Part shown: positions 1-64,000 of the stretch, in pieces
Layout of the letters: each line of letters opens with the position of its first letter
How positions within the stretch are numbered: the stretch's first letter is position 1
Source: Pseudomonadales bacterium
GTDB taxonomy: Bacteria; Pseudomonadota; Gammaproteobacteria; Pseudomonadales; UBA7239
DNA: 64,000 nucleotides
Reading direction: 5' to 3'
Assembly: GCA_028280345.1 (NCBI GenBank)
Contig: JANQLY010000021.1
Location: 62,001-126,000, forward strand
Program-made: the position numbers and the translations under genes
Notes under the pieces: model-generated
The model's input: only the letters and a program-made list of their open reading frames with translations
What the model was told of the DNA's origin: nothing
Databases searched by the model: none

Positions 1-227
1 CAGGAGTTTATAAAGGTCCTCAGGCTATTGCAGATTTTTATCGTAGCACCGCATTTAACTTTTCTGTGGTAAAGCCACAGGTTGGGCCTTTAATAGAAGA
101 AGGTGATGTGGTTAGTTGTGAAATTATTTTGCAACTGGACGACAGTAAAAACAAAGTGGCCGATTTTTTTACCATCACTGATGGAAAAATTCAAAAGCTC
201 GTGGTTTATCTTGGACCTGAAGCTTGA
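1..227 (+). CDS. C-terminal part of an NTF2/SnoaL-like protein
   Basis: An open frame (codons from base 3) runs from the window edge to TGA at 225-227, giving about 74 residues without a start. It begins GVYKGPQAIADFYRS and continues with alternating polar/hydrophobic strands ending KLVVYLGPEA. A 'G...I..FY.S' helix followed by strands and a final 'DGKI..L..Y' strand is typical of the SnoaL/NTF2-like fold used by small hydrolases, isomerases and orphan binding proteins. No catalytic assignment is possible from the fragment. It converges on the LysR gene, leaving about 12 bases between the two stops. Confidence 0.55.
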   Translation, partial: GVYKGPQAIADFYRSTAFNFSVVKPQVGPLIEEGDVVSCEIILQLDDSKNKVADFFTITDGKIQKLVVYLGPEA

Positions 228-239
228 TGTGAGTGAAAC

Positions 240-1133
240 CTATAGGTGTCTTTGACCAAACTCGAGTAGCTTCTCAGTAAATATTTCCAATGGCTTGTCA
301 GGCTGATTTTTTTTCAGTTTAAGCAGGGCCAGCGGTCTCTCGGTGTCTGCATTGTTGATTTTTAGACGGCAGATAGTTCCCAGGCTCACTTCTTCTTCGA
401 CGGTGCTGGCGGGCACAATGGAGATGCCTACGCCTGCTTCTACGGCTTTTTTAAGCGTAAAAATATTGTCATTGGTCATACGTATCTCCACATCGATGTG
501 GAGACTCTCAAGAAGATGATCAGTAGCCTCCCTTGTGGGTATGCCCTCGCTGAATGCAACAAAGGCTTCCTTCCGGATTTCATCTAACGAGATGGATTTT
601 TTCTGGGATAGCGGGTGTGAGTTGGCGGTAATCAGGACAAGCTCGTCGTGTCCCCAGGGTTGGGCTTCAATGTTGGTGCGCTGTTCGGGGAAGGCGACGA
701 GGCCAAGGTCAATTTTTTCTTTCAGTAATAGTTGGTAGATGTCATCAAAATGCTGGTACTGAAGATGAATGTTGACCTTGGGAAAGGCTTTCATGAACGA
801 TGATAAAAAGTCACCGATTTCATACATGCCGATACTGTAAATGGTTGCAATGCGGATATTGCCTTCCAGAACTCCCTGACTATAGCTGGAGCGGATTTTC
901 AGGCCGTCACAAAGGCGAAGGATTTCCTTTACTTCGGCGAGTGCTGTTTGACCTTCGGGTGTCAGCTGGATGTTATGCGGGGTGCGGATAAAAAGTTGCT
1001 TGCCTAGCTCATGTTCAAGTTTTTTGATATGCACGCTTACCGCTGGCTGGCTGATGTGGTTTTGCTGTGCAGCTTTGACGAAGCTCATTTCCCGGGCGAC
1101 ATCCCGGAAAAGGCGCAGTTGGGTGATATTCAC
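240..1133 (-). CDS. LysR-family transcriptional regulator
   Basis: 297 residues, the normal LysR length. The N-terminal winged helix-turn-helix spans about residues 1-60 (MNITQLRLFRDVAREMSF, then SQPAVSVHIKKLE). The remainder is a two-lobed periplasmic-binding-protein-like effector domain with the usual LYS_substrate pattern (NIRIATIYSIG near 93, then GLVAFPEQ). It is divergent from ppk2; the intergenic region carries two inverted repeats that could be its operators, so autoregulation and control of ppk2 are plausible. The effector is unknown. Confidence 0.9.
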   Translation of the reverse strand: MNITQLRLFRDVAREMSFVKAAQQNHISQPAVSVHIKKLEHELGKQLFIRTPHNIQLTPEGQTALAEVKEILRLCDGLKIRSSYSQGVLEGNIRIATIYSIGMYEIGDFLSSFMKAFPKVNIHLQYQHFDDIYQLLLKEKIDLGLVAFPEQRTNIEAQPWGHDELVLITANSHPLSQKKSISLDEIRKEAFVAFSEGIPTREATDHLLESLHIDVEIRMTNDNIFTLKKAVEAGVGISIVPASTVEEEVSLGTICRLKINNADTERPLALLKLKKNQPDKPLEIFTEKLLEFGQRHL

Positions 1134-1156
1134 AGGCGCTGGCTTCCATAATAGAT

Positions 1157-1175
1157 AGTTATGCTAATAATAACT
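1157..1175. promoter_or_regulatory. Inverted repeat, candidate LysR operator
   Basis: AGTTAT, a 7-base spacer, then ATAACT, in the divergent promoter region between the LysR gene and ppk2. It overlaps the expected promoter of the LysR gene (ATG at 1133), as usual for autoregulated LysR genes. Binding is inferred. Confidence 0.4.
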
Positions 1176-1196
1176 TAATACAATTTTAATTATCAA

Positions 1197-1211
1197 TATC
1201 GCAGTGCGATA
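1197..1211. promoter_or_regulatory. Perfect 15-bp palindrome upstream of ppk2
   Basis: TATCGCA-G-TGCGATA is a perfect inverted repeat with one central base, 85 bases upstream of the ppk2 start. It is a plausible site for a dimeric regulator; nothing in the sequence identifies which one. Confidence 0.4.
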
Positions 1212-1295
1212 ATCGACAGCTTTACTGTAATTAGATAAGGCAGGTCATTGAGGGCCTGAAACTTGTTAAAAACGACAAACACGCGGGGAGGAGCA

Positions 1296-2297
1296 ATGGT
1301 TAATACAGAAGGGGTGCAGAAAATCGCCGATAGTGAAAATGGGCAGACAGTGGATGAGGCAAGGGCAATCATCAGTGGCGCGAGTGAGCCCCACAATAAA
1401 GCCGGTCAGGCACTGCATGCACTGGCTGAAATGCGCCATAACCCTGATGCGATTCGTCGCAGTTTTGAAAGCGGTGAGTATCCCTACCAAAACAAGTTAA
1501 GGCCAGCACTGTATGAAAAGCATAAAGCTGAATTACAGGCAGAATTGTTAAAAGCCCAGAAATGGATCAAGGAGACAGGTCAGAAAGTGGTAATTCTGTT
1601 TGAGGGACGGGATGCGGCCGGTAAGGGTGGGGCCATCAAGCGCTTTATGGAGCACTTGAACCCACGTGGAGCCAAGGTGATAGCTTTGGAAAAGCCCAGT
1701 GAGCCTGAAACTACGCAATGGTACTTTCAGCGCTATATCAAACATTTGCCGCCTGCGGGTGAGATGGTATTGTTTGATCGATCCTGGTACAACCGGGCTG
1801 GTGTTGAGCGTGTGATGGATTTTTGTTCGCCGAGTGACTACCTGGAGTTTATGCGGCAGTGCCCTGAGCTTGAAAGAATGCTGACCCGTTCTGGTATTCG
1901 TTTGTACAAATACTGGTTCTCCGTGAGTCAGGTTGAGCAGGCGAGACGCTTTGGCAAGCGCCAGACAGATCCTTTAAAGCAGTGGAAGCTCTCGCCGATT
2001 GACAAAGCTTCACTGAGCAAGTGGGAAGAATATACCGAAGCGAAGGAAGCGATGTTCTTTTATACGGATACGGCAGATGCGCCCTGGACCATTATTAAAT
2101 CTGATGACAAGAAGCGTGCGCGGCTTGGCATGATGCAGCATTTCCTTTTCAATTTGCCTTATCCTGGAAAAGACGAAAAGGTGGTAAAAGGTGCGGACCC
2201 CCTGATTGTTGGAGATAGCGCCCATGTACTGACAAATTCAGAACATATTCTGGGGAAATCACTGCACCCGAAACAGAGGAAAAAGAAAAAAGCCTGA
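1296..2297 (+). CDS. ppk2: Polyphosphate kinase 2 family protein
   Basis: 333 residues from the ATG at 1296, chosen because GGGAGGAG lies just upstream; the frame is open from a TTG at 1263 but that has no ribosome site. PPK2 enzymes move phosphate between polyphosphate and nucleotides. Visible family motifs are the Walker A loop GRDAAGKGG (about residue 104), the Walker B-like FDRSWYNRAGVERVM, and the lid region SPIDKASLSKW. One-domain length with an N-terminal extension of about 75 residues. The basic C-terminal tail (QRKKKKA) is unremarkable. Nucleotide preference (ADP, GDP or AMP) cannot be read reliably. Confidence 0.93.
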   Translation: MVNTEGVQKIADSENGQTVDEARAIISGASEPHNKAGQALHALAEMRHNPDAIRRSFESGEYPYQNKLRPALYEKHKAELQAELLKAQKWIKETGQKVVILFEGRDAAGKGGAIKRFMEHLNPRGAKVIALEKPSEPETTQWYFQRYIKHLPPAGEMVLFDRSWYNRAGVERVMDFCSPSDYLEFMRQCPELERMLTRSGIRLYKYWFSVSQVEQARRFGKRQTDPLKQWKLSPIDKASLSKWEEYTEAKEAMFFYTDTADAPWTIIKSDDKKRARLGMMQHFLFNLPYPGKDEKVVKGADPLIVGDSAHVLTNSEHILGKSLHPKQRKKKKA

Positions 2298-2370
2298 TGG
2301 TTAGTAGGTGATAGGCGCTCGCTGCTTAATCGCTTTCCTGAATTAAGGTCTGGTCACCGGAGCAATATAC

Positions 2371-2742
2371 TTACTTTGTATTGATGCTCCAGATTCCAGG
2401 GCCTTTGGCTGCAATATAAAGAAAAGCAAAACAGTAAATAGCCGCGAGTTCGCCACCGTTAGCGATTGGAAACGGGTGATTTAATCCGTGTACCATCCAG
2501 TAGGCGACAGCCATGGTGCCGCTGGCGATAAAAGCGGCATAGCGGGAATAGAGCCCGATTATGATAAGGAATCCAGCAACGATTTCGATAACAGCTGCGC
2601 TGGTTGTCAGGGCATTCAGCGGATATTGAAACTCTATGGGAAAATTGAATAGCTTTTCGGTGCCGTGGCAGAGAAATAAAAATCCCAATACAATTCTGAG
2701 AGCAGCGTAGCTGTGATCTGCATAATTATCTAAAAATTTCAT
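2371..2742 (-). CDS. DoxX-family membrane protein
   Basis: 123 residues with four predicted membrane helices. The first helix contains RIVLGFLFLCHGTEKL, the usual DoxX start, followed by VIEIVAGFLIIIGLYSR. DoxX proteins are small integral membrane proteins linked to redox or oxidative-stress functions; the exact role here is unknown. GGAGAAG precedes the ATG. It lies downstream of dps and the Dps-like fragment on the same strand, about 136 bases away, so it may share their transcript. Confidence 0.85.
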   Translation of the reverse strand: MKFLDNYADHSYAALRIVLGFLFLCHGTEKLFNFPIEFQYPLNALTTSAAVIEIVAGFLIIIGLYSRYAAFIASGTMAVAYWMVHGLNHPFPIANGGELAAIYCFAFLYIAAKGPGIWSINTK

Positions 2743-2878
2743 ATTGTCTTCTCCGAGCCTGGTTTTAACCGATTGACTTGTTGATTGAATTCTAACAACT
2801 ACAGTAACTATTTAAAAATCGAACTTTACGTTGTTTTCGTATGATTTTTCCGATTCTTCTACTGTAAACGTTTTCTTT

Positions 2879-3028
2879 TCAGCGCTGTAGAAGACTCGTC
2901 AGATAAGGGGCTAATAAATCTGCCAGCAGTTTCTTGAGGCTACAGGTAGTTACTTCTCCTTGCTGGTTGTTGATACCAATACTGCTGGCAGATCTACTCG
3001 CGTAGCTATTGCTGCTGGACTCACTCAT
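2879..3028 (-). CDS. 49-residue Dps N-terminal-like small protein (truncated dps duplicate)
   Basis: ATG at 3028 is preceded by a strong GGAGGAA site (3033-3039) and the frame ends at TGA 2879-2881. The peptide starts MSESSSNSYASRS and then reads SSIGINNQQGEV...SLKKLLADLLAPYL. This aligns with the start of Dps next door ([14 protein letters not shown]...[14 protein letters not shown]). The DNA is also alike: TATTGGTATCAACAA is identical in both. It starts 25 bases after the dps stop, in the same direction. The ferroxidase helix (HNFHWN) and everything after are missing. It may be a decaying tandem copy or a small protein kept because it interacts with Dps; the intact ribosome site favours translation. 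Confidence 0.65.
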   Translation of the reverse strand: MSESSSNSYASRSASSIGINNQQGEVTTCSLKKLLADLLAPYLTSLLQR

Positions 3029-3053
3029 ATTAGTTCCTCCAATACAGGAAGTA

Positions 3054-3524
3054 TTAATCCAGTAAGGCCCTCAGCATCCAGGCGGTTTTTTCATGAATTC
3101 GCATACGATCGGAAATCAATGCTGCGGAAGATTCATCATCAGCCTGATGGGCGACTTTTAGTGCCTCACGACTGGTGCGAACCACCGCTTCATGGGATGT
3201 CACTAGTATTTCAATCATTTGTTTTGCTTCCGGCACACCTTCCACTTCCTCGATAGAACTCAGCTCTACGAAGCTTTTATAGGTGCCCGGCGCCGGCACG
3301 CCCAGGGTTCGGATACGCTCGGCGATATCATCTACAGCCACTGCTAGTTCGTTGTAGTGTTCTTCAAACATCAGGTGCAATTCCCGGAACTGGTTACCAG
3401 TGACATTCCAGTGGAAATTGTGGGTCTGCAGATAAAGCGTGTAGGAGTCCGCCAGTAGTTTTTTCAGGTTTCCGGCGACAGCTTCTCGATCCTGTTTGTT
3501 GATACCAATATTGATGGCTGACAT
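3054..3524 (-). CDS. dps: Dps / starvation-inducible ferritin-like DNA-binding protein
   Basis: 156 residues, the usual Dps length. Dps forms a 12-subunit shell that oxidises and stores iron with H2O2 and protects DNA. The inter-subunit ferroxidase residues are visible: H and W in [11 protein letters not shown] in [12 protein letters not shown], and D/E in [15 protein letters not shown]. Ribosome site AGGAGGTACC precedes ATG. The N-terminus is short and not strongly basic, so DNA binding by the tail is uncertain. Followed 25 bases later by a Dps-like fragment gene. Confidence 0.95.
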
Positions 3525-3603
3525 GGCTAGGTACCTCCTGCTATATGATTTACTGAAAGTGGGTTTATGATAGCTAGATCTTATTATTCAGTAAAATGAA
3601 TTA

Positions 3604-3633
3604 AATCTATTATTTTGATCTAAAAAATAGATT
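3604..3633. promoter_or_regulatory. Inverted repeat upstream of dps
   Basis: AATCTATT and AATAGATT form perfect 8-bp arms separated by 14 bases, about 80 bases upstream of the dps start in an AT-rich region. The CTAT/ATAG elements recall OxyR half-sites, and an oxyR gene lies in this window, but the spacing does not fit the classical OxyR pattern. Confidence 0.35.
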
Positions 3634-3803
3634 GATATCGAGTGCATTGAGAGGGGGCGGGAGTATCCAATGCAGTGCCTGTTGAAGGGATGTGGTTAGC
3701 AGGGCGAATCTATGTTGGTAATTTACGGTAACACGCGGTGCCACAGTCCTTGAGGCTCTGCTAAGGTCGCGTTCTTTTCAGCAATAGACGAAAGAGATCT
3801 TTC

Positions 3804-6329
3804 ATGCAGGCATTGCGACAACAAACTGAGCAGTTTTTTGAGTGGTGGAGCGAATTTGTGGTTCGCTTCCGCTGGCTGGTATTGATAGCCACCCTTATTA
3901 TCACGCCACTTATTGTTTACCAGATCAAGCATGGCTGGATGGATCTCTCGATTGAGTCCTACTTGCCTCAAGATGATCTGGCGGTGCAAAACTACAATGA
4001 ATTTCGCAATACCTACGGCTACGACAACCCGGGTATGCTCTCTATTTATATTCCCGACGGCGTTTTTACGCTTGAGGCGCTGGGTAAAATCAAAGCCTTG
4101 CACGAGGCGATTGATAAACGTGTGCCCTATGTGAATGAAATCACCAGTCTGGTCAATGTGCGTCATACCCGCGGTGATGATGATACCTTGCATGTTGATG
4201 ACCTGATTGAGCTGTGGCCGGAAACTGAAGCCGATATGCCAGCTTTTAAAGAGCTGGTACTGTCGAACCCGAACTATGTCGGTAGCCTGATTTCCGCAGA
4301 TGGCAAATATACCACTGTCGTCATTGAGCCCAATGTATACAGTAATGAATACCTCAATGGTGTGAATGGCGGGGATAACATCGATGATCTGATGTCAGGC
4401 TTTGATGATGGTTTTGATGATGCAGAGGCAGATGCAGCTTCAAGTGCAGATAAAGAGGAGCAGCCACATTTTATCAAGCCGGAGGAAGAAACTGAATTCT
4501 CCCGGGTTGTGATTGAAATTCGTGACGAATTCCGCAGTGACGACTTTGTGATCCGCGGTGCCGGTGGTCCGATTATGAACTTCTCACTGGCCAAGGATAT
4601 GGAAATCTCTACCACACAATCTACGGGTCTCGCGTTGTTGGTGATTGGTTTTCTATTAATCTTTTTATTCCGTCGCCTGTCTGGCGTTCTTATGCCGTTA
4701 TTGGTAGTGATGATGTCGGTGATGGTGACCATGGCGATGTGGCCGATTCTCGGTTATGCATTTAACGGCAATACCAGTATCGTGCCCACATTCTTGCTTG
4801 CTGTGGGTATTGCTGATGCGGTGCACGTACTGAGCTTGTTTTATCGTCGTTATGATGCGGGAGAAGAAAAACACAAGGCCATCGCGGGTGCGATGAAGCA
4901 AACCTCTATTGCCATTCTTATGACAACGGTCACCACAGCGGCAAGCTTGTTGTCGTTCCTCAGTGGTGAAATGGTACCAACGCGTACGCTGGGTATTTTT
5001 GGCGCGATTGGTGTAGTGATGGCACTAATTTATACCATCGTACTATTACCGGCGTTGCTGGCCATCATGCCGGTAAAACGCCGCAAGTTAGAATCGATGG
5101 AAGAAGGGAGTATTTCAGTTAAAGAAAGCGGTCTCCTCGCCCATATCGATCGCTATATCGATTTCTGTGGTCGCTACGGTGTGCGTCATGCCAAAGCTGT
5201 GGTGGCGTTTTGTGCAGTGGTGGGTGTGGTCGCGCTTGCCGGTGTGGCGCAGGTCACTTTTAGTCACGACCCGGTCAGTTGGTATCCGGAAGACGCCGAG
5301 TTCCGTGTCGCTATCAATACCGTTGATGAAAATATGGATGGCAGTATGACGGTACAGCTGATGATCGATACCAATAAGGAAGGTGCGTTGTATGAGCCAG
5401 AAGTGCTGCGTTTATTTGAGCGCATGGAAGATAAACTAAAATCCTATTCCTACGAAGGTATTCAGGCGAAAGAAGTGACCTCAATACTTAGTGTGGTCAA
5501 AGAAAATCACAAAGCTCTGAACGGTAATGACGAAGCCTACTATGTGATCCCCGATGATCGACTCACAATCAGACAGGAAATGTTACTGTTTGAAAACAGT
5601 GGCGCTGATGATTTGGAGGATTTTACCAATGGCACGTTCAGTAAAGCACGTTTTACAGTGCAAATGCCCTGGTACAATGTGATTCACTACCGCGGTTATT
5701 CCGAACGCATGACAGCCGAGCTGGATGCGTTGGTTGCAGACAGCGGCCTCGGTGAAATGAATATAGAAATGGAAGCCAAACTTGTTGGTCTGCTGATGAT
5801 TTTTGGTCGTTCCATCCAGGTGCTGCTCTGGGGCACGGTCAGTTCTTATATGATCGCGTTTGCATTGGTATTTATCTTGATGTTTATGCTCATGGGCAGT
5901 ATTCGCCGTGGCTTGCTTGCGTTCTCCCCCAACATTATTCCGATTTTGATCACCGTGGGTATTATGGGGTGGGCCGGTATTCCGATTAATATGTTCACAG
6001 CAATGATCGGTTGTATCATTATTGGTATCTCTGTCGATGACACGATTCATTTTATGCATCACTTCCGCACCTATTCGCTGCAAAAGATCAGTACAGAAGA
6101 GGCGGTACATAAAACCCTGCAAACCTGTGGTCGCGCAATTACGTTTACCTCTGTAGTGTTGATTGGTGGCTTCCTGGTGTTCCTGTTTGACCAGTTTCTG
6201 ACCTCGAAACAGTTTGGTTTCTTTCTCAGTATTGCGATTTTTGCGGCATTGATGGCCAACCTGATTCTGGCGCCGGCACTGATGACCTTGTTCTGGGACC
6301 GGGGAAAAGAACAGGCACAGACAGTCTAG
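3804..6329 (+). CDS. RND superfamily (MMPL-type) exporter
   Basis: 841 residues in two repeats, each with one leading membrane helix, a periplasmic domain and five clustered helices. Helix 1 is around residues 25-42 (WLVLIATLIITPLIVY); the first helix cluster is about residues 273-420, the second starts near 668. Hallmarks include a VGIADAVHVLSLFYRRY stretch in repeat 1 and GISVDDTIHFMHHFR in repeat 2, the proton-relay region of MMPL/HpnN-like proteins. The first periplasmic domain has an Asp-rich insert (GFDDGFDDAEADAAS). These proteins export lipids or hydrophobic compounds; the substrate here is unknown. It stands alone, without a membrane-fusion partner. Confidence 0.88.
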   Translation: MQALRQQTEQFFEWWSEFVVRFRWLVLIATLIITPLIVYQIKHGWMDLSIESYLPQDDLAVQNYNEFRNTYGYDNPGMLSIYIPDGVFTLEALGKIKALHEAIDKRVPYVNEITSLVNVRHTRGDDDTLHVDDLIELWPETEADMPAFKELVLSNPNYVGSLISADGKYTTVVIEPNVYSNEYLNGVNGGDNIDDLMSGFDDGFDDAEADAASSADKEEQPHFIKPEEETEFSRVVIEIRDEFRSDDFVIRGAGGPIMNFSLAKDMEISTTQSTGLALLVIGFLLIFLFRRLSGVLMPLLVVMMSVMVTMAMWPILGYAFNGNTSIVPTFLLAVGIADAVHVLSLFYRRYDAGEEKHKAIAGAMKQTSIAILMTTVTTAASLLSFLSGEMVPTRTLGIFGAIGVVMALIYTIVLLPALLAIMPVKRRKLESMEEGSISVKESGLLAHIDRYIDFCGRYGVRHAKAVVAFCAVVGVVALAGVAQVTFSHDPVSWYPEDAEFRVAINTVDENMDGSMTVQLMIDTNKEGALYEPEVLRLFERMEDKLKSYSYEGIQAKEVTSILSVVKENHKALNGNDEAYYVIPDDRLTIRQEMLLFENSGADDLEDFTNGTFSKARFTVQMPWYNVIHYRGYSERMTAELDALVADSGLGEMNIEMEAKLVGLLMIFGRSIQVLLWGTVSSYMIAFALVFILMFMLMGSIRRGLLAFSPNIIPILITVGIMGWAGIPINMFTAMIGCIIIGISVDDTIHFMHHFRTYSLQKISTEEAVHKTLQTCGRAITFTSVVLIGGFLVFLFDQFLTSKQFGFFLSIAIFAALMANLILAPALMTLFWDRGKEQAQTV

Positions 6330-6466
6330 AAAAAGCCCGGCTGACGATAATTACAACATACAGACAAATCTGTGCAACCTCCGGGGTAGATCGGGGCAGA
6401 GCGAGTGTATTATATTCGTGGAGGTCGAGCGCCTACTTATCCTGAAAAATAAATAGAGGAAACCCC

Positions 6467-8500
6467 ATGATCAGGCTTATTTCGCTTATTGCCCTTTTCG
6501 TTCTATCACTATCTGCCATCGCCACACCGGTTGGTCCACTGAATTATCAAGGACGCTTGCTGGATAATCAGGGTGTGCCGGTAACCGGCTCCTACAATTT
6601 TGTGATTCGTATCTATGATGATGTAAGTGCAGGTACATTGCAGTACCAGGAGACGATCAATGGGGTGAATGTGAATGATGGCGTATATTCGTTCAGAATA
6701 GGTACGGCCCCGGTACCTGATGTAGGGACATGGGATTTGAATTTATGGCAAAGCAATTTGAATGATCTGTTTTTAGAGGTTGAAGTGGATTCTGAAGTGC
6801 TGGCGCCACGTTATGAGTTAACCTCTTCCCCTCATGCATTTACAGCTACACTGGCGCTGTCGGCGGAGTCATTGGGTGCCAAAACGGCAGCTGAGTTTGA
6901 CAACATTCTGGAAGGTATTTGTATTACCAGTCGCGGCAAATGGCTCGATCTGGTGAATACCTGCCTGGGTGTTGGTGCTACTGTAACCGGCGAAACCCTT
7001 GCGACCATGTTAAGCAATTCCCTCGATACAGATTTTACCGATCTGGATTTAAGTAAGGCGGATGTTACCAGTAGTAGTTTTGATGGCGTGAACTTTTCCG
7101 GCACAGTGTTTAAAAATACCCAGGTGTCGATGGCGGGCTTTACCAATACCAATTTAACTGGTGCGGTTCTGGATGGTGTAACGAGTAATAACGCCTTGCC
7201 AAACACGGCCATTAATTTAACTAATGCCACGCTGACCAATATGAGTTTGCAGGGTTGGGATTTATCCAATGCTGACATTACCGGGTTGTCGGCGGCCAAT
7301 CTGACAGCATGTCCGTCCCCCTCGGGGCTTCCCAACGGTTCCCTGTTACCGGCCAACTGGGAGTGCCGTGAGATGAGAGCTTCAAGCGGGCTGTATTTTC
7401 TTGCTGGCCCGGGCGTTAATCTGTCAGCCATTTCTGCGGCGGCAGTACAAGAGTTTGGCGTTAACTATCTGGAGTTTGACCCCGATGTATTTTTGGGACT
7501 TGATTTAAATGGTGCCAATTTCTCCGGTCTGGATGTGCGTCAGGACTTTGCGCTTGCAGATTTGAGTAACGCGGATTTTCGCTCAGCTTCCATTGCCCGG
7601 CGCAATGATTTTACCGGCGCCAATTTAACCAATGCTGATTTCACTGGTGCAACGATTGACCGTGTAAGCCTATTGGGAGCGACGCTAACCAATACGATTT
7701 TTGCACAAACTCGCCTGACGACAGTGGAGTTTGATGATATTGACGGTATTTCCTTTGCCGGCGCGACGATTATTAATGCATCGTTTCAGGCAATTAGTAA
7801 CACCAGTTTTGACTATGCCTTTGTCGAGGGTTTGCTGTTTGCCGGTTGGTGGACAGGTACGATTACCTTTACCAACGCCGAAGTGTTTAATGGTATTAAC
7901 TTGCCGGATTTGGGTGTTTATGATGCCATGACAGGGTGGGAGCCGATTGGAAATAATGCAACAGTTAACTTTGAAGGAACAAAGTTTAATGCGTTTCCGG
8001 ACCGTGGTGTAATTACTGCGAATATTGGCCAGGGCATTACCTATAATTTTAACAATGTAACCTTTAAGTACGTGCAGTTTGAGCCGCGCCCTGATTGTAA
8101 TTGTGCTTCCCAGAATGAGCATTGGCTGTATGGGCCTGATGCGCAGCACAGAGCGTTTTCGATTACCAACTCAACATTTGACAATGTGTTGTTTCGCTAT
8201 GAATCCAGCCCAGGTATGTATCAACAAACAGGTCTGTTTGGCAGCCTGGCGTCCGCAACTCACCCCTTGTGGCAGGATAATACCTTTAAAGTCTATGAGG
8301 ATGGTTTTAGTAGTGGAGTTGGCCCCTATGCGCCAGAAAACTATTTTGAAAATAATGTGTTTGAGTTATACGTTCAGCCCAGCATGGGGGTTCGTGTTAC
8401 CGGCTATTCAAGTTTGACATCAACCAATGGCATCAATCAGTTTGACCCCTGCGATGCCGGCGATCCGGAAAACAGTAATAGCTGTGTGAATCTGTATTAG
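6467..8500 (+). CDS. Secreted pentapeptide-repeat protein (paralog 1 of 3)
   Basis: 677 residues, ATG after GAGGAAA. Layout: signal peptide (about 1-19, ending SAIA); a beta domain starting TPVGPLNYQGRLLDNQG and ending PRYELTSSPHAFTAT, a module seen at the N-terminus of many secreted bacterial repeat and fibre-like proteins; a two-Cys segment (EGICITSRGKWLDLVNTCLG); pentapeptide repeats of A(D/N)LXX type from about 185; a linker with TACPSPS and ANWECREM followed by LAGPGVNLSA; a second pentapeptide block from about 340. The C-terminal 150 residues lose the repeat and contain DCNCASQNEH. Paralogs lie at 40873 and 43960. Surface or extracellular location is inferred; function unknown. Confidence 0.85.
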   Translation: MIRLISLIALFVLSLSAIATPVGPLNYQGRLLDNQGVPVTGSYNFVIRIYDDVSAGTLQYQETINGVNVNDGVYSFRIGTAPVPDVGTWDLNLWQSNLNDLFLEVEVDSEVLAPRYELTSSPHAFTATLALSAESLGAKTAAEFDNILEGICITSRGKWLDLVNTCLGVGATVTGETLATMLSNSLDTDFTDLDLSKADVTSSSFDGVNFSGTVFKNTQVSMAGFTNTNLTGAVLDGVTSNNALPNTAINLTNATLTNMSLQGWDLSNADITGLSAANLTACPSPSGLPNGSLLPANWECREMRASSGLYFLAGPGVNLSAISAAAVQEFGVNYLEFDPDVFLGLDLNGANFSGLDVRQDFALADLSNADFRSASIARRNDFTGANLTNADFTGATIDRVSLLGATLTNTIFAQTRLTTVEFDDIDGISFAGATIINASFQAISNTSFDYAFVEGLLFAGWWTGTITFTNAEVFNGINLPDLGVYDAMTGWEPIGNNATVNFEGTKFNAFPDRGVITANIGQGITYNFNNVTFKYVQFEPRPDCNCASQNEHWLYGPDAQHRAFSITNSTFDNVLFRYESSPGMYQQTGLFGSLASATHPLWQDNTFKVYEDGFSSGVGPYAPENYFENNVFELYVQPSMGVRVTGYSSLTSTNGINQFDPCDAGDPENSNSCVNLY

Positions 8501-10047
8501 CGGGTATAAACGCGCGTTTCCTGGTATAAATAGTATAAATCTTCCGGTAATTCACCTGACATTGGTAGACCAATTAGACTGGGGCGATTATTAAACGTAA
8601 CGCGTCGTTGCCACTGTTGCTCAAGTTGCCGCCAGAACTGCTGGTGATGAGCATATTGTGAGTTCCATGCGGCTTCGTTAGTTGCAAGTACCGAAATTTC
8701 AAGGGAGTGGTATTCATCGACATTGTCATCTTTTTTGAATGGCAGGAATACTATTGGGTATTGTTCCGGGTTCGCGGATACGATGAAATGGGTATCGTCT
8801 ACATGTGATGGCGTTAGAGCGACAACTGTTCCCGGTGCTATATTCTGGCTAATCCATTTGGCAGCTTGCAGTCGGGGGTCTTTATCCAGCATGGTTTTGA
8901 TGTGAGTGTAGGACACCAATAATAGATGTAAGGCTGTTATAGCAATGAGTATTCTAGTGGCATGCTGTGCTTTTGTGCCCAGTGACTGTATATATGGGTG
9001 AGTCAGTATACTCGCGATTAGCAGGGCGGCAATTGGAGTGGCTGCTACCGAATAGCGCAGCAAAGGTACTAGAGAGCTGGATATAACCAGCATATAGGGA
9101 ATGAGCCATGCCAGAAGTAGCATGGCTTGCTTGCCGGGTTTGATTATATGGAGGAGGATGGCAAGCCCGGCAATAACTACCGCAACGATACCCGTGCCCA
9201 TGGCGAGTCGATAGGGGTATTGTAATATCATCAGTAATGGCTGGCTGGCATCTTCGGCTTGGGTAATTTTTCGGAATAACTCCGTTTTAAATCCGGGCAA
9301 CAATAAGTCAGGTTCTATCAGGATCGATGGAAAGAAGCAGATGAAGCCAATAGTGATACAAGCTATACCCGCAGGTATTTTTTTGAGAATAGAAGAGCGA
9401 TCACCAAATAGCCATAAGTAGGCGAATGGGAAGACGATAGCAGAAAAAGCTGTATATTTGAAAGCGCCTGCAGCGCCGGCGGCAAAAAAACTGAGCCATA
9501 AAAAGCGTTGCCCCTGCGGTATTTTTACAGTCAGCCAGAGACACAATAAAATCATAAAGCCGGAGGCGGTATCGGTCTTCACATAGTGAGAGTCGATAAT
9601 GGAGATCGGGGATAACGCGAGCAGCAGAGCGGCGACAAGCCCGACATCCCGGTTGAATAATCGTTCGCCAATAAGGAAGACAAGAAAGATGGAGCCGATT
9701 GAAAATGCGCAAACCATCAGGCGCAGTGTCAGGTAAATCTTTCGTCGCTCGGGAGTGCTATAGTATTCTTTAACAGTGATATCATTAATGCCCAGCCATT
9801 TCGAGAGATGTAATACTGCGGCCCCGGTGTAAAAAAAACCGGCACCTTTTGTGTGAACGTATTGACTTGTCTGGAAAGCAAACGGCGCTTCAGCGGCGCG
9901 TAACGTGGTGATAAACCCCGCCTCTTCGTCTGGATGAAAAGGCCATGGTTGAAACGGGTAAGGGGTTGGTAACCCCCAGTCAATAACGCTGAGTCGTAAT
10001 ACACTGCCCAGTAGCAGGATAAGAAAGATGCTCGTGCTTTTGGACAA
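8497..10047 (-). CDS. GT-C fold glycosyltransferase (family 39 / ArnT-PMT type) membrane protein
   Basis: 516 residues with roughly 10-12 membrane helices and a soluble C-terminal part. The first periplasmic loop has FHPDEEAGF, the acidic DE motif expected of GT-C transferases that use polyprenyl-phosphate sugars. A later loop has LSPISIIDSHYVKTDT. Acceptor unknown: lipid A, protein or glycan are all possible. The frame begins at TTG 10045-10047, since no ATG lies nearby, so the start is uncertain. The stop overlaps the stop of the convergent pentapeptide gene by three bases. Confidence 0.8.
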   Translation of the reverse strand: MSKSTSIFLILLLGSVLRLSVIDWGLPTPYPFQPWPFHPDEEAGFITTLRAAEAPFAFQTSQYVHTKGAGFFYTGAAVLHLSKWLGINDITVKEYYSTPERRKIYLTLRLMVCAFSIGSIFLVFLIGERLFNRDVGLVAALLLALSPISIIDSHYVKTDTASGFMILLCLWLTVKIPQGQRFLWLSFFAAGAAGAFKYTAFSAIVFPFAYLWLFGDRSSILKKIPAGIACITIGFICFFPSILIEPDLLLPGFKTELFRKITQAEDASQPLLMILQYPYRLAMGTGIVAVVIAGLAILLHIIKPGKQAMLLLAWLIPYMLVISSSLVPLLRYSVAATPIAALLIASILTHPYIQSLGTKAQHATRILIAITALHLLLVSYTHIKTMLDKDPRLQAAKWISQNIAPGTVVALTPSHVDDTHFIVSANPEQYPIVFLPFKKDDNVDEYHSLEISVLATNEAAWNSQYAHHQQFWRQLEQQWQRRVTFNNRPSLIGLPMSGELPEDLYYLYQETRVYTR

Positions 10048-10145
10048 GAGAAGCCTGACTATAATAGTTATATAAAAACGCCAATACTAACGTAATAATG
10101 TTAGCTGTCAATGTAACAGGACTGTTTAAGCAAGCGGATATATGG

Positions 10146-11183
10146 TTAGTGTGGGATTACTGTTATCGGTGTTGCAGCGCAGGACAGTAGATCGATTTCC
10201 CACTGTCTGTCTATGCTATCCGAGATAATTTCAACGCGACTTTCCAGGCAATCATCGAGCTCGATTTCCTTCAAAACATCAGCGGCGAGATTGTAGGCAA
10301 AAACACCCTGATCAGTAATAAATATGCCTTTTAGCCGTTCTATAGATAAACCGCAAAGCCAGGAAAACAGTTTTTGTTTATCAAACTCAATGAGCGGTGA
10401 AAACCGCCAGCCAATACTTTTATAGCCTTCTCCCTGGTTTTCTGCGCAGAGGTAGCCTGAGTCGGGAATCGAAGCTTCATTGATTGTGTTTGTATTGGCA
10501 TGTGTTGCTTCTTTTGGTGAGTCTATCGAGTACTGTGGAAAATCAGACATCGCAGAGGGGCCATCGAGCACTTCGATGGGTATTTCGCCATTTTGGGTAA
10601 AGATGATGTTTATTTTATTTTTGTTATGCTGTTTGACAAATGCATGCAGGGATTCTTTATCAAAAGGTTCACATAGGTCCATTTTGTTGCCAATAACTAT
10701 ATCTGCAATCGTGATTTGTTGCTTGAAAGTTTCATTTTCAATGATGTGACTTTTTTGCAAGCATCTGGCATCCACAAGAGTAATAACTTTCTGTAGCTTT
10801 ATTAAACTTTGATACTGTGCTGTCGTCAGGACTTCGAGAATCTCTTTAGGGTGACCAAGCCCGGTTGGTTCGATAAGCAGTCGATCAGGATTGCGCACTT
10901 CCAGTAAGCGGTTCAATGCAATTTGCATTGATAAGCCAGCAGTACAACATATACAGCCACCAGGCACTTCGCTTATTTTGATGTTGCCATCTTTTGTATT
11001 GGCGCTGGCCAGAAGGCTGCCATCTATACCTATTTCGCCAAACTCATTAACCAGAATTGCCCAGTATTCATGCGCAGGTTTTTGACTTAATAGATGCTGT
11101 ATCGCAGTGGTTTTGCCGACGCCCAGAAATCCCGTGATGATATTTGTCGGGATCGCTTGTAGTTCTTTATCCCAGTTGCTCAT
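10146..11183 (-). CDS. CobW/COG0523 GTPase, probable zinc metallochaperone
   Basis: 345 residues. G1 loop GFLGVGKTT (about 19-27), VNEFGEIGIDG, the metal-binding GGCICC motif (CxCC) of the COG0523 family, G3-like EPTGLGHP, and NKMD (G4). The C-terminal CobW_C domain is present from about residue 250. Family members insert or traffic Zn, Co or Ni; the CxCC motif plus a zur gene upstream on the same strand points to zinc. The linker between domains is low-complexity (THANTNTINEASIP). Probably co-transcribed with the MerC-like gene, 15 bases upstream. Confidence 0.9.
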   Translation of the reverse strand: MSNWDKELQAIPTNIITGFLGVGKTTAIQHLLSQKPAHEYWAILVNEFGEIGIDGSLLASANTKDGNIKISEVPGGCICCTAGLSMQIALNRLLEVRNPDRLLIEPTGLGHPKEILEVLTTAQYQSLIKLQKVITLVDARCLQKSHIIENETFKQQITIADIVIGNKMDLCEPFDKESLHAFVKQHNKNKINIIFTQNGEIPIEVLDGPSAMSDFPQYSIDSPKEATHANTNTINEASIPDSGYLCAENQGEGYKSIGWRFSPLIEFDKQKLFSWLCGLSIERLKGIFITDQGVFAYNLAADVLKEIELDDCLESRVEIISDSIDRQWEIDLLSCAATPITVIPH

Positions 11184-11198
11184 GCTGACAGAGTCGGG

Positions 11199-11603
11199 TT
11201 AGTTAGAATGACATTCCGTTTGGCATTGGTGTTGGTTGCAGAGTCTGTGGTTTAGGAAATGGCCGTAAACAATAACCAAACTTCCAATCACAGTGGCAAC
11301 TTTTTCTCCGGTTTCGCCAACAATATCATGACCAAAGAATGCAGCAAGCGTCATGATCACAATGCCCGCTAGTCCATAGTAAAACAGCTGATATCTCTTG
11401 TGCTTTTTACAGCCCATTGTGAGAGCAAAAATACTGATAGGAATAACCGCCACAAGCATCCACTTATGAAAAGCTTCTTCTCCCATCGGTAAAGAGGCCA
11501 GTGTGGGAATTAAAACCAGAGCTACAGGTAACAGCAGGCAATGGATGGAACAAAGTAAGGACAGGCTGATGGCAGCTTTATCTGAAATAGCTTGTATCGA
11601 CAT
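11199..11603 (-). CDS. MerC-domain membrane protein
   Basis: 134 residues from the ATG at 11603; an upstream in-frame ATG at 11687 would add 28 residues of poor membrane-protein character with extra cysteines (CSICHP, YCGQ), so the start is uncertain. Four membrane helices. LSLLCSIHCLLLPVAL is the conserved MerC helix with its Cys/His metal-transfer residues. The C-terminus is Cys/His-rich (HRLCNQHQCQTECHSN), suggesting metal binding. MerC proteins move Hg in resistance operons, but here the neighbours are zur and a CobW-type GTPase, so a role in zinc uptake or distribution is more likely (inference). Confidence 0.8.
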   Translation of the reverse strand: MSIQAISDKAAISLSLLCSIHCLLLPVALVLIPTLASLPMGEEAFHKWMLVAVIPISIFALTMGCKKHKRYQLFYYGLAGIVIMTLAAFFGHDIVGETGEKVATVIGSLVIVYGHFLNHRLCNQHQCQTECHSN

Positions 11604-11823
11604 GGCTTCAGGACCGGTGTTATTTGTCTGGCCACAATAAAGAGTGGCGTGGGTTAAATTCGGGTGGCAGATGCTACAACGTATCATTTCTGTGGTAAAG
11701 CCTATACTTGCCTTCTGCTAATGTGGCTAGCCGCCGGCAGGGCAGTAAATCCGCTTTTTTTATATGTGTATGTATGGTGCCGGGGTGTTTGATTCCGAGT
11801 CTATGCCTGTACCTGCCTGAGAT

Positions 11824-12282
11824 CTAGGTCTTGTCGAGACAGGTATGGCAAATAGCATTTATCTCCAGTTGTGGACTGACAAGTTCAAAACCAACCTTTT
11901 TGGCATTTTTTTGCAAGGTTTCAATCAGGGATTTACTGATGCCGATTTCCTCAACGTGCTGGCATTCGCTACAAATCAGGAACTGGGGCACTTCGTGTTC
12001 ATGTTTGCAAGTGATATGGGAGCAGGCTACATATTTGTTTGCCGTGCTGAGTTTGTGTACCAAACGCTCGGATTGCAGAAAATCCAGGATGCGGTATACA
12101 GACATTGCCGGAATGGACTCGTTGTATTCATTTTTGCAGAAATCGACCAGCTCGTAGGCAGATAGAGCTTTTTCAGATTTAAGCAGGCCTGAAAGAATAT
12201 GTTTGCGCTTTTCAGTCAGACGAGAACCGCTTTGGGCACATTGCTGCTCTGCCGCACTCATCGCCTTGTCATACTGGTTCAT
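11824..12282 (-). CDS. zur: Zur, zinc-responsive Fur-family repressor
   Basis: 152 residues. N-terminal winged helix (about 15-85: RLTEKRKHILSGLLKSEKALSAYEL...PAMSVYRILDFL), then a dimerisation domain with the structural zinc pairs CSEC and CHTC and the HITCKHEHEVPQ metal segment. The neighbourhood (ZnuA/ZnuB-like genes, CobW GTPase, zinc peptidase) supports Zur over Fur or PerR. It is divergent from the porin-znu operon, with a palindromic box 79 bases upstream of its start that could repress both directions. Confidence 0.88.
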   Translation of the reverse strand: MNQYDKAMSAAEQQCAQSGSRLTEKRKHILSGLLKSEKALSAYELVDFCKNEYNESIPAMSVYRILDFLQSERLVHKLSTANKYVACSHITCKHEHEVPQFLICSECQHVEEIGISKSLIETLQKNAKKVGFELVSPQLEINAICHTCLDKT

Positions 12283-12360
12283 TGGTTTTCCTTTGCTTGG
12301 GCAAATAACTCTGGATTTACAGATTCTGATTATAACGTTAACAGTCTTGCCAAGGCTTTA

Positions 12361-12378
12361 TTGTATGATATGATACAA
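12361..12378. promoter_or_regulatory. Candidate Zur box
   Basis: TTGTAT-G-ATAT-G-ATACAA is an 18-bp palindrome broken only at two symmetric bases, in the 267-base region between zur and the porin-znu operon. It is AT-rich and followed by CATAACATTT, resembling the TGTTATA/TATAACA arms of known gammaproteobacterial Zur boxes. Position and context support Zur control of both divergent transcripts; this is not demonstrated. Confidence 0.6.
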
Positions 12379-12549
12379 CATAACATTTTTGGGTGAAGAC
12401 CATTTCCCGTTGATAACTTCCGCTCCTCGCTTTTTGTGTTCCCTGAAAGGTTGAGAAGGCCCGGCTGGAGTTAGTTCTACAGAGAAGTGGTCTTATTTTT
12501 TGTCACACCGATTTTTATCGGTGGACAGCATTTTTATTTGGAGGATCTT

Positions 12550-13932
12550 ATGAAATCTATACGGCATTTTTCTGCCATCTGCCTTGCTGGCAGTGTCTTC
12601 GTATCTTCAGCTCAAGCTGCTGATGCTGAAATCGAGCAACTGCGCGAGGAGCTTAAGGAGATGCGAGACCACTATGAGAATCGCATTGATGAGCTTGAGA
12701 ACAAACTCGAAGGCAGTTCTTCTACAAGTGTTAAGGAAGAAAATCTGGATTATCAACCCAGTGTATCAGCCTCGAAAAAGAAGACGTCTGATAACTCGTT
12801 TAACCCGGCGTTCAGTGTCATTCTTGATGGGCAATTTTCATCCTATAAAAATGATCCGGAAAACTATGAGCTGCCAGGCTTTGCCCTTGGCGGTGAAGCA
12901 GGCCTTGCCGACGAAGGTTTTTCTCTCGGGCATACTGAGATTTCAGTGAGTGCGAATGCCGATGACAAGTTCTACGGTCAATTGACCTTGGCCGTTCATG
13001 ATCATGAAGGTGAAACCGAACTTGAGGTAGAAGAAGCGTTCTTCGATACGCTGGGTCTGGGCCATGGTTTTACGATTCGTGGTGGTCGCTTTTTACCTGC
13101 GGTAGGTTATATCAACCAGCAGCATAATCATGCCTGGGATTTCGCCGATGCGCCGTTGGTTTATCGTGGTCTTTGGGGCGACAAGTATATTGATGATGGT
13201 GTGCGTCTGAGCTGGATCGCGCCGACAGATATATTTATGGAACTTGGTGCTGACGCACTTGCTGGTGGTAGTTATCCTGCGGGCGGTGAAGCCTCCAGTG
13301 GTTCTGGTTCCCAAGTCTACTTTGCTAATTTCGGCGGTGATATCAATGCCAGCAACAGTTGGCAAGCGGGTCTGAGCTTCCATACCGCTGATGTTGAAGA
13401 CAGAGAGTCTGGCGGTCATGATCACGGTCATGGTGGTGGTGCTACAGAGGTGCCTTCATTTACCGGCGATAGCGAAACCACTGGTGTTAACTTTATTTAT
13501 AAATGGGCACCGGGCGGTAACTACAAAAGCCGTCACCTGAAAATCCAGGGCGAGTACTTTATGCGTGATGAAGATGGCAATATAGAAATGGAAGGCAGTA
13601 TGCCACTGGAAGAAAGTACCTTTGATGGCGATCAAAAAGGTTACTACCTGCAAGCGGTTTACCAGTTTATGCCGCAGTGGAGAACAGCGCTGCGCTACGA
13701 CTCCCTTGAGAGTGATAACATGGGCTCCGATATGGATGTACTGGAAGAAGCGGGCTTAACCGATGAGGGTATTGATCCTGAGCGTTGGTCTGCAATGATC
13801 GAGTGGGTACCGAGTGAATTTAGCCGTATTCGCTTGCAGTACAACCGCGATGAGTCCTATGAAGATGCCGATGACCAGGTGTTCCTGCAATACACCCTGA
13901 GCCTGGGTGCACACGGTGCGCATAGCTACTAA
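12550..13932 (+). CDS. Outer-membrane porin-like protein with His-rich loop, zinc operon
   Basis: 460 residues from the ATG at 12550, preceded by GGAGGATCTT; the longer frame from 12487 has no ribosome site. Signal peptide ends SSAQA. Residues about 24-55 form a coiled coil (EIEQLREELKEMRDHYENR), then a beta-strand-rich barrel domain similar in layout to phosphate-selective-type porins. A loop near residue 290 carries DHGHGG, and a second one HDHEGE near 154; the end reads SLGAHGAHSY. Histidine-rich loops and its place as first gene before znuA/znuB-like genes suggest passage of zinc across the outer membrane. The exact family is unrecognised. Confidence 0.75.
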   Translation: MKSIRHFSAICLAGSVFVSSAQAADAEIEQLREELKEMRDHYENRIDELENKLEGSSSTSVKEENLDYQPSVSASKKKTSDNSFNPAFSVILDGQFSSYKNDPENYELPGFALGGEAGLADEGFSLGHTEISVSANADDKFYGQLTLAVHDHEGETELEVEEAFFDTLGLGHGFTIRGGRFLPAVGYINQQHNHAWDFADAPLVYRGLWGDKYIDDGVRLSWIAPTDIFMELGADALAGGSYPAGGEASSGSGSQVYFANFGGDINASNSWQAGLSFHTADVEDRESGGHDHGHGGGATEVPSFTGDSETTGVNFIYKWAPGGNYKSRHLKIQGEYFMRDEDGNIEMEGSMPLEESTFDGDQKGYYLQAVYQFMPQWRTALRYDSLESDNMGSDMDVLEEAGLTDEGIDPERWSAMIEWVPSEFSRIRLQYNRDESYEDADDQVFLQYTLSLGAHGAHSY

Positions 13933-13953
13933 CGGAATACAGGAAGCTTGATA

Positions 13954-14877
13954 ATGAATATCAGAAGCATTCTATTCATTTTGACCGGATTACTGGCTTG
14001 TACATCTGTGCAAGCCAGTAATGAAAAGCTTAATGTACTGGCCTGTGAGCCGGAATGGGCGGCATTGACTTACGCGCTCGGTGATGAGTCGTTCAAGATT
14101 TATAGTGCGACTACCTATGCACAGGATCCGCACCATATCCAGGCGCGACCAAGTCTTATCGCCAAAGCGCGCAAGGCAGATATATTGGTCTGCTCCGGTG
14201 CTGAACTGGAGGTGGGCTGGTTACCGGTGCTATTGCGCAAGAGCGGCAACCCGGATATACAGCCAGGAACACCTGGTTACTTTATGGCCACGGATTATGT
14301 TGAACTACTGGATAAACGAGATAAAGTTGATCGTTCCGAGGGAGATGTACATGGCGCGGGTAATCCGCATATCCATTTTGACCCTGAGCGTATGAAATCA
14401 GTTGCTAAAGCCCTGAGCCAGGTACTGATCGAAAAGCTGCCGGAAAAAAAATCACTCATTGAAAGTAACCTGAGTGCTTTTCTGGAATCCATTGATGAGA
14501 CTGTGCTTGAGCTGGATGACGAGGTGTCACAACTCAAAGGCAAACAGCTTGTGGTTCAGCATGACAACTGGGTGTATTTATTTGAGTGGCTGGAGATCGA
14601 CAAGGTGGCAGAATTAGAGCCCAAACCTGGACTTCCTCCAACAACATCTCACCTGACCTCATTGCTGGATGTCGTGAATAAGGACTCTACGGATCTTATC
14701 ATCTATTCCAGTTATCAGGACCCCAAAGCGGCCAAATGGATGAGTAGCAAAACCGGTGTAGAACGGTTAGAGTTACTTTATAGCGTTAAAGAATGGGATG
14801 ACAAACATGCCTTGCAGAACTTTTACAAGCATATTGTGACATCAATTAATCAGGCCATTTCATCAGTAGATAATTAA
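13954..14877 (+). CDS. znuA: ZnuA-like metal ABC transporter substrate-binding protein
   Basis: 307 residues from ATG 13954 (AGGAAG upstream). Signal peptide ending SVQA. Cluster A-1 metal-binding fold: DPHHIQARPS (H60/H61) supplies one metal ligand, ADILVCSGAELE follows, GNPHIHFDPERMK gives the second histidine, and VVQHDNWVYLFEWL the third region. It lacks the long His/Asp-rich loop typical of ZnuA from E. coli, but has a shorter polar segment (DKRDKVDRSEGDVHGAGN). Periplasmic zinc capture for the permease that starts one base after its stop. Confidence 0.88.
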   Translation: MNIRSILFILTGLLACTSVQASNEKLNVLACEPEWAALTYALGDESFKIYSATTYAQDPHHIQARPSLIAKARKADILVCSGAELEVGWLPVLLRKSGNPDIQPGTPGYFMATDYVELLDKRDKVDRSEGDVHGAGNPHIHFDPERMKSVAKALSQVLIEKLPEKKSLIESNLSAFLESIDETVLELDDEVSQLKGKQLVVQHDNWVYLFEWLEIDKVAELEPKPGLPPTTSHLTSLLDVVNKDSTDLIIYSSYQDPKAAKWMSSKTGVERLELLYSVKEWDDKHALQNFYKHIVTSINQAISSVDN

Positions 14878-14878
14878 T

Positions 14879-15631
14879 TTGGATACGACACTATTCGTGA
14901 TTATTTTGCCGGCATTCTTTGCCGGCTTTTTTGTTTTGTTAAGTCATGTTCCTCTGGGTATTGAAGTCTTAAAAAGGGGCATCATCTTTATTGATATCGC
15001 CATTGCCCAGATTGCCGGCTTTGGGCTTATTCTGGCCAGTTATCTCGGCTTTGATTCCCATGGTATTGAGTTACAGATTATTGCTCTGGTAAGTGCGCTT
15101 TCCGGAGCAGCATTGTTGGGCTGGATAGAAAGCAGGGCAGGCAAGCATCAGGAAGCTATTATAGGTATTGCCTTTATCATGGCTGCCACAGGCAGTATTT
15201 TGCTACTGTCAAAGAACCCTCAAGGTGGAGAGCATTTACAAACATTGTTAACGGGGCAGATTCTTTGGGTTGAATGGTCGCAACTTGCGATTCCCGCGCT
15301 TGTTGGAATCGCGATTCTAGGCATCTGGAAGTTCAAACCGGGAGTGCTGTCTGGTGGCGCTTTTTATTACGTATTTGCGATTGCGATTACGATATCTGTG
15401 CAAGTCGTGGGAGTCTATCTGGTGTTTGCCAGTCTGATACTTCCCGCAATATCAGTATTGCAGTTGCCTCGAGCCCGGGCGGTTCTGGTTGCGCTGTTTA
15501 TCGGTATCCTGGGTTATAGTGCGGGTTTGTCTTTGTCCTCAATTATTGATTTGCCAGCAGGAGCGGTTATTGTCTGGATGCTGGTTCTGGTGGCTGGGCT
15601 GGGACGTGTATTGACTGGAAAAGCGCAATAA
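14879..15631 (+). CDS. znuB: ZnuB-like ABC-3 family metal permease
   Basis: 250 residues with about eight membrane helices. RGIIFIDIAIAQIAGFG is the conserved ABC-3 segment that contacts the ATPase, and VVGVYLVFASLILPAIS is the conserved later helix. The frame has only TTG 14879-14881 as start, directly after the znuA stop, so translational coupling is likely. Unusually, no ATP-binding subunit gene follows or precedes within the locus; the ATPase must be encoded elsewhere or be shared. Confidence 0.88.
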   Translation: MDTTLFVIILPAFFAGFFVLLSHVPLGIEVLKRGIIFIDIAIAQIAGFGLILASYLGFDSHGIELQIIALVSALSGAALLGWIESRAGKHQEAIIGIAFIMAATGSILLLSKNPQGGEHLQTLLTGQILWVEWSQLAIPALVGIAILGIWKFKPGVLSGGAFYYVFAIAITISVQVVGVYLVFASLILPAISVLQLPRARAVLVALFIGILGYSAGLSLSSIIDLPAGAVIVWMLVLVAGLGRVLTGKAQ

Positions 15632-15675
15632 CGTTTTAAACACTATTCATCGTTCTTCTATGTTATCTTCAGGCG

Positions 15676-16359
15676 ATGATCTACGCGGTATTTATCCTTC
15701 TTCTGTTGGCAATCTTTTTGGGCCCGAATCTGTGGGTGAGATATGTTCTGCGTAAGCACCATCGTCATTTGGACGGAATGCCCGGAACCGGCGGTGAGTT
15801 GGCTGTACATTTGCTAAAAGCCTATGAGCTTGGGCACGTCAATGTAAAAAAGACAACTAAAGACAAGGATTACTATAGCCCGGGCGAAAACTATGTCGGC
15901 TTGAGTCCGGAGGTTTACGAAGGCAAGTCATTGTCAGCGGTTGCTGTTGCAGCCCATGAAGTGGGGCATGCGATTCAATTTAACCGGAAAGAGCCGGTTA
16001 GTCTGTTGCGGGACAAATATCTCAATAAAGCACACAAGATTCAGCACTACGGTATTTATATGCTTATGGCCATGCCGGTGATTTTTGCAGTGGTCAGAGT
16101 GCCCCATGCTGCACTGGTGATGGCGGCTGTGGGTATCGTCACCATGCTGGCTTCGGTATTGATGTATGTGGCGATTTTACCTGAAGAGTGGGATGCGAGC
16201 TTTGGCAAGGCGCTGCCGATACTGGACAAAGGCGATTATGTGCCGAAGGAGTATTTGCCAGCCATTCGGCAAATACTAACGGCCTGTGCGTTAACTTATG
16301 TGGCAGGGGCATTAGCGGATATATTGCGCTTGTGGCGCTGGATCACCTTGCTTCGCTAA
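15676..16359 (+). CDS. Membrane zinc metallopeptidase (YugP-type, PF04298 family)
   Basis: 227 residues. N-terminal membrane helix, then the catalytic HEVGH motif (AVAAHEVGHAIQFN, about residues 89-105), and two or three more helices near 120-165 and the C-terminus. This family is a small neutral zinc peptidase embedded in the membrane; substrates are unknown. It begins 44 bases after the permease gene and may be in the zinc operon. A zinc enzyme in a zinc-uptake locus may be coincidental or a buffer for the metal. Confidence 0.87.
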   Translation: MIYAVFILLLLAIFLGPNLWVRYVLRKHHRHLDGMPGTGGELAVHLLKAYELGHVNVKKTTKDKDYYSPGENYVGLSPEVYEGKSLSAVAVAAHEVGHAIQFNRKEPVSLLRDKYLNKAHKIQHYGIYMLMAMPVIFAVVRVPHAALVMAAVGIVTMLASVLMYVAILPEEWDASFGKALPILDKGDYVPKEYLPAIRQILTACALTYVAGALADILRLWRWITLLR

Positions 16360-16372
16360 TTTATTAATAAAG

Positions 16373-17866
16373 TTATGTCCCGCTGATAGTTGTAAACTCA
16401 TTGAGACCACAATTGCGACGCATCTTGAGAAATTGTTTGTAAGGAGCGGGATAAAGAAAAGGACTTTGGCCATTATCATTCATATAGTAGTTATTACAGG
16501 TTCCCGACCCCCAGGAAAATTTTTTGCAATTTTCAATGACCCAGTCATTGTACTCTCGAGTTAGCTCGGGTTTTGCGTCAATTGCCAGCAAGTTTTGCTT
16601 GCGCATATCGTTTATCAGATTGACGATATTGCGTACATTCGCTTCTATTGACTTGTAATACGAAACAGATAAAACCAGTGCGTTGGGCCCAACAGCCAAA
16701 AAATAGTTGGGGAAGCCGGGTACGGCTATCCCCTTGTATGCCTCCGGCGCCTTGTTCATTTCTGTGGCCAGGTTAAGACCCCTGGAGCCGTTAATCTCAA
16801 TTCTGTCGAAGTCGAGAACCTGGTATCCCGTACAGTAAATAATGATGTCGGCCTCTAAAAACTCATCGTTGCTTGTCACAACGCCGTTTGGCTTAATGGC
16901 TTTTGCTCCCATATGCTTCAGAGTCACATTGGGACGAGTGAGCGCAGGATAATAATCGTCTGAAACCAGCGGTCGTTTACAGCCATAACGGCTGTCCGGT
17001 GTGACTGCTTTTTTCAGTTCAGGATCCTCAATGGTTTCGTCGATAAACTTTCGGCCCAAATTTTCAAACGTACGCATGGTCCGACTTTCGTTACTAACGG
17101 CGTGATAAACAACATTCATTAGTACGCCCTGAATTGATCTCAGAGCTCTCATGAGTAGTGGGAAGCGATTAAATAGTTTGATGGTTCTTTGTGAGTAGGA
17201 CTTGTTGTTGCGCGGTAATATCCAGTTAGCGGATCGTTGCAAGATGGTGAGTTGCTTAACCTCTTTGGCAATTTCTGGCACGATCTGGACTGCCGCCGCC
17301 GCTGAGCCTATCACAATAACGTTTTTATCTTTTAAATTGACATCATGGTTCCAATGCGTGCTGTGCCAACTGGGGCCTTCAAACACATCTGATCCATCGG
17401 GTTGCAAACCCTCAAGATTTGGAAATAGAGGCGTATGTTGATTACCCATGGCATTAATCACAAAGTCAAAGTCTTCTTCTACAGGCTTATCCGAGCTGTT
17501 GGTGATTGTCAATCGCCACTGGTAGTTAGCTTGTAGGTTTGCCGCTGTAATGCGCCGGTTATATTGGATAAATGGTTCAACGCCAAATTCATTGGCACAG
17601 CGTTGCAGGTAGGCCTCTATTTCCTTTTGGGATACAAAAGCTGATGTCCAGTTCGGATTAGGTGCATAGGAAAAAGTATAGGAGTGTGCCCAGACATCAC
17701 AGGCAAGCCCCGGGTAAGTCTGTATATGCCAGGTGCCGCCTGCGGCTTTTTCTTTTTCAAAAATTGTGAAATTTGTAAAGCCCTGTTTAAGCAGCTCAAC
17801 ACCGGCAGCAATACCGGTAGGGCCGGCACCAATAACAGCAATACGAGGGTTGGAAGAGGCATTCAT
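16373..17866 (-). CDS. Flavin-containing monooxygenase (Baeyer-Villiger type)
   Basis: 497 residues. FAD-binding GAGPTGIAAG (about 13-22), then EKEKAAGGTWHIQTYPGLACD; the Baeyer-Villiger fingerprint FxGxxxHxxxW is present as FEGPSWHSTHW followed by N rather than P/D; NADPH site VIGSAAAAVQI. C-terminal half has the usual ATG-like YCTGYQ. Such enzymes oxygenate ketones, including steroid or long-chain ketones. It converges on the zinc peptidase and stands alone; substrate unknown. Confidence 0.9.
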   Translation of the reverse strand: MNASSNPRIAVIGAGPTGIAAGVELLKQGFTNFTIFEKEKAAGGTWHIQTYPGLACDVWAHSYTFSYAPNPNWTSAFVSQKEIEAYLQRCANEFGVEPFIQYNRRITAANLQANYQWRLTITNSSDKPVEEDFDFVINAMGNQHTPLFPNLEGLQPDGSDVFEGPSWHSTHWNHDVNLKDKNVIVIGSAAAAVQIVPEIAKEVKQLTILQRSANWILPRNNKSYSQRTIKLFNRFPLLMRALRSIQGVLMNVVYHAVSNESRTMRTFENLGRKFIDETIEDPELKKAVTPDSRYGCKRPLVSDDYYPALTRPNVTLKHMGAKAIKPNGVVTSNDEFLEADIIIYCTGYQVLDFDRIEINGSRGLNLATEMNKAPEAYKGIAVPGFPNYFLAVGPNALVLSVSYYKSIEANVRNIVNLINDMRKQNLLAIDAKPELTREYNDWVIENCKKFSWGSGTCNNYYMNDNGQSPFLYPAPYKQFLKMRRNCGLNEFTTISGT

Positions 17867-18016
17867 GCGAACTTAACTTATCAATATATTCCAGGCAAAG
17901 ACATTGTGATATGGACTTATTTTTATTTTATGGAATGGCTGAAAATACTATTTCCTTTTTAACTCCAGGGTTAAGCTGTTTTAATGACTTGCTAGCGTGC
18001 TTGGCAAAATAAAGAT

Positions 18017-18042
18017 ATGGCAGCAGGAAAACCTGCTGCCAT
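18017..18042 (-). terminator. Hairpin downstream of katG
   Basis: ATGGCAGCAGG and CCTGCTGCCAT make a perfect 11-bp stem with a 4-base loop, 39 bases past the katG stop. On the minus strand it is followed by ATCTTTATTTT, a T-rich tract. Probably the katG terminator. Confidence 0.7.
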
Positions 18043-18080
18043 GGACGTGTAAACATGTAGGCGTGTAAATAAAAATACGA

Positions 18081-20357
<2,277 letters not shown>

Positions 20358-20388
20358 TTATGTTCGGTAAATTGGAATAAATTGATTT

Positions 20389-20413
20389 TTATCTTCTATT
20401 AAATAGAATATAA
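20389..20413. promoter_or_regulatory. Candidate OxyR operator between katG and oxyR
   Basis: TTATCTTCTATT, a central A, then AATAGAATATAA: 12-bp arms with a single mismatch. Ends 32 bases before the oxyR start. The CTAT/ATAG core matches OxyR half-sites, although the CTAT-to-ATAG gap is 3 bases rather than the 7 of the E. coli consensus. Position in the katG-oxyR divergent promoter makes OxyR the likely ligand. Confidence 0.6.
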
Positions 20414-20445
20414 GGTGGTGGAGATACGGTAACCTGGAGGAGACC

Positions 20446-21351
20446 ATGATTTCGTTGAAACAGTTGCAGTACGCATTGGCGGTTGAAAAGACACTGCATT
20501 TCAAGAAGGCGTCTGAGTTGTGTCATATCAGCCAGTCCGCGCTGAGTACCGCTTTGACAGAGCTGGAGAAACAACTCGGGCTACAGATATTTGAACGCGA
20601 CAATAAAAAAGTACTGATTACACCTGTTGGCAAGGAAGTACTGGCGCGAGCTCAAAAAATTATCCTGCACGTTGAAGATCTGGAACAGTTGACAGATAGC
20701 CAAAAGGAGCCCCTTGGCTTTCCGATTACCCTGGGCATCATTCCGACTATTGCACCTTATTTGCTACCGGTTATTTTTCCGGATTTGAATAAGAAGTATC
20801 CCAACGCAAGAGTTACTGTTGTCGAAGAGCAGTCCCATGTTTTAGTAGATATGGTGAAGAGCGGAGAGATAGACACGGCAATTCTGGCCCTGCCTTTTCC
20901 CTGCGAAGGGCTATTGAGTATGGAATTCTGGCAAGAGGATTTTTATTGGGTCACGCTGGCAGGCAACAAGTTCTCCCAACAAGCAGGAATTAGCAGCAAG
21001 GATATTATTGATGGCGATTTAATGTTGCTGAAAGATGGGCACTGCCTGAAAGATCATGCAATTGAAGCGTGCAAATTTTCAGACCTGGAGGCCAATCACG
21101 GTTTTGGTGCAACCAGCTTAACAACACTGATACAGATGGTTTCCGGAGGGTTAGGCAGTACTATTATTCCGGATATGGCGAGAAAGCAACTCCTTGGCAA
21201 TAGTAAGAAGCTGTCAGCTATTCACCTGAATGAACCTGGCCCACATCGACGTATTGCGTTTATTCTTCGACCGAACTATACCCGAATGTCGAGTATTGAA
21301 GCGCTGATCGAAATCTGTAAAGACTCTTTGAGCAAAAGCAGAAAAAGTTAG
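20446..21351 (+). CDS. oxyR: OxyR, peroxide-sensing LysR regulator
   Basis: 301 residues. N-terminal helix-turn-helix (SQSALSTALTELEKQLG). The two redox cysteines are present at C200 and C209 in GHCLKDHAIEACKF, matching C199 and C208 of E. coli OxyR in spacing and context. Peroxide forms a disulfide that switches the activator on. GGAGGAG precedes ATG. Divergent from katG; downstream convergent gene is a thiol redoxin and then mdaB, also oxidant-related. Confidence 0.95.
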   Translation: MISLKQLQYALAVEKTLHFKKASELCHISQSALSTALTELEKQLGLQIFERDNKKVLITPVGKEVLARAQKIILHVEDLEQLTDSQKEPLGFPITLGIIPTIAPYLLPVIFPDLNKKYPNARVTVVEEQSHVLVDMVKSGEIDTAILALPFPCEGLLSMEFWQEDFYWVTLAGNKFSQQAGISSKDIIDGDLMLLKDGHCLKDHAIEACKFSDLEANHGFGATSLTTLIQMVSGGLGSTIIPDMARKQLLGNSKKLSAIHLNEPGPHRRIAFILRPNYTRMSSIEALIEICKDSLSKSRKS

Positions 21352-21396
21352 CTGTATTTCTAGCTGTAGTTCTAGCTGTAGTTCTAGCTATAGGAA
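21349..21396. repeat. 12-bp tandem repeat spanning two convergent stops
   Basis: TAGCTGTATTTC, TAGCTGTAGTTC, TAGCTGTAGTTC, then TAGCTATAGGAA: three near-identical 12-bp units and a degenerate fourth. The first unit contains the oxyR stop codon (21349-21351); the last two bases of unit 3 and the fourth unit encode the C-terminus and stop of the convergent redoxin. Copy-number change would alter the gap between the genes. Confidence 0.8.
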
Positions 21397-21923
21397 TAGG
21401 TTCCCCTGATCGGATAGTTATTCTCAGGATCACGAATCCACTGTAACCCGGATAACAGCGTATCAACTTCCGGCCTTGCAAACGGATTGTTTGATAAATC
21501 AACGACTTGTACGTTGCCATCCTGATTAACAACAAATATGCCTGGCTCCGGGAAATTATGATCCGTTTCCTTTTCTGATCGAGGAATGGAGATGTATAAA
21601 CCAAGCTCCTGCATCTGCTCAACAGTTAAACCGTAGTACAGGGGGAAGGTGACATTGAGCTTTTTCAAATGGCTTTCCAGTTGTTCCTTACTGTCACCGG
21701 AAACGGCAATGAGGTCAATGTTGATATCTTTAAGGCCCTGTTTAATCTCTTCTATCTTGTTCAGGTAGCGAGTACACATTGGGCAATGGCGCCCACGATA
21801 GACGATGACCATTTGCCAGTCAGTGCCTGCAGCAGGTTTCCCTAACACGACATTGTCTCCCGCAAGGTTTTTAACGGAAATGTTGGGAAAGGCTGCGCCA
21901 GCTTCAATTTTTACCGTTGTCAT
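21384..21923 (-). CDS. AhpC/TSA-family peroxiredoxin-like protein
   Basis: 179 residues, thioredoxin fold. VYRGRHCPMCTRYLNKIEE carries a CxxC in place of the usual single peroxidatic Cys with T..C, so this is the 'redoxin' subgroup that may act as a peroxidase or disulfide reductase. DLIAVSGDSKEQLESH and FPEPGIFVVNQDG are typical family segments. It starts 5 bases after mdaB on the same strand (operon), beside oxyR. The C-terminus (RGTYSYS) is encoded by a tandem repeat. Confidence 0.85.
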   Translation of the reverse strand: MTTVKIEAGAAFPNISVKNLAGDNVVLGKPAAGTDWQMVIVYRGRHCPMCTRYLNKIEEIKQGLKDINIDLIAVSGDSKEQLESHLKKLNVTFPLYYGLTVEQMQELGLYISIPRSEKETDHNFPEPGIFVVNQDGNVQVVDLSNNPFARPEVDTLLSGLQWIRDPENNYPIRGTYSYS

Positions 21924-21928
21924 AACTA

Positions 21929-22516
21929 TTACCTCACTAAATGATTGTTGAGATGTTGTTCAAACCGCTGAAGATCATTCTCTACATCCGGGTTCTTCAT
22001 AACATCATTACTCATAAACGTGGTGACGGGTTCCATACCGAAAAATCTGAAATTCATATGCATCGGGAAGAACAGGTCATCCACACCCTTGCCTTGAAAA
22101 AGAAATTGCTCGCTGTCATCAAACGCTTCTTTGGGTGCATTGAAGGTTAGCGACAGCATATATTGTTTCCCACTCAATGTGCCGCCAGAGCCATATTGTT
22201 TGCTGGTATCTGACCGGGTTCTGCCGTCACCGTCGCACAGTTGCCCGGACATCCCGGCGGTATAAATCTCGTCCATATATTTCTTGAAGGGCCAGGGTAC
22301 ACCCATCCAGTTAACCGGAGACTGCAGTAGAATAAAGTCAGCCCATTGGTGGTTTTCCAGTTCTTTCTCAACTTCATAACCATCATCAATTCTGGTGAGC
22401 CTGATTTGATGACCTTTAGCCTCCAATACCTCAATCGCTTTATCGACAAAGGCCTGGTTGAGTTTCCCTTCGGCGAAGGGGTAGTGGTGATGGGCGTTGA
22501 TAATGAAAACGTTCAT
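21929..22516 (-). CDS. mdaB: MdaB-like NAD(P)H quinone oxidoreductase
   Basis: 195 residues from the ATG at 22516; the open frame extends another 111 codons upstream but that part overlaps the divergent HxlR gene's promoter and start and is not protein-like. Flavodoxin-like fold: [20 protein letters not shown] (FAD phosphate region), [21 protein letters not shown], and [13 protein letters not shown]. coli MdaB is 193 residues. It reduces quinones by two electrons, avoiding semiquinone. Probably controlled by the HxlR regulator transcribed divergently. Confidence 0.9.
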
Positions 22517-22637
22517 ATTAAGTCTCGCCGGTTGCATAAACGGCTCTAAACAAAGTGGGGTAATGATGGTAAAATAAGAAACCAATGTCAACCAGTATAC
22601 TTTTAGTAACCTTAATAGCGAGTAGCAGATAACGGGT

Positions 22638-22994
22638 ATGGAGAGCAAAATCAACATCGACTCAAAAGGCCGAAAAATCGTCGAGCAACCCTGTAATGAG
22701 CCTTGCCCGATAGAGCGGGGCATGCGCATTATCGGGGGCAAATGGAAAGGCTCGATTCTGTGGCATTTGAAAGATGAGCCGGTACGTTTCAATGATTTAG
22801 CCAGGCAGTTGGGTGGGGCCAGCAAGAAGATGGTGGACCAACGGCTCAAGGAAATGGAAGCGAATGGTCTGGTAAAAAGAGAAGTGATCAGTACACGGCC
22901 TATTGCAGTGACCTATGAAATCACTGACTTCGGTAAAACTGCTTTGGGTATTCTGGAAGAACTAAAAGACTGGGCTGAGCAAAATGAGTTATAA
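22638..22994 (+). CDS. HxlR-family transcriptional regulator
   Basis: 118 residues. Starts with a short leader, then [27 protein letters not shown], the standard HxlR opening with cysteines near residues 18 and 22 that can sense thiol stress (QorR/YodB-like). Winged helix with [20 protein letters not shown]. Divergent from mdaB with 121 bases between; GTATAC and GTAAC elements (about 22587-22604) may be the operator. Quinone or electrophile sensing is inferred from the pairing with mdaB. Confidence 0.88.
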
Positions 22995-23017
22995 CTGCCA
23001 GCCGGTATAAAATTAAA

Positions 23018-23926
23018 CTATTGGTGTTTTTGTGCGCTGCGTTTAACAGAACCTGGGCTGGTTCCGGTAATTTTCTTATAGGCCTTGCTAAAAGAAGCTT
23101 CCGAATCGTATCCACAGAGTTCCGCAATCTGCATGATGGATTTCTCATCTTTCTTTAACATTCGGGTTGCCTCTTGCATACGCCAATAACTCAGATACTG
23201 CATAGCAGGCATGCCGACCAGCTGATTGAACTTTTGCGAGAATGAAGAGCGTCCCATGGCACACTCTTTTGCGAGGCTTTCCAGCGTCCATTTCTTTTCC
23301 GGATGGCGATGAATACTATTTAGTGCAGGGCCAATCTGCTTGTCGAATAAGCCTGCGATAAGACCTGAATCCACTGAGCCGGAAGTAATTTGCTGCCTTA
23401 AAATATGAATGAACAATAAATAGGCCAATTGATTAATAATCACATAATAGCCCTGTTGCTCCTGTTGTAACTCTGCAACCATGAGTTGAATGATCTGTGT
23501 GATAGCAGGCTCGGTGCTGAGTTCCTGCAAACTTAAAACAATGGCAGCGGGAAGCGTATCCAATAAAGGCAACGCAGCCTTGTCTTTAAATTCAAAAAAA
23601 CCACAAACCATATTGGTGACAGGGCTGCCATCATCAACCATCTCGACATTGATCGTTTCTTCGGGGGGGGCCTGATCCGAGTTCGTCACTATATGCGGGG
23701 AATCATGGGGAAATAAAATCAGATCGCCCGTGGACAGGCGTTGCGGTTCAGCATCTTCGAAATGTAGCCAGGCTTGTCCCTGGCCAATGAGGTGGAAAGG
23801 CATGCGTCGACTGCCCGACGTATCGACAGCCCAGACTCCACAGAATGTACCGCTGACGTAGACTTCGGCGTGTAATTCCAGCTTTTCCAGAATCAGGCTC
23901 AGCGAATCGGGAGTATCCAGATACAT
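23018..23926 (-). CDS. AraC-family regulator with cupin sensor domain
   Basis: 302 residues from ATG 23926 (frame opens at a TTG four codons upstream). N-terminal cupin-type domain (about 15-165: FHLIGQGQAWLHFEDAEPQRLSTGDLILFPH), C-terminal double helix-turn-helix (about 200-300) with GRSSFSQKFNQLVGMPAMQYL and GYDSEASFSKAYKKITGTSPG. The cupin binds a small molecule in related regulators of aldehyde or oxidant genes. Divergent from glutaredoxin, which may be its target. Confidence 0.9.
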   Translation of the reverse strand: MYLDTPDSLSLILEKLELHAEVYVSGTFCGVWAVDTSGSRRMPFHLIGQGQAWLHFEDAEPQRLSTGDLILFPHDSPHIVTNSDQAPPEETINVEMVDDGSPVTNMVCGFFEFKDKAALPLLDTLPAAIVLSLQELSTEPAITQIIQLMVAELQQEQQGYYVIINQLAYLLFIHILRQQITSGSVDSGLIAGLFDKQIGPALNSIHRHPEKKWTLESLAKECAMGRSSFSQKFNQLVGMPAMQYLSYWRMQEATRMLKKDEKSIMQIAELCGYDSEASFSKAYKKITGTSPGSVKRSAQKHQ

Positions 23927-24048
23927 ATCTAAAACCAATAAATTTTGGACGAATAGACAAATTTTATGGATTTTTAGATATTAATCAACCGCTACAGAGC
24001 GGATAAGATCACACCTATTGATCAAATAGATAATCGAGGAGAGCTACC

Positions 24049-24330
24049 ATGACTGATGTTGTCATTTACACAAAATCATACTGTCCGTACTGCAAAGCTG
24101 CGAAGGCGCTATTAACTTGCAAAGGTCTCGAGTTCGAGGAAATCGAAGTGGCGGATGATCCCGAGGCATTACAGGAAATGATTACACGTAGTGGCGGGCG
24201 CAGGACGGTTCCACAAATATTTTTTGGAGACGTACACATTGGCGGCCATAGTGATTTATTAAATTACTACTGGTATGAAAATCCTACACCCAATACGAAT
24301 ACCTGCAATCATGTGTCGCCCTATCTTTAA
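24049..24330 (+). CDS. grxC: Glutaredoxin 3
   Basis: 93 residues. Dithiol active site CPYC at about 12-15 (YTKSYCPYCKAAKALL), TVPQIFFGD with the cis-proline, and GGHSDL for glutathione binding. Reduces protein and glutathione mixed disulfides. A short unusual tail follows the fold (YYWYENPTPNTNTCNHVS). GAGGAG upstream of ATG. Divergent from the AraC regulator. Confidence 0.95.
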   Translation: MTDVVIYTKSYCPYCKAAKALLTCKGLEFEEIEVADDPEALQEMITRSGGRRTVPQIFFGDVHIGGHSDLLNYYWYENPTPNTNTCNHVSPYL

Positions 24331-24425
24331 TTAAGGTCTGATCGTATCCGCTTCTGGTCTGCGCAGTTGCTGTGTTGGATCGGGGCGGGATGGTCAGCGA
24401 ATATTCCTGGAGATCGTTTAAGCCG

Positions 24426-25055
24426 CTAACTTGCGTCGGGCTTTTGCACGCTGGCCATTACCAGTCCTTTTTCTATCCACATGTTTACTTTGTAGCCTCT
24501 GGAATAGATGACTCGAGGTTTTTCGCCTTTTTCATGGACAGGTAAAAAATTGAATTTTCTGGAGTCGTAGTTTGTTTCAAATAGCGTAACCAGTTGTCCG
24601 TTATCGTCGAGGTAGCGCAATTGTGCAGCAGGGGAGCCCTGAATGCTGCAGTATCGACCACCGATAAGCGTGAGAGAACCTGCGGAGAGATAATCGGATT
24701 GCAGGGGAGAGAATTCCAGTTCTGAAAAGTAATCTGCTACTTGAGAGAAGTTATTACCGCTAACTTCCATGGGTTTTAACTTGTTGTGGTTGTAGCTGAC
24801 TTCGCTGGCAATCTCGGCTGAAAGCTGATGTTGATGGAATTCCCGAAAACCGAAGCTGATAACAACCAGTAACATCAGCACGGCTACAGCGGAAATACTT
24901 TTATATCTTTGTAAAAATGAGGTTTGAGTAACTGGCTTGCGAGAGCGCAACATGACCTTGCCCAGCTGATCAGCTTGGGCGTCAGATAAATTAAAGTCGT
25001 CAAAATGCTGCTTTACCTGATTGGATAGCATATCTTTATCTGAGATGGTATTCAT
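24426..25055 (-). CDS. Probable anti-sigma factor of the bufferin-linked ECF sigma
   Basis: 209 residues: cytoplasmic N-terminus (about 1-48), one membrane helix (about 50-68, SAVAVLMLLVVISFGF), and a periplasmic domain ending MASVQKPDAS. Starts inside the sigma gene through an ATGA overlap, the normal arrangement for a sigma/anti-sigma pair. No zinc-binding HxxxCxxC is visible, so not a ZAS-type factor. Its periplasmic domain could sense metal or envelope state. Assignment rests on topology and position. Confidence 0.65.
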   Translation of the reverse strand: MNTISDKDMLSNQVKQHFDDFNLSDAQADQLGKVMLRSRKPVTQTSFLQRYKSISAVAVLMLLVVISFGFREFHQHQLSAEIASEVSYNHNKLKPMEVSGNNFSQVADYFSELEFSPLQSDYLSAGSLTLIGGRYCSIQGSPAAQLRYLDDNGQLVTLFETNYDSRKFNFLPVHEKGEKPRVIYSRGYKVNMWIEKGLVMASVQKPDAS

Positions 25056-25558
25056 GATTCCAGACCTCCAGCGTTATCATCGTGTTGTGTGTCTGACATT
25101 TCGTTGCGTACTTTCTTCTTAATACGATGTACTCTGGATAAAATAACACCCCGGCTAGAGTCGGTTTCGTCAGCAATTTCCTGGGCTGTATATCCTTCTA
25201 TGAAAAACAGGAATAACAATTCCCGCTCTTCTATATTCATTATCGACCAACACTGCTGAAACGAATATTTTGTGATTTGGATATCTTCAAAGCCTGACTC
25301 GGAAATATCTATAACATCAGATTCGTTTAACCCGTCAATATCCTCATGAATATACCTTGTGTCTTTTCTTATCTTGTCGATATACATATTTCTGATACAG
25401 GTTCTTGCATACCCCATTGGGTTGTTAACCTGATTAATAGTGATCATGCGTTCCAGAGCAGCATGGGTCAGATCAAAGGCATCATCTCTGTTTCCACAAA
25501 GCGCTACGGCATATTGGTAGAGCCGGTTTAGCTGATCTTTTGAAAAATTGAGTTCCAT
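25052..25558 (-). CDS. ECF sigma-70 factor
   Basis: 168 residues. Region 2 (about 5-65) includes GNRDDAFDLTHAALERM and NPMGYARTCIRNMYIDKIRKDTR; region 4 (about 105-155) includes ERELLFLFFIEGYTAQEIADETDSSRGVILSRVHRIKKKVR, a clear helix-turn-helix. Sits 6 bases after bufC on the same strand, so it is transcribed with the bufferin genes and may control them in a feedback loop. Confidence 0.9.
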   Translation of the reverse strand: MELNFSKDQLNRLYQYAVALCGNRDDAFDLTHAALERMITINQVNNPMGYARTCIRNMYIDKIRKDTRYIHEDIDGLNESDVIDISESGFEDIQITKYSFQQCWSIMNIEERELLFLFFIEGYTAQEIADETDSSRGVILSRVHRIKKKVRNEMSDTQHDDNAGGLES

Positions 25559-25564
25559 AAAGCC

Positions 25565-26137
25565 TCAAAGAGATTGTGAAGAGGTAACTAATACGACTTG
25601 TGGGCGTCCATTATCACAGGTAATTTTGACAGATTGACTGTCTGCCAGTTCAAAATTATCTTGTGCTCCCTGCGCCAGCCAATGGTAGAGATCAAGGATA
25701 TTGTAGCGGGAGTCAATCCGGGTGATATTGTCATGGATGTGGTTGGGATCGGCATAGTAAGCGTTGTGAAGTGCTGATTCTATCTGCATTAAATCCACAG
25801 CGTAGGGTACTTCGGATAAGATGCCCTCTCCACTACATAATGGTTTCACGAAATCGGGTAAATCCAGACCATAAAGATTTAAATCGTTATGCTGCAAGGG
25901 ATGGTGATATATATACTGCTGCAGGATGTTTTGAAAGCCGCTATCGCCAATCAGTCGCTGCGAGAGCGGATAGATTGATCGAACGGCACTTATTAAAGCG
26001 CTGTGGTTGTTAATCTGATAAACGCGCAGGCCGTTGTTAACAGTGACTGGCAGATTTTCCTTCAAGTGCCTGGCAAGGTTGTCAGGTGACTTGTTATACA
26101 AATCATAAAACCCCTTTTGTATTGTCATCAGGCTCAT
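25565..26137 (-). CDS. bufC: BufC/HvfC-like DUF2063 protein, partner of the MNIO enzyme
   Basis: 190 residues from the ATG at 26137, which overlaps the bufB stop as ATGA; the longer open frame to 26224 is a shadow of bufB. It begins MSLMTIQKGFYDLYNKSP and continues with the N-terminal DUF2063 helices (LRVYQINNHSALISAVRSIYPL). Known members bind precursor peptides and present them to the MNIO enzyme (BufB). Here it follows bufB and precedes the sigma gene. Confidence 0.85.
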   Translation of the reverse strand: MSLMTIQKGFYDLYNKSPDNLARHLKENLPVTVNNGLRVYQINNHSALISAVRSIYPLSQRLIGDSGFQNILQQYIYHHPLQHNDLNLYGLDLPDFVKPLCSGEGILSEVPYAVDLMQIESALHNAYYADPNHIHDNITRIDSRYNILDLYHWLAQGAQDNFELADSQSVKITCDNGRPQVVLVTSSQSL

Positions 26138-26985
26138 GCGGCTTTCCTGTGGTTGTCGATCAGATGCTGTGCTTTGTTGACCTCGCCGAGTAAAACGTCG
26201 AGTTCTGGAAGATCGTGATCCCACTCAATAAGCGTGGCAACCGGGCCAGTCAATGACAATGCTTCCTGATATAGCTCCCAAACCTCGTCAGCAACACAGT
26301 GGTTATGTGCGTCGATGACAAAACCTTCTTTTTGTTCAAAGCCTGCCAGATGAATTTCCTGTATATGTTTTGCGGGTATGGACTGCAACGTCTCTTTTGC
26401 ATCTCGCCCCAGGTTTATTTGATTGACATACAGGTTATTGACATCCAGCAGCAGACCGCATCCAGTGCGTTCCGCCAACTCAGTGAGAAAGCGGGCTTCG
26501 GATATCTCACTTTCTGCAAAATCAATGTAAGCTGATATATTCTCAATTAACATCTGCCTGCCCAGATAATCCTGGACCTGGTTGATGCGTGATGACAAAT
26601 GATCCAGTGCTTCCTCTGTGTAGGGCAAGGGAAGCAAGTCGGGAATAAACTGCGTTGAGTTGTTTTCAGTGTCTAGCCAGGAAAAACTCAGGTGCTCCGA
26701 GTAAACCAGTGCATCGCAGGCATCGAGTGTTTTTTTCACTGACGCCAGATAGCCCATGTCAAGAGGTTGTAACGCGCCGAGGCTGAGTCCTACACCGTGT
26801 GCGGCTAACGGGTAGCGTTCAGCAAGTGCGGCTAACATTTTTTGCGGTATTGCCCCTGCATAAAGCCAGTTGTCCAGCAATAATTCCAGCCACAAACCTT
26901 CGACAGGATGGTCAAGCAATGCAGGTACATGGGGCACTCTGACCCCAAGTCCCGCATGCTTGAAATTGGCTAAAGATGTATTCAC
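26134..26985 (-). CDS. bufB: BufB, multinuclear non-heme iron oxidative enzyme (MNIO, DUF692)
   Basis: 283 residues, TIM barrel. Start is GTG at 26983-26985, whose first base is the last base of the bufA stop. Family signatures: GLGVRVPHV, AAHGVGLSLG, YSEHLSFS, LIENISAYIDF, LLLDVNNLYVN, EIHLAGFE, IDAHNHCV and TLIEWDHDLPE; the H/D/E residues in these bind two or three irons. MNIOs modify cysteines of RiPP precursors, in bufferins to thiooxazole-type groups that bind copper. The substrate is the upstream bufA product. Confidence 0.92.
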   Translation of the reverse strand: MNTSLANFKHAGLGVRVPHVPALLDHPVEGLWLELLLDNWLYAGAIPQKMLAALAERYPLAAHGVGLSLGALQPLDMGYLASVKKTLDACDALVYSEHLSFSWLDTENNSTQFIPDLLPLPYTEEALDHLSSRINQVQDYLGRQMLIENISAYIDFAESEISEARFLTELAERTGCGLLLDVNNLYVNQINLGRDAKETLQSIPAKHIQEIHLAGFEQKEGFVIDAHNHCVADEVWELYQEALSLTGPVATLIEWDHDLPELDVLLGEVNKAQHLIDNHRKAA

Positions 26986-27266
26986 TACTTGGCAGGCTTG
27001 ATCTTGGCGACAACGCCACCAGTGATTTTTTCACAGGTTCCTTCTGGAACATAGACCCATTCAATATCCAGGTTGTCCTGTTTGGCCTGTCCCGCACAGC
27101 CGTGAGAGCCATCCAGAGCGCCGCAATCATTTTGTCCTGCTTTTGCAATTCCGGCACATTTCTCCCAGTTTTTGGGCTGATCCGGAACGGCATGAGAGCC
27201 AGTAGAGATCAGGGTTCCGCCAGCCAGCAGGCTGACTGCTGCAATTTTGGTCAGTGACTTATTCAT
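26985..27266 (-). CDS. bufA1: Bufferin-type RiPP precursor (DUF2282, BufA1-like)
   Basis: 93 residues. Sec signal peptide ([20 protein letters not shown]...SHA, about 1-26) is followed by a mature part with four cysteines at 37, 48, 57 and 78, in [20 protein letters not shown] and GTCEKI. This matches the DUF2282 bufferin pattern. Known bufferins are modified on cysteine by BufB/BufC and exported to bind copper. GAGGAG lies 7 bases before ATG. First gene of a five-gene operon (precursor, enzyme, partner, sigma, anti-sigma). Confidence 0.9.
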
Positions 27267-27291
27267 TCATAAACTCCTCAGGTAGTTAACA

Positions 27292-27310
27292 GACGCCCGA
27301 TATGGGCGCC
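27292..27310 (-). promoter_or_regulatory. Hairpin in the bufA 5' leader
   Basis: On the minus strand GGCGCCC-ATATC-GGGCGTC forms a 7-bp GC-rich stem with one G-U pair, ending 25 bases before the bufA start and 12 bases before its ribosome site. It could protect the leader or adjust translation. Confidence 0.4.
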
Positions 27311-27507
27311 TTAATAGATAAGACGATTTGCAGAGTGATTTGATTGTACGATGTTCTAAAAAATTCCGATTTTTTGCGGGGGAGTGTTTGCTGGTTCTCA
27401 TTCTGACCTCGCTATGCTTATAAGTCAGCCCTGGTGATTGTGCCTGGGCAGTGGCCCGGGTAGAATCGTGCGCAAACAGGAGTTAAATCAAGGACTAATT
27501 GCAGTTT

Positions 27508-28680
27508 ATGCTGAGAATGAAGCCCGTAAACAACAGACGAGAATTGAAACGGCGGGCAGTAACAGGAAAGTACTTTATCCCATGGGTTTTCAGGGCTTTT
27601 TCAGGGCTCGTTCTGTTCTGCGCTTCTTTGCACCTGCAGGCTGTTGTGGTTTGCGGCGATGCCTATGAATGCCAAGGCTTGGTTGGCACGGATACTGAAT
27701 ATGGGTGTCTGGGTGAAAGCAGCTGTCGCGATGCAAACCTGACAGCCACCAACTTTGAGGTTGGCTGTTTTGGCAAAAATGCCTGCCGTGATGCAACACT
27801 GACCAGTACGATCAGCTATGTGCAGTGCGACGGAGAATCTGCCTGTTCTCGTGCAACGATTAATGCCAGCTCCTATACTTACTGCCGTGCCGATTACGGC
27901 TGTTATGATGCCAATATAACGACAGACGCAAATTTATACTGTAGTGGCTATTATAGTTGTGCTAATGCCGATGTTACTTCCGATGAGTTGAGCGGTTCAT
28001 CCGCTGCTTACTGTGAAGGTATGTACGGTTGTTACAACAGCATTTTTAATGTTAATCCTAACGGAGATCAATATTCCCTGGAATGCGAAGGTGCATTTGG
28101 CTGTTTTCGCTCTATTCTGAATGTTGTATCCGGTACAACGACCTCTCTGGATTGTCGCAATGCCCACTATGGCTGTCGTGAGCTATCTGTGGTCGGTGAT
28201 CTTGTAGACACTACATTTAACCTCTATTGCGCTGGAGACGTGGATGTAGGTGGTTCTGTTGATACTGAAGCTTGCTTGAATATGGTCATTAATATCGACG
28301 ATGGCCGTGGTATGAATTTTAGTGCTGACTCCGGCCTTGGAGATTATACGGTTTATGCAGAGAAAATTAATAATGCGACGGTAGTTACAGGCACTACCAC
28401 AGGCCAATTCACCTTTGGCTATTATGATTATGACGGCGATGGTATGCCGGATACGCAATTTTCCTGCGGTGCCACAATGGCAGACTGTACCTTGCTTGGT
28501 TACACGATTGATTCAGACGATGATAATGATGGTGTGAACGACGCGGTTGATGCCTGTCATGATGACAGTGGTATTGGTGGTACGACCGTCGGTGGTCAGC
28601 TTGGAACCGGTTCGGGTCATATTAATGGTGACCTTGATGGCAACGGTTGTGATGATGTCACGGAGGACGGCGGTGCATAG
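27508..28680 (+). CDS. Secreted cysteine-repeat protein A (unrecognised family)
   Basis: 390 residues from ATG 27508 (TTG 27499 is an alternative start). Basic leader and a hydrophobic segment near 29-46 (FRAFSGLVLFCASLHLQAV) form a signal peptide. Residues about 48-220 hold nine modules with a C-x5-C core, mostly CxGxxxC (for example CLGESSC, CFGKNAC, CDGESAC, CSGYYSC, CEGMYGC), spaced about 18-26 residues, with small polar and beta-prone residues between: a disulfide-staple solenoid is likely. The C-terminus has calcium-type Asp loops (DYDGDGMPD, DSDDDNDGVND). Function unknown. The next gene is a homolog. Confidence 0.8.
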   Translation: MLRMKPVNNRRELKRRAVTGKYFIPWVFRAFSGLVLFCASLHLQAVVVCGDAYECQGLVGTDTEYGCLGESSCRDANLTATNFEVGCFGKNACRDATLTSTISYVQCDGESACSRATINASSYTYCRADYGCYDANITTDANLYCSGYYSCANADVTSDELSGSSAAYCEGMYGCYNSIFNVNPNGDQYSLECEGAFGCFRSILNVVSGTTTSLDCRNAHYGCRELSVVGDLVDTTFNLYCAGDVDVGGSVDTEACLNMVINIDDGRGMNFSADSGLGDYTVYAEKINNATVVTGTTTGQFTFGYYDYDGDGMPDTQFSCGATMADCTLLGYTIDSDDDNDGVNDAVDACHDDSGIGGTTVGGQLGTGSGHINGDLDGNGCDDVTEDGGA

Positions 28681-29908
28681 ATTCAAACCTTTACTTAAGG
28701 CAATTTGCCAGTGCTTCTTATTATTTTTTCTGGGTGGTATTTCTGCTCAGGTTTATGCGGTAACCACTTGTGATCAGACCAGTGAGTGTGCATATCAAGC
28801 TATCTCTGACACAGAGTATATTCGCTGTTCCGGGTCAACCTCGTGCCGCGGTGCGACCAGCATACAGTCCACGAATAGCTATATCGTCTGTAGTGGCTCA
28901 AATGCCTGCTACGATGCCGCTTACATCTATACAGGCAGTCATATCTATTGTGATGGTTATAGCAGCTGTCGGCTGGCTGGCAATCTTGTGGCTAATTCCT
29001 CAGCCTATTGCACAGGTATGTACGGCTGTTATGACAATAACTTAATACAGGCCAATACCAATATTTACTGCCAGGGCTACTATGGTTGTGCCTATGCTGA
29101 TTTGATAAGAATCAGCGATGATATTGGCAGTATTTATTGTGATGGTGTTTATGCTTGCCGGAATTCGTTAATTGATCTCAGTACAACCAATGAGCGATTG
29201 TACTGCCGTGGTGAATATGGGTGTTACAGCGCAAATGTGACGCTGAGTATTCTGGAAGGGCAGACAGCCTATCTCTATTGTGAGGGAAGCTCCAGCTGTC
29301 GCTATATGACCATTGATGCCACCATCAAAGGCGCGACACTTAATATTATATGCTATGAGCAGAACTGCGATAATCTGGTGGTGAATGTAGCCGATGGCCG
29401 CGATGTGACTGTTAATCTGTATTCAGATAATACAGGCTCTACGGTAACCTTTACGCAAATTAATAATAATAGCCAGCTGGCGGGTAGTACGCCTGTGACG
29501 CTCGAATTTGGCTATTACGATTTTGATGGTGATGGCAAACCGGATATGCAATTTGGCTGCACCTCAGATTTTCTCGATTGCACACTGGCTGAAAATGGTG
29601 GCTATACCATTGACGATGACGCAGATGCAGATGGTGTGCTTGATCATCTTGAATTGTGTCACGATACTTCCGGGGCTGGCGGTTCTACCGTGGGCATATT
29701 AGGTGACGGCAGTACGTTACCTGGGGGTGATTACGATAGTGATGGTTGTGATGACACAGCAGAAGATGGCGACGATGACGGGGATGGTGTACAGGATGTG
29801 GTAGATCAGGACCCCTTGAATGGCGCGAATACAACAGAACTGGATATGCCACTGGATGGCACCTACCAGGGTCTTAATCTGGAAAAACAGCAATCGGGGT
29901 CGGAGTAG
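28673..29908 (+). CDS. Secreted cysteine-repeat protein B (paralog of A)
   Basis: 411 residues from GTG 28673, with GGAGG at 28662-28666 inside the previous gene; the two genes overlap by 8 bases, so translation is coupled. Signal peptide (HRFKPLLKAICQCFLLFFLGG...VYA). Nine C-x5-C modules (CSGSTSC, CSGSNAC, CDGYSSC, CTGMYGC, CQGYYGC, CDGVYAC, CRGEYGC, CEGSSSC and an initial CDQTSEC), then the same ADGRDVTVNL, FGYYDFDGDGKPDMQFGC and Asp-rich repeats as protein A. The C-terminal 40 residues (DDDGDGVQDVVDQDP) add another calcium-type loop. Function unknown. Confidence 0.82.
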   Translation: MHRFKPLLKAICQCFLLFFLGGISAQVYAVTTCDQTSECAYQAISDTEYIRCSGSTSCRGATSIQSTNSYIVCSGSNACYDAAYIYTGSHIYCDGYSSCRLAGNLVANSSAYCTGMYGCYDNNLIQANTNIYCQGYYGCAYADLIRISDDIGSIYCDGVYACRNSLIDLSTTNERLYCRGEYGCYSANVTLSILEGQTAYLYCEGSSSCRYMTIDATIKGATLNIICYEQNCDNLVVNVADGRDVTVNLYSDNTGSTVTFTQINNNSQLAGSTPVTLEFGYYDFDGDGKPDMQFGCTSDFLDCTLAENGGYTIDDDADADGVLDHLELCHDTSGAGGSTVGILGDGSTLPGGDYDSDGCDDTAEDGDDDGDGVQDVVDQDPLNGANTTELDMPLDGTYQGLNLEKQQSGSE

Positions 29909-29911
29909 CTT

Positions 29912-30727
29912 TTAAAGGTGTATCTCCAGTGATTCAAGTAGATCTTCCATAGCTAGCACCAGCCCTTTGCATTTTCCGGTGTCCAGTGCGTCAGGGTGTG
30001 GTTGCGATAGCTCGCCGATATCATTATCAAAGTACTCGCCGGAAGCTTGGGAAAATTCGTCACTGAGCCCGGTGCGCACTAAAATATCAGCCCCGATATT
30101 AATATCCTTGCCTTCCACACCAAATCCTTCCTTGACCATTTTGCTTGCCAGTAGTGAACCCGGGTTGACTGTAAGGATGGCAGGCCCTGAGTCCCCCAGT
30201 GAGTAGGCCAGATGTTTTGACCACATGGTAATCGCCAGTTTGCTTTGACCATAAGCGGAAAATTGTTCCTTGAGCTGGCGTTTGCCTGCCATTACATCGA
30301 GGTCGACGGATTCCTGTGCGGCGGAAGACAGATTGATAACTCGCCCGGTGTTATCCATAAGTGGCAAAAGTTGTTTTGTCAGCAGATATGGTGCGAGGGT
30401 ATTAACCACGAAGCGCACATCAAGATTGTTATTGGTTAAGGGCGAGTCAGTCTTGTAGACGCCAGCATTGTTAATCAGTACATCAAGATGTTGGTACTTT
30501 TCAGTAATTTCTGTTGCGAGTTTTTCTACTTCGGAAAAATTGGATAAGTCCGCCTGAAAACTCTCGACACTGCCGCTATTCGATACTGCCAGTTTCCCTT
30601 TAACTGTATTTAATTTTTCCGGATTGCGGCCATGAATCAATACATGATGCCCCAGGTTAATGAGTTTTTCAGCGGTTATCAGGCCGATGCCATCAGTTGC
30701 TCCGGTTAGCAAAATAGTTTTAGACAT
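29912..30727 (-). CDS. Short-chain dehydrogenase/reductase
   Basis: 271 residues from the ATG at 30727 (GAGGAAT upstream); 30 further codons are open but lack a site. NAD(P) motif TGATDGIG, NNAG, and the catalytic YGQSK with Ser in NLSSAAQ. An oxidoreductase of retinol-dehydrogenase-like SDR type. It converges on cysteine-repeat protein B and is divergent from the sterol-desaturase-like gene. Substrate unknown. Confidence 0.9.
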   Translation of the reverse strand: MSKTILLTGATDGIGLITAEKLINLGHHVLIHGRNPEKLNTVKGKLAVSNSGSVESFQADLSNFSEVEKLATEITEKYQHLDVLINNAGVYKTDSPLTNNNLDVRFVVNTLAPYLLTKQLLPLMDNTGRVINLSSAAQESVDLDVMAGKRQLKEQFSAYGQSKLAITMWSKHLAYSLGDSGPAILTVNPGSLLASKMVKEGFGVEGKDINIGADILVRTGLSDEFSQASGEYFDNDIGELSQPHPDALDTGKCKGLVLAMEDLLESLEIHL

Positions 30728-30859
30728 GAAAAATTCCTCTGAATAGGCCGGGGTAGCATAAGTATTATTGCAAATAGCATCCCGGAGTTTATCACTATAT
30801 TTTGTGTATTCATTCAAAGGGCGCGTATACTCCTGTCATTCCCTGACAATATCCGAGTT

Positions 30860-32110
30860 ATGAATAAAGTACGACAAATACTATGGGAAAGTGAACTGAC
30901 GGGCATCAGTGAAAAACATCGCTGGTTGGTCAACGGTTTTGTGGTGCTGTTTATTGGCATTATCAGCTATCACTTTATTGCTGCGCTGCACGTGATGGTT
31001 TTTCTCGGTCCGGGTTTAGGGGAAAAGGAATCCTATGAATTCGCCAATGTTCTGATATTTGACCGTTTGGCATTAGATGCTCCACTTGTTGTATGGCTTC
31101 TTGCCGCTATGCTGACCATCGTTATCTTTTTTCGCCTCTATGTGATGCTGGTAAGCTACTTTGGCTATGAAAAGGCTTTTGGGGAAAAGTTTCCCGCACA
31201 TATTATTCCAGTGTTCATGCTTATCAATACCGTTGGCGTTATGTGTATTCCGCTGTGTTTTGCGCTATTTGGTGCAATAGCTATTGCACTAGGTTATGAC
31301 TTTGAAAGTGGCTGGGCATTTCTGGAAAATACTGTTTCTGCTTTACATCAGTGGGTAATGACAAATATACCTACCTTGGTTGAAATGCCTGCTGTGCTTG
31401 CCGTGTTTTCCGTATACATGGTGGCAGGCTTTGCACACTACTGGTTTCATCGGCTTGGGCACGAGTTCCGTGCACTGTGGTTGCTGTTTCACCGTCATCA
31501 CCACATGTCACCTAATTTAACGCAGATGTCGACAGCGGTGGTTTTCTTTGCGTTTCCACTGTTTATCCTGTTTTTTATTCCCTATACCCTGGTTTTCGCC
31601 AGTATTAGTAAACTGTTTTATGCCGAGCCGCTATATGTAGAGATATTTATTTTTAACCTGTTTGTGATGATGTCGGAAATATTTGGTCACTCCGATGTGT
31701 TTTATAACAAGGTGAAAAATAACAAGTTGGTGAGATGGGCCGGAATGTTTTTTGGTAATGGTATTTACCATTACATGCACCACTCTGCGAGGGACGAAGA
31801 TGCGGTGATTATTGGCAGCTTCAACAAGGGCAAGGATCGCAAGGTCAATATGATCAATATGGGAGGCGGTTTCTTTTTTTTCTGGGATAAAGTATTTGGC
31901 ACCTTTAAAACCGTTAGCGAAGAGAAGCCGGACGTAGGGCTGATTGGCAGGCCTGAATTACATATGAACCCGGTCAGGCTGGCGTTCTCCGGTATTGCGC
32001 AATTGATCTATGAATTGCGCATGAATAAAGATTTTCTCACCAGGCTGAAAATCCTGTTTGGCCCCTCGGAATATAATCCGCCGATCAGCAAGGACTACGC
32101 AATCAAATAA
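30860..32110 (+). CDS. Sterol-desaturase/fatty-acid-hydroxylase superfamily membrane protein
   Basis: 416 residues, about six membrane helices. Di-iron histidine clusters are visible: HYWFHRLGH, FHRHHHMSPN and YHYMHHSARDED. This superfamily hydroxylates or desaturates sterols, fatty acids and carotenoids at the membrane. The N-terminal part (1-180) is longer than minimal members. Followed by a sterol-methyltransferase-like gene on the same strand (103 bases). Confidence 0.88.
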   Translation: MNKVRQILWESELTGISEKHRWLVNGFVVLFIGIISYHFIAALHVMVFLGPGLGEKESYEFANVLIFDRLALDAPLVVWLLAAMLTIVIFFRLYVMLVSYFGYEKAFGEKFPAHIIPVFMLINTVGVMCIPLCFALFGAIAIALGYDFESGWAFLENTVSALHQWVMTNIPTLVEMPAVLAVFSVYMVAGFAHYWFHRLGHEFRALWLLFHRHHHMSPNLTQMSTAVVFFAFPLFILFFIPYTLVFASISKLFYAEPLYVEIFIFNLFVMMSEIFGHSDVFYNKVKNNKLVRWAGMFFGNGIYHYMHHSARDEDAVIIGSFNKGKDRKVNMINMGGGFFFFWDKVFGTFKTVSEEKPDVGLIGRPELHMNPVRLAFSGIAQLIYELRMNKDFLTRLKILFGPSEYNPPISKDYAIK

Positions 32111-32213
32111 GCATGGGCTGTGCTTAATTCTCCTGCATCCCTTCAATTCTGTTAGTATGCACTGCAATCGTGGTCTGACCTTGAAGTCGAAATAATTGCA
32201 AAGGTAAAGTTTT

Positions 32214-33272
32214 ATGGCATCAATATTTAGTTATATGAAAAGGGAAAATAGAGATATCAGTGCGAACATGTACCGAATGAAAACATCATTTACTGGTATC
32301 AAGCGTTTGGTCACGTTGCCGGAAGAAGATAAGCAGGGCTGTATTGATGCCTATAAGTTTTTTCAAAATATGCAGGCCGGTGAGGAAACAACCACAGAAG
32401 AAGAAACGAAAGCTGTCGCCGCTTACTATAAGGTTTTAAATAATATGCTGTCGGTATTTGATCTGGAGAAGCTCTATATACCACCGCAGCTCGATGAAAA
32501 TGAAGGTTTGTATGGTAACCAGTTGTTATGTGAGCAGGCTGTTTTTAAGGAGCTAAATCTGCAAGATCCGGAGAATTCACATCTGCTCGACATGGGGTGT
32601 GGTCGAGGTCGGATTGCCCACTATATGGCTACCCTGAGTGGTGGGCAGGTTTCGGGCTATAACATTGATCCTAACCAGATAGAGAATGCTATCGAGTGGG
32701 CGGATCGTTGTAATATGAGTGATCGACTTCACTTTAAAGTCGGTAATCATCATGAACCGCTGGATTATGACTCGGAAACCTTTGATGGCTGTTTCTCTAT
32801 TCAGGCGGTATGGCCATTCTTCAAGAAAGAAGAACTCTACGACCACGCACAGGAAATGTACCGTGTTTTAAAGCCAGGGGCACGTTACTCTTGCTCGGAG
32901 TATCTATTGTCTCCCTATTTTGACTGGAATAACGAAGAGCACGTAGCTTTGCACAAATCCTACCTTCCGACCCTGGCTGCAACACAATCGATGTACCCCG
33001 CTGATGTCTGTGCTGCACTTGAGAAAGCAGGGTTTAAAATTATCCTTTCCGAACCTTCCAAAAGTGAGGCCTGGCCAATCTGCGAACAAAAGCGCGACAT
33101 GATTAAACTGGCTCGCAAGGCGATCAGGGGGCTTGAAAAAGTTCGGCTCATGCCGCCCTGGGTAGAAGAGTCACTGGATTTATTACAAAAGGGCGGTGAA
33201 TCATGGACAGAGGCAGAAAAAGCTAAAATTGCCGATCTGAACTGGCGTATTGTTGCAGAGAAGCCTGTCTGA
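32214..33272 (+). CDS. SAM-dependent methyltransferase, sterol/lipid C-methyltransferase-like
   Basis: 352 residues. SAM-binding motif I LLDMGCGRGRIAHY (about 122-135), then GYNIDPNQIENAIEWA, and later ALYDHAQEMYRVLKPGARY region. The 'GYNIDPNQI' form and downstream SCSEYLLSPYF resemble sterol 24-C-methyltransferases and related lipid C-methyltransferases rather than cyclopropane synthases. It follows the desaturase-like gene, hinting at a shared isoprenoid or lipid substrate, but this is inferred. Confidence 0.75.
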   Translation: MASIFSYMKRENRDISANMYRMKTSFTGIKRLVTLPEEDKQGCIDAYKFFQNMQAGEETTTEEETKAVAAYYKVLNNMLSVFDLEKLYIPPQLDENEGLYGNQLLCEQAVFKELNLQDPENSHLLDMGCGRGRIAHYMATLSGGQVSGYNIDPNQIENAIEWADRCNMSDRLHFKVGNHHEPLDYDSETFDGCFSIQAVWPFFKKEELYDHAQEMYRVLKPGARYSCSEYLLSPYFDWNNEEHVALHKSYLPTLAATQSMYPADVCAALEKAGFKIILSEPSKSEAWPICEQKRDMIKLARKAIRGLEKVRLMPPWVEESLDLLQKGGESWTEAEKAKIADLNWRIVAEKPV

Positions 33273-33303
33273 AGGATGGGGCGGAGTAGTTGGTAGCAGA
33301 GTT

Positions 33304-33666
33304 ATGGGCAGTGATGGATTTCTATTTGTCTATGGAACCTTGCGTACAATAGAAGGCCACCCCATGCATAATTATTTACGCGCCCACTGCGATTTTTTGG
33401 GGGCTGCTTCCATAGCGGGTATCAAAATTGATCTCGGTGGATACCCGGGATTATTGCCTTCCGGTGATCCGGATCAACGGGTGGAGGGGGAGCTATACCG
33501 CATCCATGACGGTGCCAGCGAAGAGTTATTTGAGGCGCTGGATCGCTATGAAGGGTGTAGTGAGGATGATCCTGAGCCTCATGAATATTTTCGCCACCGT
33601 CAGGATGTTATTCTGTCGGCGGATCATCAGATTTATGAAGCCTGGGTTTATCTCTACAACGGTTAG
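33304..33666 (+). CDS. Gamma-glutamylcyclotransferase-like (AIG2/GGCT) protein
   Basis: 120 residues from ATG 33304; the frame is open from 33250 with no better start. Begins MGSDGFLFVYGTLRTIEGHP, the conserved FVYGTLR loop of the BtrG/GGCT fold; the glutamate in VEGELYRI and the substrate loop follow. Members cleave gamma-glutamyl amines or are of unknown substrate. Same strand as the methyltransferase, 31 bases after it. Confidence 0.85.
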   Translation: MGSDGFLFVYGTLRTIEGHPMHNYLRAHCDFLGAASIAGIKIDLGGYPGLLPSGDPDQRVEGELYRIHDGASEELFEALDRYEGCSEDDPEPHEYFRHRQDVILSADHQIYEAWVYLYNG

Positions 33667-33684
33667 TGCGCCGCTAAAAAATAA

Positions 33685-34725
33685 CTACTTTTTCAGCTTT
33701 TGCTCGCGCAATTTATCCCGATACTTGGCTCTTGCGAGTTCTTGCATGTCGGCTACCGTATCTCTCTCATCAATAATTTCTCGACCCAACAGGGTCTCTA
33801 TCGCGTCTTCCAGTGAGACCACTCCGGTGGTTTGACCAAATTGGTCTTCAACCAGAAACAGGTGGGCCTTTTGTTTGATAAACATGTCGAGCAACTGCTG
33901 CACCGGCAGTTTTTCTGAAACCCGGTCTATGGGCTTGGCAAAGTCCCTGATCGGTGAAGCGCCGTATCCGTTGCGCTCGGCATCAAATAAATCAGCCCGG
34001 ATGACCTTGCCGGTAATGTCATCAATTCCTGAGCCATAGATGGGGATGCGAGTAAATTGTCGGGTTTGCTCATCGTTTAGTGCGTCGGTAACACTGAGCG
34101 TTTCCTTGAGCGTATGGGTGACGGTGCGCGGTGTGAGTATCTCTTCGGTGGTAATTTCGCGCAGGTGTAGCAGGTTAGATAGATACTGGTTTTCCTGATC
34201 AAAAATTGTGCCTTCTTTGTGGCCCAGCGAAGCGAAAGCAAGAATTTCTTCCCGGGTGACTTCCTTGTTCTCCTTGTTGCTGAACAGTCGGGTCAGGCGA
34301 GTTGATACCCAGACGAGGGGATAGACAAATTTAACGAGCCAGGAGATCGTGAACGCAGCCGGCGTCGCGAGTTGTTTCCAGAAGGTTGCGCCAAGCGTTT
34401 TGGGGATGATTTCAGAAAAATACAAAATCGCCAGTGTTAATAATATTGCGATCAGGGTTTCCCACTGTGGGCCAAATACCTGCATCGCCTGGGAGCCGAC
34501 ACCCGCAGCGCCCATGGTGTGGGCAAAGGTATTGAGAATCAGAATTGCGGACAGCGACTCATCAAGTTTTTCGGTGACCCGGGTTAGTGCCTTGCCGCGG
34601 CGCGGTTGTTCAAGGCGAACCTGCTCGGTGTAGCTCGGCGTCAGGGATAGTAAAACCGCTTCCAGTATGGAGCAGAGAAAAGACACGCCGATAGCGATGG
34701 AAAGATAGAGAAATAACAGTGTCAT
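33685..34725 (-). CDS. CNNM/CorC-type membrane protein with CBS domains
   Basis: 346 residues from ATG 34725 (an extra 12 codons upstream are open). DUF21/CNNM membrane domain (about 1-160; LYLSIAIGVSFLCSILEAVLLSLTPSY, SEIIPKTLGATF), then two CBS domains (about 180-325; ITTEEILTPRTV, LFLVEDQFGQTTGVVSLEDAIETLLGREI). The CorC_HlyC C-terminal domain is absent. Family roles: Mg or Co transport or export. Converges on the GGCT-like gene. Confidence 0.9.
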   Translation of the reverse strand: MTLLFLYLSIAIGVSFLCSILEAVLLSLTPSYTEQVRLEQPRRGKALTRVTEKLDESLSAILILNTFAHTMGAAGVGSQAMQVFGPQWETLIAILLTLAILYFSEIIPKTLGATFWKQLATPAAFTISWLVKFVYPLVWVSTRLTRLFSNKENKEVTREEILAFASLGHKEGTIFDQENQYLSNLLHLREITTEEILTPRTVTHTLKETLSVTDALNDEQTRQFTRIPIYGSGIDDITGKVIRADLFDAERNGYGASPIRDFAKPIDRVSEKLPVQQLLDMFIKQKAHLFLVEDQFGQTTGVVSLEDAIETLLGREIIDERDTVADMQELARAKYRDKLREQKLKK

Positions 34726-34874
34726 AGAATTAAGCCGCTGAAAACAGCAGCAATGTAGCATTTTGAGGTTGGAAAATCCTGGGAAATTTCATGATAGATT
34801 CCGCAGGTGTTAACGGTTAGGATGTTGTGCACGAGTGAAATGGTAGCAACAGGCGTAGGGCAGCCCAAATAATA

Positions 34875-36341
34875 ATGAGTGTGTCAGGCTTTTTCAAAAA
34901 AGGGGTTCCGGCATTGATTGCCGTTGCTGTGCTGGTGATGTTTGTCTGGGTCTATAGTGCAAAGCGCTTGCCGGGCGAAATACCCCCTACCAAACCGGAT
35001 GACTCCGCGACTCTTTCCTACCCTTTAGCCCTCTATGAGGATGATCCCTTGCTGGTATTTCCGGCAGCGGAAGGTGTGCACCTGGACATGGATAGTGATA
35101 CCTGGTTTCTCGAGGGGGTACTGGAAGGCAAGGAGAGCGGCCATCAGTATGGCTTTATCGTAGTATTTTTTTCCAGTCGCATCTTTGGCCTGTTCCCGCT
35201 GGATTTTTATTCGCTGGCATTTTATGACCTTGAAAATGGTGACTATGGAACCTATTCATCGTTCTCACGTGTCCATGCAGCCAATGGTTATCTCAACCTG
35301 AGTACCGCATTTGAAGATACCGATACCTGGTGGAAAACAAAGTTGGATGAAAACGGGTATCTCGTGCCATTTCACTATGAAGTGGATTTGTTGGGCACGG
35401 ACCACACAGGTCGCGATATGCGGCTGATATCGGAAGTGATTGCTACAAACCCGCCGGTGCCGGTGGGGGCTGATACGTTCAAGGGTATTATTGAGATTTT
35501 CCAGCAGCCGGGTACCTATTCCTACTATCAGACCGGTATTGAATTTGATGGGCGTTTAACCTGGGGCGAAATTGATGAACCGGTCACAGGGCATATAGGC
35601 CATATTGATCGGCAGATCTTTCCAAAGTTTGTCGGTGTTAACAGTGGTCTTGATGGCAGGAAGTTTTCCCATGAGTGGCGCACCTACTTTTTTGATAACG
35701 GTGTCGATTTTAGTAGCTGGCGCATATTTGATCGCACTAATTTCAATGAAGTTGTCTCGTACAATGGCGCAACAGTTTACGAGAAGGGTGTAGGCAGTCG
35801 TTATGCCGCAGATATCGAATATGAAGTACTTACCTACCGCCGTGTTGAGAACCACCCGGTTAAACCGTTGGCACCACCGCGGGCGGGCGTACTGTATTTT
35901 GCGGATAAACACCGGCTGGTCTCAGAGACATTAAATTTACGGCTGGAAACGATACCACTTTCGCAGCAGACGCCGATGTTGGCGTTTCCTGTGGAGTATG
36001 TGCATGGGCCGGTGCGTCTGAAAGGTGAAATGAATGGCGAGCCATTTACCGGCATTGGTTCGTTTGAAAGAACGTTTGCGATGTACCGCGACTTTGAGCT
36101 GGCGCGTGTACTACTCGATAGTCTTAAGGGTTTGCCTGAGTCTGCGTTTGCTTCTGGTGCTGGTGATAGAGGTCGATTAATAGATCAGGCGGTTGAGCTT
36201 GAAAAAGCCATTATTGACAAGCAGCGCGATAAAGCAGAACAATTAATAGCAAAAGAACTGGATGTGTCAGTAGAAAAACTGGCGCAACCCTATAAGCAGA
36301 CAATTCAGCAAATTCTGGTTGATATTAATAACAGTCTTTAG
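34875..36341 (+). CDS. CrtC/AttH-type lipocalin-like hydratase family protein
   Basis: 488 residues. N-terminal membrane anchor (about 13-29). Then a two-lipocalin domain: SDTWFLEGVLEGKESGHQYGF is the typical N-terminal strand of the AttH/CrtC (PF07143) family, with GHIDRQIFPKF and SSWRIFDRTNF in the middle and LRLETIPLSQQTPMLAFPVEYVHGPVRLKGEMNGEPFTGIGSFE at the end, only parts of which I quote as motif: VEYVHGPVRLKGEMNGEPF. CrtC hydrates carotenoids; AttH is of unknown role. A 60-residue helical tail follows. Lipid-type substrate inferred. Confidence 0.72.
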   Translation: MSVSGFFKKGVPALIAVAVLVMFVWVYSAKRLPGEIPPTKPDDSATLSYPLALYEDDPLLVFPAAEGVHLDMDSDTWFLEGVLEGKESGHQYGFIVVFFSSRIFGLFPLDFYSLAFYDLENGDYGTYSSFSRVHAANGYLNLSTAFEDTDTWWKTKLDENGYLVPFHYEVDLLGTDHTGRDMRLISEVIATNPPVPVGADTFKGIIEIFQQPGTYSYYQTGIEFDGRLTWGEIDEPVTGHIGHIDRQIFPKFVGVNSGLDGRKFSHEWRTYFFDNGVDFSSWRIFDRTNFNEVVSYNGATVYEKGVGSRYAADIEYEVLTYRRVENHPVKPLAPPRAGVLYFADKHRLVSETLNLRLETIPLSQQTPMLAFPVEYVHGPVRLKGEMNGEPFTGIGSFERTFAMYRDFELARVLLDSLKGLPESAFASGAGDRGRLIDQAVELEKAIIDKQRDKAEQLIAKELDVSVEKLAQPYKQTIQQILVDINNSL

Positions 36342-36375
36342 GGACGGCTTCGAAGTTATAGTAGATAGTAGAAAG

Positions 36376-36408
36376 AAAAAGGCCGGGAAGTGAACCCCCG
36401 GCCTTTTT
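36376..36408. terminator. Bidirectional rho-independent terminator
   Basis: AAAAAGGCCGGG, a 9-base loop, CCCGGCCTTTTT. The A- and T-tracts let it end transcription from both sides: the lipocalin-like gene (plus) and the EXPERA-like gene (minus). Confidence 0.9.
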
Positions 36409-36436
36409 ATATAACTACGTTTATAGCTATGACGAT

Positions 36437-37240
36437 CTATGCGGGCTTCGCATTTTTCATATAACTGTTTTGCCAGTCATTAACTAACAACTGGTAACCG
36501 ATATAACCGAAGATCAGTGGGAAGAAAAAGTATTGATACTGTGTCCATACCAGGGCAAGCAGGGTGTCAGCAATACCGCCGGGCATATTGGCAAAATCCG
36601 CAAACACTTCGGCAAAGGTGAATATGAATGTGGATGCCACTGGCTCACCACAACCAATTACGGCGACGAGATAACGGTACGGCGAACGCTTTTTGTTCAA
36701 GTGAAAGAAATATAAGGTTGTGAACAGGTTGACGAACGCATAAATTTCCACGGTGTAGAACGTTGGATCGTGGTTGACTGTGCGTAAATCCACAGCGCCA
36801 AATGACGCGAGAATCCACCAGTACATATGGAAAATGTTCTCGCGCATATAACCGGTGTAGGCAACAACATCGTCAAGCGTATTCAGATCGTTGAAAACAA
36901 ACGGTGAGAAAATTACCCAGGGCATCTCCCACAGCACATTGGTAATCGCATAGGACAACATCCAGACGACGAGGCAATCATGGTAAAGATCCATTTTCGA
37001 TTGGCCGCTGCCTTTTTGTAAAAACCAGATAATGATCCAGGCATTGAGCCAGATACTGATACCGTAGAGCGCGAGACGGGCACTCATCACAAAGTCCAGC
37101 GCACCAAAGAAAAACATAATGGCGCAGATGCCGACACCGCCCCACCAGAACAGAGTCCAGAGTAGAAAGCGTTTTTTGGCACCATCGGAGATAGCGCGTG
37201 CAACGGGTTCGCCCGTCATGGGCAGAGCTGTAGTGTTCAT
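36437..37240 (-). CDS. EXPERA/emopamil-binding-like membrane protein
   Basis: 267 residues, about 6-7 membrane helices. The second half reads WWILASFGAVDLRTVNHDP, FYTVEIYAFVN, KKRSPYRYLVAVIGCGEP and FTFAEVFADF. This follows the pattern of the EXPERA/EBP family (GDSRY...D...E...SPYR...G...TE), the sterol delta8-delta7 isomerase group. Family assignment is from pattern only, so moderate confidence. A 23-bp palindrome shared with the tetR/SDR promoter lies 30 bases upstream of the start, so TetR control is likely. Confidence 0.5.
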   Translation of the reverse strand: MNTTALPMTGEPVARAISDGAKKRFLLWTLFWWGGVGICAIMFFFGALDFVMSARLALYGISIWLNAWIIIWFLQKGSGQSKMDLYHDCLVVWMLSYAITNVLWEMPWVIFSPFVFNDLNTLDDVVAYTGYMRENIFHMYWWILASFGAVDLRTVNHDPTFYTVEIYAFVNLFTTLYFFHLNKKRSPYRYLVAVIGCGEPVASTFIFTFAEVFADFANMPGGIADTLLALVWTQYQYFFFPLIFGYIGYQLLVNDWQNSYMKNAKPA

Positions 37241-37269
37241 AGAATTTCGCCTTGTATTTTATCCATCAT

Positions 37270-37292
37270 TAATGAAACAGGGTGTAACATTA
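37270..37292. promoter_or_regulatory. Palindromic operator upstream of the EXPERA-like gene
   Basis: TAATG, 2 bases, ACA, 3 bases, TGT, 2 bases, CATTA: fully symmetric at the 16 fixed positions. The same pattern occurs at 38039-38061. Candidate operator of the TetR protein encoded between them. Confidence 0.72.
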
Positions 37293-37363
37293 ACAGCTTT
37301 GCCGGGCCAAGTCTATCTCTGCGTAAGCCCTGTAAATCAAGGGCTGTAGCCGGAATTGTCGAG

Positions 37364-38014
37364 TTAAAGGTTCAAGGCGTTTTTGACCAGCTGCCAGGCG
37401 GCCTCTCTTGCTGCCTGTTTATTAGCCGGGGTCAGCCCCTTGCGAATGGTGTCGTGGGCAATCCACTGGTTGGCGTTGAGCAGGGATTTGAGAAAAATCG
37501 CATCTACCTTTTTGTTGCCCGACCCTGATACAGGGGGCAGGTTTTTTTGCAGGGCTTTGACGATCTGGTCAAACGCAGCGTTGACCACCGCAAAGGCCGG
37601 AGAATTCGGGTCATTGGCTTCGCGAAATACCAGCTCGGCGTAGTCACCCTGAGCAAAAATGGCTTCGTACATCTCGTCGAGGGTTTGCTTGAGCTGCTCT
37701 GGAGAAATAGCAGGTTGGGCCAGATTGGCCTGCATAAATAGCTCAACCGGTGCAAACACACTGACCTGATAAATATGCTGCAGCAGAGCATCCATCCCGT
37801 CAAAGCTGCGATAAAACGTAGAGCGCGAGACATCGGCCCGGTCGCAGATTTGCATAATGGATACCGAGCGCACACCGTGTTCAAGGAATAATGCAACCGC
37901 GGCATTCACTATCGTGCGGGCTTGCTCCTCGGGGCCTGGCCGAGGTTTGCGGCGGCCATCTGCATTTTTGATAACCGTGAGTGAAGGGGGCTTGGATGAA
38001 GGCGGTCTGGACAT
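37364..38014 (-). CDS. TetR-family regulator
   Basis: 216 residues from ATG 38014. N-terminus is proline/serine/basic (MSRPPSSKPPSL...RRKPRPGPEEQ); helix-turn-helix about 40-85 (TIVNAAVALFLEHGVRSVSI, CDRADVSRSTFYRSFDG); C-terminal ligand domain. Divergent from an SDR gene with a palindrome between. The reading frame is open further to 38059, but the extra 15 codons are the palindromic operator itself, so they are not translated. Confidence 0.85.
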   Translation of the reverse strand: MSRPPSSKPPSLTVIKNADGRRKPRPGPEEQARTIVNAAVALFLEHGVRSVSIMQICDRADVSRSTFYRSFDGMDALLQHIYQVSVFAPVELFMQANLAQPAISPEQLKQTLDEMYEAIFAQGDYAELVFREANDPNSPAFAVVNAAFDQIVKALQKNLPPVSGSGNKKVDAIFLKSLLNANQWIAHDTIRKGLTPANKQAAREAAWQLVKNALNL

Positions 38015-38038
38015 GGGACAAGCATACCGGAAAATCGC

Positions 38039-38061
38039 TAATGTAACACCTTGTTTCATTA
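38039..38061. promoter_or_regulatory. Palindromic operator in the tetR/SDR divergent promoter
   Basis: TAATG-TA-ACA-CCT-TGT-TT-CATTA, the same 16 symmetric positions as the site at 37270-37292. It sits 25 bases before the tetR start and 44 bases before the SDR start, fitting autoregulation and co-regulation. Confidence 0.75.
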
Positions 38062-38104
38062 ATTAAATCGCGTTAACGTGTCGTTTTTTTGTGGGCGTGT
38101 ACCT

Positions 38105-38869
38105 ATGAGCAAAGTGGCTGTTATTACCGGGGCGAGCGAGGGACTTGGCAGGGTGTTTGCGCAGCAGCTGGCGCAAGCGGGTTATCACACAATCAATATT
38201 GCCCGTAATCAGGCGCGCCTTGAAGAGCTGGTTGCCGAGCTCGGCGCACAACATCGCTATCATGTGGCTGATCTGGCTCAGGATGAGGGTGTGGAATCCT
38301 GTATCAAGTTGCTGGCGGAAAGCCATGTCGATCTGTTTGTAAACAATGCTGGCTTCAGTCGCTTTGGTATTTTTCGTGAAGCGGAGATTGAAAACGAACT
38401 GAAGATTCTGCAGGTGAACTGCCATGCGGTGTTGCGCCTATCCCATGCGTTTTTGCAGCAGGCACGGCAAGGTGATGCATTGATTAACTTATCATCAATC
38501 ACAGACATGCTGATTACGCCGATTCAGCCAACCTACTGTGCCACCAAGTCGTTTATCGCCTCGTTTTCCCGTTCACTGTGGTTCCAGGAAAGAAAACGCG
38601 GGGTGTATGTGCAGGCTCTGCTACCAGGTATTACAAAAACACAGTTTATTGAGCGTTCCAGTGACCTCGAAGGTTTCAAACTTTCATTACTCAATGCGAT
38701 CTCGCACAGCCCGGAAGCGGTAGTGTCTGCTTCGTTAAGTGCGGCAAAGCGGCGCAGCGGGCCAGTTGTGATTCCGGGCTTAAGCAATAAGCTGATTGCG
38801 TTGTTGTTGCGTCTGTTGCCAAATAAATGGATTGTCTGGATGCTGGGCAAAGTCGGAGACCTGGCGTAA
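38105..38869 (+). CDS. Short-chain dehydrogenase, 3-ketoacyl/17-beta-HSD-type
   Basis: 254 residues from ATG 38105 (frame open from 38078). GASEGLGRVFAQQLAQAG (cofactor), NNAGFSRFG, NLSSITD, and the catalytic YCATKSF. The tail (LLRLLPNKWIVWMLGKVGDLA) is amphipathic and suggests membrane association, as in the DltE/17-beta-HSD12-like group acting on acyl or steroid ketones. Divergent from tetR with the shared operator upstream. Confidence 0.88.
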   Translation: MSKVAVITGASEGLGRVFAQQLAQAGYHTINIARNQARLEELVAELGAQHRYHVADLAQDEGVESCIKLLAESHVDLFVNNAGFSRFGIFREAEIENELKILQVNCHAVLRLSHAFLQQARQGDALINLSSITDMLITPIQPTYCATKSFIASFSRSLWFQERKRGVYVQALLPGITKTQFIERSSDLEGFKLSLLNAISHSPEAVVSASLSAAKRRSGPVVIPGLSNKLIALLLRLLPNKWIVWMLGKVGDLA

Positions 38870-38947
38870 ATAGCAGTTACTTACTAGTTGATTGTTTGCG
38901 TATCATAGTTTCTTTTTAGAGTACTTGGTTTGGCAAGGAAAGAGACA

Positions 38948-39898
38948 ATGGCATCATCAGATCATATCAATACACTGCCTCCCGCGCCGCAACGTCCGGT
39001 GCCTGCGTTGCAGTGCTACCTCACCTATATAGTTAGTATCGCTGTGGGCATTGTCAGTTGGGTCTGGTTGGCCAACACCATGCCGGAATATGATCCGTTT
39101 ATGCAGGGGCTGATCGTTACAACGATCTGCACCTTTGTTGTGTGGATTTTCTCCATGATCAATGACAACTCGTCTCTCTATGACCCTTACTGGGTTATAG
39201 CGCCGCCGTTTTTTGTACTGGGTATTATTGCCAGTGCAGATGCCGGTCTGGCTGACTGGCACATACGGGACACATTGATTTTGTTGTGTTTTGTGGTGTG
39301 GGCAACACGCTACCATGTGTTGCTGTTTTGGGAAGGCTGGACAACCGGGTTGCATATCGAGGATTGGCGCTACGAAGGTATGCGCAGTGCACCAGTGCCG
39401 TACTGGTTAAACTCCCTCATTGGTATGCACTATTTTCCCACCTATCTCGTGTATTTTGCGTTTGCTCCGGCAGCGCTGGTATTAATGACGGCATCGACGG
39501 AGCAGCCAGCGTTAAATATCTGGGACGCGCTGGGTGTGATGGGTGCAGTTGGTGCTGCGTCCATTCAATGGTTTGCGGATAAGCAGAACAAGGAATACCG
39601 ACAATCACAGGACTATCGTGATGGCGGTGCGATTCAAACCGGTCTGTGGGCATGGTCGCGGCACCCGAACTATTTTGGTGAGGTGCTGTTCTGGGTGTCG
39701 ATGATTCCGTTTGCGGTGGCGGCAGGTTTGTATGAAGATCACAAGCTGTTGGTGTTGAGTGGCCCGATTGCAATGGCAGTATTCTTCCGTTTTAGCTCAT
39801 GGCTTATGGATGTGCGCTCGTTGGAAAGGCGCCCGGGTTATGAAAAGGTCATGACCGAAGTCAGTGCGATGGTGCCATGGTTTCCTAAAAAACGTTAG
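38948..39898 (+). CDS. DUF1295 membrane reductase (steroid 5-alpha-reductase-like)
   Basis: 316 residues from ATG 38948 (AAGGAAAGAGAC upstream); the longer start is TTG 38930. About seven helices. The conserved C-terminal signature is present: GLWAWSRHPNYFGEVLFW, then RRPGYEKVM. DUF1295 is related to steroid 5-alpha reductases, sterol reductases and isoprenylcysteine methyltransferases. The QSQDYRDGGAIQTG loop precedes. It follows the SDR gene by 78 bases on the same strand, so a two-step reduction of one lipid is conceivable. Confidence 0.85.
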   Translation: MASSDHINTLPPAPQRPVPALQCYLTYIVSIAVGIVSWVWLANTMPEYDPFMQGLIVTTICTFVVWIFSMINDNSSLYDPYWVIAPPFFVLGIIASADAGLADWHIRDTLILLCFVVWATRYHVLLFWEGWTTGLHIEDWRYEGMRSAPVPYWLNSLIGMHYFPTYLVYFAFAPAALVLMTASTEQPALNIWDALGVMGAVGAASIQWFADKQNKEYRQSQDYRDGGAIQTGLWAWSRHPNYFGEVLFWVSMIPFAVAAGLYEDHKLLVLSGPIAMAVFFRFSSWLMDVRSLERRPGYEKVMTEVSAMVPWFPKKR

Positions 39899-39922
39899 CA
39901 GCGACAAAGAGACAACCAGCTA

Positions 39923-40627
39923 ATGACAATGCAGCTAATAGAAACCACCCTGCGTGAATCTTTTGCGGATGGTCGATTATCAAAACAGGAGAAAAGTGAG
40001 CTGACGAGCGTGTTGGCTGATGTTGCAGACGACCATGAGTTGCTTAACTTTGCCCGCAACAAGGCGTTTGATATTGTTTGTGAGCAGGAAGGGCAGGAAA
40101 ATTATCATGCAGCAATAAAATGGCTGGAAAAAGTTATCAGGGCGATAGATAGCGTGAGGGTACAGGATGTGTTGCCGAGCCGAGTCTGCTTTAGTCCCGG
40201 TAGCGAGTGCCGCGACAATATTATCGGTTTGATTCGCAGTGCCAAATCAAACATCGATATTTGTGTGTTTACCATTTCCGATGATCGTATCAGCAAGGAA
40301 ATTGCACAGGCATTCCATCGTGATATTCAGGTGCGCGTTATTACGGATAACGATAAAGTCTATGATCGCGGCAGTGATATACATTATCTCGCAGAGCTGG
40401 GTGTTCCCGTGCGTGTGGATATCAGTTCCAGTCATATGCATCACAAATTTGCGATCTTTGACCGTCGCACATTAGTCAATGGCAGCTTTAACTGGACGCG
40501 TAGTGCCTCACAATACAATGAGGAAAATATTGTGATCAGTTACGAAGCTGAGCTGCTTACCCGGTTTGCCAACCTGTTTTCAGATATGTGGGGTTCTGAT
40601 CAGCTTGAAGAGGTGCAAGCACTGTAG
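39923..40627 (+). CDS. Phospholipase D-like protein with one HKD motif
   Basis: 234 residues. N-terminal helical part (about 1-85, acidic and similar to TerB-like helices: LRESFADGRLSKQEKSEL), then a PLD domain: SAKSNIDICVFTISDD and the HKD motif HHKFAIFDRRTLVNGSFNWT. A single HKD means a dimer is needed for catalysis, as in Nuc-type nucleases and mitoPLD. It could cleave nucleic acid or lipid phosphodiester bonds. Starts 24 bases after the DUF1295 gene. Confidence 0.85.
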   Translation: MTMQLIETTLRESFADGRLSKQEKSELTSVLADVADDHELLNFARNKAFDIVCEQEGQENYHAAIKWLEKVIRAIDSVRVQDVLPSRVCFSPGSECRDNIIGLIRSAKSNIDICVFTISDDRISKEIAQAFHRDIQVRVITDNDKVYDRGSDIHYLAELGVPVRVDISSSHMHHKFAIFDRRTLVNGSFNWTRSASQYNEENIVISYEAELLTRFANLFSDMWGSDQLEEVQAL

Positions 40628-40770
40628 TGGGCCGTATAAAGTTGCTTGGCAGTGGTGATAGTGGCTTGAAATTGTTTCCCTGAATCTTTGGCATCACTCT
40701 TTTTCTTTTTCAGTAAAAATATTGAATTCCTGCGGAGTGATTGTTTGCTGTGACCTCGTTAAACCAGATG

Positions 40771-40872
40771 GTTGGCATAGCGGGCGTAATTCTTCATAAT
40801 GCGCTTTCCTTATATCGCCAGGTGTTCGAGTGATACGGGACTTTTCACTGTATAACAATCAATAGGTCTGGA
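40771..40872 (+). promoter_or_regulatory. Duplicated promoter/leader region, copy A
   Basis: About 100 bases before paralog 2 match 43853-43959 before paralog 3. Shared blocks include GTTGGCATAG, TTCTTCATAAT, CCTTATATCGCCAG, GAGTGATACGG, TTTCACT and CAATAGGTCTGG. Conservation across the untranslated region implies a shared promoter and ribosome site. The remainder of 40628-40770 contains nothing I can name. Confidence 0.75.
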
Positions 40873-43089
40873 ATGATGAAAAAATATGTTTTATTGCTTA
40901 TCCTGCTGGTGTTTCCTTTGTGGGTGTCTGCGACACCGGTTGGCCCAATGAGTTATCAGGGCAGGTTGTTGAACAATCAGGGAGTGCCTGTTACTGGCTC
41001 CTATAATTTCACTGTGCGCATCTATGATGACCTGGTTTCCGGTACGCTGGTCTATGAGGAGGTACACAGTAATGTCACGGTCAATGATGGCGTGTATTCG
41101 TTTCGCGTAGGTACCCAGACGCCACAAACCGGTAGCTGGGATCTGAATTTGTGGCAAAACAATATTAATGACTTGTATCTGGAGTTACAGGTTGGAGGCG
41201 AAACATTAAGCCCGCGCACTGAATTAACCTCTGCACCGCATGCGTTTACTGCAACGCTGGCTTTAGGTGCAGAGTCTTTGGGTGGAAGAAGTGCGGCGGA
41301 GTACGACAATATTCTCGAAGGACTGTGTGTTGCCAATAATGGTAAATGGCTGGCATTGGCAGAAGTCTGTGCCGGTGGTGCTGTGGATTTGAGTGGTGAG
41401 TTGTGGTCCGACCTTGATCCCGATAATAACTACAGTGGGGTGGTGTTTAGTAATGCTAACCTCTCTAATGTAGATTTTACCGGGGTGAATTTTAGCGGTG
41501 CGACATTCACCAATGTGGATATAACAAATGCCAACTTTACCAATGCTGTATTTACTGATGCAGTTTGGGATGGTGTGACATTCTCTACTGCGCCGAATAT
41601 TACAGGAGCAAACTTGACCAATGCTACCTTGCTCAATATGGATTTAACTGATCTTGATCTTTCGACGGCCTCTGCTGCAAGTGGTTTGGCGGCGGCCGAG
41701 CTTTCCGCCTGCCCTTCATCTGCCAGCAGATATCCGAATCTGGATTGGGGGTGTGTGACGTATACCAATGATGGAGCACAACAGGCTCTGATTGGCCCGT
41801 ATGTGAATCTGTCAGCCAATTCGCCAGCGATTGTGCAGAGAAAAGGGCTGTCCTATTTGAGTATTAACAACTTCGATGCGGGCTTGCTAACGAATGCTGA
41901 TTTTAATAGTGCGGCAGTGAGTGCAACGTTTACCGGCAGAAATTTGACCTCGGCAAACTTTAGCAGCAGTCAGTTGGATGATTCTGGCTTTTCCAGCAGC
42001 ACAGTTTCTCTGGCGGATTTCAGTAATGCAGAAATCAAGTGGACGGAGTTCTCCCAGCTGGAAGCACAAAATTCAACATTTACCAATGTGACGGTGGAAA
42101 ATGCCAGTTTTGTGAGCCCTTCATTTAATGCGCCGGGTTTTGAAGATAGTCAGTTCCTGTTTGTTCTGTTTGACAAGATCAATAACGGCTATGGCTTGAG
42201 TGACGGTCAGCCGTCGAATATGGATTTTGATAATGCCAAGCTCTATGAAGTGGTGTTTCTGGACTCTGTGTTGCATGGTGCAACTTTTTCCAATGCAGTT
42301 TTAACTAATGTAGATTTTACGCGCATTGCTAATGATAGTTCAAATGGCAACTTTAAATTGGATGGGGCAAAGCTACAGGACGTAACCTTTGACACGTTAA
42401 CTAGCGGAAATCCAATAATGGATTTGACGAATGCGAAATTACAGGATGTGGAGTTTGAGGGCTGGAATTTTTACTTTGGTTCACTGATAAGCGGAGCGGA
42501 ACTTGATGGGGTGAGTTTTAAGAATCTGATTATGTATGCTGATTTGTCGATTACCTCGACTGATGTGACCTATCCGGCTTCAGCGAAGCCGTTGGTATTC
42601 GAGAATGTGAACTTTTGGGGTAAGTTTGATTTAAGTAATGTCAGTGTGCCTAAAGGATCTGTATTTGACGGTATTACTTCATTGGGCAGCTCTTCCATAA
42701 CAGTGATTGGTGATACGGTTACTCTGGATGAGGTAAGCTTCAGGGAAGCGTATTTGGCTTATGTGACGTTTACGAACAATACGATGTACGGCGTTGATTT
42801 TACGGGAAGTACTTTTCAGGATGGAGACTTTAGTGGCTCCCTGATTGTCGGAGCAAACTTTACCAATGCCAAGCTTTGGGATGCTGATTTCTCAAATACG
42901 GATTTGAGATCCAACTATGACTATATTTTTAGTTTTAATGGCGCTGACTTGAGTGGTGTAGATTTTACTGGTGCCACCTTTGGTGGGCCTTTGCCATTTG
43001 ATTGGGATGGCGCCACTTGCCCGGACGGTTTTGTCGTTATTGATAGCGCTACTGAGAGTTGCCAGGATGGTCATTTGGTGGCTCCCTGA
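40873..43089 (+). CDS. Secreted pentapeptide-repeat protein (paralog 2 of 3)
   Basis: 738 residues. Signal peptide MMKKYVLLLILLVFPLWVSA, then the same beta domain as paralog 1 (TPVGPMSYQGRLLNNQG to PRTELTSAPHAFTATL), the LCVANNGKWLALAEVC Cys pair, first pentapeptide block (NLSNVDFTGVNFSGATFTNV), a SACPSSAS...DWGC linker and IGPYVNLSA, and a long second block to near the end, finishing DGATCPDGFVVID...CQDG. The repeats form a right-handed quadrilateral beta-helix. The last block is longer than in the paralogs. Outer surface or secreted; no catalytic motif. Confidence 0.87.
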   Translation: MMKKYVLLLILLVFPLWVSATPVGPMSYQGRLLNNQGVPVTGSYNFTVRIYDDLVSGTLVYEEVHSNVTVNDGVYSFRVGTQTPQTGSWDLNLWQNNINDLYLELQVGGETLSPRTELTSAPHAFTATLALGAESLGGRSAAEYDNILEGLCVANNGKWLALAEVCAGGAVDLSGELWSDLDPDNNYSGVVFSNANLSNVDFTGVNFSGATFTNVDITNANFTNAVFTDAVWDGVTFSTAPNITGANLTNATLLNMDLTDLDLSTASAASGLAAAELSACPSSASRYPNLDWGCVTYTNDGAQQALIGPYVNLSANSPAIVQRKGLSYLSINNFDAGLLTNADFNSAAVSATFTGRNLTSANFSSSQLDDSGFSSSTVSLADFSNAEIKWTEFSQLEAQNSTFTNVTVENASFVSPSFNAPGFEDSQFLFVLFDKINNGYGLSDGQPSNMDFDNAKLYEVVFLDSVLHGATFSNAVLTNVDFTRIANDSSNGNFKLDGAKLQDVTFDTLTSGNPIMDLTNAKLQDVEFEGWNFYFGSLISGAELDGVSFKNLIMYADLSITSTDVTYPASAKPLVFENVNFWGKFDLSNVSVPKGSVFDGITSLGSSSITVIGDTVTLDEVSFREAYLAYVTFTNNTMYGVDFTGSTFQDGDFSGSLIVGANFTNAKLWDADFSNTDLRSNYDYIFSFNGADLSGVDFTGATFGGPLPFDWDGATCPDGFVVIDSATESCQDGHLVAP

Positions 43090-43139
43090 GTTGAGGGGAT
43101 AATTAACAGGAGCTAACAGAGTTTCAATGCTTTCAGCGC

Positions 43140-43742
43140 TTACTGTAGCAGGTAGGCGCTAATGATATTCGTCAATTCTTCAATAACTGCCTGTTTCTCA
43201 AACTTCTCTTCAGGCATCACCACTATTCTGAATTGAAAGCCCAGTACAATGTTGGTCAGGGTATAGGTGATAAGCCGTGGATCTCTGCCTGAAAAGGTTA
43301 TCTTTGTGTTATGGGAAAAGTCGCTGGCGATATTGCCGATCTTTTTTTTGCTTTCTCTAAGGTCTATCTGGTGCAGTTCATCGGGGAAATGTGTAAATAC
43401 CAGTTTGATAATGTCGCGGTGATTGTGAGCAAACTCTACACCGGCAGTGACCAGTGCTCGTAGGATGGAGCGGGCATCAGTGTCTTTCTGTTGCGCATTT
43501 TCAGCAACCTGTTCCAGAGCGTTATCAAGCTCTCTATCAAGATAGGCAATAAATACCGCTTCCTTGCAGGAAAAATAATCATAAAAAGTGCCTATGCTTA
43601 CATCAGCTTCAAGCGCAATTTTGGCAGCCGTTGATTTTTTGAAGCCGAACTCCCTGAGGATGCCTGGGCAGGCATCCAGTATGGCGTGAAACTTTTGCCG
43701 GGAGCGCTGCTGTTTGGGGTGGTTGATAACAATAGATTTCAT
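43140..43742 (-). CDS. TetR-family regulator between two pentapeptide genes
   Basis: 200 residues. Helix-turn-helix near 15-60 (FGFKKSTAAKIALEADVSIGTFYDYFSCKEAVFIAYL), C-terminal ligand domain ending ISAYLLQ. Convergent with paralog 2 and divergent from paralog 3, so it could regulate the latter. It contributes no obvious palindrome matching the 23-bp operators of the other TetR. Confidence 0.88.
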   Translation of the reverse strand: MKSIVINHPKQQRSRQKFHAILDACPGILREFGFKKSTAAKIALEADVSIGTFYDYFSCKEAVFIAYLDRELDNALEQVAENAQQKDTDARSILRALVTAGVEFAHNHRDIIKLVFTHFPDELHQIDLRESKKKIGNIASDFSHNTKITFSGRDPRLITYTLTNIVLGFQFRIVVMPEEKFEKQAVIEELTNIISAYLLQ

Positions 43743-43852
43743 GGTTTGTCTGCATATGACCCAAAAATATCCTAACAGGAATACTGCCTGGCGGGGCTCC
43801 TGTTTGTTTATTTATATAAAAATCAAGGAATTAGTGGGGTTGGATTAAGGTA

Positions 43853-43959
43853 GTTGGCATAGTAGGTGTTATTCTTCATAATTGGTGCCTTCCTTATATC
43901 GCCAGATGTTTGAGTGATACGGAGCTTTCACTATATAACTAACAATCAATAGGTCTGGA
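43853..43959 (+). promoter_or_regulatory. Duplicated promoter/leader region, copy B
   Basis: Matches 40771-40872 with a few short indels (see that entry) and ends at the ATG of paralog 3. The adjoining tetR promoter lies upstream (43743-43852) and is not duplicated. Confidence 0.75.
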
Positions 43960-45720
43960 ATGATGAAAAAAATTGCTCTGCTGTTTGCCCTGATGATATT
44001 TCCCCTGCTGTTATCTGCGACACCGGTTGGTCCAATGAGTTATCAGGGCAGATTGCTGAACGATCAGGGAGTGCCTGTCACAGGTTCCTATAACTTTACT
44101 GTGCGCATTTATGATGATCCGGTTGCCGGTGCGCTGGTTTATGAAGAAGTACACAGTAATGTCACGGTCAATGATGGCGTGTATTCATTTCGTGTAGGCA
44201 CCCAGACACCGCAAACCGGCAGCTGGGATCTGGATTTGTGGCAAAACAACATTAATGATTTGTATCTGGAGTTACATGTTGGAGCCGAAACATTAAGTCC
44301 TCGTACTGAGTTAACTTCCTCTCCTCATGCCTTTACGTCAACGTTGGCTTTGGCGGCTGATACGCTCGGTGGCAAAACAGCGGCGGAGTACGACAATATC
44401 CTTGAGGGTGTATGTGTGGCAAGCAAGGGAAAGTGGCTGGATTTGGTAGATCAATGCCTGGGTGCCAGTTCTTCTTTTCCGGGGCCTTCCGTCTCCAGCT
44501 GGAGTACATTGTCCAGTGACAGCGATTTTTCCAATCTGGATCTAAGCAATGCAGATATCAGTGGTATTTCATTTATGGGTGCAGATTTATCAGGTAGTAC
44601 CTTCTACCAGACCACTTATAGAGTATCCGGCATTGCACATGCGGACATTGGCAATACTTACTGGGATGGGGCTGTCGCCACAGATAGTTCGGCATATTTA
44701 ATTCAAACCAGTCAATTTAATATTAAAGGCGCAAGCTTTAAAAATATGGACATGTCAAAATGGCATTTTCAACTAAGTGGCGGAGGATCCGCACATCAAG
44801 GTATGTCTGCTGCTTACCTGAGTGCCTGCCCGGTGTTAACGCCAATCCACGGTTGGGAGTGTCGCTTGATGCGTAGTGGTGGCAGTGAATATTTTCTTGT
44901 TGGTACCGGGGCGAACCTTTCCAATACTTCGGCGCTCAGCATAGCGGGCTTTAATGGCAGTGTTCTCGATATTGATAATGATGCACTGGATAATATTTAT
45001 CTTGGTGGTGCATCATTTGCAGGTAGTACAATTGTTGCCAATCTCTCTGGAAGTAGTTTGTATCAGGCAGATATGAGTTATTCGGTGATTAGAAATGCCC
45101 ACTTTACATCTGGAACTTCTTTCACGGGCACTAATTTGACGGGTGCGCATATTGAGCAATCGATATTTGAAACCGGCTCATCCATCGGTGCGAACTTTCA
45201 GGGCGCAAGACTCAATAATGTTCAGTTTCTCGATGATGTTGTGCTGGCTGATTTTACCAATGCGTATTTAAGAGAGGTGTATTTTGATTTTTTGTCAGTG
45301 TGTGATTTCACATCGGCAACGTTGGAAGATGTTCATATTGATAGCATGCGTAGTACCAGTGCGTCTCCTTACTATACGACGTTTGATAAAACCCGTATTT
45401 ATGGCTTATTTCAGGTGGATGATCACTACGGAGGTTATCCGAATTTTGATCATTTGATCTATCAGGATCTTGAATTTATCGGGGCCACATTGTCAGGTAA
45501 TTTCTCGGGTGTCACATTTACCAATTCTGTCAGTTTCAAGCATGTTGTGCTGGATGATCTGAATTTAAATAATGCTGTGATTCCTTTGGTGGATACAACC
45601 GCACCGCATAATGATTTGTCTACTGTGACCTGGGGGGCAGTGAGATGCCCGGATGGCACTGTGGTAAGTGGTGGTACCGGAGCCAATTCCTGCGATTATC
45701 TATTACGTATGACACCATAG
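43960..45720 (+). CDS. Secreted pentapeptide-repeat protein (paralog 3 of 3)
   Basis: 586 residues. Signal peptide and beta domain are almost identical to paralog 2 for the first 130 or so residues (TPVGPMSYQGRLLNDQG), then CVASKGKWLDLVDQCLG as in paralog 1. First pentapeptide block (NLDLSNADISGISFMGADL), linker SACPVLTP...GWECRLM with LVGTGANLSN, second block (NLTGAHIEQSIF, NFQGARLNNVQFL). Ends VTWGAVRCPDGTVV...CDYLL. It is the shortest paralog; the shared 5' end and different 3' end suggest duplication followed by divergence or recombination. Confidence 0.87.
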   Translation: MMKKIALLFALMIFPLLLSATPVGPMSYQGRLLNDQGVPVTGSYNFTVRIYDDPVAGALVYEEVHSNVTVNDGVYSFRVGTQTPQTGSWDLDLWQNNINDLYLELHVGAETLSPRTELTSSPHAFTSTLALAADTLGGKTAAEYDNILEGVCVASKGKWLDLVDQCLGASSSFPGPSVSSWSTLSSDSDFSNLDLSNADISGISFMGADLSGSTFYQTTYRVSGIAHADIGNTYWDGAVATDSSAYLIQTSQFNIKGASFKNMDMSKWHFQLSGGGSAHQGMSAAYLSACPVLTPIHGWECRLMRSGGSEYFLVGTGANLSNTSALSIAGFNGSVLDIDNDALDNIYLGGASFAGSTIVANLSGSSLYQADMSYSVIRNAHFTSGTSFTGTNLTGAHIEQSIFETGSSIGANFQGARLNNVQFLDDVVLADFTNAYLREVYFDFLSVCDFTSATLEDVHIDSMRSTSASPYYTTFDKTRIYGLFQVDDHYGGYPNFDHLIYQDLEFIGATLSGNFSGVTFTNSVSFKHVVLDDLNLNNAVIPLVDTTAPHNDLSTVTWGAVRCPDGTVVSGGTGANSCDYLLRMTP

Positions 45721-45923
45721 TTGTTGACTATGCAGCCTAATGTGCGCAGAGCTTCTGATAACTTTTTTGCTAAAAATAGTCTGGTGTAGAATGATTGCTT
45801 AAAAAATTAATAAGCAAAATAAAAATTATCCATAAATATTATTCGGTGATTATATAAATTTTCCGGATAAACCCTGGCTTTAACATCTCTTAATTTCTGC
45901 TTAATGCTTCAGGCCTATAAAGC

Positions 45924-45961
45924 TCACTGCCACATCTTGGCAGTGAACAATTTTTTATTTT
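45924..45961 (+). terminator. Hairpin plus T-tract
   Basis: TCACTGCCA, a 5-base loop, TGGCAGTGA, then ACAATTTTTTATTTT. A 9-bp stem with a T run, 204 bases past paralog 3 and 25 bases before the next gene. Either a late terminator for paralog 3 or an attenuator of the gene at 45986. The rest of the gap (45721-45923) is AT-rich and otherwise empty. Confidence 0.65.
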
Positions 45962-45985
45962 CCATAAATCTGAGGGGATACTACC

Positions 45986-48628
45986 GTGATCAAATTGCGC
46001 CCAACTTTTTGTGCGATGCTGCTTGCCGGTGCTTTTGTACCTGCAACTCAGGCGGCTTCGCTGAATATTAATTTACTTGATACTTATGAAACCTCTATTT
46101 TTGATGATTCTGCAGCTGAAATTGTTGCTTATTCAGCGGTTAGTCAAAAATTCTTTGTTACTAATTCAGCTAATAATGCGGTTGATGTGCTGCAAATGGA
46201 TGGTTCTAATAATGTAACTCTGGCTCAATCAATTAGCCTGCAACAATTTGGCGGTGGTCCTAACAGTGTTTCTGTATCTGGTAATGTGGTTGCTGTAGCT
46301 GTAGAAGCTTTGAATAAGCAAAGTAATGGTACTGTTGAATTCTTTGATGCAACGACTTACGCACATTTGAATACACTGACTGTTGGCGCTCTGCCGGACA
46401 TGCTTACTTTCACTTCTGATGGCAGCAAACTGATTGTGGCCAACGAAGGTGAGCCGAGCGATGACTATGCCACCGACCCGGAAGGTTCTATCTCGGTTAT
46501 TGATATGACTGATGGTGCAGCTAATCTGGATGCAGGCGATGTGACAAACATTTCTTTCACTGGTCTGTTGCCCGGTGATATCGATGCATCCACGCGTATC
46601 TTTGGCCCGGGCGCTTCCATCGCTCAGGATCTGGAGCCGGAATACATTGCAGTTGATCCAATCGGCGAAAAAGCCTATGCCGTTATGCAGGAAAACAATG
46701 CGCTGATGATTATTGATCTTGCTACTAACACGATTGATGATCTGGTTGGTTTTGGTTTTAAAGATCACAGTGCTGTAGGTAACGAAATTGATACCAGTGA
46801 TAAAGATGGTGTGATTAATATTACCACTCGTCCGGTTTACGGTATGTACCAGCCGGACGCTCTGGCAAGCTATCGTGTCAATGGTCAAACCTACCTCGTT
46901 TCTGCCAACGAAGGGGATGCTCGTGAATATATTTACACTGCAGCGGATCAGCCATCATGTGAAGGTGCTGGTCACACCTGGGATGGTGATGGCGACTGTA
47001 TCTCCTATGCAGAAGAATCCCGTGTTAAAGATCTGATGCTTGATCCGACGGCCTTCCCGAATGCAGCAGCTCTGCAGGACGATAATGAAATTGGCCGTCT
47101 GACAGTCACTTTGACCAATGGAGATATCGGTGGTGACTCTGACTATGATGAGCTTTATGCCTATGGTGCACGCTCATTCTCCATCTGGGATGCGAGCGGC
47201 AATCAGGTTTGGGATTCAGGTGATGGTCTGGCTCAGATCGTAGCGACTGAAGAAGCTGCGTACTTTAATAGCACCAATGACGACAACACTTCGTTTGAAA
47301 ACCGTAGCGATAACAAAGGGACTGAGCCGGAGGCAGCAACTGTTGCTGAAATCGATGGTCGCTTTTATGCGTTTATTGGCCTGGAGCGTCAATCGGCAAT
47401 CGCTGTTTATGATGTAACTGATCCGCAGGCCCCGGTATATGACCAGTACGTTACTAACCGTAACTGGGCACAGGTTGAAGGCCCTGGCTCCGGCGGTGAT
47501 ATGGGCCCGGAAGGCATTATCTACATCCCGGCTGGCGAAAGCCCGAACGGTCAAGCGCTGATGGTTGTCACCAATGAGGTTAGCGGTAGCACCTCTTTCT
47601 ATAGCGTTGATGGACGTGAAGCAAAAAGCGACATTGATAATGACAAAGAAGGTGACCTGGTTTTCCGCAACAGCGGTACTGGTGATGTAACGACCTGGTT
47701 GCTTGACGACGCGACCAAAGGTACAGCAACCTATATTGCTCAATACACTGTCGGTGATGTGGTAGCGGTTGTTGATATTGACAACGACAGCGATGCAGAC
47801 ATTCTGCTACAAAACGCTTCCAACAGTGTTGTTACTGTTTGGGAAATGGAAAATGGTCTGCGTAACAATGTCTTCAATCTGGATTTCCAGGCTGGTTACA
47901 GTGTTGTAGGTCACGGTGACTTTGACAATGACGGTGATAATGATCTGGTGCTCGAGGACGGTTCGAATAATGTTTCTGTCTGGATTGTCGAGAACAGCAG
48001 TGTAACGTCAAAGACCTGGTTAGGTAGCTGGGCTGGCCACTCGGTTGCAGCGACTGCCGATGTAGACAATGACGGTGATGACGATATTGTGACCTTCGAT
48101 GCTTCTGGTAATGTGAATGTAATCGGCATGCAGGCTGGTAACAAAACTGGCGCGAGTTGGATCGGTCAATGGGCTGGCCGTTCAGTTGTAGGTATCGGTG
48201 ATGCGGATAACGATGGCGACGACGATATTTATATGGCTGGCGCCAGCGGTAGTGATGTTATGGTTGTTGAAATGGAGTCAGGCGCAAAAGTTGCCGGTCG
48301 CTGGCTCGGTGTCTGGGCAGGTACTGCTGTGCTGGCCATTGACGATATTGACAACGATGGTGATGACGATCTGATTCAGCAAAACAGTGGTACTGGCTCT
48401 GTTCAGGTAGTTGAAATTAATGCCGCAGCCAAAGTGGGTGCCAGCTGGCTTGGCAACCTGGCTTATACACTGCAAGGTACTGTTGATGCGGATGCCGATG
48501 GCGATGCTGACATTGTGCTACAGGATGGTTCTGGCAACGTTGCATTAATCGAGCTTGAGAACGGTGCCAAGGTGGGTGGAGCCAAATGGCTTGGTGTGAA
48601 CAGTGGTGATGTAAAACTGTTCGACTAA
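45986..48628 (+). CDS. Secreted choice-of-anchor I / FG-GAP protein
   Basis: 880 residues. Signal peptide (MIKLRPTFCAMLLAGAFVPA...QAAS). Residues about 25-545 form a beta-propeller of the choice-of-anchor I family: LIVANEGEPSDDY, DLEPEYIAVDP, YQPDALASYRVNGQTYLVSANEGDAREY, and GPEGIIYIPAGESPNGQALMVVTNEVSGS near the end (quoted in part: PEGIIYIPAGESPNGQ). The C-terminal 320 residues carry about seven FG-GAP/VCBS-like repeats with Asp calcium loops (DVDNDGDDDIV, DADNDGDDDIY, DIDNDGDDDLI). Probably calcium-binding and extracellular; related proteins include secreted phosphatases or esterases, but no active site is assured. Confidence 0.87.
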   Translation: MIKLRPTFCAMLLAGAFVPATQAASLNINLLDTYETSIFDDSAAEIVAYSAVSQKFFVTNSANNAVDVLQMDGSNNVTLAQSISLQQFGGGPNSVSVSGNVVAVAVEALNKQSNGTVEFFDATTYAHLNTLTVGALPDMLTFTSDGSKLIVANEGEPSDDYATDPEGSISVIDMTDGAANLDAGDVTNISFTGLLPGDIDASTRIFGPGASIAQDLEPEYIAVDPIGEKAYAVMQENNALMIIDLATNTIDDLVGFGFKDHSAVGNEIDTSDKDGVINITTRPVYGMYQPDALASYRVNGQTYLVSANEGDAREYIYTAADQPSCEGAGHTWDGDGDCISYAEESRVKDLMLDPTAFPNAAALQDDNEIGRLTVTLTNGDIGGDSDYDELYAYGARSFSIWDASGNQVWDSGDGLAQIVATEEAAYFNSTNDDNTSFENRSDNKGTEPEAATVAEIDGRFYAFIGLERQSAIAVYDVTDPQAPVYDQYVTNRNWAQVEGPGSGGDMGPEGIIYIPAGESPNGQALMVVTNEVSGSTSFYSVDGREAKSDIDNDKEGDLVFRNSGTGDVTTWLLDDATKGTATYIAQYTVGDVVAVVDIDNDSDADILLQNASNSVVTVWEMENGLRNNVFNLDFQAGYSVVGHGDFDNDGDNDLVLEDGSNNVSVWIVENSSVTSKTWLGSWAGHSVAATADVDNDGDDDIVTFDASGNVNVIGMQAGNKTGASWIGQWAGRSVVGIGDADNDGDDDIYMAGASGSDVMVVEMESGAKVAGRWLGVWAGTAVLAIDDIDNDGDDDLIQQNSGTGSVQVVEINAAAKVGASWLGNLAYTLQGTVDADADGDADIVLQDGSGNVALIELENGAKVGGAKWLGVNSGDVKLFD

Positions 48629-48646
48629 CCGGCATCAAGGATGTAC

Positions 48647-48676
48647 AAAAAAGGCCGGCATTTGCCGGCCTTTTTT
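48647..48676. terminator. Rho-independent terminator
   Basis: AAAAAAGGCCGGCA-TT-TGCCGGCCTTTTTT directly after the choice-of-anchor gene: an 8-bp GC stem with flanking A and T tracts, so bidirectional in principle. Confidence 0.92.
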
Positions 48677-48790
48677 GCTTGTACGAAGCAAAAAATGGTG
48701 GTGAATGTGTGCCACAGGCATAGCCAAAACTGTAAAAATACGAGATAGTAGAGACTGGACATTAAACAAGGTACATGAGGAACCAACAGT

Positions 48791-49345
48791 ATGATGAATG
48801 CACGGATATTACGTTTGAATAAAGCGGGTATTCCTGTCGCATGGTTAACCCGGGAGGAAACTGCCACTCTTGTTGTGAAAGGGCAAGTCATCTGGTCACT
48901 CGGTGAAACGACACTGGAGATCAGAGGGGGGATCAATCGTCTTGGTGAGCAATCGGTATTATCTCTACCGAGTATTGTGGCTTGTGATGGACAGGTCAAG
49001 ATGGAGCAGTTTGTGCCGCCACTGGAGAATCGCTATCTGTTTCGGCGTGATCAACATATCTGTTTGTACTGCGGTGGTGAATTTCCCGCTGAGCAATTAT
49101 CTCGCGATCATATATTGCCTACCTCACGACAAGGTAAGGATTGCTGGACCAATGTGGTGACTGCGTGTCGTCGTTGTAACCATCGCAAGGCAGATATGAC
49201 ACCGGAAGAGGCAGGTATGCAGTTACTGGCTATACCATTTGTACCCAATCGCTACGAGTTTCTTTATCTGGCAAACCGCAATGTGCTTGCTGACCAGATG
49301 CAGTTTCTCAAAGCGCGCTTTTCCAAAAATGGTTGTTGGGTATAG
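48791..49345 (+). CDS. HNH endonuclease-domain protein
   Basis: 184 residues. Zinc-knuckle CLYCGGEF and CRRCNHRKAD surround the HNH core LSRDHILPTSRQGKDCWTN. The N-terminal 90 residues (RILRLNKAGIPVAWLTREETATLVVKGQVIW) are the usual lead domain of this stand-alone HNH family in proteobacteria. Nicking or cleaving activity is plausible, but the physiological role is unclear. Single gene with its own terminator. Confidence 0.9.
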   Translation: MMNARILRLNKAGIPVAWLTREETATLVVKGQVIWSLGETTLEIRGGINRLGEQSVLSLPSIVACDGQVKMEQFVPPLENRYLFRRDQHICLYCGGEFPAEQLSRDHILPTSRQGKDCWTNVVTACRRCNHRKADMTPEEAGMQLLAIPFVPNRYEFLYLANRNVLADQMQFLKARFSKNGCWV

Positions 49346-49356
49346 AGCAGAGAGTA

Positions 49357-49381
49357 AGCGATTATCTAATCGTTGTTTTTT
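49357..49381 (+). terminator. Probable terminator of the HNH gene
   Basis: AGCGATT-ATCT-AATCGTT, a 7-bp stem with one G-T pair, followed by GTTTTTT. Ends 36 bases after the HNH stop. Confidence 0.7.
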
Positions 49382-49803
49382 CTGGTCGGCATCATGTGTA
49401 TAGATAACTGACGGCGTGAAGAGAAAGTCTATTTATCATCATGGGAATATAATCAGCAGGCTTGTCCGAAGCGTTATTTAATTTTCACGAGCTGTTAAAA
49501 CAAAAAACTTCAATGTCTGGATGGGCAGCTGCACATATTAATGATAAAACCAAATTCAGGGGGCAGGGCGTGTGGGTGTTCACTGACTTCCTTGGCCAGC
49601 ATCTGATTACGCTCAGTAATCTGGCGGCAGCATGTATCGTCGGATCGTAAGCATTACTGCAGGGAGCTGGAAACATTTCGAGCTCAGCTTGCGACATATT
49701 GACGCACCCATCAGGATAATCCACCCGAAAAGGGCGTTGTCAGCAATGGGCAATAAGGGCACAATGGCGACCTTCAAATGACTGCCATTTTAGGGGTTTT
49801 ATT
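49382..49803. other. 422-base gap without an assigned gene
   Basis: A 62-codon frame (TTG 49462 to 49650) and a 79-codon minus frame overlap here, but neither has a ribosome site plus recognisable domain, and they shadow each other. I see no tRNA, repeat or mobile-element remnant. The last 50 bases hold the promoter region of the copper-chaperone gene. Confidence 0.5.
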
Positions 49804-50256
49804 GTGAATCACCGTCTTTTCCGTACAGGATTTTTACTGCTGATTCTTTCTCTCAGCTGGCATGCTGGCGCTACCGAGCTGGTATTCCATGATGCCTGGG
49901 TCAGTGAAGCGCCTCCTGTGGCTCGTAGCCAGGCAGCTTATATGCATATTCATAACGCTACGGAACAGGATATTGTGATTGTTGCTGTGAAGGCAGAAGG
50001 TTATGGCATGGTGATGATGCATAAGACCGTGATGGATGGCGATATGGCCTCCATGGAACATCAAGATAGTCTGCTGATACCGGCACAAGGCAATGTTGTG
50101 CTTTCGCCTGGTGGTATTCATATTATGCTGATGAGCCCGGAAAGGATCTTGAGCCTGGGTGAGAAGACGGCAATGACTTTTACCTATAGTGATGGCAGTG
50201 AGCAGCAAATTTCTGCCGAGGTAAAAGCAGCAGACACGCCGATACACCACCATTAG
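49804..50256 (+). CDS. PCu(A)C-family periplasmic copper chaperone
   Basis: 150 residues from GTG 49804. Signal peptide (LLLILSLSWHAGA). Cu(I) site: M in MVMMHKTVMDGDMASMEHQD and the C-terminal HIMLMSP give the H/M pattern of the family, although the first ligand histidine is placed as MHKT. Ends IHHH, an additional metal-binding tail. PCuAC delivers copper to cytochrome oxidase CuA or CcoN. Followed 23 bases later by an SCO protein, the usual pair. Confidence 0.9.
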   Translation: MNHRLFRTGFLLLILSLSWHAGATELVFHDAWVSEAPPVARSQAAYMHIHNATEQDIVIVAVKAEGYGMVMMHKTVMDGDMASMEHQDSLLIPAQGNVVLSPGGIHIMLMSPERILSLGEKTAMTFTYSDGSEQQISAEVKAADTPIHHH

Positions 50257-50279
50257 GCGCAACTTGAGGATTTGTAACC

Positions 50280-50942
50280 ATGAACAGAAATATTGCACTT
50301 GCGTTGGTCTTGTTTGCGATATGTATCGGGATTGCAGGTCTGGTGTTCTGGCGCACGTTATCAATAGAGCCACGCGATCCACAGGTTGCGCAGTTGTTAC
50401 CCCATGGGAAAGAACTGTCAGGAATAGACTTGGTTGATCATTTTGGCCAGCCATTTAATGAGCAACGTTTGCGGGGGCAATGGAACCTGGTATTTTTTGG
50501 GTTTACGTTTTGTCCTGACGTTTGCCCGCTGGAGCTAAAAAAAGCAGCGGATGTGTTAAAGCGTCTGGATGAAAATAACCAGACAAATTTGCGGATTCTG
50601 TTTGTCAGTGTTGATCCGGAACGTGACAGTGAAGAGCAGCTCAGACAATACACGGGGTATTTTGATCCGCGTATCATTGGTTTAACCGGCAAGAATGTCA
50701 GGCTTGGGGAATTTGCTGCGATGTTTGGTGCGTCTTATAGTCGCAAGGCAGAAATTGGTGAAGAGGTGTTTCTGGTGAAAGCGGGTGGTGATATGCCTGA
50801 AAACAGTGGAGAGCACTACCTGGTAAACCATACTTCACGGTTTTTCCTTATCAATCCCGAGGGTCAGTATGTAGGTTCTTTCCCGCCACCTCACGATACC
50901 GACATGCTATTTTCTGATCTGTCCCTGCTGATCAGGCATTAA
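50280..50942 (+). CDS. SCO1/SenC copper-insertion protein
   Basis: 220 residues, N-terminal membrane anchor (about 8-25). Thioredoxin-like domain with the copper-binding FTFCPDVCP (CxxxC) and the distal histidine in LVNHTSRFFLINPEG. Transfers copper to the CuA site of cytochrome c oxidase with PCuAC. Operon with the upstream chaperone gene. Confidence 0.93.
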   Translation: MNRNIALALVLFAICIGIAGLVFWRTLSIEPRDPQVAQLLPHGKELSGIDLVDHFGQPFNEQRLRGQWNLVFFGFTFCPDVCPLELKKAADVLKRLDENNQTNLRILFVSVDPERDSEEQLRQYTGYFDPRIIGLTGKNVRLGEFAAMFGASYSRKAEIGEEVFLVKAGGDMPENSGEHYLVNHTSRFFLINPEGQYVGSFPPPHDTDMLFSDLSLLIRH

Positions 50943-51089
50943 AATTCCTTATATTCGTAGTTTTGACTCTGTTCGGGACAGCGATAAAACGTATAATAAG
51001 AACCGTGTATTATTTCAGGATTCAGTAGTGGTTATCACCGTAGAAGAGGCTCTTTGCTTGCCCGGGTACATCAGTGCCAATGGAGTGTT

Positions 51090-51545
51090 ATGGGAATGAT
51101 CGGCCGGCATTCGGTAGTTTCTTTTCACTATGTGATGAAGGATGAAGCGGGGGAGGCACTGGATGATACACACAATTCTAAGCCCATGGTGTATGTGCAC
51201 GGCACAGACAGTATGCTCAGTGGCCTGGAAGCTGCGCTTGAAGGTAGAAAGAGCGGCGATTGTTTTCAGGTGACTATTACCCCCGAACAGGGCTTCGGTG
51301 AAATAAATCCGGACCTGTGCCAGGTCCTGTCAAAAAAAATATTTGAAGGCATGGAGCTCGAGGTAGGGATGGTGCTGAATTCCCAGTCGGACAGCTTCGA
51401 AATGCGGACGATTACAGCTATCGAGGGTGATATGATTACACTGGATGCGAACCATCCGATGGCGGGTAAAACCTTGCACTTTGATATTGAAATTCTATTT
51501 GTACGATCTGCTACGAGTGATGAAATCAGGTACGGTATAAAGTAA
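51090..51545 (+). CDS. FKBP-type peptidyl-prolyl isomerase (SlyD-like)
   Basis: 151 residues from ATG 51090 (GGAG upstream). FKBP half-barrel with the chaperone IF insertion between, as in SlyD: VVSFHYVMKDEAGEALDDT, GLEAALEGRKSGD, ITPEQGFGEINPDLCQVLSKKIFEG and LDANHPMAGKTLHFDIEIL. The NHPLAGKxL-type motif is diagnostic for SlyD/FkpB-like proteins; the His-rich metal tail of SlyD is absent. The kinase gene follows after 13 bases. Confidence 0.92.
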   Translation: MGMIGRHSVVSFHYVMKDEAGEALDDTHNSKPMVYVHGTDSMLSGLEAALEGRKSGDCFQVTITPEQGFGEINPDLCQVLSKKIFEGMELEVGMVLNSQSDSFEMRTITAIEGDMITLDANHPMAGKTLHFDIEILFVRSATSDEIRYGIK

Positions 51546-51558
51546 TTGTTGTCACGCG

Positions 51559-52836
51559 ATGAGTGATTCAATCCAGATACCCGGTTACAACATTGACAAA
51601 TTGCTGGCCCGCGGTGGTATGGCAGAGGTTTATGTGGCTGAGCAGAAATCTCTCGGACGCAAGGTGGCAATTAAAATACTCGACAGCCACAGTGACGATG
51701 AAAGTTTTACTGATCGTTTTCTTAAGGAAGCGCGGCTTGTCGCTTCGCTTAACCACAGCAATATAATTACGATTCACGATTTCGGTGTACTGGATGACAA
51801 GCGCCTCTATATCACTATGGAACTGGTGGATGGAGGTGATCTCGACAGACGCATTGAGCGTGGTATTACTGAAACAGAAGCGATTACAATTCTGGAGTCA
51901 CTCTGCCATGCCCTGTCGTTTATTCACAGCCAGGGCATCATTCACCGTGATATCAAACCTGCGAATATTCTGTTTCGCAAGGATGGCACGCTGGTTTTAA
52001 CAGATTTCGGTATTGCCCGTCAGGAAGAGGAAGATGTAAAACTGACCCAGACTGGTGTGACGGTGGGCAGCCCGGCCTATTGCAGCCCAGAGCAAACCCA
52101 GGGTTTGGAGTTGGACGTGCGCACGGATATTTACAGTGCCGGGGTTGTGTTCCTTGAAATGCTAACAGGTGATAATCCCTTCAAGGCTGATTCCTACGTC
52201 AACACTTCGATTAACCATATTCAAATGCCGATTCCCCGGCTGGATGGGCTGCATAAAGGCTGGCAGCCCATATTGGATAAGATGCTTGCCAAGGAGCCAG
52301 AAGCTCGTTTTGCTTCAGCGGATGAGTTGCTTTACCAATTAAAAAATCCGCGCAGCAATCCATCAGTAACAGTATCCCTGCCGGTAATAAAAGCACCGTC
52401 ATCGTCATTGAAAAAAATAGCGATGGGTGTGGTAGTGCTAGCTGTTCTGGTGATATTGGGTATAGGAATTAATAGCCAGCTGGAGCAACGTGCGCAAGTG
52501 AAGCAATTGCTCGTCAAGGCGGAGGAAAAAGAACAACAGAAATATTATGTGTATCCGGCCGACGACAGTGCGATTTTTTATTATCGCAAGGCGTTGGAAC
52601 TCGATCCGGGAAACAACTTGGCAGAGGATGGCATTGAGAAAATCCTCACTTATTATGTCGACTCTGCTGAAACCGCTTTACGCAAAGGTGACCGTCAGGC
52701 TTTTTTGAAAAACGTGACACGCGGATTGGTAGTAGACCCCGAGAATGAAGCACTGCTGGCCTTAAAAGCAGAGTTTGACCGCAACAGCAATGCGGCGGAA
52801 AAGTTTTCGGATAAATTGATTGATTTCTTCGACTAA
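51559..52836 (+). CDS. Membrane-anchored Ser/Thr protein kinase
   Basis: 425 residues. Kinase domain about 9-265: glycine loop LLARGGMAEVY, K39 in KVAIKIL, HRDIKPANILF, DFGIARQ, activation loop TQTGVTVGSPAYCSPEQ, and DIYSAGVVFLEMLTG. Membrane helix near 289-306 (KIAMGVVVLAVLVILGI). The C-terminal periplasmic part (about 310-425) resembles TPR helices (YYRKALELDPGNNLAEDGIEKIL). Hanks-type kinase of unknown signal. It may work with the preceding FKBP. Confidence 0.92.
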   Translation: MSDSIQIPGYNIDKLLARGGMAEVYVAEQKSLGRKVAIKILDSHSDDESFTDRFLKEARLVASLNHSNIITIHDFGVLDDKRLYITMELVDGGDLDRRIERGITETEAITILESLCHALSFIHSQGIIHRDIKPANILFRKDGTLVLTDFGIARQEEEDVKLTQTGVTVGSPAYCSPEQTQGLELDVRTDIYSAGVVFLEMLTGDNPFKADSYVNTSINHIQMPIPRLDGLHKGWQPILDKMLAKEPEARFASADELLYQLKNPRSNPSVTVSLPVIKAPSSSLKKIAMGVVVLAVLVILGIGINSQLEQRAQVKQLLVKAEEKEQQKYYVYPADDSAIFYYRKALELDPGNNLAEDGIEKILTYYVDSAETALRKGDRQAFLKNVTRGLVVDPENEALLALKAEFDRNSNAAEKFSDKLIDFFD

Positions 52837-52844
52837 GGCGAGTC

Positions 52845-52860
52845 TATGCGCTAGCGCATA
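52845..52860 (+). terminator. Perfect 16-bp palindrome after the kinase gene
   Basis: TATGCGCTAGCGCATA begins 8 bases after the kinase stop. As RNA it folds into a 6-bp stem with CTAG loop, followed by TCTTT; a weak terminator or a protein-binding site. The remaining 222 bases to 53083 are AT-rich and hold the promoter of the radical SAM gene. Confidence 0.45.
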
Positions 52861-53082
52861 TCTTTCGTGGGAGAACCTCACTGCCTGTAATCCGGGGATT
52901 GCTGTCCTTTTGTAACTGGCAGCCAGGCTATTTTCTTAAGTTTTGTGTGGATATAGTGTTTATAGAAACAATAAGTTAGAAATAAATCTTTTCTTAAATG
53001 GGAAATTATAAGACACTAGGACATCAATCACAGACAGAGCAGACAAAATAAGCCGGAACCAGCCGGCCACTAATAATGACTT

Positions 53083-54663
53083 ATGAATACTGATATCGCC
53101 TTACACGATGTGGGCCAGGCTGATATAGCTTCGGTGGCACAGATTACAGATTGGCCCGAGACGAAAAAGATCAATCGTCCAGTCAAAATTCTTTTTATCA
53201 AACCCTATCAGGATGTGGTAATGCTTGTGCATTCCCCGCCGCTGGGTATTCTGTATCTCATTGCAAATTTACGTGAAACCTTGGGCAAGGATGTCGAGGT
53301 CAAAATGGTCGATCTCAAACTGGATATGGAACTACCGGAAGCAGCTGTACATGACTTGCTGCGAGAGTTTGATGCGGATATCGTCGGTGTTTCGGCACTC
53401 AATTGTGAAGCGCGCTCGAGTAAGGAAATTGCAGCGCTTTGTAAGTCCTATAACGAGAATATTATCACCGTGCTCGGCGGCCCTTATGCACATAATCGTG
53501 CCGAGGAAATTCTTGCTATTACAGAGTATGACTGGTTATTTAATGGCCCGGCGGATCGCACTTTTTGTGAAGCAGTAAAGCGCCATATATACGGCCTGGA
53601 TATGGACGGTGTGCCAGGCATGTCATTCAAACGTGATGATGGCGAACTGGTGATTAACGAAGCGCTGGATATTTTCAAAGAGCTTGATGATTTGCCTTTG
53701 CCTGCTTGGGACATGATTGATTTTGAGGCGTATAAAAGCCGCAACAATATGATTGGCATGATGAAAGGCAAGCGTTATGCGTCGATCTTTACTTCCCGCG
53801 GTTGTCCTTATCTGTGTCACTATTGCCACGACGTATTCAGTAAGAAATTTACCTGGCGCAGTGCAGAAAATGTGCTGTCAGAAATAGAGCTGCTCTATGA
53901 AAAATACGGTGTCGATGAATTCCAGATTGTTGATGATATTTTTAATCTGCATAAGCCCCGCGTAAAGCAGATTATGCGCGAGGTGGAGCGCCGCTGGCCG
54001 GGCAAGTTGCACTTCTGTTTCCCGAATGGCGTGCGCGCGGATATTCTTGATGACGATGTACTTGATGACCTTAAAGCTGGTGGTACCTATGCTTTGTCGA
54101 TTGCAATTGAATCGGCAACGCCCCGCTTACAGCACCTGGTAGAAAAAAATCTCGATATTGATCGCGCGTTGTGGGCGATCAACGCGGCGGACAAGCGCGG
54201 TATGTATACTCAAGGTTTCTTTATGCTTGGCTTCCCGACGGAAACCGAGGAAGAAATGCAGGCAACCGTTAATTTTGCGTTGGAAAGCCGATTGACACGA
54301 GCGATGTTCTTCCAGGTGATCCCACAGCCGGAAACGCCGTTACATGATTTGGCGAAAGAGATTGATGAAGAAGCCTTGTCTGTAACGTTTGTTAATGAAG
54401 AAGAGAGTGGTGATATCTTTGGCCAGCATTCCTGGTATCAACTGGCCACGGGCTTCCCGCTGGATGAATATATCTACAAATCAACCTCGAAGTTTTATTA
54501 TTCGCCGCGGCGTATTTTGCGTCACTTTATGCGCGTACCTCATCCGTTCAGGCACTTTTTCACAGCGGTATATCGTTTTCTCACCGTCTATCATCGCCTG
54601 CGTAAACCGCTGGATAATGGCCCTGACAAGGATAACAAGCAGGGCGCTTTGCAAACTGGCTAG
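53083..54663 (+). CDS. B12-binding-domain radical SAM protein (paralog 1)
   Basis: 526 residues. N-terminal cobalamin-binding-type Rossmann domain (about 30-190: ILFIKPYQDVVMLVHSPPLG, DIVGVSALNCEA, TVLGGPYAHNRAEEIL) lacking the DxHxxG lower-ligand motif, then the radical SAM barrel with CPYLCHYCHDVF (CxxxCxxC, about 246-254), GGTYALSIAIESATPR. The C-terminal 100 residues contain GFPLDEYIYKSTSKFYYSPR. Class B methyltransferase or other unusual C-C chemistry. A paralog lies at 60444-62021, on the other side of the formate dehydrogenase genes. Confidence 0.88.
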   Translation: MNTDIALHDVGQADIASVAQITDWPETKKINRPVKILFIKPYQDVVMLVHSPPLGILYLIANLRETLGKDVEVKMVDLKLDMELPEAAVHDLLREFDADIVGVSALNCEARSSKEIAALCKSYNENIITVLGGPYAHNRAEEILAITEYDWLFNGPADRTFCEAVKRHIYGLDMDGVPGMSFKRDDGELVINEALDIFKELDDLPLPAWDMIDFEAYKSRNNMIGMMKGKRYASIFTSRGCPYLCHYCHDVFSKKFTWRSAENVLSEIELLYEKYGVDEFQIVDDIFNLHKPRVKQIMREVERRWPGKLHFCFPNGVRADILDDDVLDDLKAGGTYALSIAIESATPRLQHLVEKNLDIDRALWAINAADKRGMYTQGFFMLGFPTETEEEMQATVNFALESRLTRAMFFQVIPQPETPLHDLAKEIDEEALSVTFVNEEESGDIFGQHSWYQLATGFPLDEYIYKSTSKFYYSPRRILRHFMRVPHPFRHFFTAVYRFLTVYHRLRKPLDNGPDKDNKQGALQTG

Positions 54664-54707
54664 ACAGGTTATCTTGTTGAACGCAATTGCGTTGCGAACA
54701 ATGCGCC

Positions 54708-55181
54708 ATGCGTGAAAAGTGCCCCTGTGGCTCCAACAAACATTATCTACAGTGCTGTGGCCGTTTTCACAGTGGTGAGCAACGGCCGGGAACCGCCGAG
54801 CAACTGATGCGTTCACGCTACAGTGCCTACTGCCTGGAAAAAGCAGATTATTTGTTTGAAACCTTGCATCCCGCGCAACGTACCGGACTCTCTGTCGCCA
54901 GTTTGTCACGGGAGCTTACGGGTGATCAGTGGCTATCGCTCAGGGTACTTGATACTGTCGCCGGTGAGGCTGGTGATGAAACAGGTACGGTAGAGTTTAT
55001 TGCGTATTTTCAGCAGGCAGGGCAAGTGGCGCAACACCAGGAGTTATCGCGTTTTGTACGGGAAGCAGGCCGATGGTATTACGTAGACGGTGATTATAAA
55101 GCCGGGGCACTGGAAACGGGACGCAATGATCCGTGCTGGTGTGGCAGTGGTAAAAAATTCAAGAAGTGCCACGCAAGCTAG
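54708..55181 (+). CDS. YchJ-like SEC-C motif protein (UPF0225)
   Basis: 157 residues from ATG 54708 (TTG 54687 is an alternative). Zinc-binding SEC-C motifs at both ends: KCPCGSNKHYLQCCG near the start and DPCWCGSGKKFKKCH at the end. The middle (GTAEQLMRSRYSAYCL) is the UPF0225 fold, NTF2-like. Role unknown. Follows the radical SAM gene on the same strand. Confidence 0.92.
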   Translation: MREKCPCGSNKHYLQCCGRFHSGEQRPGTAEQLMRSRYSAYCLEKADYLFETLHPAQRTGLSVASLSRELTGDQWLSLRVLDTVAGEAGDETGTVEFIAYFQQAGQVAQHQELSRFVREAGRWYYVDGDYKAGALETGRNDPCWCGSGKKFKKCHAS

Positions 55182-55223
55182 CTCAGGTTATTTCAATGTT
55201 CAAAAATTTATCGGCGTCCAGGA

Positions 55224-55742
55224 TCAAGAGTCGCTGCGTTTTCCAGACAGTTTGGCCAGGGACAACTTGAGCAGCGCAAACACGCCGAGCCCCGCAATTA
55301 ACAGTCCTTCAATCGAAGCAAAAAAGCCAACAATAAAGTGCAGCTTGTACAGTGCCAGTACAATGCCTGCCACCAGAGCGAGTAACAGCATTAAACCGGA
55401 GAGTCGGTCAAAGCCGGGTAAATCATCAAACTTCGCCTTGCGTCCAATAATAAAAAACACCGCGCCCATCGTGATAATCGGTAAGAAAAATAATACGACA
55501 TTCACTTCGAGCAGATTCAGGCGAATAAAAAACAGCGCATAAAATACCAGCACCGAAGCGAACATACCCGGAATGGCGGCGAGGTAAATGATTACTGACA
55601 GGGCATAATGAATCGGGGACTTATTCAGGTAGGGATTGAAAAAACGCAATAGCACCCAGGCAACGGCAGGTAACAAGAGAAGAAATATGCCGAAAATCAG
55701 ATTGTAGTGTTCGAGTGCAGTGAGAAAGTCGCTAACCGACAT
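55224..55742 (-). CDS. Integral membrane protein, unrecognised
   Basis: 172 residues with about five membrane helices (FGIFLLLLPAVAWVLLRF, IHYALSVIIYLAAIPGMF, FLPIITMGAVFFIIG, LMLLLALVAGIVLALY, GLLIAGLGVFALLKL). No family motif recognised. Basic, polar C-terminus (KLSGKRSDS). Convergent with the SEC-C gene; same strand as the formate dehydrogenase operon but separated from it by 107 bases at its start. Confidence 0.75.
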   Translation of the reverse strand: MSVSDFLTALEHYNLIFGIFLLLLPAVAWVLLRFFNPYLNKSPIHYALSVIIYLAAIPGMFASVLVFYALFFIRLNLLEVNVVLFFLPIITMGAVFFIIGRKAKFDDLPGFDRLSGLMLLLALVAGIVLALYKLHFIVGFFASIEGLLIAGLGVFALLKLSLAKLSGKRSDS

Positions 55743-55849
55743 CCGTTTACTCCATCAGTTCCGCTCAATTCAGATTGCATACTCCATGCTATGCAAGTGC
55801 ACCTGGATTATCAAGCTTGTTACAGCGACGCTTCTGTTTCAGGTATGCC

Positions 55850-58588
55850 TCAGGCCGCCTGACCGGCTTTTTCCACATTAACCGCGACCACTTTATATTC
55901 GGGGCACATGGTTTCCTCATCGCATTCACTGGAGGTGACATTGTTCACCATATGTTCCGGGAAGTGGAAAGTCGTAAACACAACGCCGGGTTTAACCTTG
56001 CGCGAGACTTCTACGGTGAGTACAACCTCACCACGCTCGGAAAATAGTCGCGCCCGATCACCGCTTTCGATACCTTTGCTGGCGGCATCTTTCGGATGTA
56101 ATAACAAAATATCCTCATCGACAATCTCTTCATTGGCGGTGCGCCGTGTCATGGTCGCTGCGTTGTAGTGCTGTAACACACGGGAAGTCGTAAGAATCAG
56201 CGGGTATTGAGCACGGTGTTTTTCCAGTTCATAGGATTCGCGCCAGTCAAAGAAATGAAACTTGCCTTTGCCGCGTTTAAACGTTTCTGTGTGCAGAATT
56301 TTTGTGTCGGTGCCGTCTTCATTGACGGGCCATTGCAAACCGTCTTCACCGAGCCCCTCCCAGGTGGCACCGGCAAAAAACGGTACTACGGAGGCCACTT
56401 CTGCGAGCATCTCGGCGGCGTCATACTCTGCCTGCTCATAGCCCATGTGGTTCATGATATCGACAATAATTTCGCCATCAGTTTTGGTGCCTTCGAGCGG
56501 TTCAACCGCCGCGTTGACCTGCTGGATGCGGCGTTCGCCATTGGTGAATGTACCGCTCTTTTCGAGGAACGATGCACCGGGCAATACCACATCGGCAAGT
56601 TTGCAGGTTTCGGTAAAGAAAATTTCCTGCACTACGAGCAGGTCAAGATTTTTCAATGCTTTAACAACGTGATGAGTGTTGGGGTCGGTTTGCGCCACAT
56701 CTTCACCCATAATCCACAGACCCTTGAACTTGCCATCAAGCATGGCCTGGTACATCTGCGGAATTTTCAAGCCGGCAGTAGTGGGAGAAGGTGCACCGTA
56801 TTTATCAGCGTAGTATTGCTGGTTCGCTTCATTGTCCATCGGCAGATAACCTGCACCCTGATGGGGTTGACAGCCCATATCCGCAGAACCCTGCACATTG
56901 TTCTGTCCGCGCAGCGGGTTTACACCGACACCGAGACGGCCGATATTGCCCGTGAGCATGGCAAGGTTGGCAATCAGCATGACGGTTTTTGAACCCTGAC
57001 TATGTTCGGTAACACCGAGACCGTGGAAACTCATCGCATTCGGTGCCGAGGCGTAAGCAAGGGCAGCGCTTCTGGCGAGTTCACGATCCACACCGGTAAT
57101 CTCGCACATTGCATCGACATCCAGTTGTTTAATCTGTTCAAGGAACTCTTCGTGCCCTTCGCAACGCTCGTCAATAAAACTTTCATCGATCAGGCCCGCT
57201 TCAACAATAAAGTAGAGCAAGGTATTGAGCATGGCGACATTGGTGCCCGGGCGCAGTTGCAAATGGTAGTCGGCGAGTTTGGCGATTTCGGTTTTCACCG
57301 GGTCGATGACGATGAGCGTCTTGCCTTTCATCGCCTGTTGTTTGATCTTGGCACCGGTCACCGGGTGAGCGGCGGTCGGGTTGGCGCCAGTCACAACAAT
57401 ACAGTCGGTAAATTCCAGATCGGCAATAGAATTTGTCGCTGCACCGGTACCAAAGGCCTGCTGCATACCCCATGCGGTCGGAGAGTGACAAACCCGTGCA
57501 CAGCAGTCGATATTGTTGGTGCCGATCACGGCGCGAATAAATTTCTGCATCAGATAATTTTCTTCATTGGTACAGCGTGACGAAGAAATACCACCGATCG
57601 CATCTGCACCGTGCTCAGCTTTAATCTGATTAAGCTTGCTAGCGATATAGTCGTAGGCTTCATCCCAGCTTGCTTCTTCAAACTCACCAGTGTTGGCATT
57701 GCGAATCAACGGGCTGCGCAAGCGGTCCGGATGGCGATAGAATTTAAACGCATAGCGCCCCTTGAGGCAGGTGTGCCCAGCATTGGTTTCCGCATCCCAG
57801 GGCGCATGAATGGATAGTACTTCGTTGTTCTTGACGGAGACTTCGAGATTGCAGCCAACACCGCAGTAGGAACATACGGTACGGACTTTCTTTTCTGCTT
57901 CGATGGATTTCGATTGAAACACATCGCTAATCGCTGCCGTCGGGCAGGTCTCTGCACAAGCGCCACAGCTGACACAGGATGAATCACCAAACGGAATATC
58001 ATCGTCTGTAGCAATTTTGGCATCAAAGCCGCGCCCACTCATGGTGAGTACAAACTGCCCCTGAATCTCGTCACAAGCGCGTACACAGCGCGAGCAGTTA
58101 ATACATTTGGAAAGATCCATACGCATATAGGGATGCGATTCATCTTTCTCGCGATCAAGGTGAGTTTCCGGTTGCCAGTAGCGTACTTCGCGAATACCGA
58201 CTTTGGCGGCCACATCCTGCAACTCACAGTTGCCGTTTACCTCGCAGGTTAAACAGTCGAGGGGGTGGTCCGTGAGCACGAGTTCTACAATATTCTTGCG
58301 CAGCTTTTTAATCGAGTCAGAGTTTGTGTAAATAAACATGCCTTCGGAAACCGGAGTGTGACATGAAGCCATGGTTTTGGTTGGGCCGTCGGATTGCAGC
58401 GCCACTTCCACCGAGCACACCCGGCAGGCGCCATAGGGCTTCATACGCGGGTCGTCACACAGGGTCGGAATATGATCCTGGCCGAGGTGGCGTTTAGCGA
58501 ACTGCAAAATCGTTTCGCCTTTTTCAAGCCTGAACGGTTGTCCGTCGAGGAAGGCCATATTCTGGAGGCTGGTTTCGTGCATGTTCAT
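55850..58588 (-). CDS. fdhA: NAD-dependent formate dehydrogenase, molybdopterin catalytic subunit
   Basis: 912 residues. NuoG-like N-terminus: 2Fe-2S ligands C44, C55, C58 and MASCHTP, then HPLDCLTCEVNGNCEL ([4Fe-4S] with His), and two ferredoxin clusters CINCSRCVRACDE and CVSCGACAETCPT. Molybdopterin domain from about 230 with CSYCGVGCNLEV ([4Fe-4S]) and active site CCARVCHSPT where Cys replaces selenocysteine. Oxidises formate to CO2 and passes electrons through the clusters to the partner subunit. It is the second gene of a pair, 25 bases after fdhB. Confidence 0.95.
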   Translation of the reverse strand: MNMHETSLQNMAFLDGQPFRLEKGETILQFAKRHLGQDHIPTLCDDPRMKPYGACRVCSVEVALQSDGPTKTMASCHTPVSEGMFIYTNSDSIKKLRKNIVELVLTDHPLDCLTCEVNGNCELQDVAAKVGIREVRYWQPETHLDREKDESHPYMRMDLSKCINCSRCVRACDEIQGQFVLTMSGRGFDAKIATDDDIPFGDSSCVSCGACAETCPTAAISDVFQSKSIEAEKKVRTVCSYCGVGCNLEVSVKNNEVLSIHAPWDAETNAGHTCLKGRYAFKFYRHPDRLRSPLIRNANTGEFEEASWDEAYDYIASKLNQIKAEHGADAIGGISSSRCTNEENYLMQKFIRAVIGTNNIDCCARVCHSPTAWGMQQAFGTGAATNSIADLEFTDCIVVTGANPTAAHPVTGAKIKQQAMKGKTLIVIDPVKTEIAKLADYHLQLRPGTNVAMLNTLLYFIVEAGLIDESFIDERCEGHEEFLEQIKQLDVDAMCEITGVDRELARSAALAYASAPNAMSFHGLGVTEHSQGSKTVMLIANLAMLTGNIGRLGVGVNPLRGQNNVQGSADMGCQPHQGAGYLPMDNEANQQYYADKYGAPSPTTAGLKIPQMYQAMLDGKFKGLWIMGEDVAQTDPNTHHVVKALKNLDLLVVQEIFFTETCKLADVVLPGASFLEKSGTFTNGERRIQQVNAAVEPLEGTKTDGEIIVDIMNHMGYEQAEYDAAEMLAEVASVVPFFAGATWEGLGEDGLQWPVNEDGTDTKILHTETFKRGKGKFHFFDWRESYELEKHRAQYPLILTTSRVLQHYNAATMTRRTANEEIVDEDILLLHPKDAASKGIESGDRARLFSERGEVVLTVEVSRKVKPGVVFTTFHFPEHMVNNVTSSECDEETMCPEYKVVAVNVEKAGQAA

Positions 58589-58613
58589 GGGTTCTTATTA
58601 CCTCGCTAACGGC

Positions 58614-60311
58614 TTATACCGCGCTAAAAGCGATTTGCTGGTCAAAGAACGGCGCCAGTTCATCGTCAAAGTATTGCAGGGCGTTTTTAATGGGCAGGGG
58701 TAAACCGCCACCGAGGGCGCATAAAGATCCCTGCTGCATAGTGTCGAGCAGATCGTTTAATAAATTGCGGTTGAGCAGCTGTTCTCCGGAGAGTGCATTA
58801 TCAAACATTTCCTTGCCACGTGTAGAACCGAGACGACAGGGAAAACACTTGCCGCAGCTTTCTACTTTTGTGAATGCAAACAGGTGTTGAATATACTGTG
58901 CGATGGAGAAGTCTTCAGGGATGCAGACAATTGAAGCGTGGCCAAGCAAAAAACCCGCATCGTTAAATGATTCAAAGTCCACATTGAGATCAGAAATTTT
59001 CTCTACCGGCACCAGTCCACCGAGTGGGCCGCCGATATGTAATGCTTTTACGGGTTTACTAAAGCCGCCACCGATAGTATCAATCACCGTGGATAGCGGG
59101 GTATTCATATCCACTTCCACCATGCCCGGATTGTTAAAGCCACTATCCAGGGAAATCAGTTTGGTGCCAGTGGATTTACCATTGCCAATCGCAGCAAAGG
59201 CTGTGCCACCCATTTGCAGCAGGCCCGGGATGGCAGCAAAGGTTTCAACGTTGTTGAGAATCGTGGGTTTTTTATAGAGGCCCTCCACGGTGGGAAAGGG
59301 TGGGCGTACATCTACTTCCGCGCGGCGTCCCTCAATGGATGCAATCAGGGCGGTTTCTTCGCCACAGATATAGGCGCCGGCACCCTTGATAATTTTGAAC
59401 TGGAAGTTGAAGTCTGTACCGAGAATCTGTTTACCTGCAAGGTTGGAAGCTTCGAGTTCTGCAATGGCTTTGGCAATGGTCTCAATCGATTCCGGGTACT
59501 CGGCGCGAATATAAAGCACCCCTTCGTCGGCACCGGCAATCCAGCCTGCCATTAACATCCCGAACAATACGCGCAACGGTTGCTGCTCAAGCAGATAGCG
59601 GTCGGAATAGGCGCCCGGGTCCCCCTCATCAGCATTGCACACAATGTATTTCTTATCCGCTGTTACCTGTTTACAACTTTCCCACTTGATACCGGCGGGA
59701 AAACCCGCACCGCCGCGACCGCGTAAATTCGAGGTCTTAATTTCGTTGAGTACGGTATCGGTACCTTGTTGCAGCGCTTTTTCAAGGGCGCTCGTAAAGT
59801 CAGCGCAACTGGAAAAATCATTGTTGCTGAGAATCGGGGTGTGCGTGTGGCAGGTCACTGCATAGTTATCGTTGTGCAAGGCTTCTGCAGGGTCATCCGA
59901 TGGAGTGTTGAGTATGGTGTCGAGGTGATTGATCGCCTCGCCGGAATAATTGTTACCGTTGAGGTGGAATGCACTGTTTTCATGGCAACGTCCGAGACAG
60001 GTCATATGTCCGATATTTTCAGCACCAAATTTGGCGGCCAGCTTTTCCTGTACGGCATCCTGGCTGCCTGCGCACAGGCATGCGGAGCCGTTGCACACAT
60101 AAGCACTTTTGCTGATATGTTCGGCATCGAGAAATTCATAGAACGTCGAAGTACCGTAGATGGTTGCCTTGCCAACGTTGTAATCACTGGCAAGCGCAGT
60201 CATTTCCTCTTTATTCGGAATACGGCATTCATCACCGATCGAAGTGACTTTCTCGAACAGGTTGTCCTGTAGACCCTTGCGGCCGGACAGTTTGGAAATA
60301 TTCTGCGACAT
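58614..60311 (-). CDS. fdhB: Formate dehydrogenase NADH-binding subunit, fused NuoE/NuoF-like
   Basis: 565 residues. N-terminal thioredoxin-like 2Fe-2S domain (about 1-140; CNGSACLCAGS and HMTCLGRCHENSAF, NuoE/FdsG-type) joined to a NuoF/FdsB-type domain (about 150-565): NADH and FMN loops LRGRGGAGFPAGIKW, NADEGDPGAYSDR, GAGAYICGEETALIASIEG, and the [4Fe-4S] ligands CGKCFPC with a distal Cys in GSLCALGGG. In many bacteria these are two genes; here they are one. Accepts electrons and reduces NAD+. Confidence 0.95.
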   Translation of the reverse strand: MSQNISKLSGRKGLQDNLFEKVTSIGDECRIPNKEEMTALASDYNVGKATIYGTSTFYEFLDAEHISKSAYVCNGSACLCAGSQDAVQEKLAAKFGAENIGHMTCLGRCHENSAFHLNGNNYSGEAINHLDTILNTPSDDPAEALHNDNYAVTCHTHTPILSNNDFSSCADFTSALEKALQQGTDTVLNEIKTSNLRGRGGAGFPAGIKWESCKQVTADKKYIVCNADEGDPGAYSDRYLLEQQPLRVLFGMLMAGWIAGADEGVLYIRAEYPESIETIAKAIAELEASNLAGKQILGTDFNFQFKIIKGAGAYICGEETALIASIEGRRAEVDVRPPFPTVEGLYKKPTILNNVETFAAIPGLLQMGGTAFAAIGNGKSTGTKLISLDSGFNNPGMVEVDMNTPLSTVIDTIGGGFSKPVKALHIGGPLGGLVPVEKISDLNVDFESFNDAGFLLGHASIVCIPEDFSIAQYIQHLFAFTKVESCGKCFPCRLGSTRGKEMFDNALSGEQLLNRNLLNDLLDTMQQGSLCALGGGLPLPIKNALQYFDDELAPFFDQQIAFSAV

Positions 60312-60443
60312 AAATCTACCGGGAAAATGCTTAAGGCGTTGATTTGATGGGTTAATTTTACGCCAGCTACCGGGCGTTTAATAGGGCACTGGCCTATTTA
60401 AAGTCGGCAAAGACCTTGTGGAAATAGCCTGTTGTCGTCTGAA

Positions 60444-62021
60444 CTAGAATTTTTTCAGTGCTGGAAATAGCTTGAACAGCAAATGGCCAAGGGAGAAATA
60501 GAAAAAGCGCCCAATCTTGACCGGCAGGTTTTTAAGCGGGGTGCGGCGCAGATAACGCCAGATACGCGAAGGCGATAAATAGAACTTCATGGTTAATTTG
60601 TACTGAAACTCCTTGAGGGGAAACCCATAGGCGCGCTCATACCAGGAAACATCGCTTTCCACGCCTTGCAGGGTCATTTTGCCGCCTTCATCTGCGACCG
60701 TGACATCGATAGTGGCCTGTTTATTTTCCTGCTCACACAGGTCGTAAAGCGGTGTGTTGGGCTGTGGCATCACGGTAAAGATATGTGCCTGGGTGAGGCG
60801 GCTATTCAGGGCAAAGTCTGCTGTAGCCTTAAGCTCTTCTTCAGTTTCCGTCGGGAAGCCGAGCATAAAGTGGCCGTAAACCAGCATGCCGCGCTCGTCA
60901 GCCGCGTCGATAACCCAACGGGTTTTTTCTATGTCGAGGTGTTTTTCCATCAGGGTCTGCAAACGCGGTGTGGCGGTTTCAATCGCCACATTGATCGAAT
61001 AGGTGCCGCCAAGTTTCAGATCGTCGAGCACATCATCATCAATAATGTCGGCGCGGATGCCATTCGGAAAATTGAAGTGCATTTTGCCAGGCCAGCGCCG
61101 GTCAACTTCATGCATAACCTGCTTGAGGCGCGGTTTATGTAGATTAAAAATATCGTCGATGATTTGAAATTCCGTGACCCCGAAGTGATCGTACAAGTAT
61201 TCGATTTCCGCAATCACACGTTCAGCGCTCTGGAATTTAAAGCGTTTGGTAAAAATGTCATGGCAGTAGTTACATAGATAGGGGCAACCGCGGGAGGTAA
61301 ACAGCATCGCATAGCGTTTGCCCTTGAGTGTTGAAGACAGGTTTGGGCGGCGCGCGTAGAGATCAAAGTCAATGTAACGCCAATCTGGCAGGGGTAAACT
61401 GTCGAGGTCGTTGACAAAGTCCTGTTTGGTAATGGTGTGGCAGCTACCATCGGCCTTGCGGTAGTTAAAACCGGGAATGTCATCACCGAGTTCCATGCCG
61501 TTGATATAACGGCTCACAGCAAGTGGGAAGTTGCGATCCCCGGGGCCGTCAATCACCCAGTCGACACGGGATTTGCCAAGAATTTCTCCGGCGCGAAGAT
61601 GGGTATAGGGGCCACCGAGTACCGTGACGGTATTTGGATTATGCGCCTTGATTGTTTCAATCATTGTTATGGATGCGTCAGCTTCTGCGCTCAGGGCTGA
61701 AAGACCAACAATATCCGGTGCAAATTCTTCAAGCACTTCGACAATATTCGGCAGAGCTTGCCGATACAATTTCATATCAAGCACCTTGATCTCTACCGTT
61801 TCCGCAAACGCTTCCCGCAAACTGGCGGCGAGGCATAGCAGGCCAAGGGGAGGACTTTCGGCTTTGATCGGGGTGGGTGCGTAAGGTTTAACAAGCAAAA
61901 TGCGAGTCAGCTTTTGCAGCGGGCCGAGACCGGACAGGGACATATCATCCAGTGACAGCTCTGGTGTTGCAGGCTGGGTATCTATCGCTGATTCGAATGT
62001 GACTGCTGGAATGCTATTCAC
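60444..62021 (-). CDS. B12-binding-domain radical SAM protein (paralog 2)
   Basis: 525 residues from GTG 62021, which has GAAAGG 7 bases upstream; the frame also opens at a TTG five codons earlier. Same layout as the paralog at 53083: ILLVKPYAPTPIKAESPPLG, DIVGLSALSAEA, TVLGGPYTHLRAGEIL; CPYLCNYCHDIF; GGTYSINVAIETATPR; GFPLKEFQYKLTMKFYLSPSR. It differs mainly in the loops. Upstream of fdhB on the same strand with a 132-base gap. Confidence 0.88.
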   Translation of the reverse strand: MNSIPAVTFESAIDTQPATPELSLDDMSLSGLGPLQKLTRILLVKPYAPTPIKAESPPLGLLCLAASLREAFAETVEIKVLDMKLYRQALPNIVEVLEEFAPDIVGLSALSAEADASITMIETIKAHNPNTVTVLGGPYTHLRAGEILGKSRVDWVIDGPGDRNFPLAVSRYINGMELGDDIPGFNYRKADGSCHTITKQDFVNDLDSLPLPDWRYIDFDLYARRPNLSSTLKGKRYAMLFTSRGCPYLCNYCHDIFTKRFKFQSAERVIAEIEYLYDHFGVTEFQIIDDIFNLHKPRLKQVMHEVDRRWPGKMHFNFPNGIRADIIDDDVLDDLKLGGTYSINVAIETATPRLQTLMEKHLDIEKTRWVIDAADERGMLVYGHFMLGFPTETEEELKATADFALNSRLTQAHIFTVMPQPNTPLYDLCEQENKQATIDVTVADEGGKMTLQGVESDVSWYERAYGFPLKEFQYKLTMKFYLSPSRIWRYLRRTPLKNLPVKIGRFFYFSLGHLLFKLFPALKKF

Positions 62022-62180
62022 AGAAAAACCTTTCAAATATTATGTTTTTAGAAAAGTATTTTTCCAATTGGGATAATATAAAAGGATTTTCTTAAAAAGT
62101 ATATTTCTATTTTGATAATAGGCTGATCTATTGGGTTGGAAGGGAAACAACGAGAGCGGGGGGCGTGTGACAAGGGCACT

Positions 62181-63059
62181 TTAGTGGCTGATACGTTCCG
62201 GGTGGCTATAGACGTTGAAGCTGTCAGCTTTGAGAAAACCACATAATGTCATGCTGTGGCGCTGTGCGAGCTGTACCGCCAGGCTTGTCGGCGCGCCGAT
62301 AGCGGCGAGCAGGGGCAGGTTAGCCATCAGGGCTTTTTGTACGAGCTCGAAGCTGGCGCGACCGCTAACCAGCACACCGTATTGCTGCAATGAGGCTTCT
62401 CCGCCGAGCAACAGCGAGCCAATCAGTTTATCCATGGCGTTATGACGACCAACATCCTCACGCACGGCGAGTATGTTCCCACTATCATCAAACAGTGCGG
62501 CGGAGTGTACTCCACCGGTTTTGGCAAATTGCTGCTGATATTGCTGCAACTGTTTCGGCAGTGCATGTAAATACTGTGCGGCGAGTACTGGCTGGTCGGG
62601 GAGTAATTCAGGGTTGTGTAACATTTCCAGTGCCTGGATGGCGGTTTTTCCACAGACGCCGCAGGCGGAGTGGGTAAAGAAGTGCCGCTGTAGCCTTTCC
62701 TGGTCAAACACCGCGTTTTCAGCTAGCTGTACGAGCACGGTGTTCTGCGGATTTTCGCTGTTTTGATCGTAGGCAATGTCCTGAATATCTGCGGCCTGTC
62801 TGACAATGCCTTCAGCGAACAGAAAGCCGGTGGCCAGTTCAAAATCGTTACCTGGGGTGCGCATGGTGATGACAAGGGGGAAATTGTTTCCATGCTGGCC
62901 GAGAATAATTGCGAGGGGTTCCTCAATCGAGAGGTGGTCATCACGGACTGTGCTGACACCGTTGCTATCAGCATTGTCATCACCGCCAGCGCGGCGCACA
63001 GAAAAGTGGCTAACAGCCTGAATGGAATCAGCAGGGGGCCTGGAAGTATCCGAGGTCAC
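62181..63059 (-). CDS. fdhD: FdhD, sulfurtransferase for formate dehydrogenase
   Basis: 292 residues, start GTG 63057-63059. FdhD transfers sulfur from IscS to the molybdenum cofactor for FDH activity. The catalytic CxxC is present as HSACGVCGKTA, and EDVGRHNAMDKLIG is the conserved second motif; the C-terminus carries LCGFLKADSFNVYSHPERI. On the same strand as fdhB/fdhA but separated from them by paralog 2 of the radical SAM proteins. Starts 15 bases after the fabB stop. Confidence 0.93.
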   Translation of the reverse strand: MTSDTSRPPADSIQAVSHFSVRRAGGDDNADSNGVSTVRDDHLSIEEPLAIILGQHGNNFPLVITMRTPGNDFELATGFLFAEGIVRQAADIQDIAYDQNSENPQNTVLVQLAENAVFDQERLQRHFFTHSACGVCGKTAIQALEMLHNPELLPDQPVLAAQYLHALPKQLQQYQQQFAKTGGVHSAALFDDSGNILAVREDVGRHNAMDKLIGSLLLGGEASLQQYGVLVSGRASFELVQKALMANLPLLAAIGAPTSLAVQLAQRHSMTLCGFLKADSFNVYSHPERISH

Positions 63060-63074
63060 TGGCGCAGGCCGGGT

Positions 63075-64000
63075 TTAGCCCTGATAACGCTGGAACACAA
63101 GACTTGCGTTGGTACCGCCAAAACCAAAGCTGTTAGACATGACCCGTTCCAGCGTCACATCATTCTGAGTTTCCAGTGCTATCGGCAGGCCCTGAGCTTC
63201 CTCGTCGAGGTTATTCACATTTGCAGAAGCGCAGATAAAGTTATTCTGTTGCATCAGCAATGTGTAGATTGCTTCCTGCACACCGGCGGCGCCGAGGGAA
63301 TGGCCTGATAGCGATTTGGTGGAGCTGATAGTGGGAATGTCGCTGGCAAAGGTTTCTTTTACCGCGCGTAGTTCGGCAACATCGCCTACCGGTGTACTGG
63401 TACCGTGGGCATTGATGTAATCAATGCTGCCATCAACTGTGGCGAGTGCCTGTTGCATGCAGCGGATCGCGCCTTCACCGGATGGTGCGACCATGTCGTA
63501 GCCGTCGGAGGTGGCACCGTAGCCCACCACTTCGGCATAGATTTTTGCGCCGCGGGCTTTGGCGTGTTCAAGCTCTTCAAGCACGAGCATGCCACCGCCA
63601 CCAGCAATCACAAAACCGTCGCGATCAGCGTCGTAGGCACGAGAGGCTTTATCCGGTGTGTCGTTGTATTTGGTCGACAGCGCACCCATCGCATCAAACA
63701 GACAACTCATGCTCCAGTGTAATTCTTCACCGCCACCGGCAAACACGACATCCTGTTTACCGAGCTGAATCAATTCCATTGCGTTGCCGATGCAGTGGGC
63801 GCTGGTGGCGCAGGCAGAGGAAATCGAGTAGTTCACGCCTTTGATTTTGAACGGTGTGGCAAGACAGGCAGACACGGTGCTGCCCATGGTCTGGGTAACC
63901 CGATACGGGCCGACACGTTTGAGACCTTTTGCGCGCAGAATGTCTGCAGCTTCTACCTGGTTAGCTGAAGATGCGCCACCGGAGCCCGCAATCAATCCGG
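63075..64000 (-). CDS. fabB: Beta-ketoacyl-ACP synthase I (FabB), N-terminus beyond the window
   Basis: At least 308 residues to the window edge, thus missing about 100 N-terminal residues. Catalytic Cys in [14 protein letters not shown], His in [11 protein letters not shown], and Lys/His in [14 protein letters not shown], the Cys-His-His arrangement of KAS I/II; the sequence reads as FabB in the [17 protein letters not shown] region. Elongates unsaturated fatty acids in type II synthesis. Next to fdhD on the same strand, probably by chance. Confidence 0.9.

Follow-up and report, generated by a model that had tools for sequence, protein, structure and literature searches.

Expansins are proteins that loosen plant-type cell walls. 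In microbes, they are known in fusion with carbohydrate-binding domains, GH5, and dockerins (PMC5072189). Beetle antifreeze proteins are built on the repeat consensus CTxSxxCxxAxT (PMC7277481), and yet another set of cysteine-rich proteins, the MNIO-associated Cys-repeat proteins of the Buf_EGKCG/oxazolin kind, comprises chains of up to 506 residues that are predicted to form beta-helices with inward-facing cysteines, some of them bearing calcium-binding EF-hand domains (PMC12452194). Here we analyze two overlapping genes, denoted A and B, in a 64,000-nucleotide stretch of DNA from a Pseudomonadales bacterium (hereafter, the window), along with two further paralogues, C and D, encoded elsewhere in the same genome.

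Genes A and B lie on the forward strand, as do all their features given below, and each is predicted to encode an exported solenoid protein. Gene A (27508..28680) starts with ATG and specifies 390 amino acids, and gene B (28673..29908) starts with GTG and specifies 411. The end of A overlaps the start of B by 8 bases (28673..28680), and the ribosome-binding site of B, GGAGG (28662..28666), is embedded in A, six bases 5' of the GTG. An alternative start of A, TTG 27499, has AAGGA four bases upstream, better placed than for the ATG. The frame of B is open 5' of the GTG as far as TTG 28547, within A (window 28547-28672); GTG 28673 is favored over TTG 28547 because of the signal peptide and the ribosome-binding site. 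A and B are paralogues, with 43% identity; we infer that they originate from a tandem duplication and that translation of B is coupled to that of A. Each protein begins with a hydrophobic stretch in its sequence, followed by a plausible signal-peptidase site; the putative signal peptides comprise residues 1-45 in A (27508..27642, cleavage after LHLQA) and residues 1-29 in B (28673..28759, cleavage after AQVYA). C-terminal to the solenoid, both proteins contain DxDxDG motifs: an Asp-rich calcium-type region in A (28414..28677), which is not followed by a C-terminal tail of the kind found in B, and thrombospondin type 3-like calcium-type Asp repeats in B (residues 283-383, 29519..29821, with low model confidence), the Pfam TSP_3 scores, 8.4 bits for A and 7.2 bits for B, being both under the cut-off of 25. 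The initial annotation had read the two frames, their overlap, the GTG start and internal GGAGG, the single signal peptide in each protein, and the calcium-type repeats in the same way, and all of these are borne out by the sequence.

Between the signal peptide and the calcium-type region, each protein is occupied by cysteine-pair modules, mostly of the CxGxxxC type, spaced 18-25 residues apart, with the consensus CxGx[YS][SAG]Cx[DN]A[TN][IVL][TN]x[TS]. The solenoid of B (residues 33-232, 28769..29368) consists of nine C-x5-C modules and one C-x4-C (C227-C232), and that of A, which is homologous to it (residues 49-256, 27652..28275), of eight C-x5-C modules, one C-x6-C, and one loose pair, the irregular modules lying at the end (C216-C223 and C241/C256, respectively). 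The window contains 67 stop-to-stop frames that reach 150 aa; B and A have the highest C-x5-C counts among them (9 and 8), and the next frame has 4. When each mature sequence was shuffled 20,000 times, the mean C-x5-C count was 1.6 for A, with a maximum of 8, equal to the observed 8, and 1.4 for B, with a maximum of 7, below the observed 9; since these counts ignore the regular spacing of the modules, a chance origin is far less likely than the counts alone imply. Motif counts and shuffles thus substantiate the earlier claim of cysteine modules, at 9-10 pair modules per protein. The structure prediction that the initial annotation had called for was made with AlphaFold2 for mature B, using a three-sequence alignment (B, A, and C), and returned a beta-solenoid with two strands per coil. 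Mean pLDDT is about 80-96 in ten-residue blocks over mature residues 11-200, dropping to less than 50 across the calcium-type region. In the model, each module has its first cysteine where a strand ends and its second within the turn that leads to the next strand, which makes within-module disulfides plausible. Cysteine pairs are retained even though the length of the intervening loop varies (x4, x6, x8, and x9), and the cysteine totals of the solenoids are even (20 in A, 20 in B, 16 in C, and 14 in D), so that within-module disulfides are likely. Of the disulfide-stapled beta-solenoid proposed originally, therefore, the solenoid is supported by the model of B, and the disulfides remain likely on the strength of pair retention and even counts.

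The view that the proteins belong to no named family also held: neither A nor B has a match to a curated family above cut-off in Pfam and NCBIfam scans, the NCBIfam scan giving no match at all. DUF7640 (PF24646) is borderline on residues 49-117 of A (24.8 bits by hmmscan and 29.1 in the genome search, with a cut-off of 28.1), is absent from B, C, and D in Pfam scans, and found no mention in a literature search. Its other weak matches in the phylum are bufferin precursors (of the ACKGQNACKG kind), recognized through short Cys-Lys-Gly repeats, and a low-complexity frame; therefore, the profile in part rewards cysteine spacing and is of little use for judging homology in this case, and it was dropped as a path to relatives. 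In one genome (G266), two tandem Cys-rich bufferin-like precursors (L018:1477-1734 and 1930-2295) adjoin an MNIO gene, and the profile matches at this locus, so the Pfam model is able to pick up bufferins. A sequence-profile search of solved structures yielded nothing matching A or B, and the best E values in a fold search with the B model were 0.65 against PDB and 0.09 against viral models, although the low-confidence half of the query may weaken this search. Protein and profile searches covered about 1,000 genomes in overlapping sets (57 relatives, 392 genomes of the order, 369 of the class, and 398 of the phylum), among which the solenoid was found only in the genome of the window; it was likewise not found in plasmids, phages, and viral contigs. 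One match among the 57 relatives, in G046, is an OmpA-type protein that aligns via calcium repeats and so is no solenoid homologue, and two archaeal records from the genome contig scan match the calcium repeats only.

A search of that genome identified paralogue C on the minus strand of contig 16 (G000, L011:3831-5318), and a search with the C-terminal tail of B identified paralogue D (P0003, contig 19). Both are single genes with the same domain order, namely, a signal-peptide-like start, cysteine-pair modules, a calcium linker, and an expansin. Full-length alignment of C with D gives 32% identity. D is the most distant member because a profile built from the other three members missed it at E 0.001; a four-solenoid profile, which counts D among its members, matches the D solenoid at E 3.4e-54. 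In D, both expansin domains score above the Pfam cut-offs (DPBB_1, 37.8 bits against a cut-off of 28.8; Expansin_C, 29.8 bits against 24.6), with E 2.2e-19 to EXLX1. In C, both DPBB and Expansin_C score just below the Pfam cut-offs, and the closest solved structures are EXLX1 (3.4e-9), a plant beta-expansin (1.4e-5), and YoaJ (5.2e-5); the structure model of this part is of low confidence, so the assignment of the expansin domain in C rests on sequence matches. PF03330 is found in the genome only in D and in one 314-aa DPBB frame that is probably RlpA-type. B can be aligned with C until approximately the transition of C into its expansin, where B ends, and DPBB and Expansin_C are absent from A and B by Pfam. 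Of the four known occurrences of the solenoid, two are hence in the company of a wall-loosening protein. The same genome encodes no fewer than five exported proteins with pentapeptide repeats that have an N-terminal domain in common, ATPVGPMxYQGRLLxxxGVPVTGSYNFxVRIYDD (window 6467-8500, 40873-43089, and 43960-45720; L011:5433-7460 and 7643-9346), and two of these directly adjoin C.

The C-terminus of B belongs to a lineage-specific module (29765..29905) with the sequence DGDDDGDGVQDVVDQDPLNGANTTELDMPLDGTYQGLNLEKQQSGSE; the last ~45 residues of the protein are DDDGDGVQDVVDQDPLNGANTTELDMPLDGTYQGLNLEKQQSGSE. The tail opens with one calcium repeat, continues approximately as [NT]xE[ILV]xLPL[ND]xx[YF]xG, closes with a short end, and has no membrane helix. 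A has no such tail, its frame ending where the tail would begin, over the start of B; in C and D, the tail sits just ahead of the expansin domain. A profile made from seven such C-terminal ends gave 15 strong matches in the genome of the window and 11 in G003, which belongs to another genus of the same family and is recorded with 8% contamination, a limit on any claim that the tail occurs in a second genus. It was not found in G001, in G002 (which shares its genus with G003), or in the rest of the 295 genomes of the order (E 1e-7). The full tail occurs in 31 proteins, including five weaker ones, of which 28 stop 0-8 residues beyond it and three (C, D, and one other) extend about 240 residues further; in L069:62-1717, the shared tail is found mid-protein, ahead of about 240 residues without a Pfam match. 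The carriers are otherwise unrelated, containing FG-GAP repeats, DUF5122 propellers, or a right-handed beta-helix, with several lacking any Pfam match, and the TSP_3 cut-off is passed by other tail-bearing proteins. This is the pattern of a shared C-terminal signal or cap, and to attribute a sorting role to it would be a guess.

Taken together, these observations lead us to propose that A and B are secreted accessory members of a polysaccharide-loosening set, serving to adhere to polysaccharide surfaces or to target them, a proposal that we consider evenly poised between right and wrong. Because C and D join the same solenoid to an expansin, attachment to the wall is the most likely role of the solenoids, in preference to copper handling. 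A and B contain no recognized binding domain, and the analysis revealed neither a ligand nor an aromatic binding row; it is the expansin company of the domain that suggests carbohydrate binding. For the steps beyond the signal-peptide-like start, we infer the following course. The proteins would cross the inner membrane by Sec and would be oxidized and folded in the periplasm, where a disulfide between the two cysteines of a module would bridge the turn that links its strands and so staple the coil, in the manner of the Cys-x5-Cys coils of beetle antifreeze proteins. The folded proteins would then leave the cell, probably by the type II secretion system, a route described as moving folded proteins (PMC7949064); GspG is encoded in all four genomes of the family, with two copies in the genome of the window. 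Outside the cell, calcium would rigidify the linker, and the solenoid would bind a polysaccharide or cell-wall surface, alone in the case of A and B; in C and D, it would position the expansin, which would loosen that surface without hydrolysis. The second gspG is isolated (L096:13095-13625; G000 contig 13, about 297095-297625) and follows, after 75 bases and in the same orientation, the gene for a tail-bearing FG-GAP/TSP3 protein; inspection of 19 kb by eye revealed no further gsp genes.

The tail allows a further, tentative reading, to which we give well under even credence, namely, that it acts as a new signal for sorting or surface retention, lineage-restricted and lacking a membrane helix, with B and the expansin proteins among its approximately 30 cargo proteins in two genera. 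Unlikely, in our view, is that A and B form a structural or adhesive surface heteromer, acting as cell-cell or biofilm adhesins, with the tail of B holding both on the cell. The overlap of the genes, with the ribosome-binding site of B inside A, and the presence of the lineage-specific tail in B but not in A would fit such a division of labor; C and D, on the other hand, occur as single genes, no sign was found that the tail serves as an anchor, and the absence of the tail from A may be a by-product of tandem duplication. As an obligate arrangement, the heteromer raised in the initial annotation is, accordingly, not supported: tandem duplication with loss of the tail of A explains the overlap equally well.

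The same annotation placed the pair beside a divergent bufferin operon, and the operon itself is real, consisting by Pfam of DUF2282, MbnB_TglH_ChrH, DUF2063, and an ECF-type sigma factor. The DUF2282 bufferin precursor (26985..27266; PF10048, E 5.6e-24) and the MNIO enzyme (MbnB_TglH_ChrH, 26134..26985; PF05114, E 1.7e-95) are encoded on the minus strand and are read here as neighbors outside the A-B system, and a promoter scan found no sigma-70-type site between bufA and A. This neighborhood invites the improbable alternative that A and B are outsized MNIO substrates, bufferin-like copper binders in which cysteines are oxidized to metal-binding heterocycles rather than disulfides. The start of A is 241 bases from the operon, and the idea is worth testing because large MNIO-associated Cys-repeat proteins with a predicted beta-helix, some with EF-hand domains, have been described (PMC12452194). 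However, A and B lack the EGKCG motif, match none of the known MNIO precursor families (DUF2282 and others) in Pfam and NCBIfam, and keep their cysteines paired and even in number; furthermore, they are divergent from the MNIO operon rather than in one operon with the MNIO gene, and that operon has its own DUF2282 precursor, read in the direction opposite to A-B. A link to bufferins is not supported: C and D share the modules, yet their surroundings, covered over 10 kb and 6 kb, respectively, contain no bufferin or MNIO gene, and the weak DUF7640 matches include bufferin precursors themselves.

Two alternatives fare worse still. It appears very improbable that A and B are paralogues in decay that, unlike C and D, have shed the expansin and no longer serve any purpose: B does end close to the residue where C runs on into its expansin, and A has lost the tail too, but the frames of both are long and intact, their cysteine pairs are fully kept and more regular than those of D, and B retains a good ribosome-binding site. 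Finally, an ice-binding role, with Cys-x5-Cys coils and ordered Thr columns of the beetle type, is suggested by the resemblance of the A/B module consensus to the beetle repeat, which extends, in several modules of A, to a T/N-x-T/S strand. It is rated very improbable, since neither the length of the coils nor the placement of Thr is regular: the coils are unequal, at 18-26 residues against 12 in the beetle proteins; the TxT column is uneven, with several modules of B, C, and D lacking it; neither A nor B is built of 12-residue CTxSxxCxxAxT repeats that present a TxT face for ice binding, or shows a match to the Pfam antifreeze family or a sequence match to beetle antifreeze proteins; and an expansin fusion has no evident ice-binding role.

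If the surface-sticking role proposed for A and B is correct, a compact disulfide-stapled solenoid joins the modules that bacteria fuse to expansins, and C and D become the route to the function of the solenoid, with the focus shifting away from the bufferin neighbor. The tail, absent at the same threshold from the 295 genomes of the order apart from the genome of the window and G003, is in turn a testable case for an unrecognized sorting signal. In this respect, it resembles PEP-CTERM, GlyGly-CTERM, and MYXO-CTERM, given that the tail of B also ends many unrelated exported proteins of one genome, but differs from them in that B has neither a hydrophobic helix nor a basic end and that three proteins continue past the tail. 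The Buf_EGKCG/oxazolin proteins are similar to A and B in being exported, cysteine-repeat proteins with a predicted beta-helix and, sometimes, calcium-binding domains (PMC12452194), whereas their motif and repeat length are different and the paralogues of A and B are not linked to MNIO genes. The antifreeze proteins of Tenebrio and Dendroides share with A and B one Cys-x5-Cys per coil, followed by xxA, and the beta-solenoid, predicted in A/B; the coils of A and B, however, are longer and uneven, present no regular TxT face, and are supplemented with a calcium linker. The closest parallel to C and D is provided by expansins such as EXLX1 and YoaJ (DPBB_1 plus Expansin_C), both domains of which C and D carry after the solenoid and linker, unlike A and B, which are without an expansin domain. 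The modules named as fused to expansins, namely, GH5, cellulose- or chitin-binding, dockerin, and discoidin, include no cysteine-module solenoid (PMC5072189). Disulfide-stapled solenoids and modular expansins are known kinds of proteins, and their combination with the module shared by A, B, C, and D is new.

Follow-up and report, generated by a model that had tools for sequence, protein, structure and literature searches.

Two palindromes flanking a tetR gene as the likely operators of a small TetR regulon with a short-chain dehydrogenase and an EXPERA-like membrane protein in a Pseudomonadales bacterium

The window, the whole stretch of 64,000 nucleotides that was analyzed, is from a Pseudomonadales bacterium, and coordinates refer to it unless another locus is named. 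The following features were placed at the locus.

36437..37240, (-) strand: gene for an EXPERA-like membrane protein, 267 aa, called as an ORF; predicted target.
37270-37292, (-) strand: predicted operator copy 1, TAATGAAACAGGGTGTAACATTA, upstream of the EXPERA-like gene.
37364..38014, (-) strand: gene for a TetR-family regulator, 216 aa (PF00440, E 2.2e-12, 47 bits vs. a cut-off of 24).
38015..38104, no strand: divergent promoter region of tetR and SDR, 90 bp, from the sequence.
38039-38061, (+) strand: predicted operator copy 2, TAATGTAACACCTTGTTTCATTA, within the tetR/SDR promoter region.
38105..38869, (+) strand: gene for a short-chain dehydrogenase/reductase (SDR), 254 aa (PF00106, E 4.3e-35); predicted target.
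38957..39898, (+) strand: gene for a DUF1295 protein (PF06966).

The start of tetR is likely at 38014. Its longest ORF would begin at 38059, inside palindrome copy 2, as an ATG in the tetR frame lies at 38057-38059, and the alignment of orthologues favours the later start. For the SDR, the ATG at 38105 is the likely start rather than the mechanical GTG at 38078. The regulator carries an N-terminal TetR HTH domain above the Pfam gathering score (PF00440). The DUF1295 gene is possibly co-transcribed with the SDR gene; no DUF1295 match was found in the 41 loci searched (E <= 1e-6), and the gene is, on sequence comparison, placed outside the conserved module. Other genes of the window were recorded as well. 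Convergent to the EXPERA-like gene, a 488-aa protein (34875-36341) has a weak match to the CrtC lipocalin domain (23.1 bits, cut-off 22.5), and a fatty-acid-hydroxylase-family protein stands beside a SAM methyltransferase at 30860-33272, ~4 kb from the regulon and with no operator there. Three paralogues (6467-8500, 40873-43089, 43960-45720) have a near-identical N-terminal region, reading ATPVGP(M/L)(S/N)YQGRLL...NQGVPVTGSYNF, and divergent C-terminal parts; two of them flank a second TetR gene at 43140-43742.

The pattern TAATG-N2-ACA-N3-TGT-N2-CATTA occurs twice in the window at 0 mismatches, and the genome (3,994,921 bases) holds the same two copies. The preliminary description had reported both palindromes, and each is exact at 37270-37292 and 38039-38061, with 16/16 fixed positions symmetric; across the full 23 bp the two sites are 8/11 and 9/11 palindromic. 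Its placement of one copy before the EXPERA-like gene and of the other in the promoter shared by tetR and SDR agrees with the gene map: copy 1 lies between the tetR stop and the EXPERA-like gene, ~30 bp ahead of the latter and with its centre ~40 nt from the start, and the centre of copy 2 is ~54 nt from the SDR start. When reverse-complemented, copy 1 shares 21/23 positions with copy 2, the best 23-mer pair in shuffled DNA being 19/23 (200 dinucleotide shuffles of 37000-38300, 1.3 kb), and the better-matching orientation, taken relative to the metabolic gene that each copy precedes, is the same for both. The absence of a third copy in the window, also claimed there, held at <=2 mismatches, with a single 3-mismatch match at 70-92. 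The genome-wide scan it had proposed returned the same two exact copies and nothing else credible in 3.99 Mb. The next-best match, one 2-mismatch copy, falls inside a long ORF, which we take to be smc, and was rejected as a third operator. Genome matches at <=3 mismatches were fewer for the real pattern (15) than for a reversed control (34), so that only the two exact copies stand out and there is no evidence for more sites.

The label 'EXPERA-like' for the 267-aa protein is backed by its predicted fold, though no sequence profile finds the protein: searches against Pfam and NCBIfam returned no match (0 Pfam families at E up to 10 and at 0.001), and the family had 0 sequence matches in the PDB at E up to 10. 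An AlphaFold2 model built from 29 sequences, that of this genome included (mean pLDDT 85.8), shows the predicted helical fold of the EXPERA/EBP superfamily. In a Foldseek search against the PDB the top two rows were human EBP (E 0.019 and 0.097, prob 1.00). VIA-align ranks 1-6 were EBP (Z 12.2, 11.7) and the sigma-2 receptor (Z 10.1 to 9.6), the next, unrelated row being at 6.5; Z below ~13 can reflect a common arrangement for helical bundles, and despite this caveat EBP and the sigma-2 receptor stand clear of the other fold matches for the modelled structure. Identity over the fold match is 10-13%, without a sequence-level match. Human EBP is described as a sterol delta8-delta7 isomerase grouped with the sigma-2 receptor/TMEM97 in the EXPERA superfamily (PMC4263179, PMC6549186), with a catalytic His76-Glu80-Glu122 alongside Trp196 (PMC6549186). 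Mapped by spacing and not by superposition, EBP Glu80, Asp108, Arg110 and Glu122 (positions as given in PMC4263179 and PMC6549186) correspond to the invariant Glu105, Asp151, Arg153 and Glu165 of the family. The spacing of these four residues is a likeness beside that in predicted fold, whereas the catalytic His76 maps by spacing to the invariant Asn101, and Trp196 to Tyr237.

EXPERA-like orthologues were found in 8/293 genomes of the order (this one included), plus 29 named loci. G095, G173 and five other loci have, where the EXPERA-like gene would stand, a gene of a second branch, 'EXP2'. The EXP2 proteins of G095 and G173 are 17-19% identical to the protein described here, D+14 is again Glu in them and N-x-x-W is present. 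The branch has the glutamate and D-x-R motifs in common with the EXPERA-like branch, and, by spacing, Gln at the His76 position. Searched alone against the PDB, EXP2 gave only N-acetyltransferase matches (E ~0.5).

The TetR orthologues are sparsely distributed. They were detected in 7/293 genomes of the order (own genome included), 9/140 in the family of G106 and 2/21 in the family of G095 (centre genome included in both), and across the class in at least 1/369 genomes, the own genome being the one among the matches listed; a search of named genomes with the single protein confirmed no relatives. An EXPERA-like or EXP2 gene is adjacent in 16 of the 22 TetR loci, and an SDR orthologue stands beside the regulator in 11 of the 22, the own locus counted in both. 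The divergent tetR-SDR order recurs in G057 and G165, with which the own TetR clusters on the tree (84/86 support) and with which it also has a 3-bp spacer in common. At L067 and L068 the TetR gene lies after the EXPERA-like gene and is codirectional with it, so that both may be governed by a single operator. The neighbourhood differs at four TetR loci: an operator-controlled P450 at L074, an FAD oxidoreductase at L115, no recognised target at L114, and at L111 (3585-7827) a glycyl radical enzyme and activase, which adjoin the TetR orthologue and operator sites and were not expected as a target of this regulator.

For the conservation of the operator, a symmetric matrix, built each time without the sites of the locus being scored, was run over 35 regions (250 nt plus 30) upstream of EXPERA-like, EXP2 or SDR genes, using 400 shuffles per region. 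Of the 29 EXPERA-like loci 23 were scored; L043, L059 and L065 were omitted as they lie on the same contigs as G165, G016 and G106, and L045, L060 and L070 as they had no upstream DNA. All 15 regions in which a site was expected, from 12 genomes with a TetR orthologue (own included), had one at <=2/400 shuffles, a count for which the matrix seed sites were picked by eye from the same loci and which leaves out one further region of the TetR-bearing genomes, G106_EXP, inside an SDR-EXPERA operon. That region had no site (177/400); its gene comes after the SDR in what looks like a single operon. EXPERA-like genes of genomes without a detected TetR orthologue lacked a site in 16/17 regions (15 from one search, plus G016 and G157 from the order-wide search). 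The sole exception, L053, has a weak site (1/400), which may be a -10-like TGTAATATGA common to L061 and nearly to L051. L048, in neither the TetR-bearing nor the TetR-less group, has a strong site (<=2/400 shuffles). At L057 no site was found (179/400), and the TetR orthologue of that genome lies elsewhere, next to a P450 with an operator. In a held-out test with the matrix fixed on earlier sites, each of the 9 later-found TetR loci (L108-L116) had a site at <=1/500 shuffles. Several loci carry two sites in tandem, and no operator accompanies the weak TetR match in G311 (2.1e-13). Whole genomes were also searched with a 24-bp consensus (<=3 mismatches). In G303 and G313-G316, 6/6 matches fell at the TetR/target locus, with 0 for the reversed control; in G150, G057, G165 and G312 the counts (3, 2, 3, 9) were not clearly above those of the reversed control (5, 2, 2, 11). 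G057 and G165 have tetR-SDR and the EXPERA-like gene on different contigs, both with a site. The own sites are off consensus, with GAAACA/GTAACA halves and a 3-bp spacer, and their scores (10.6 and 16.9 bits) are among the lowest of the true sites.

The preliminary description had asked for conserved sites upstream of orthologues and named loss of the motif there as what would count against it. The motif was not lost: a diverged form is kept wherever a TetR orthologue was found (15/15 regions, then 9/9 held-out loci). A palindromic operator at its own and target promoters that is conserved with the orthologues also places the regulator in the TetR family. The existence of just two copies in the genome could be read as a chance or mobile repeat unrelated to regulation, a reading whose probability we put close to nil, as related sites recur, beyond what shuffles give, in the promoters of these genes across unrelated phyla.

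In the recognition helix VSR-X-T(F/Y)Y, residue X varies among P, D, H and S. P-type TetRs (9 TetRs) have T at half-site base 7 in 18/18 half-sites, and D-type TetRs (9 TetRs) have G there in 16/18, counting one best site per TetR, with G057 and G165 (shared site) counted once and with two H-type proteins and the own S-type protein excluded. On the tree the D-type proteins are a single clade, sister to the H-type, so that this amounts to one evolutionary switch and not to 18 independent observations, and Fisher values overstate the independence. The own TetR combines S at position X with off-consensus half-sites. Helix residue and half-site base change together, and this covariation bears on whether the palindromes might be bound by another regulator, the neighbouring TetR being a bystander that travels with the cluster. 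Such a regulator could be sought in the second TetR gene at 43140-43742, and binding of the own sites by the own TetR is a prediction; yet the presence of the operator tracks the TetR orthologue and not the EXPERA gene, the site remains beside TetR even at loci with a P450 or a glycyl radical enzyme as the target, and helix and half-site vary together, which leaves the bystander reading quite improbable.

We therefore consider it very likely, as the preliminary description had proposed, that the TetR protein encoded at 37364-38014 binds both palindromes and that tetR itself, the SDR gene and the EXPERA-like gene form a small local regulon under its control, the operator being conserved with the TetR orthologue and mostly absent without it. 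TetR would bind 37270-37292 and 38039-38061 as a dimer (or a pair of dimers). The bound protein would control tetR, the divergent SDR gene and the EXPERA-like gene, with a regulon confined to the locus, and since the sites overlap or abut promoters it most likely blocks RNA polymerase. By analogy with the behaviour of the family, a small hydrophobic ligand would release it. A sigma-70 search at the own sites gave no strong promoter (1 match vs. 0.9 expected), so the promoter layout there is putative. In L044, L108, L109, L111 and L116 a TTGACA -35-like hexamer, read by eye, directly precedes the operator, a repressor position that would block RNA polymerase. Some TetR proteins activate, and TetR might likewise be an activator or a dual regulator at one of the sites, given that the centres of the scored true sites are mostly 35-62 nt upstream of start codons and that the promoters are putative. 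With sites of several orthologous loci just after the -35-like hexamer, i.e. in the spacer, activation is unlikely, and repression is the reading carried forward.

The SDR and the EXPERA-fold protein probably share one lipophilic substrate, which might resemble a steroid or a terpenoid. A lipophilic ligand is hinted at by the EXPERA fold and the SDR, by the P450 and FAD enzymes at other loci and by the spacing of the EdcR operator; that it is steroid- or terpenoid-like is a guess, and the glycyl radical enzyme at L111 is at odds with the hint. EdcR of Caenibius tardaugens is an estradiol-responsive TetR repressor of the edc estrogen-degradation operons (PMC8700777), and its proposed operator TnnCnnTACnAnTnGTAnnGnnA (TAC-N5-GTA) matches the 3-bp-spacer sites of G057/G165 in its 23-bp spacing. 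The own sites have this spacing in common with the EdcR operator, in a comparison of operators and not of proteins, whereas their half-sites read AACA/TTACA. In the PDB the TetR profile had its best sequence match in Mce3R, a TetR repressor (PDB 9b7y; E 6.5e-14), and this match covers the DNA-binding domain only (profile positions 23-80).

The genomic context was searched for steroid and sterol genes. A sterol biosynthesis context was rejected: no squalene/oxidosqualene cyclase family match was detected in the own genome, which argues against sterol synthesis there. Evidence for steroid degradation in this genome is weak. A scan of ten neighbouring genes between 29912 and 43742 recognised none for steroid degradation, and degradation by the HsaC route was set aside, as the two extradiol dioxygenases elsewhere in the genome score below the curated cut-offs tested (both below that of BphC, and the one tested with the HsaC model below that as well). 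One dioxygenase directly follows a P450 at L094 (8171-10370 of C8 of this genome); this P450 shares 31% identity with the one under an operator at L074 and has no operator upstream. The other, at L095, is found with acyl-CoA dehydrogenase-like, SDR-like and HMG-CoA-synthase-like genes.

Local autoregulators of catabolic or efflux genes are a general kind of TetR-family system, and as such a switch the present one is ordinary. It resembles them in its TetR_N domain, the divergent tetR-target layout and a palindromic operator in the promoter region, and differs in its targets, an EXPERA-fold membrane protein and an SDR, and in having two sites at one locus. Among the papers listed by literature searches on EXPERA, EBP or steroid-linked TetR, none describes a bacterial EXPERA regulon in its title or abstract opening. 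A broader proposal is offered tentatively, at less than even confidence: the sparse, two-branch EXPERA-fold family and the SDR might work together as an isomerase/oxidoreductase pair on a lipophilic substrate, controlled across Pseudomonadota, Desulfobacterota and Myxococcota by one conserved TetR switch, and in this pair the EXPERA protein would be a bacterial cousin of the sterol isomerase with an altered proton donor (Asn/Gln for His) and TetR a sensor of a steroid- or terpenoid-like compound.

The locus offers an operator-repressor pair that is ready for use and whose target set is small and testable, and it points to an unannotated bacterial family of EXPERA-fold proteins (EXP, EXP2), which Pfam does not see and which most deserves to be followed up. 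The conserved TetR switch gives a way towards the ligand and hence the substrate. If the ligand is steroid-like, the locus would add a sensor and an unexpected bacterial relative of the sterol isomerase.
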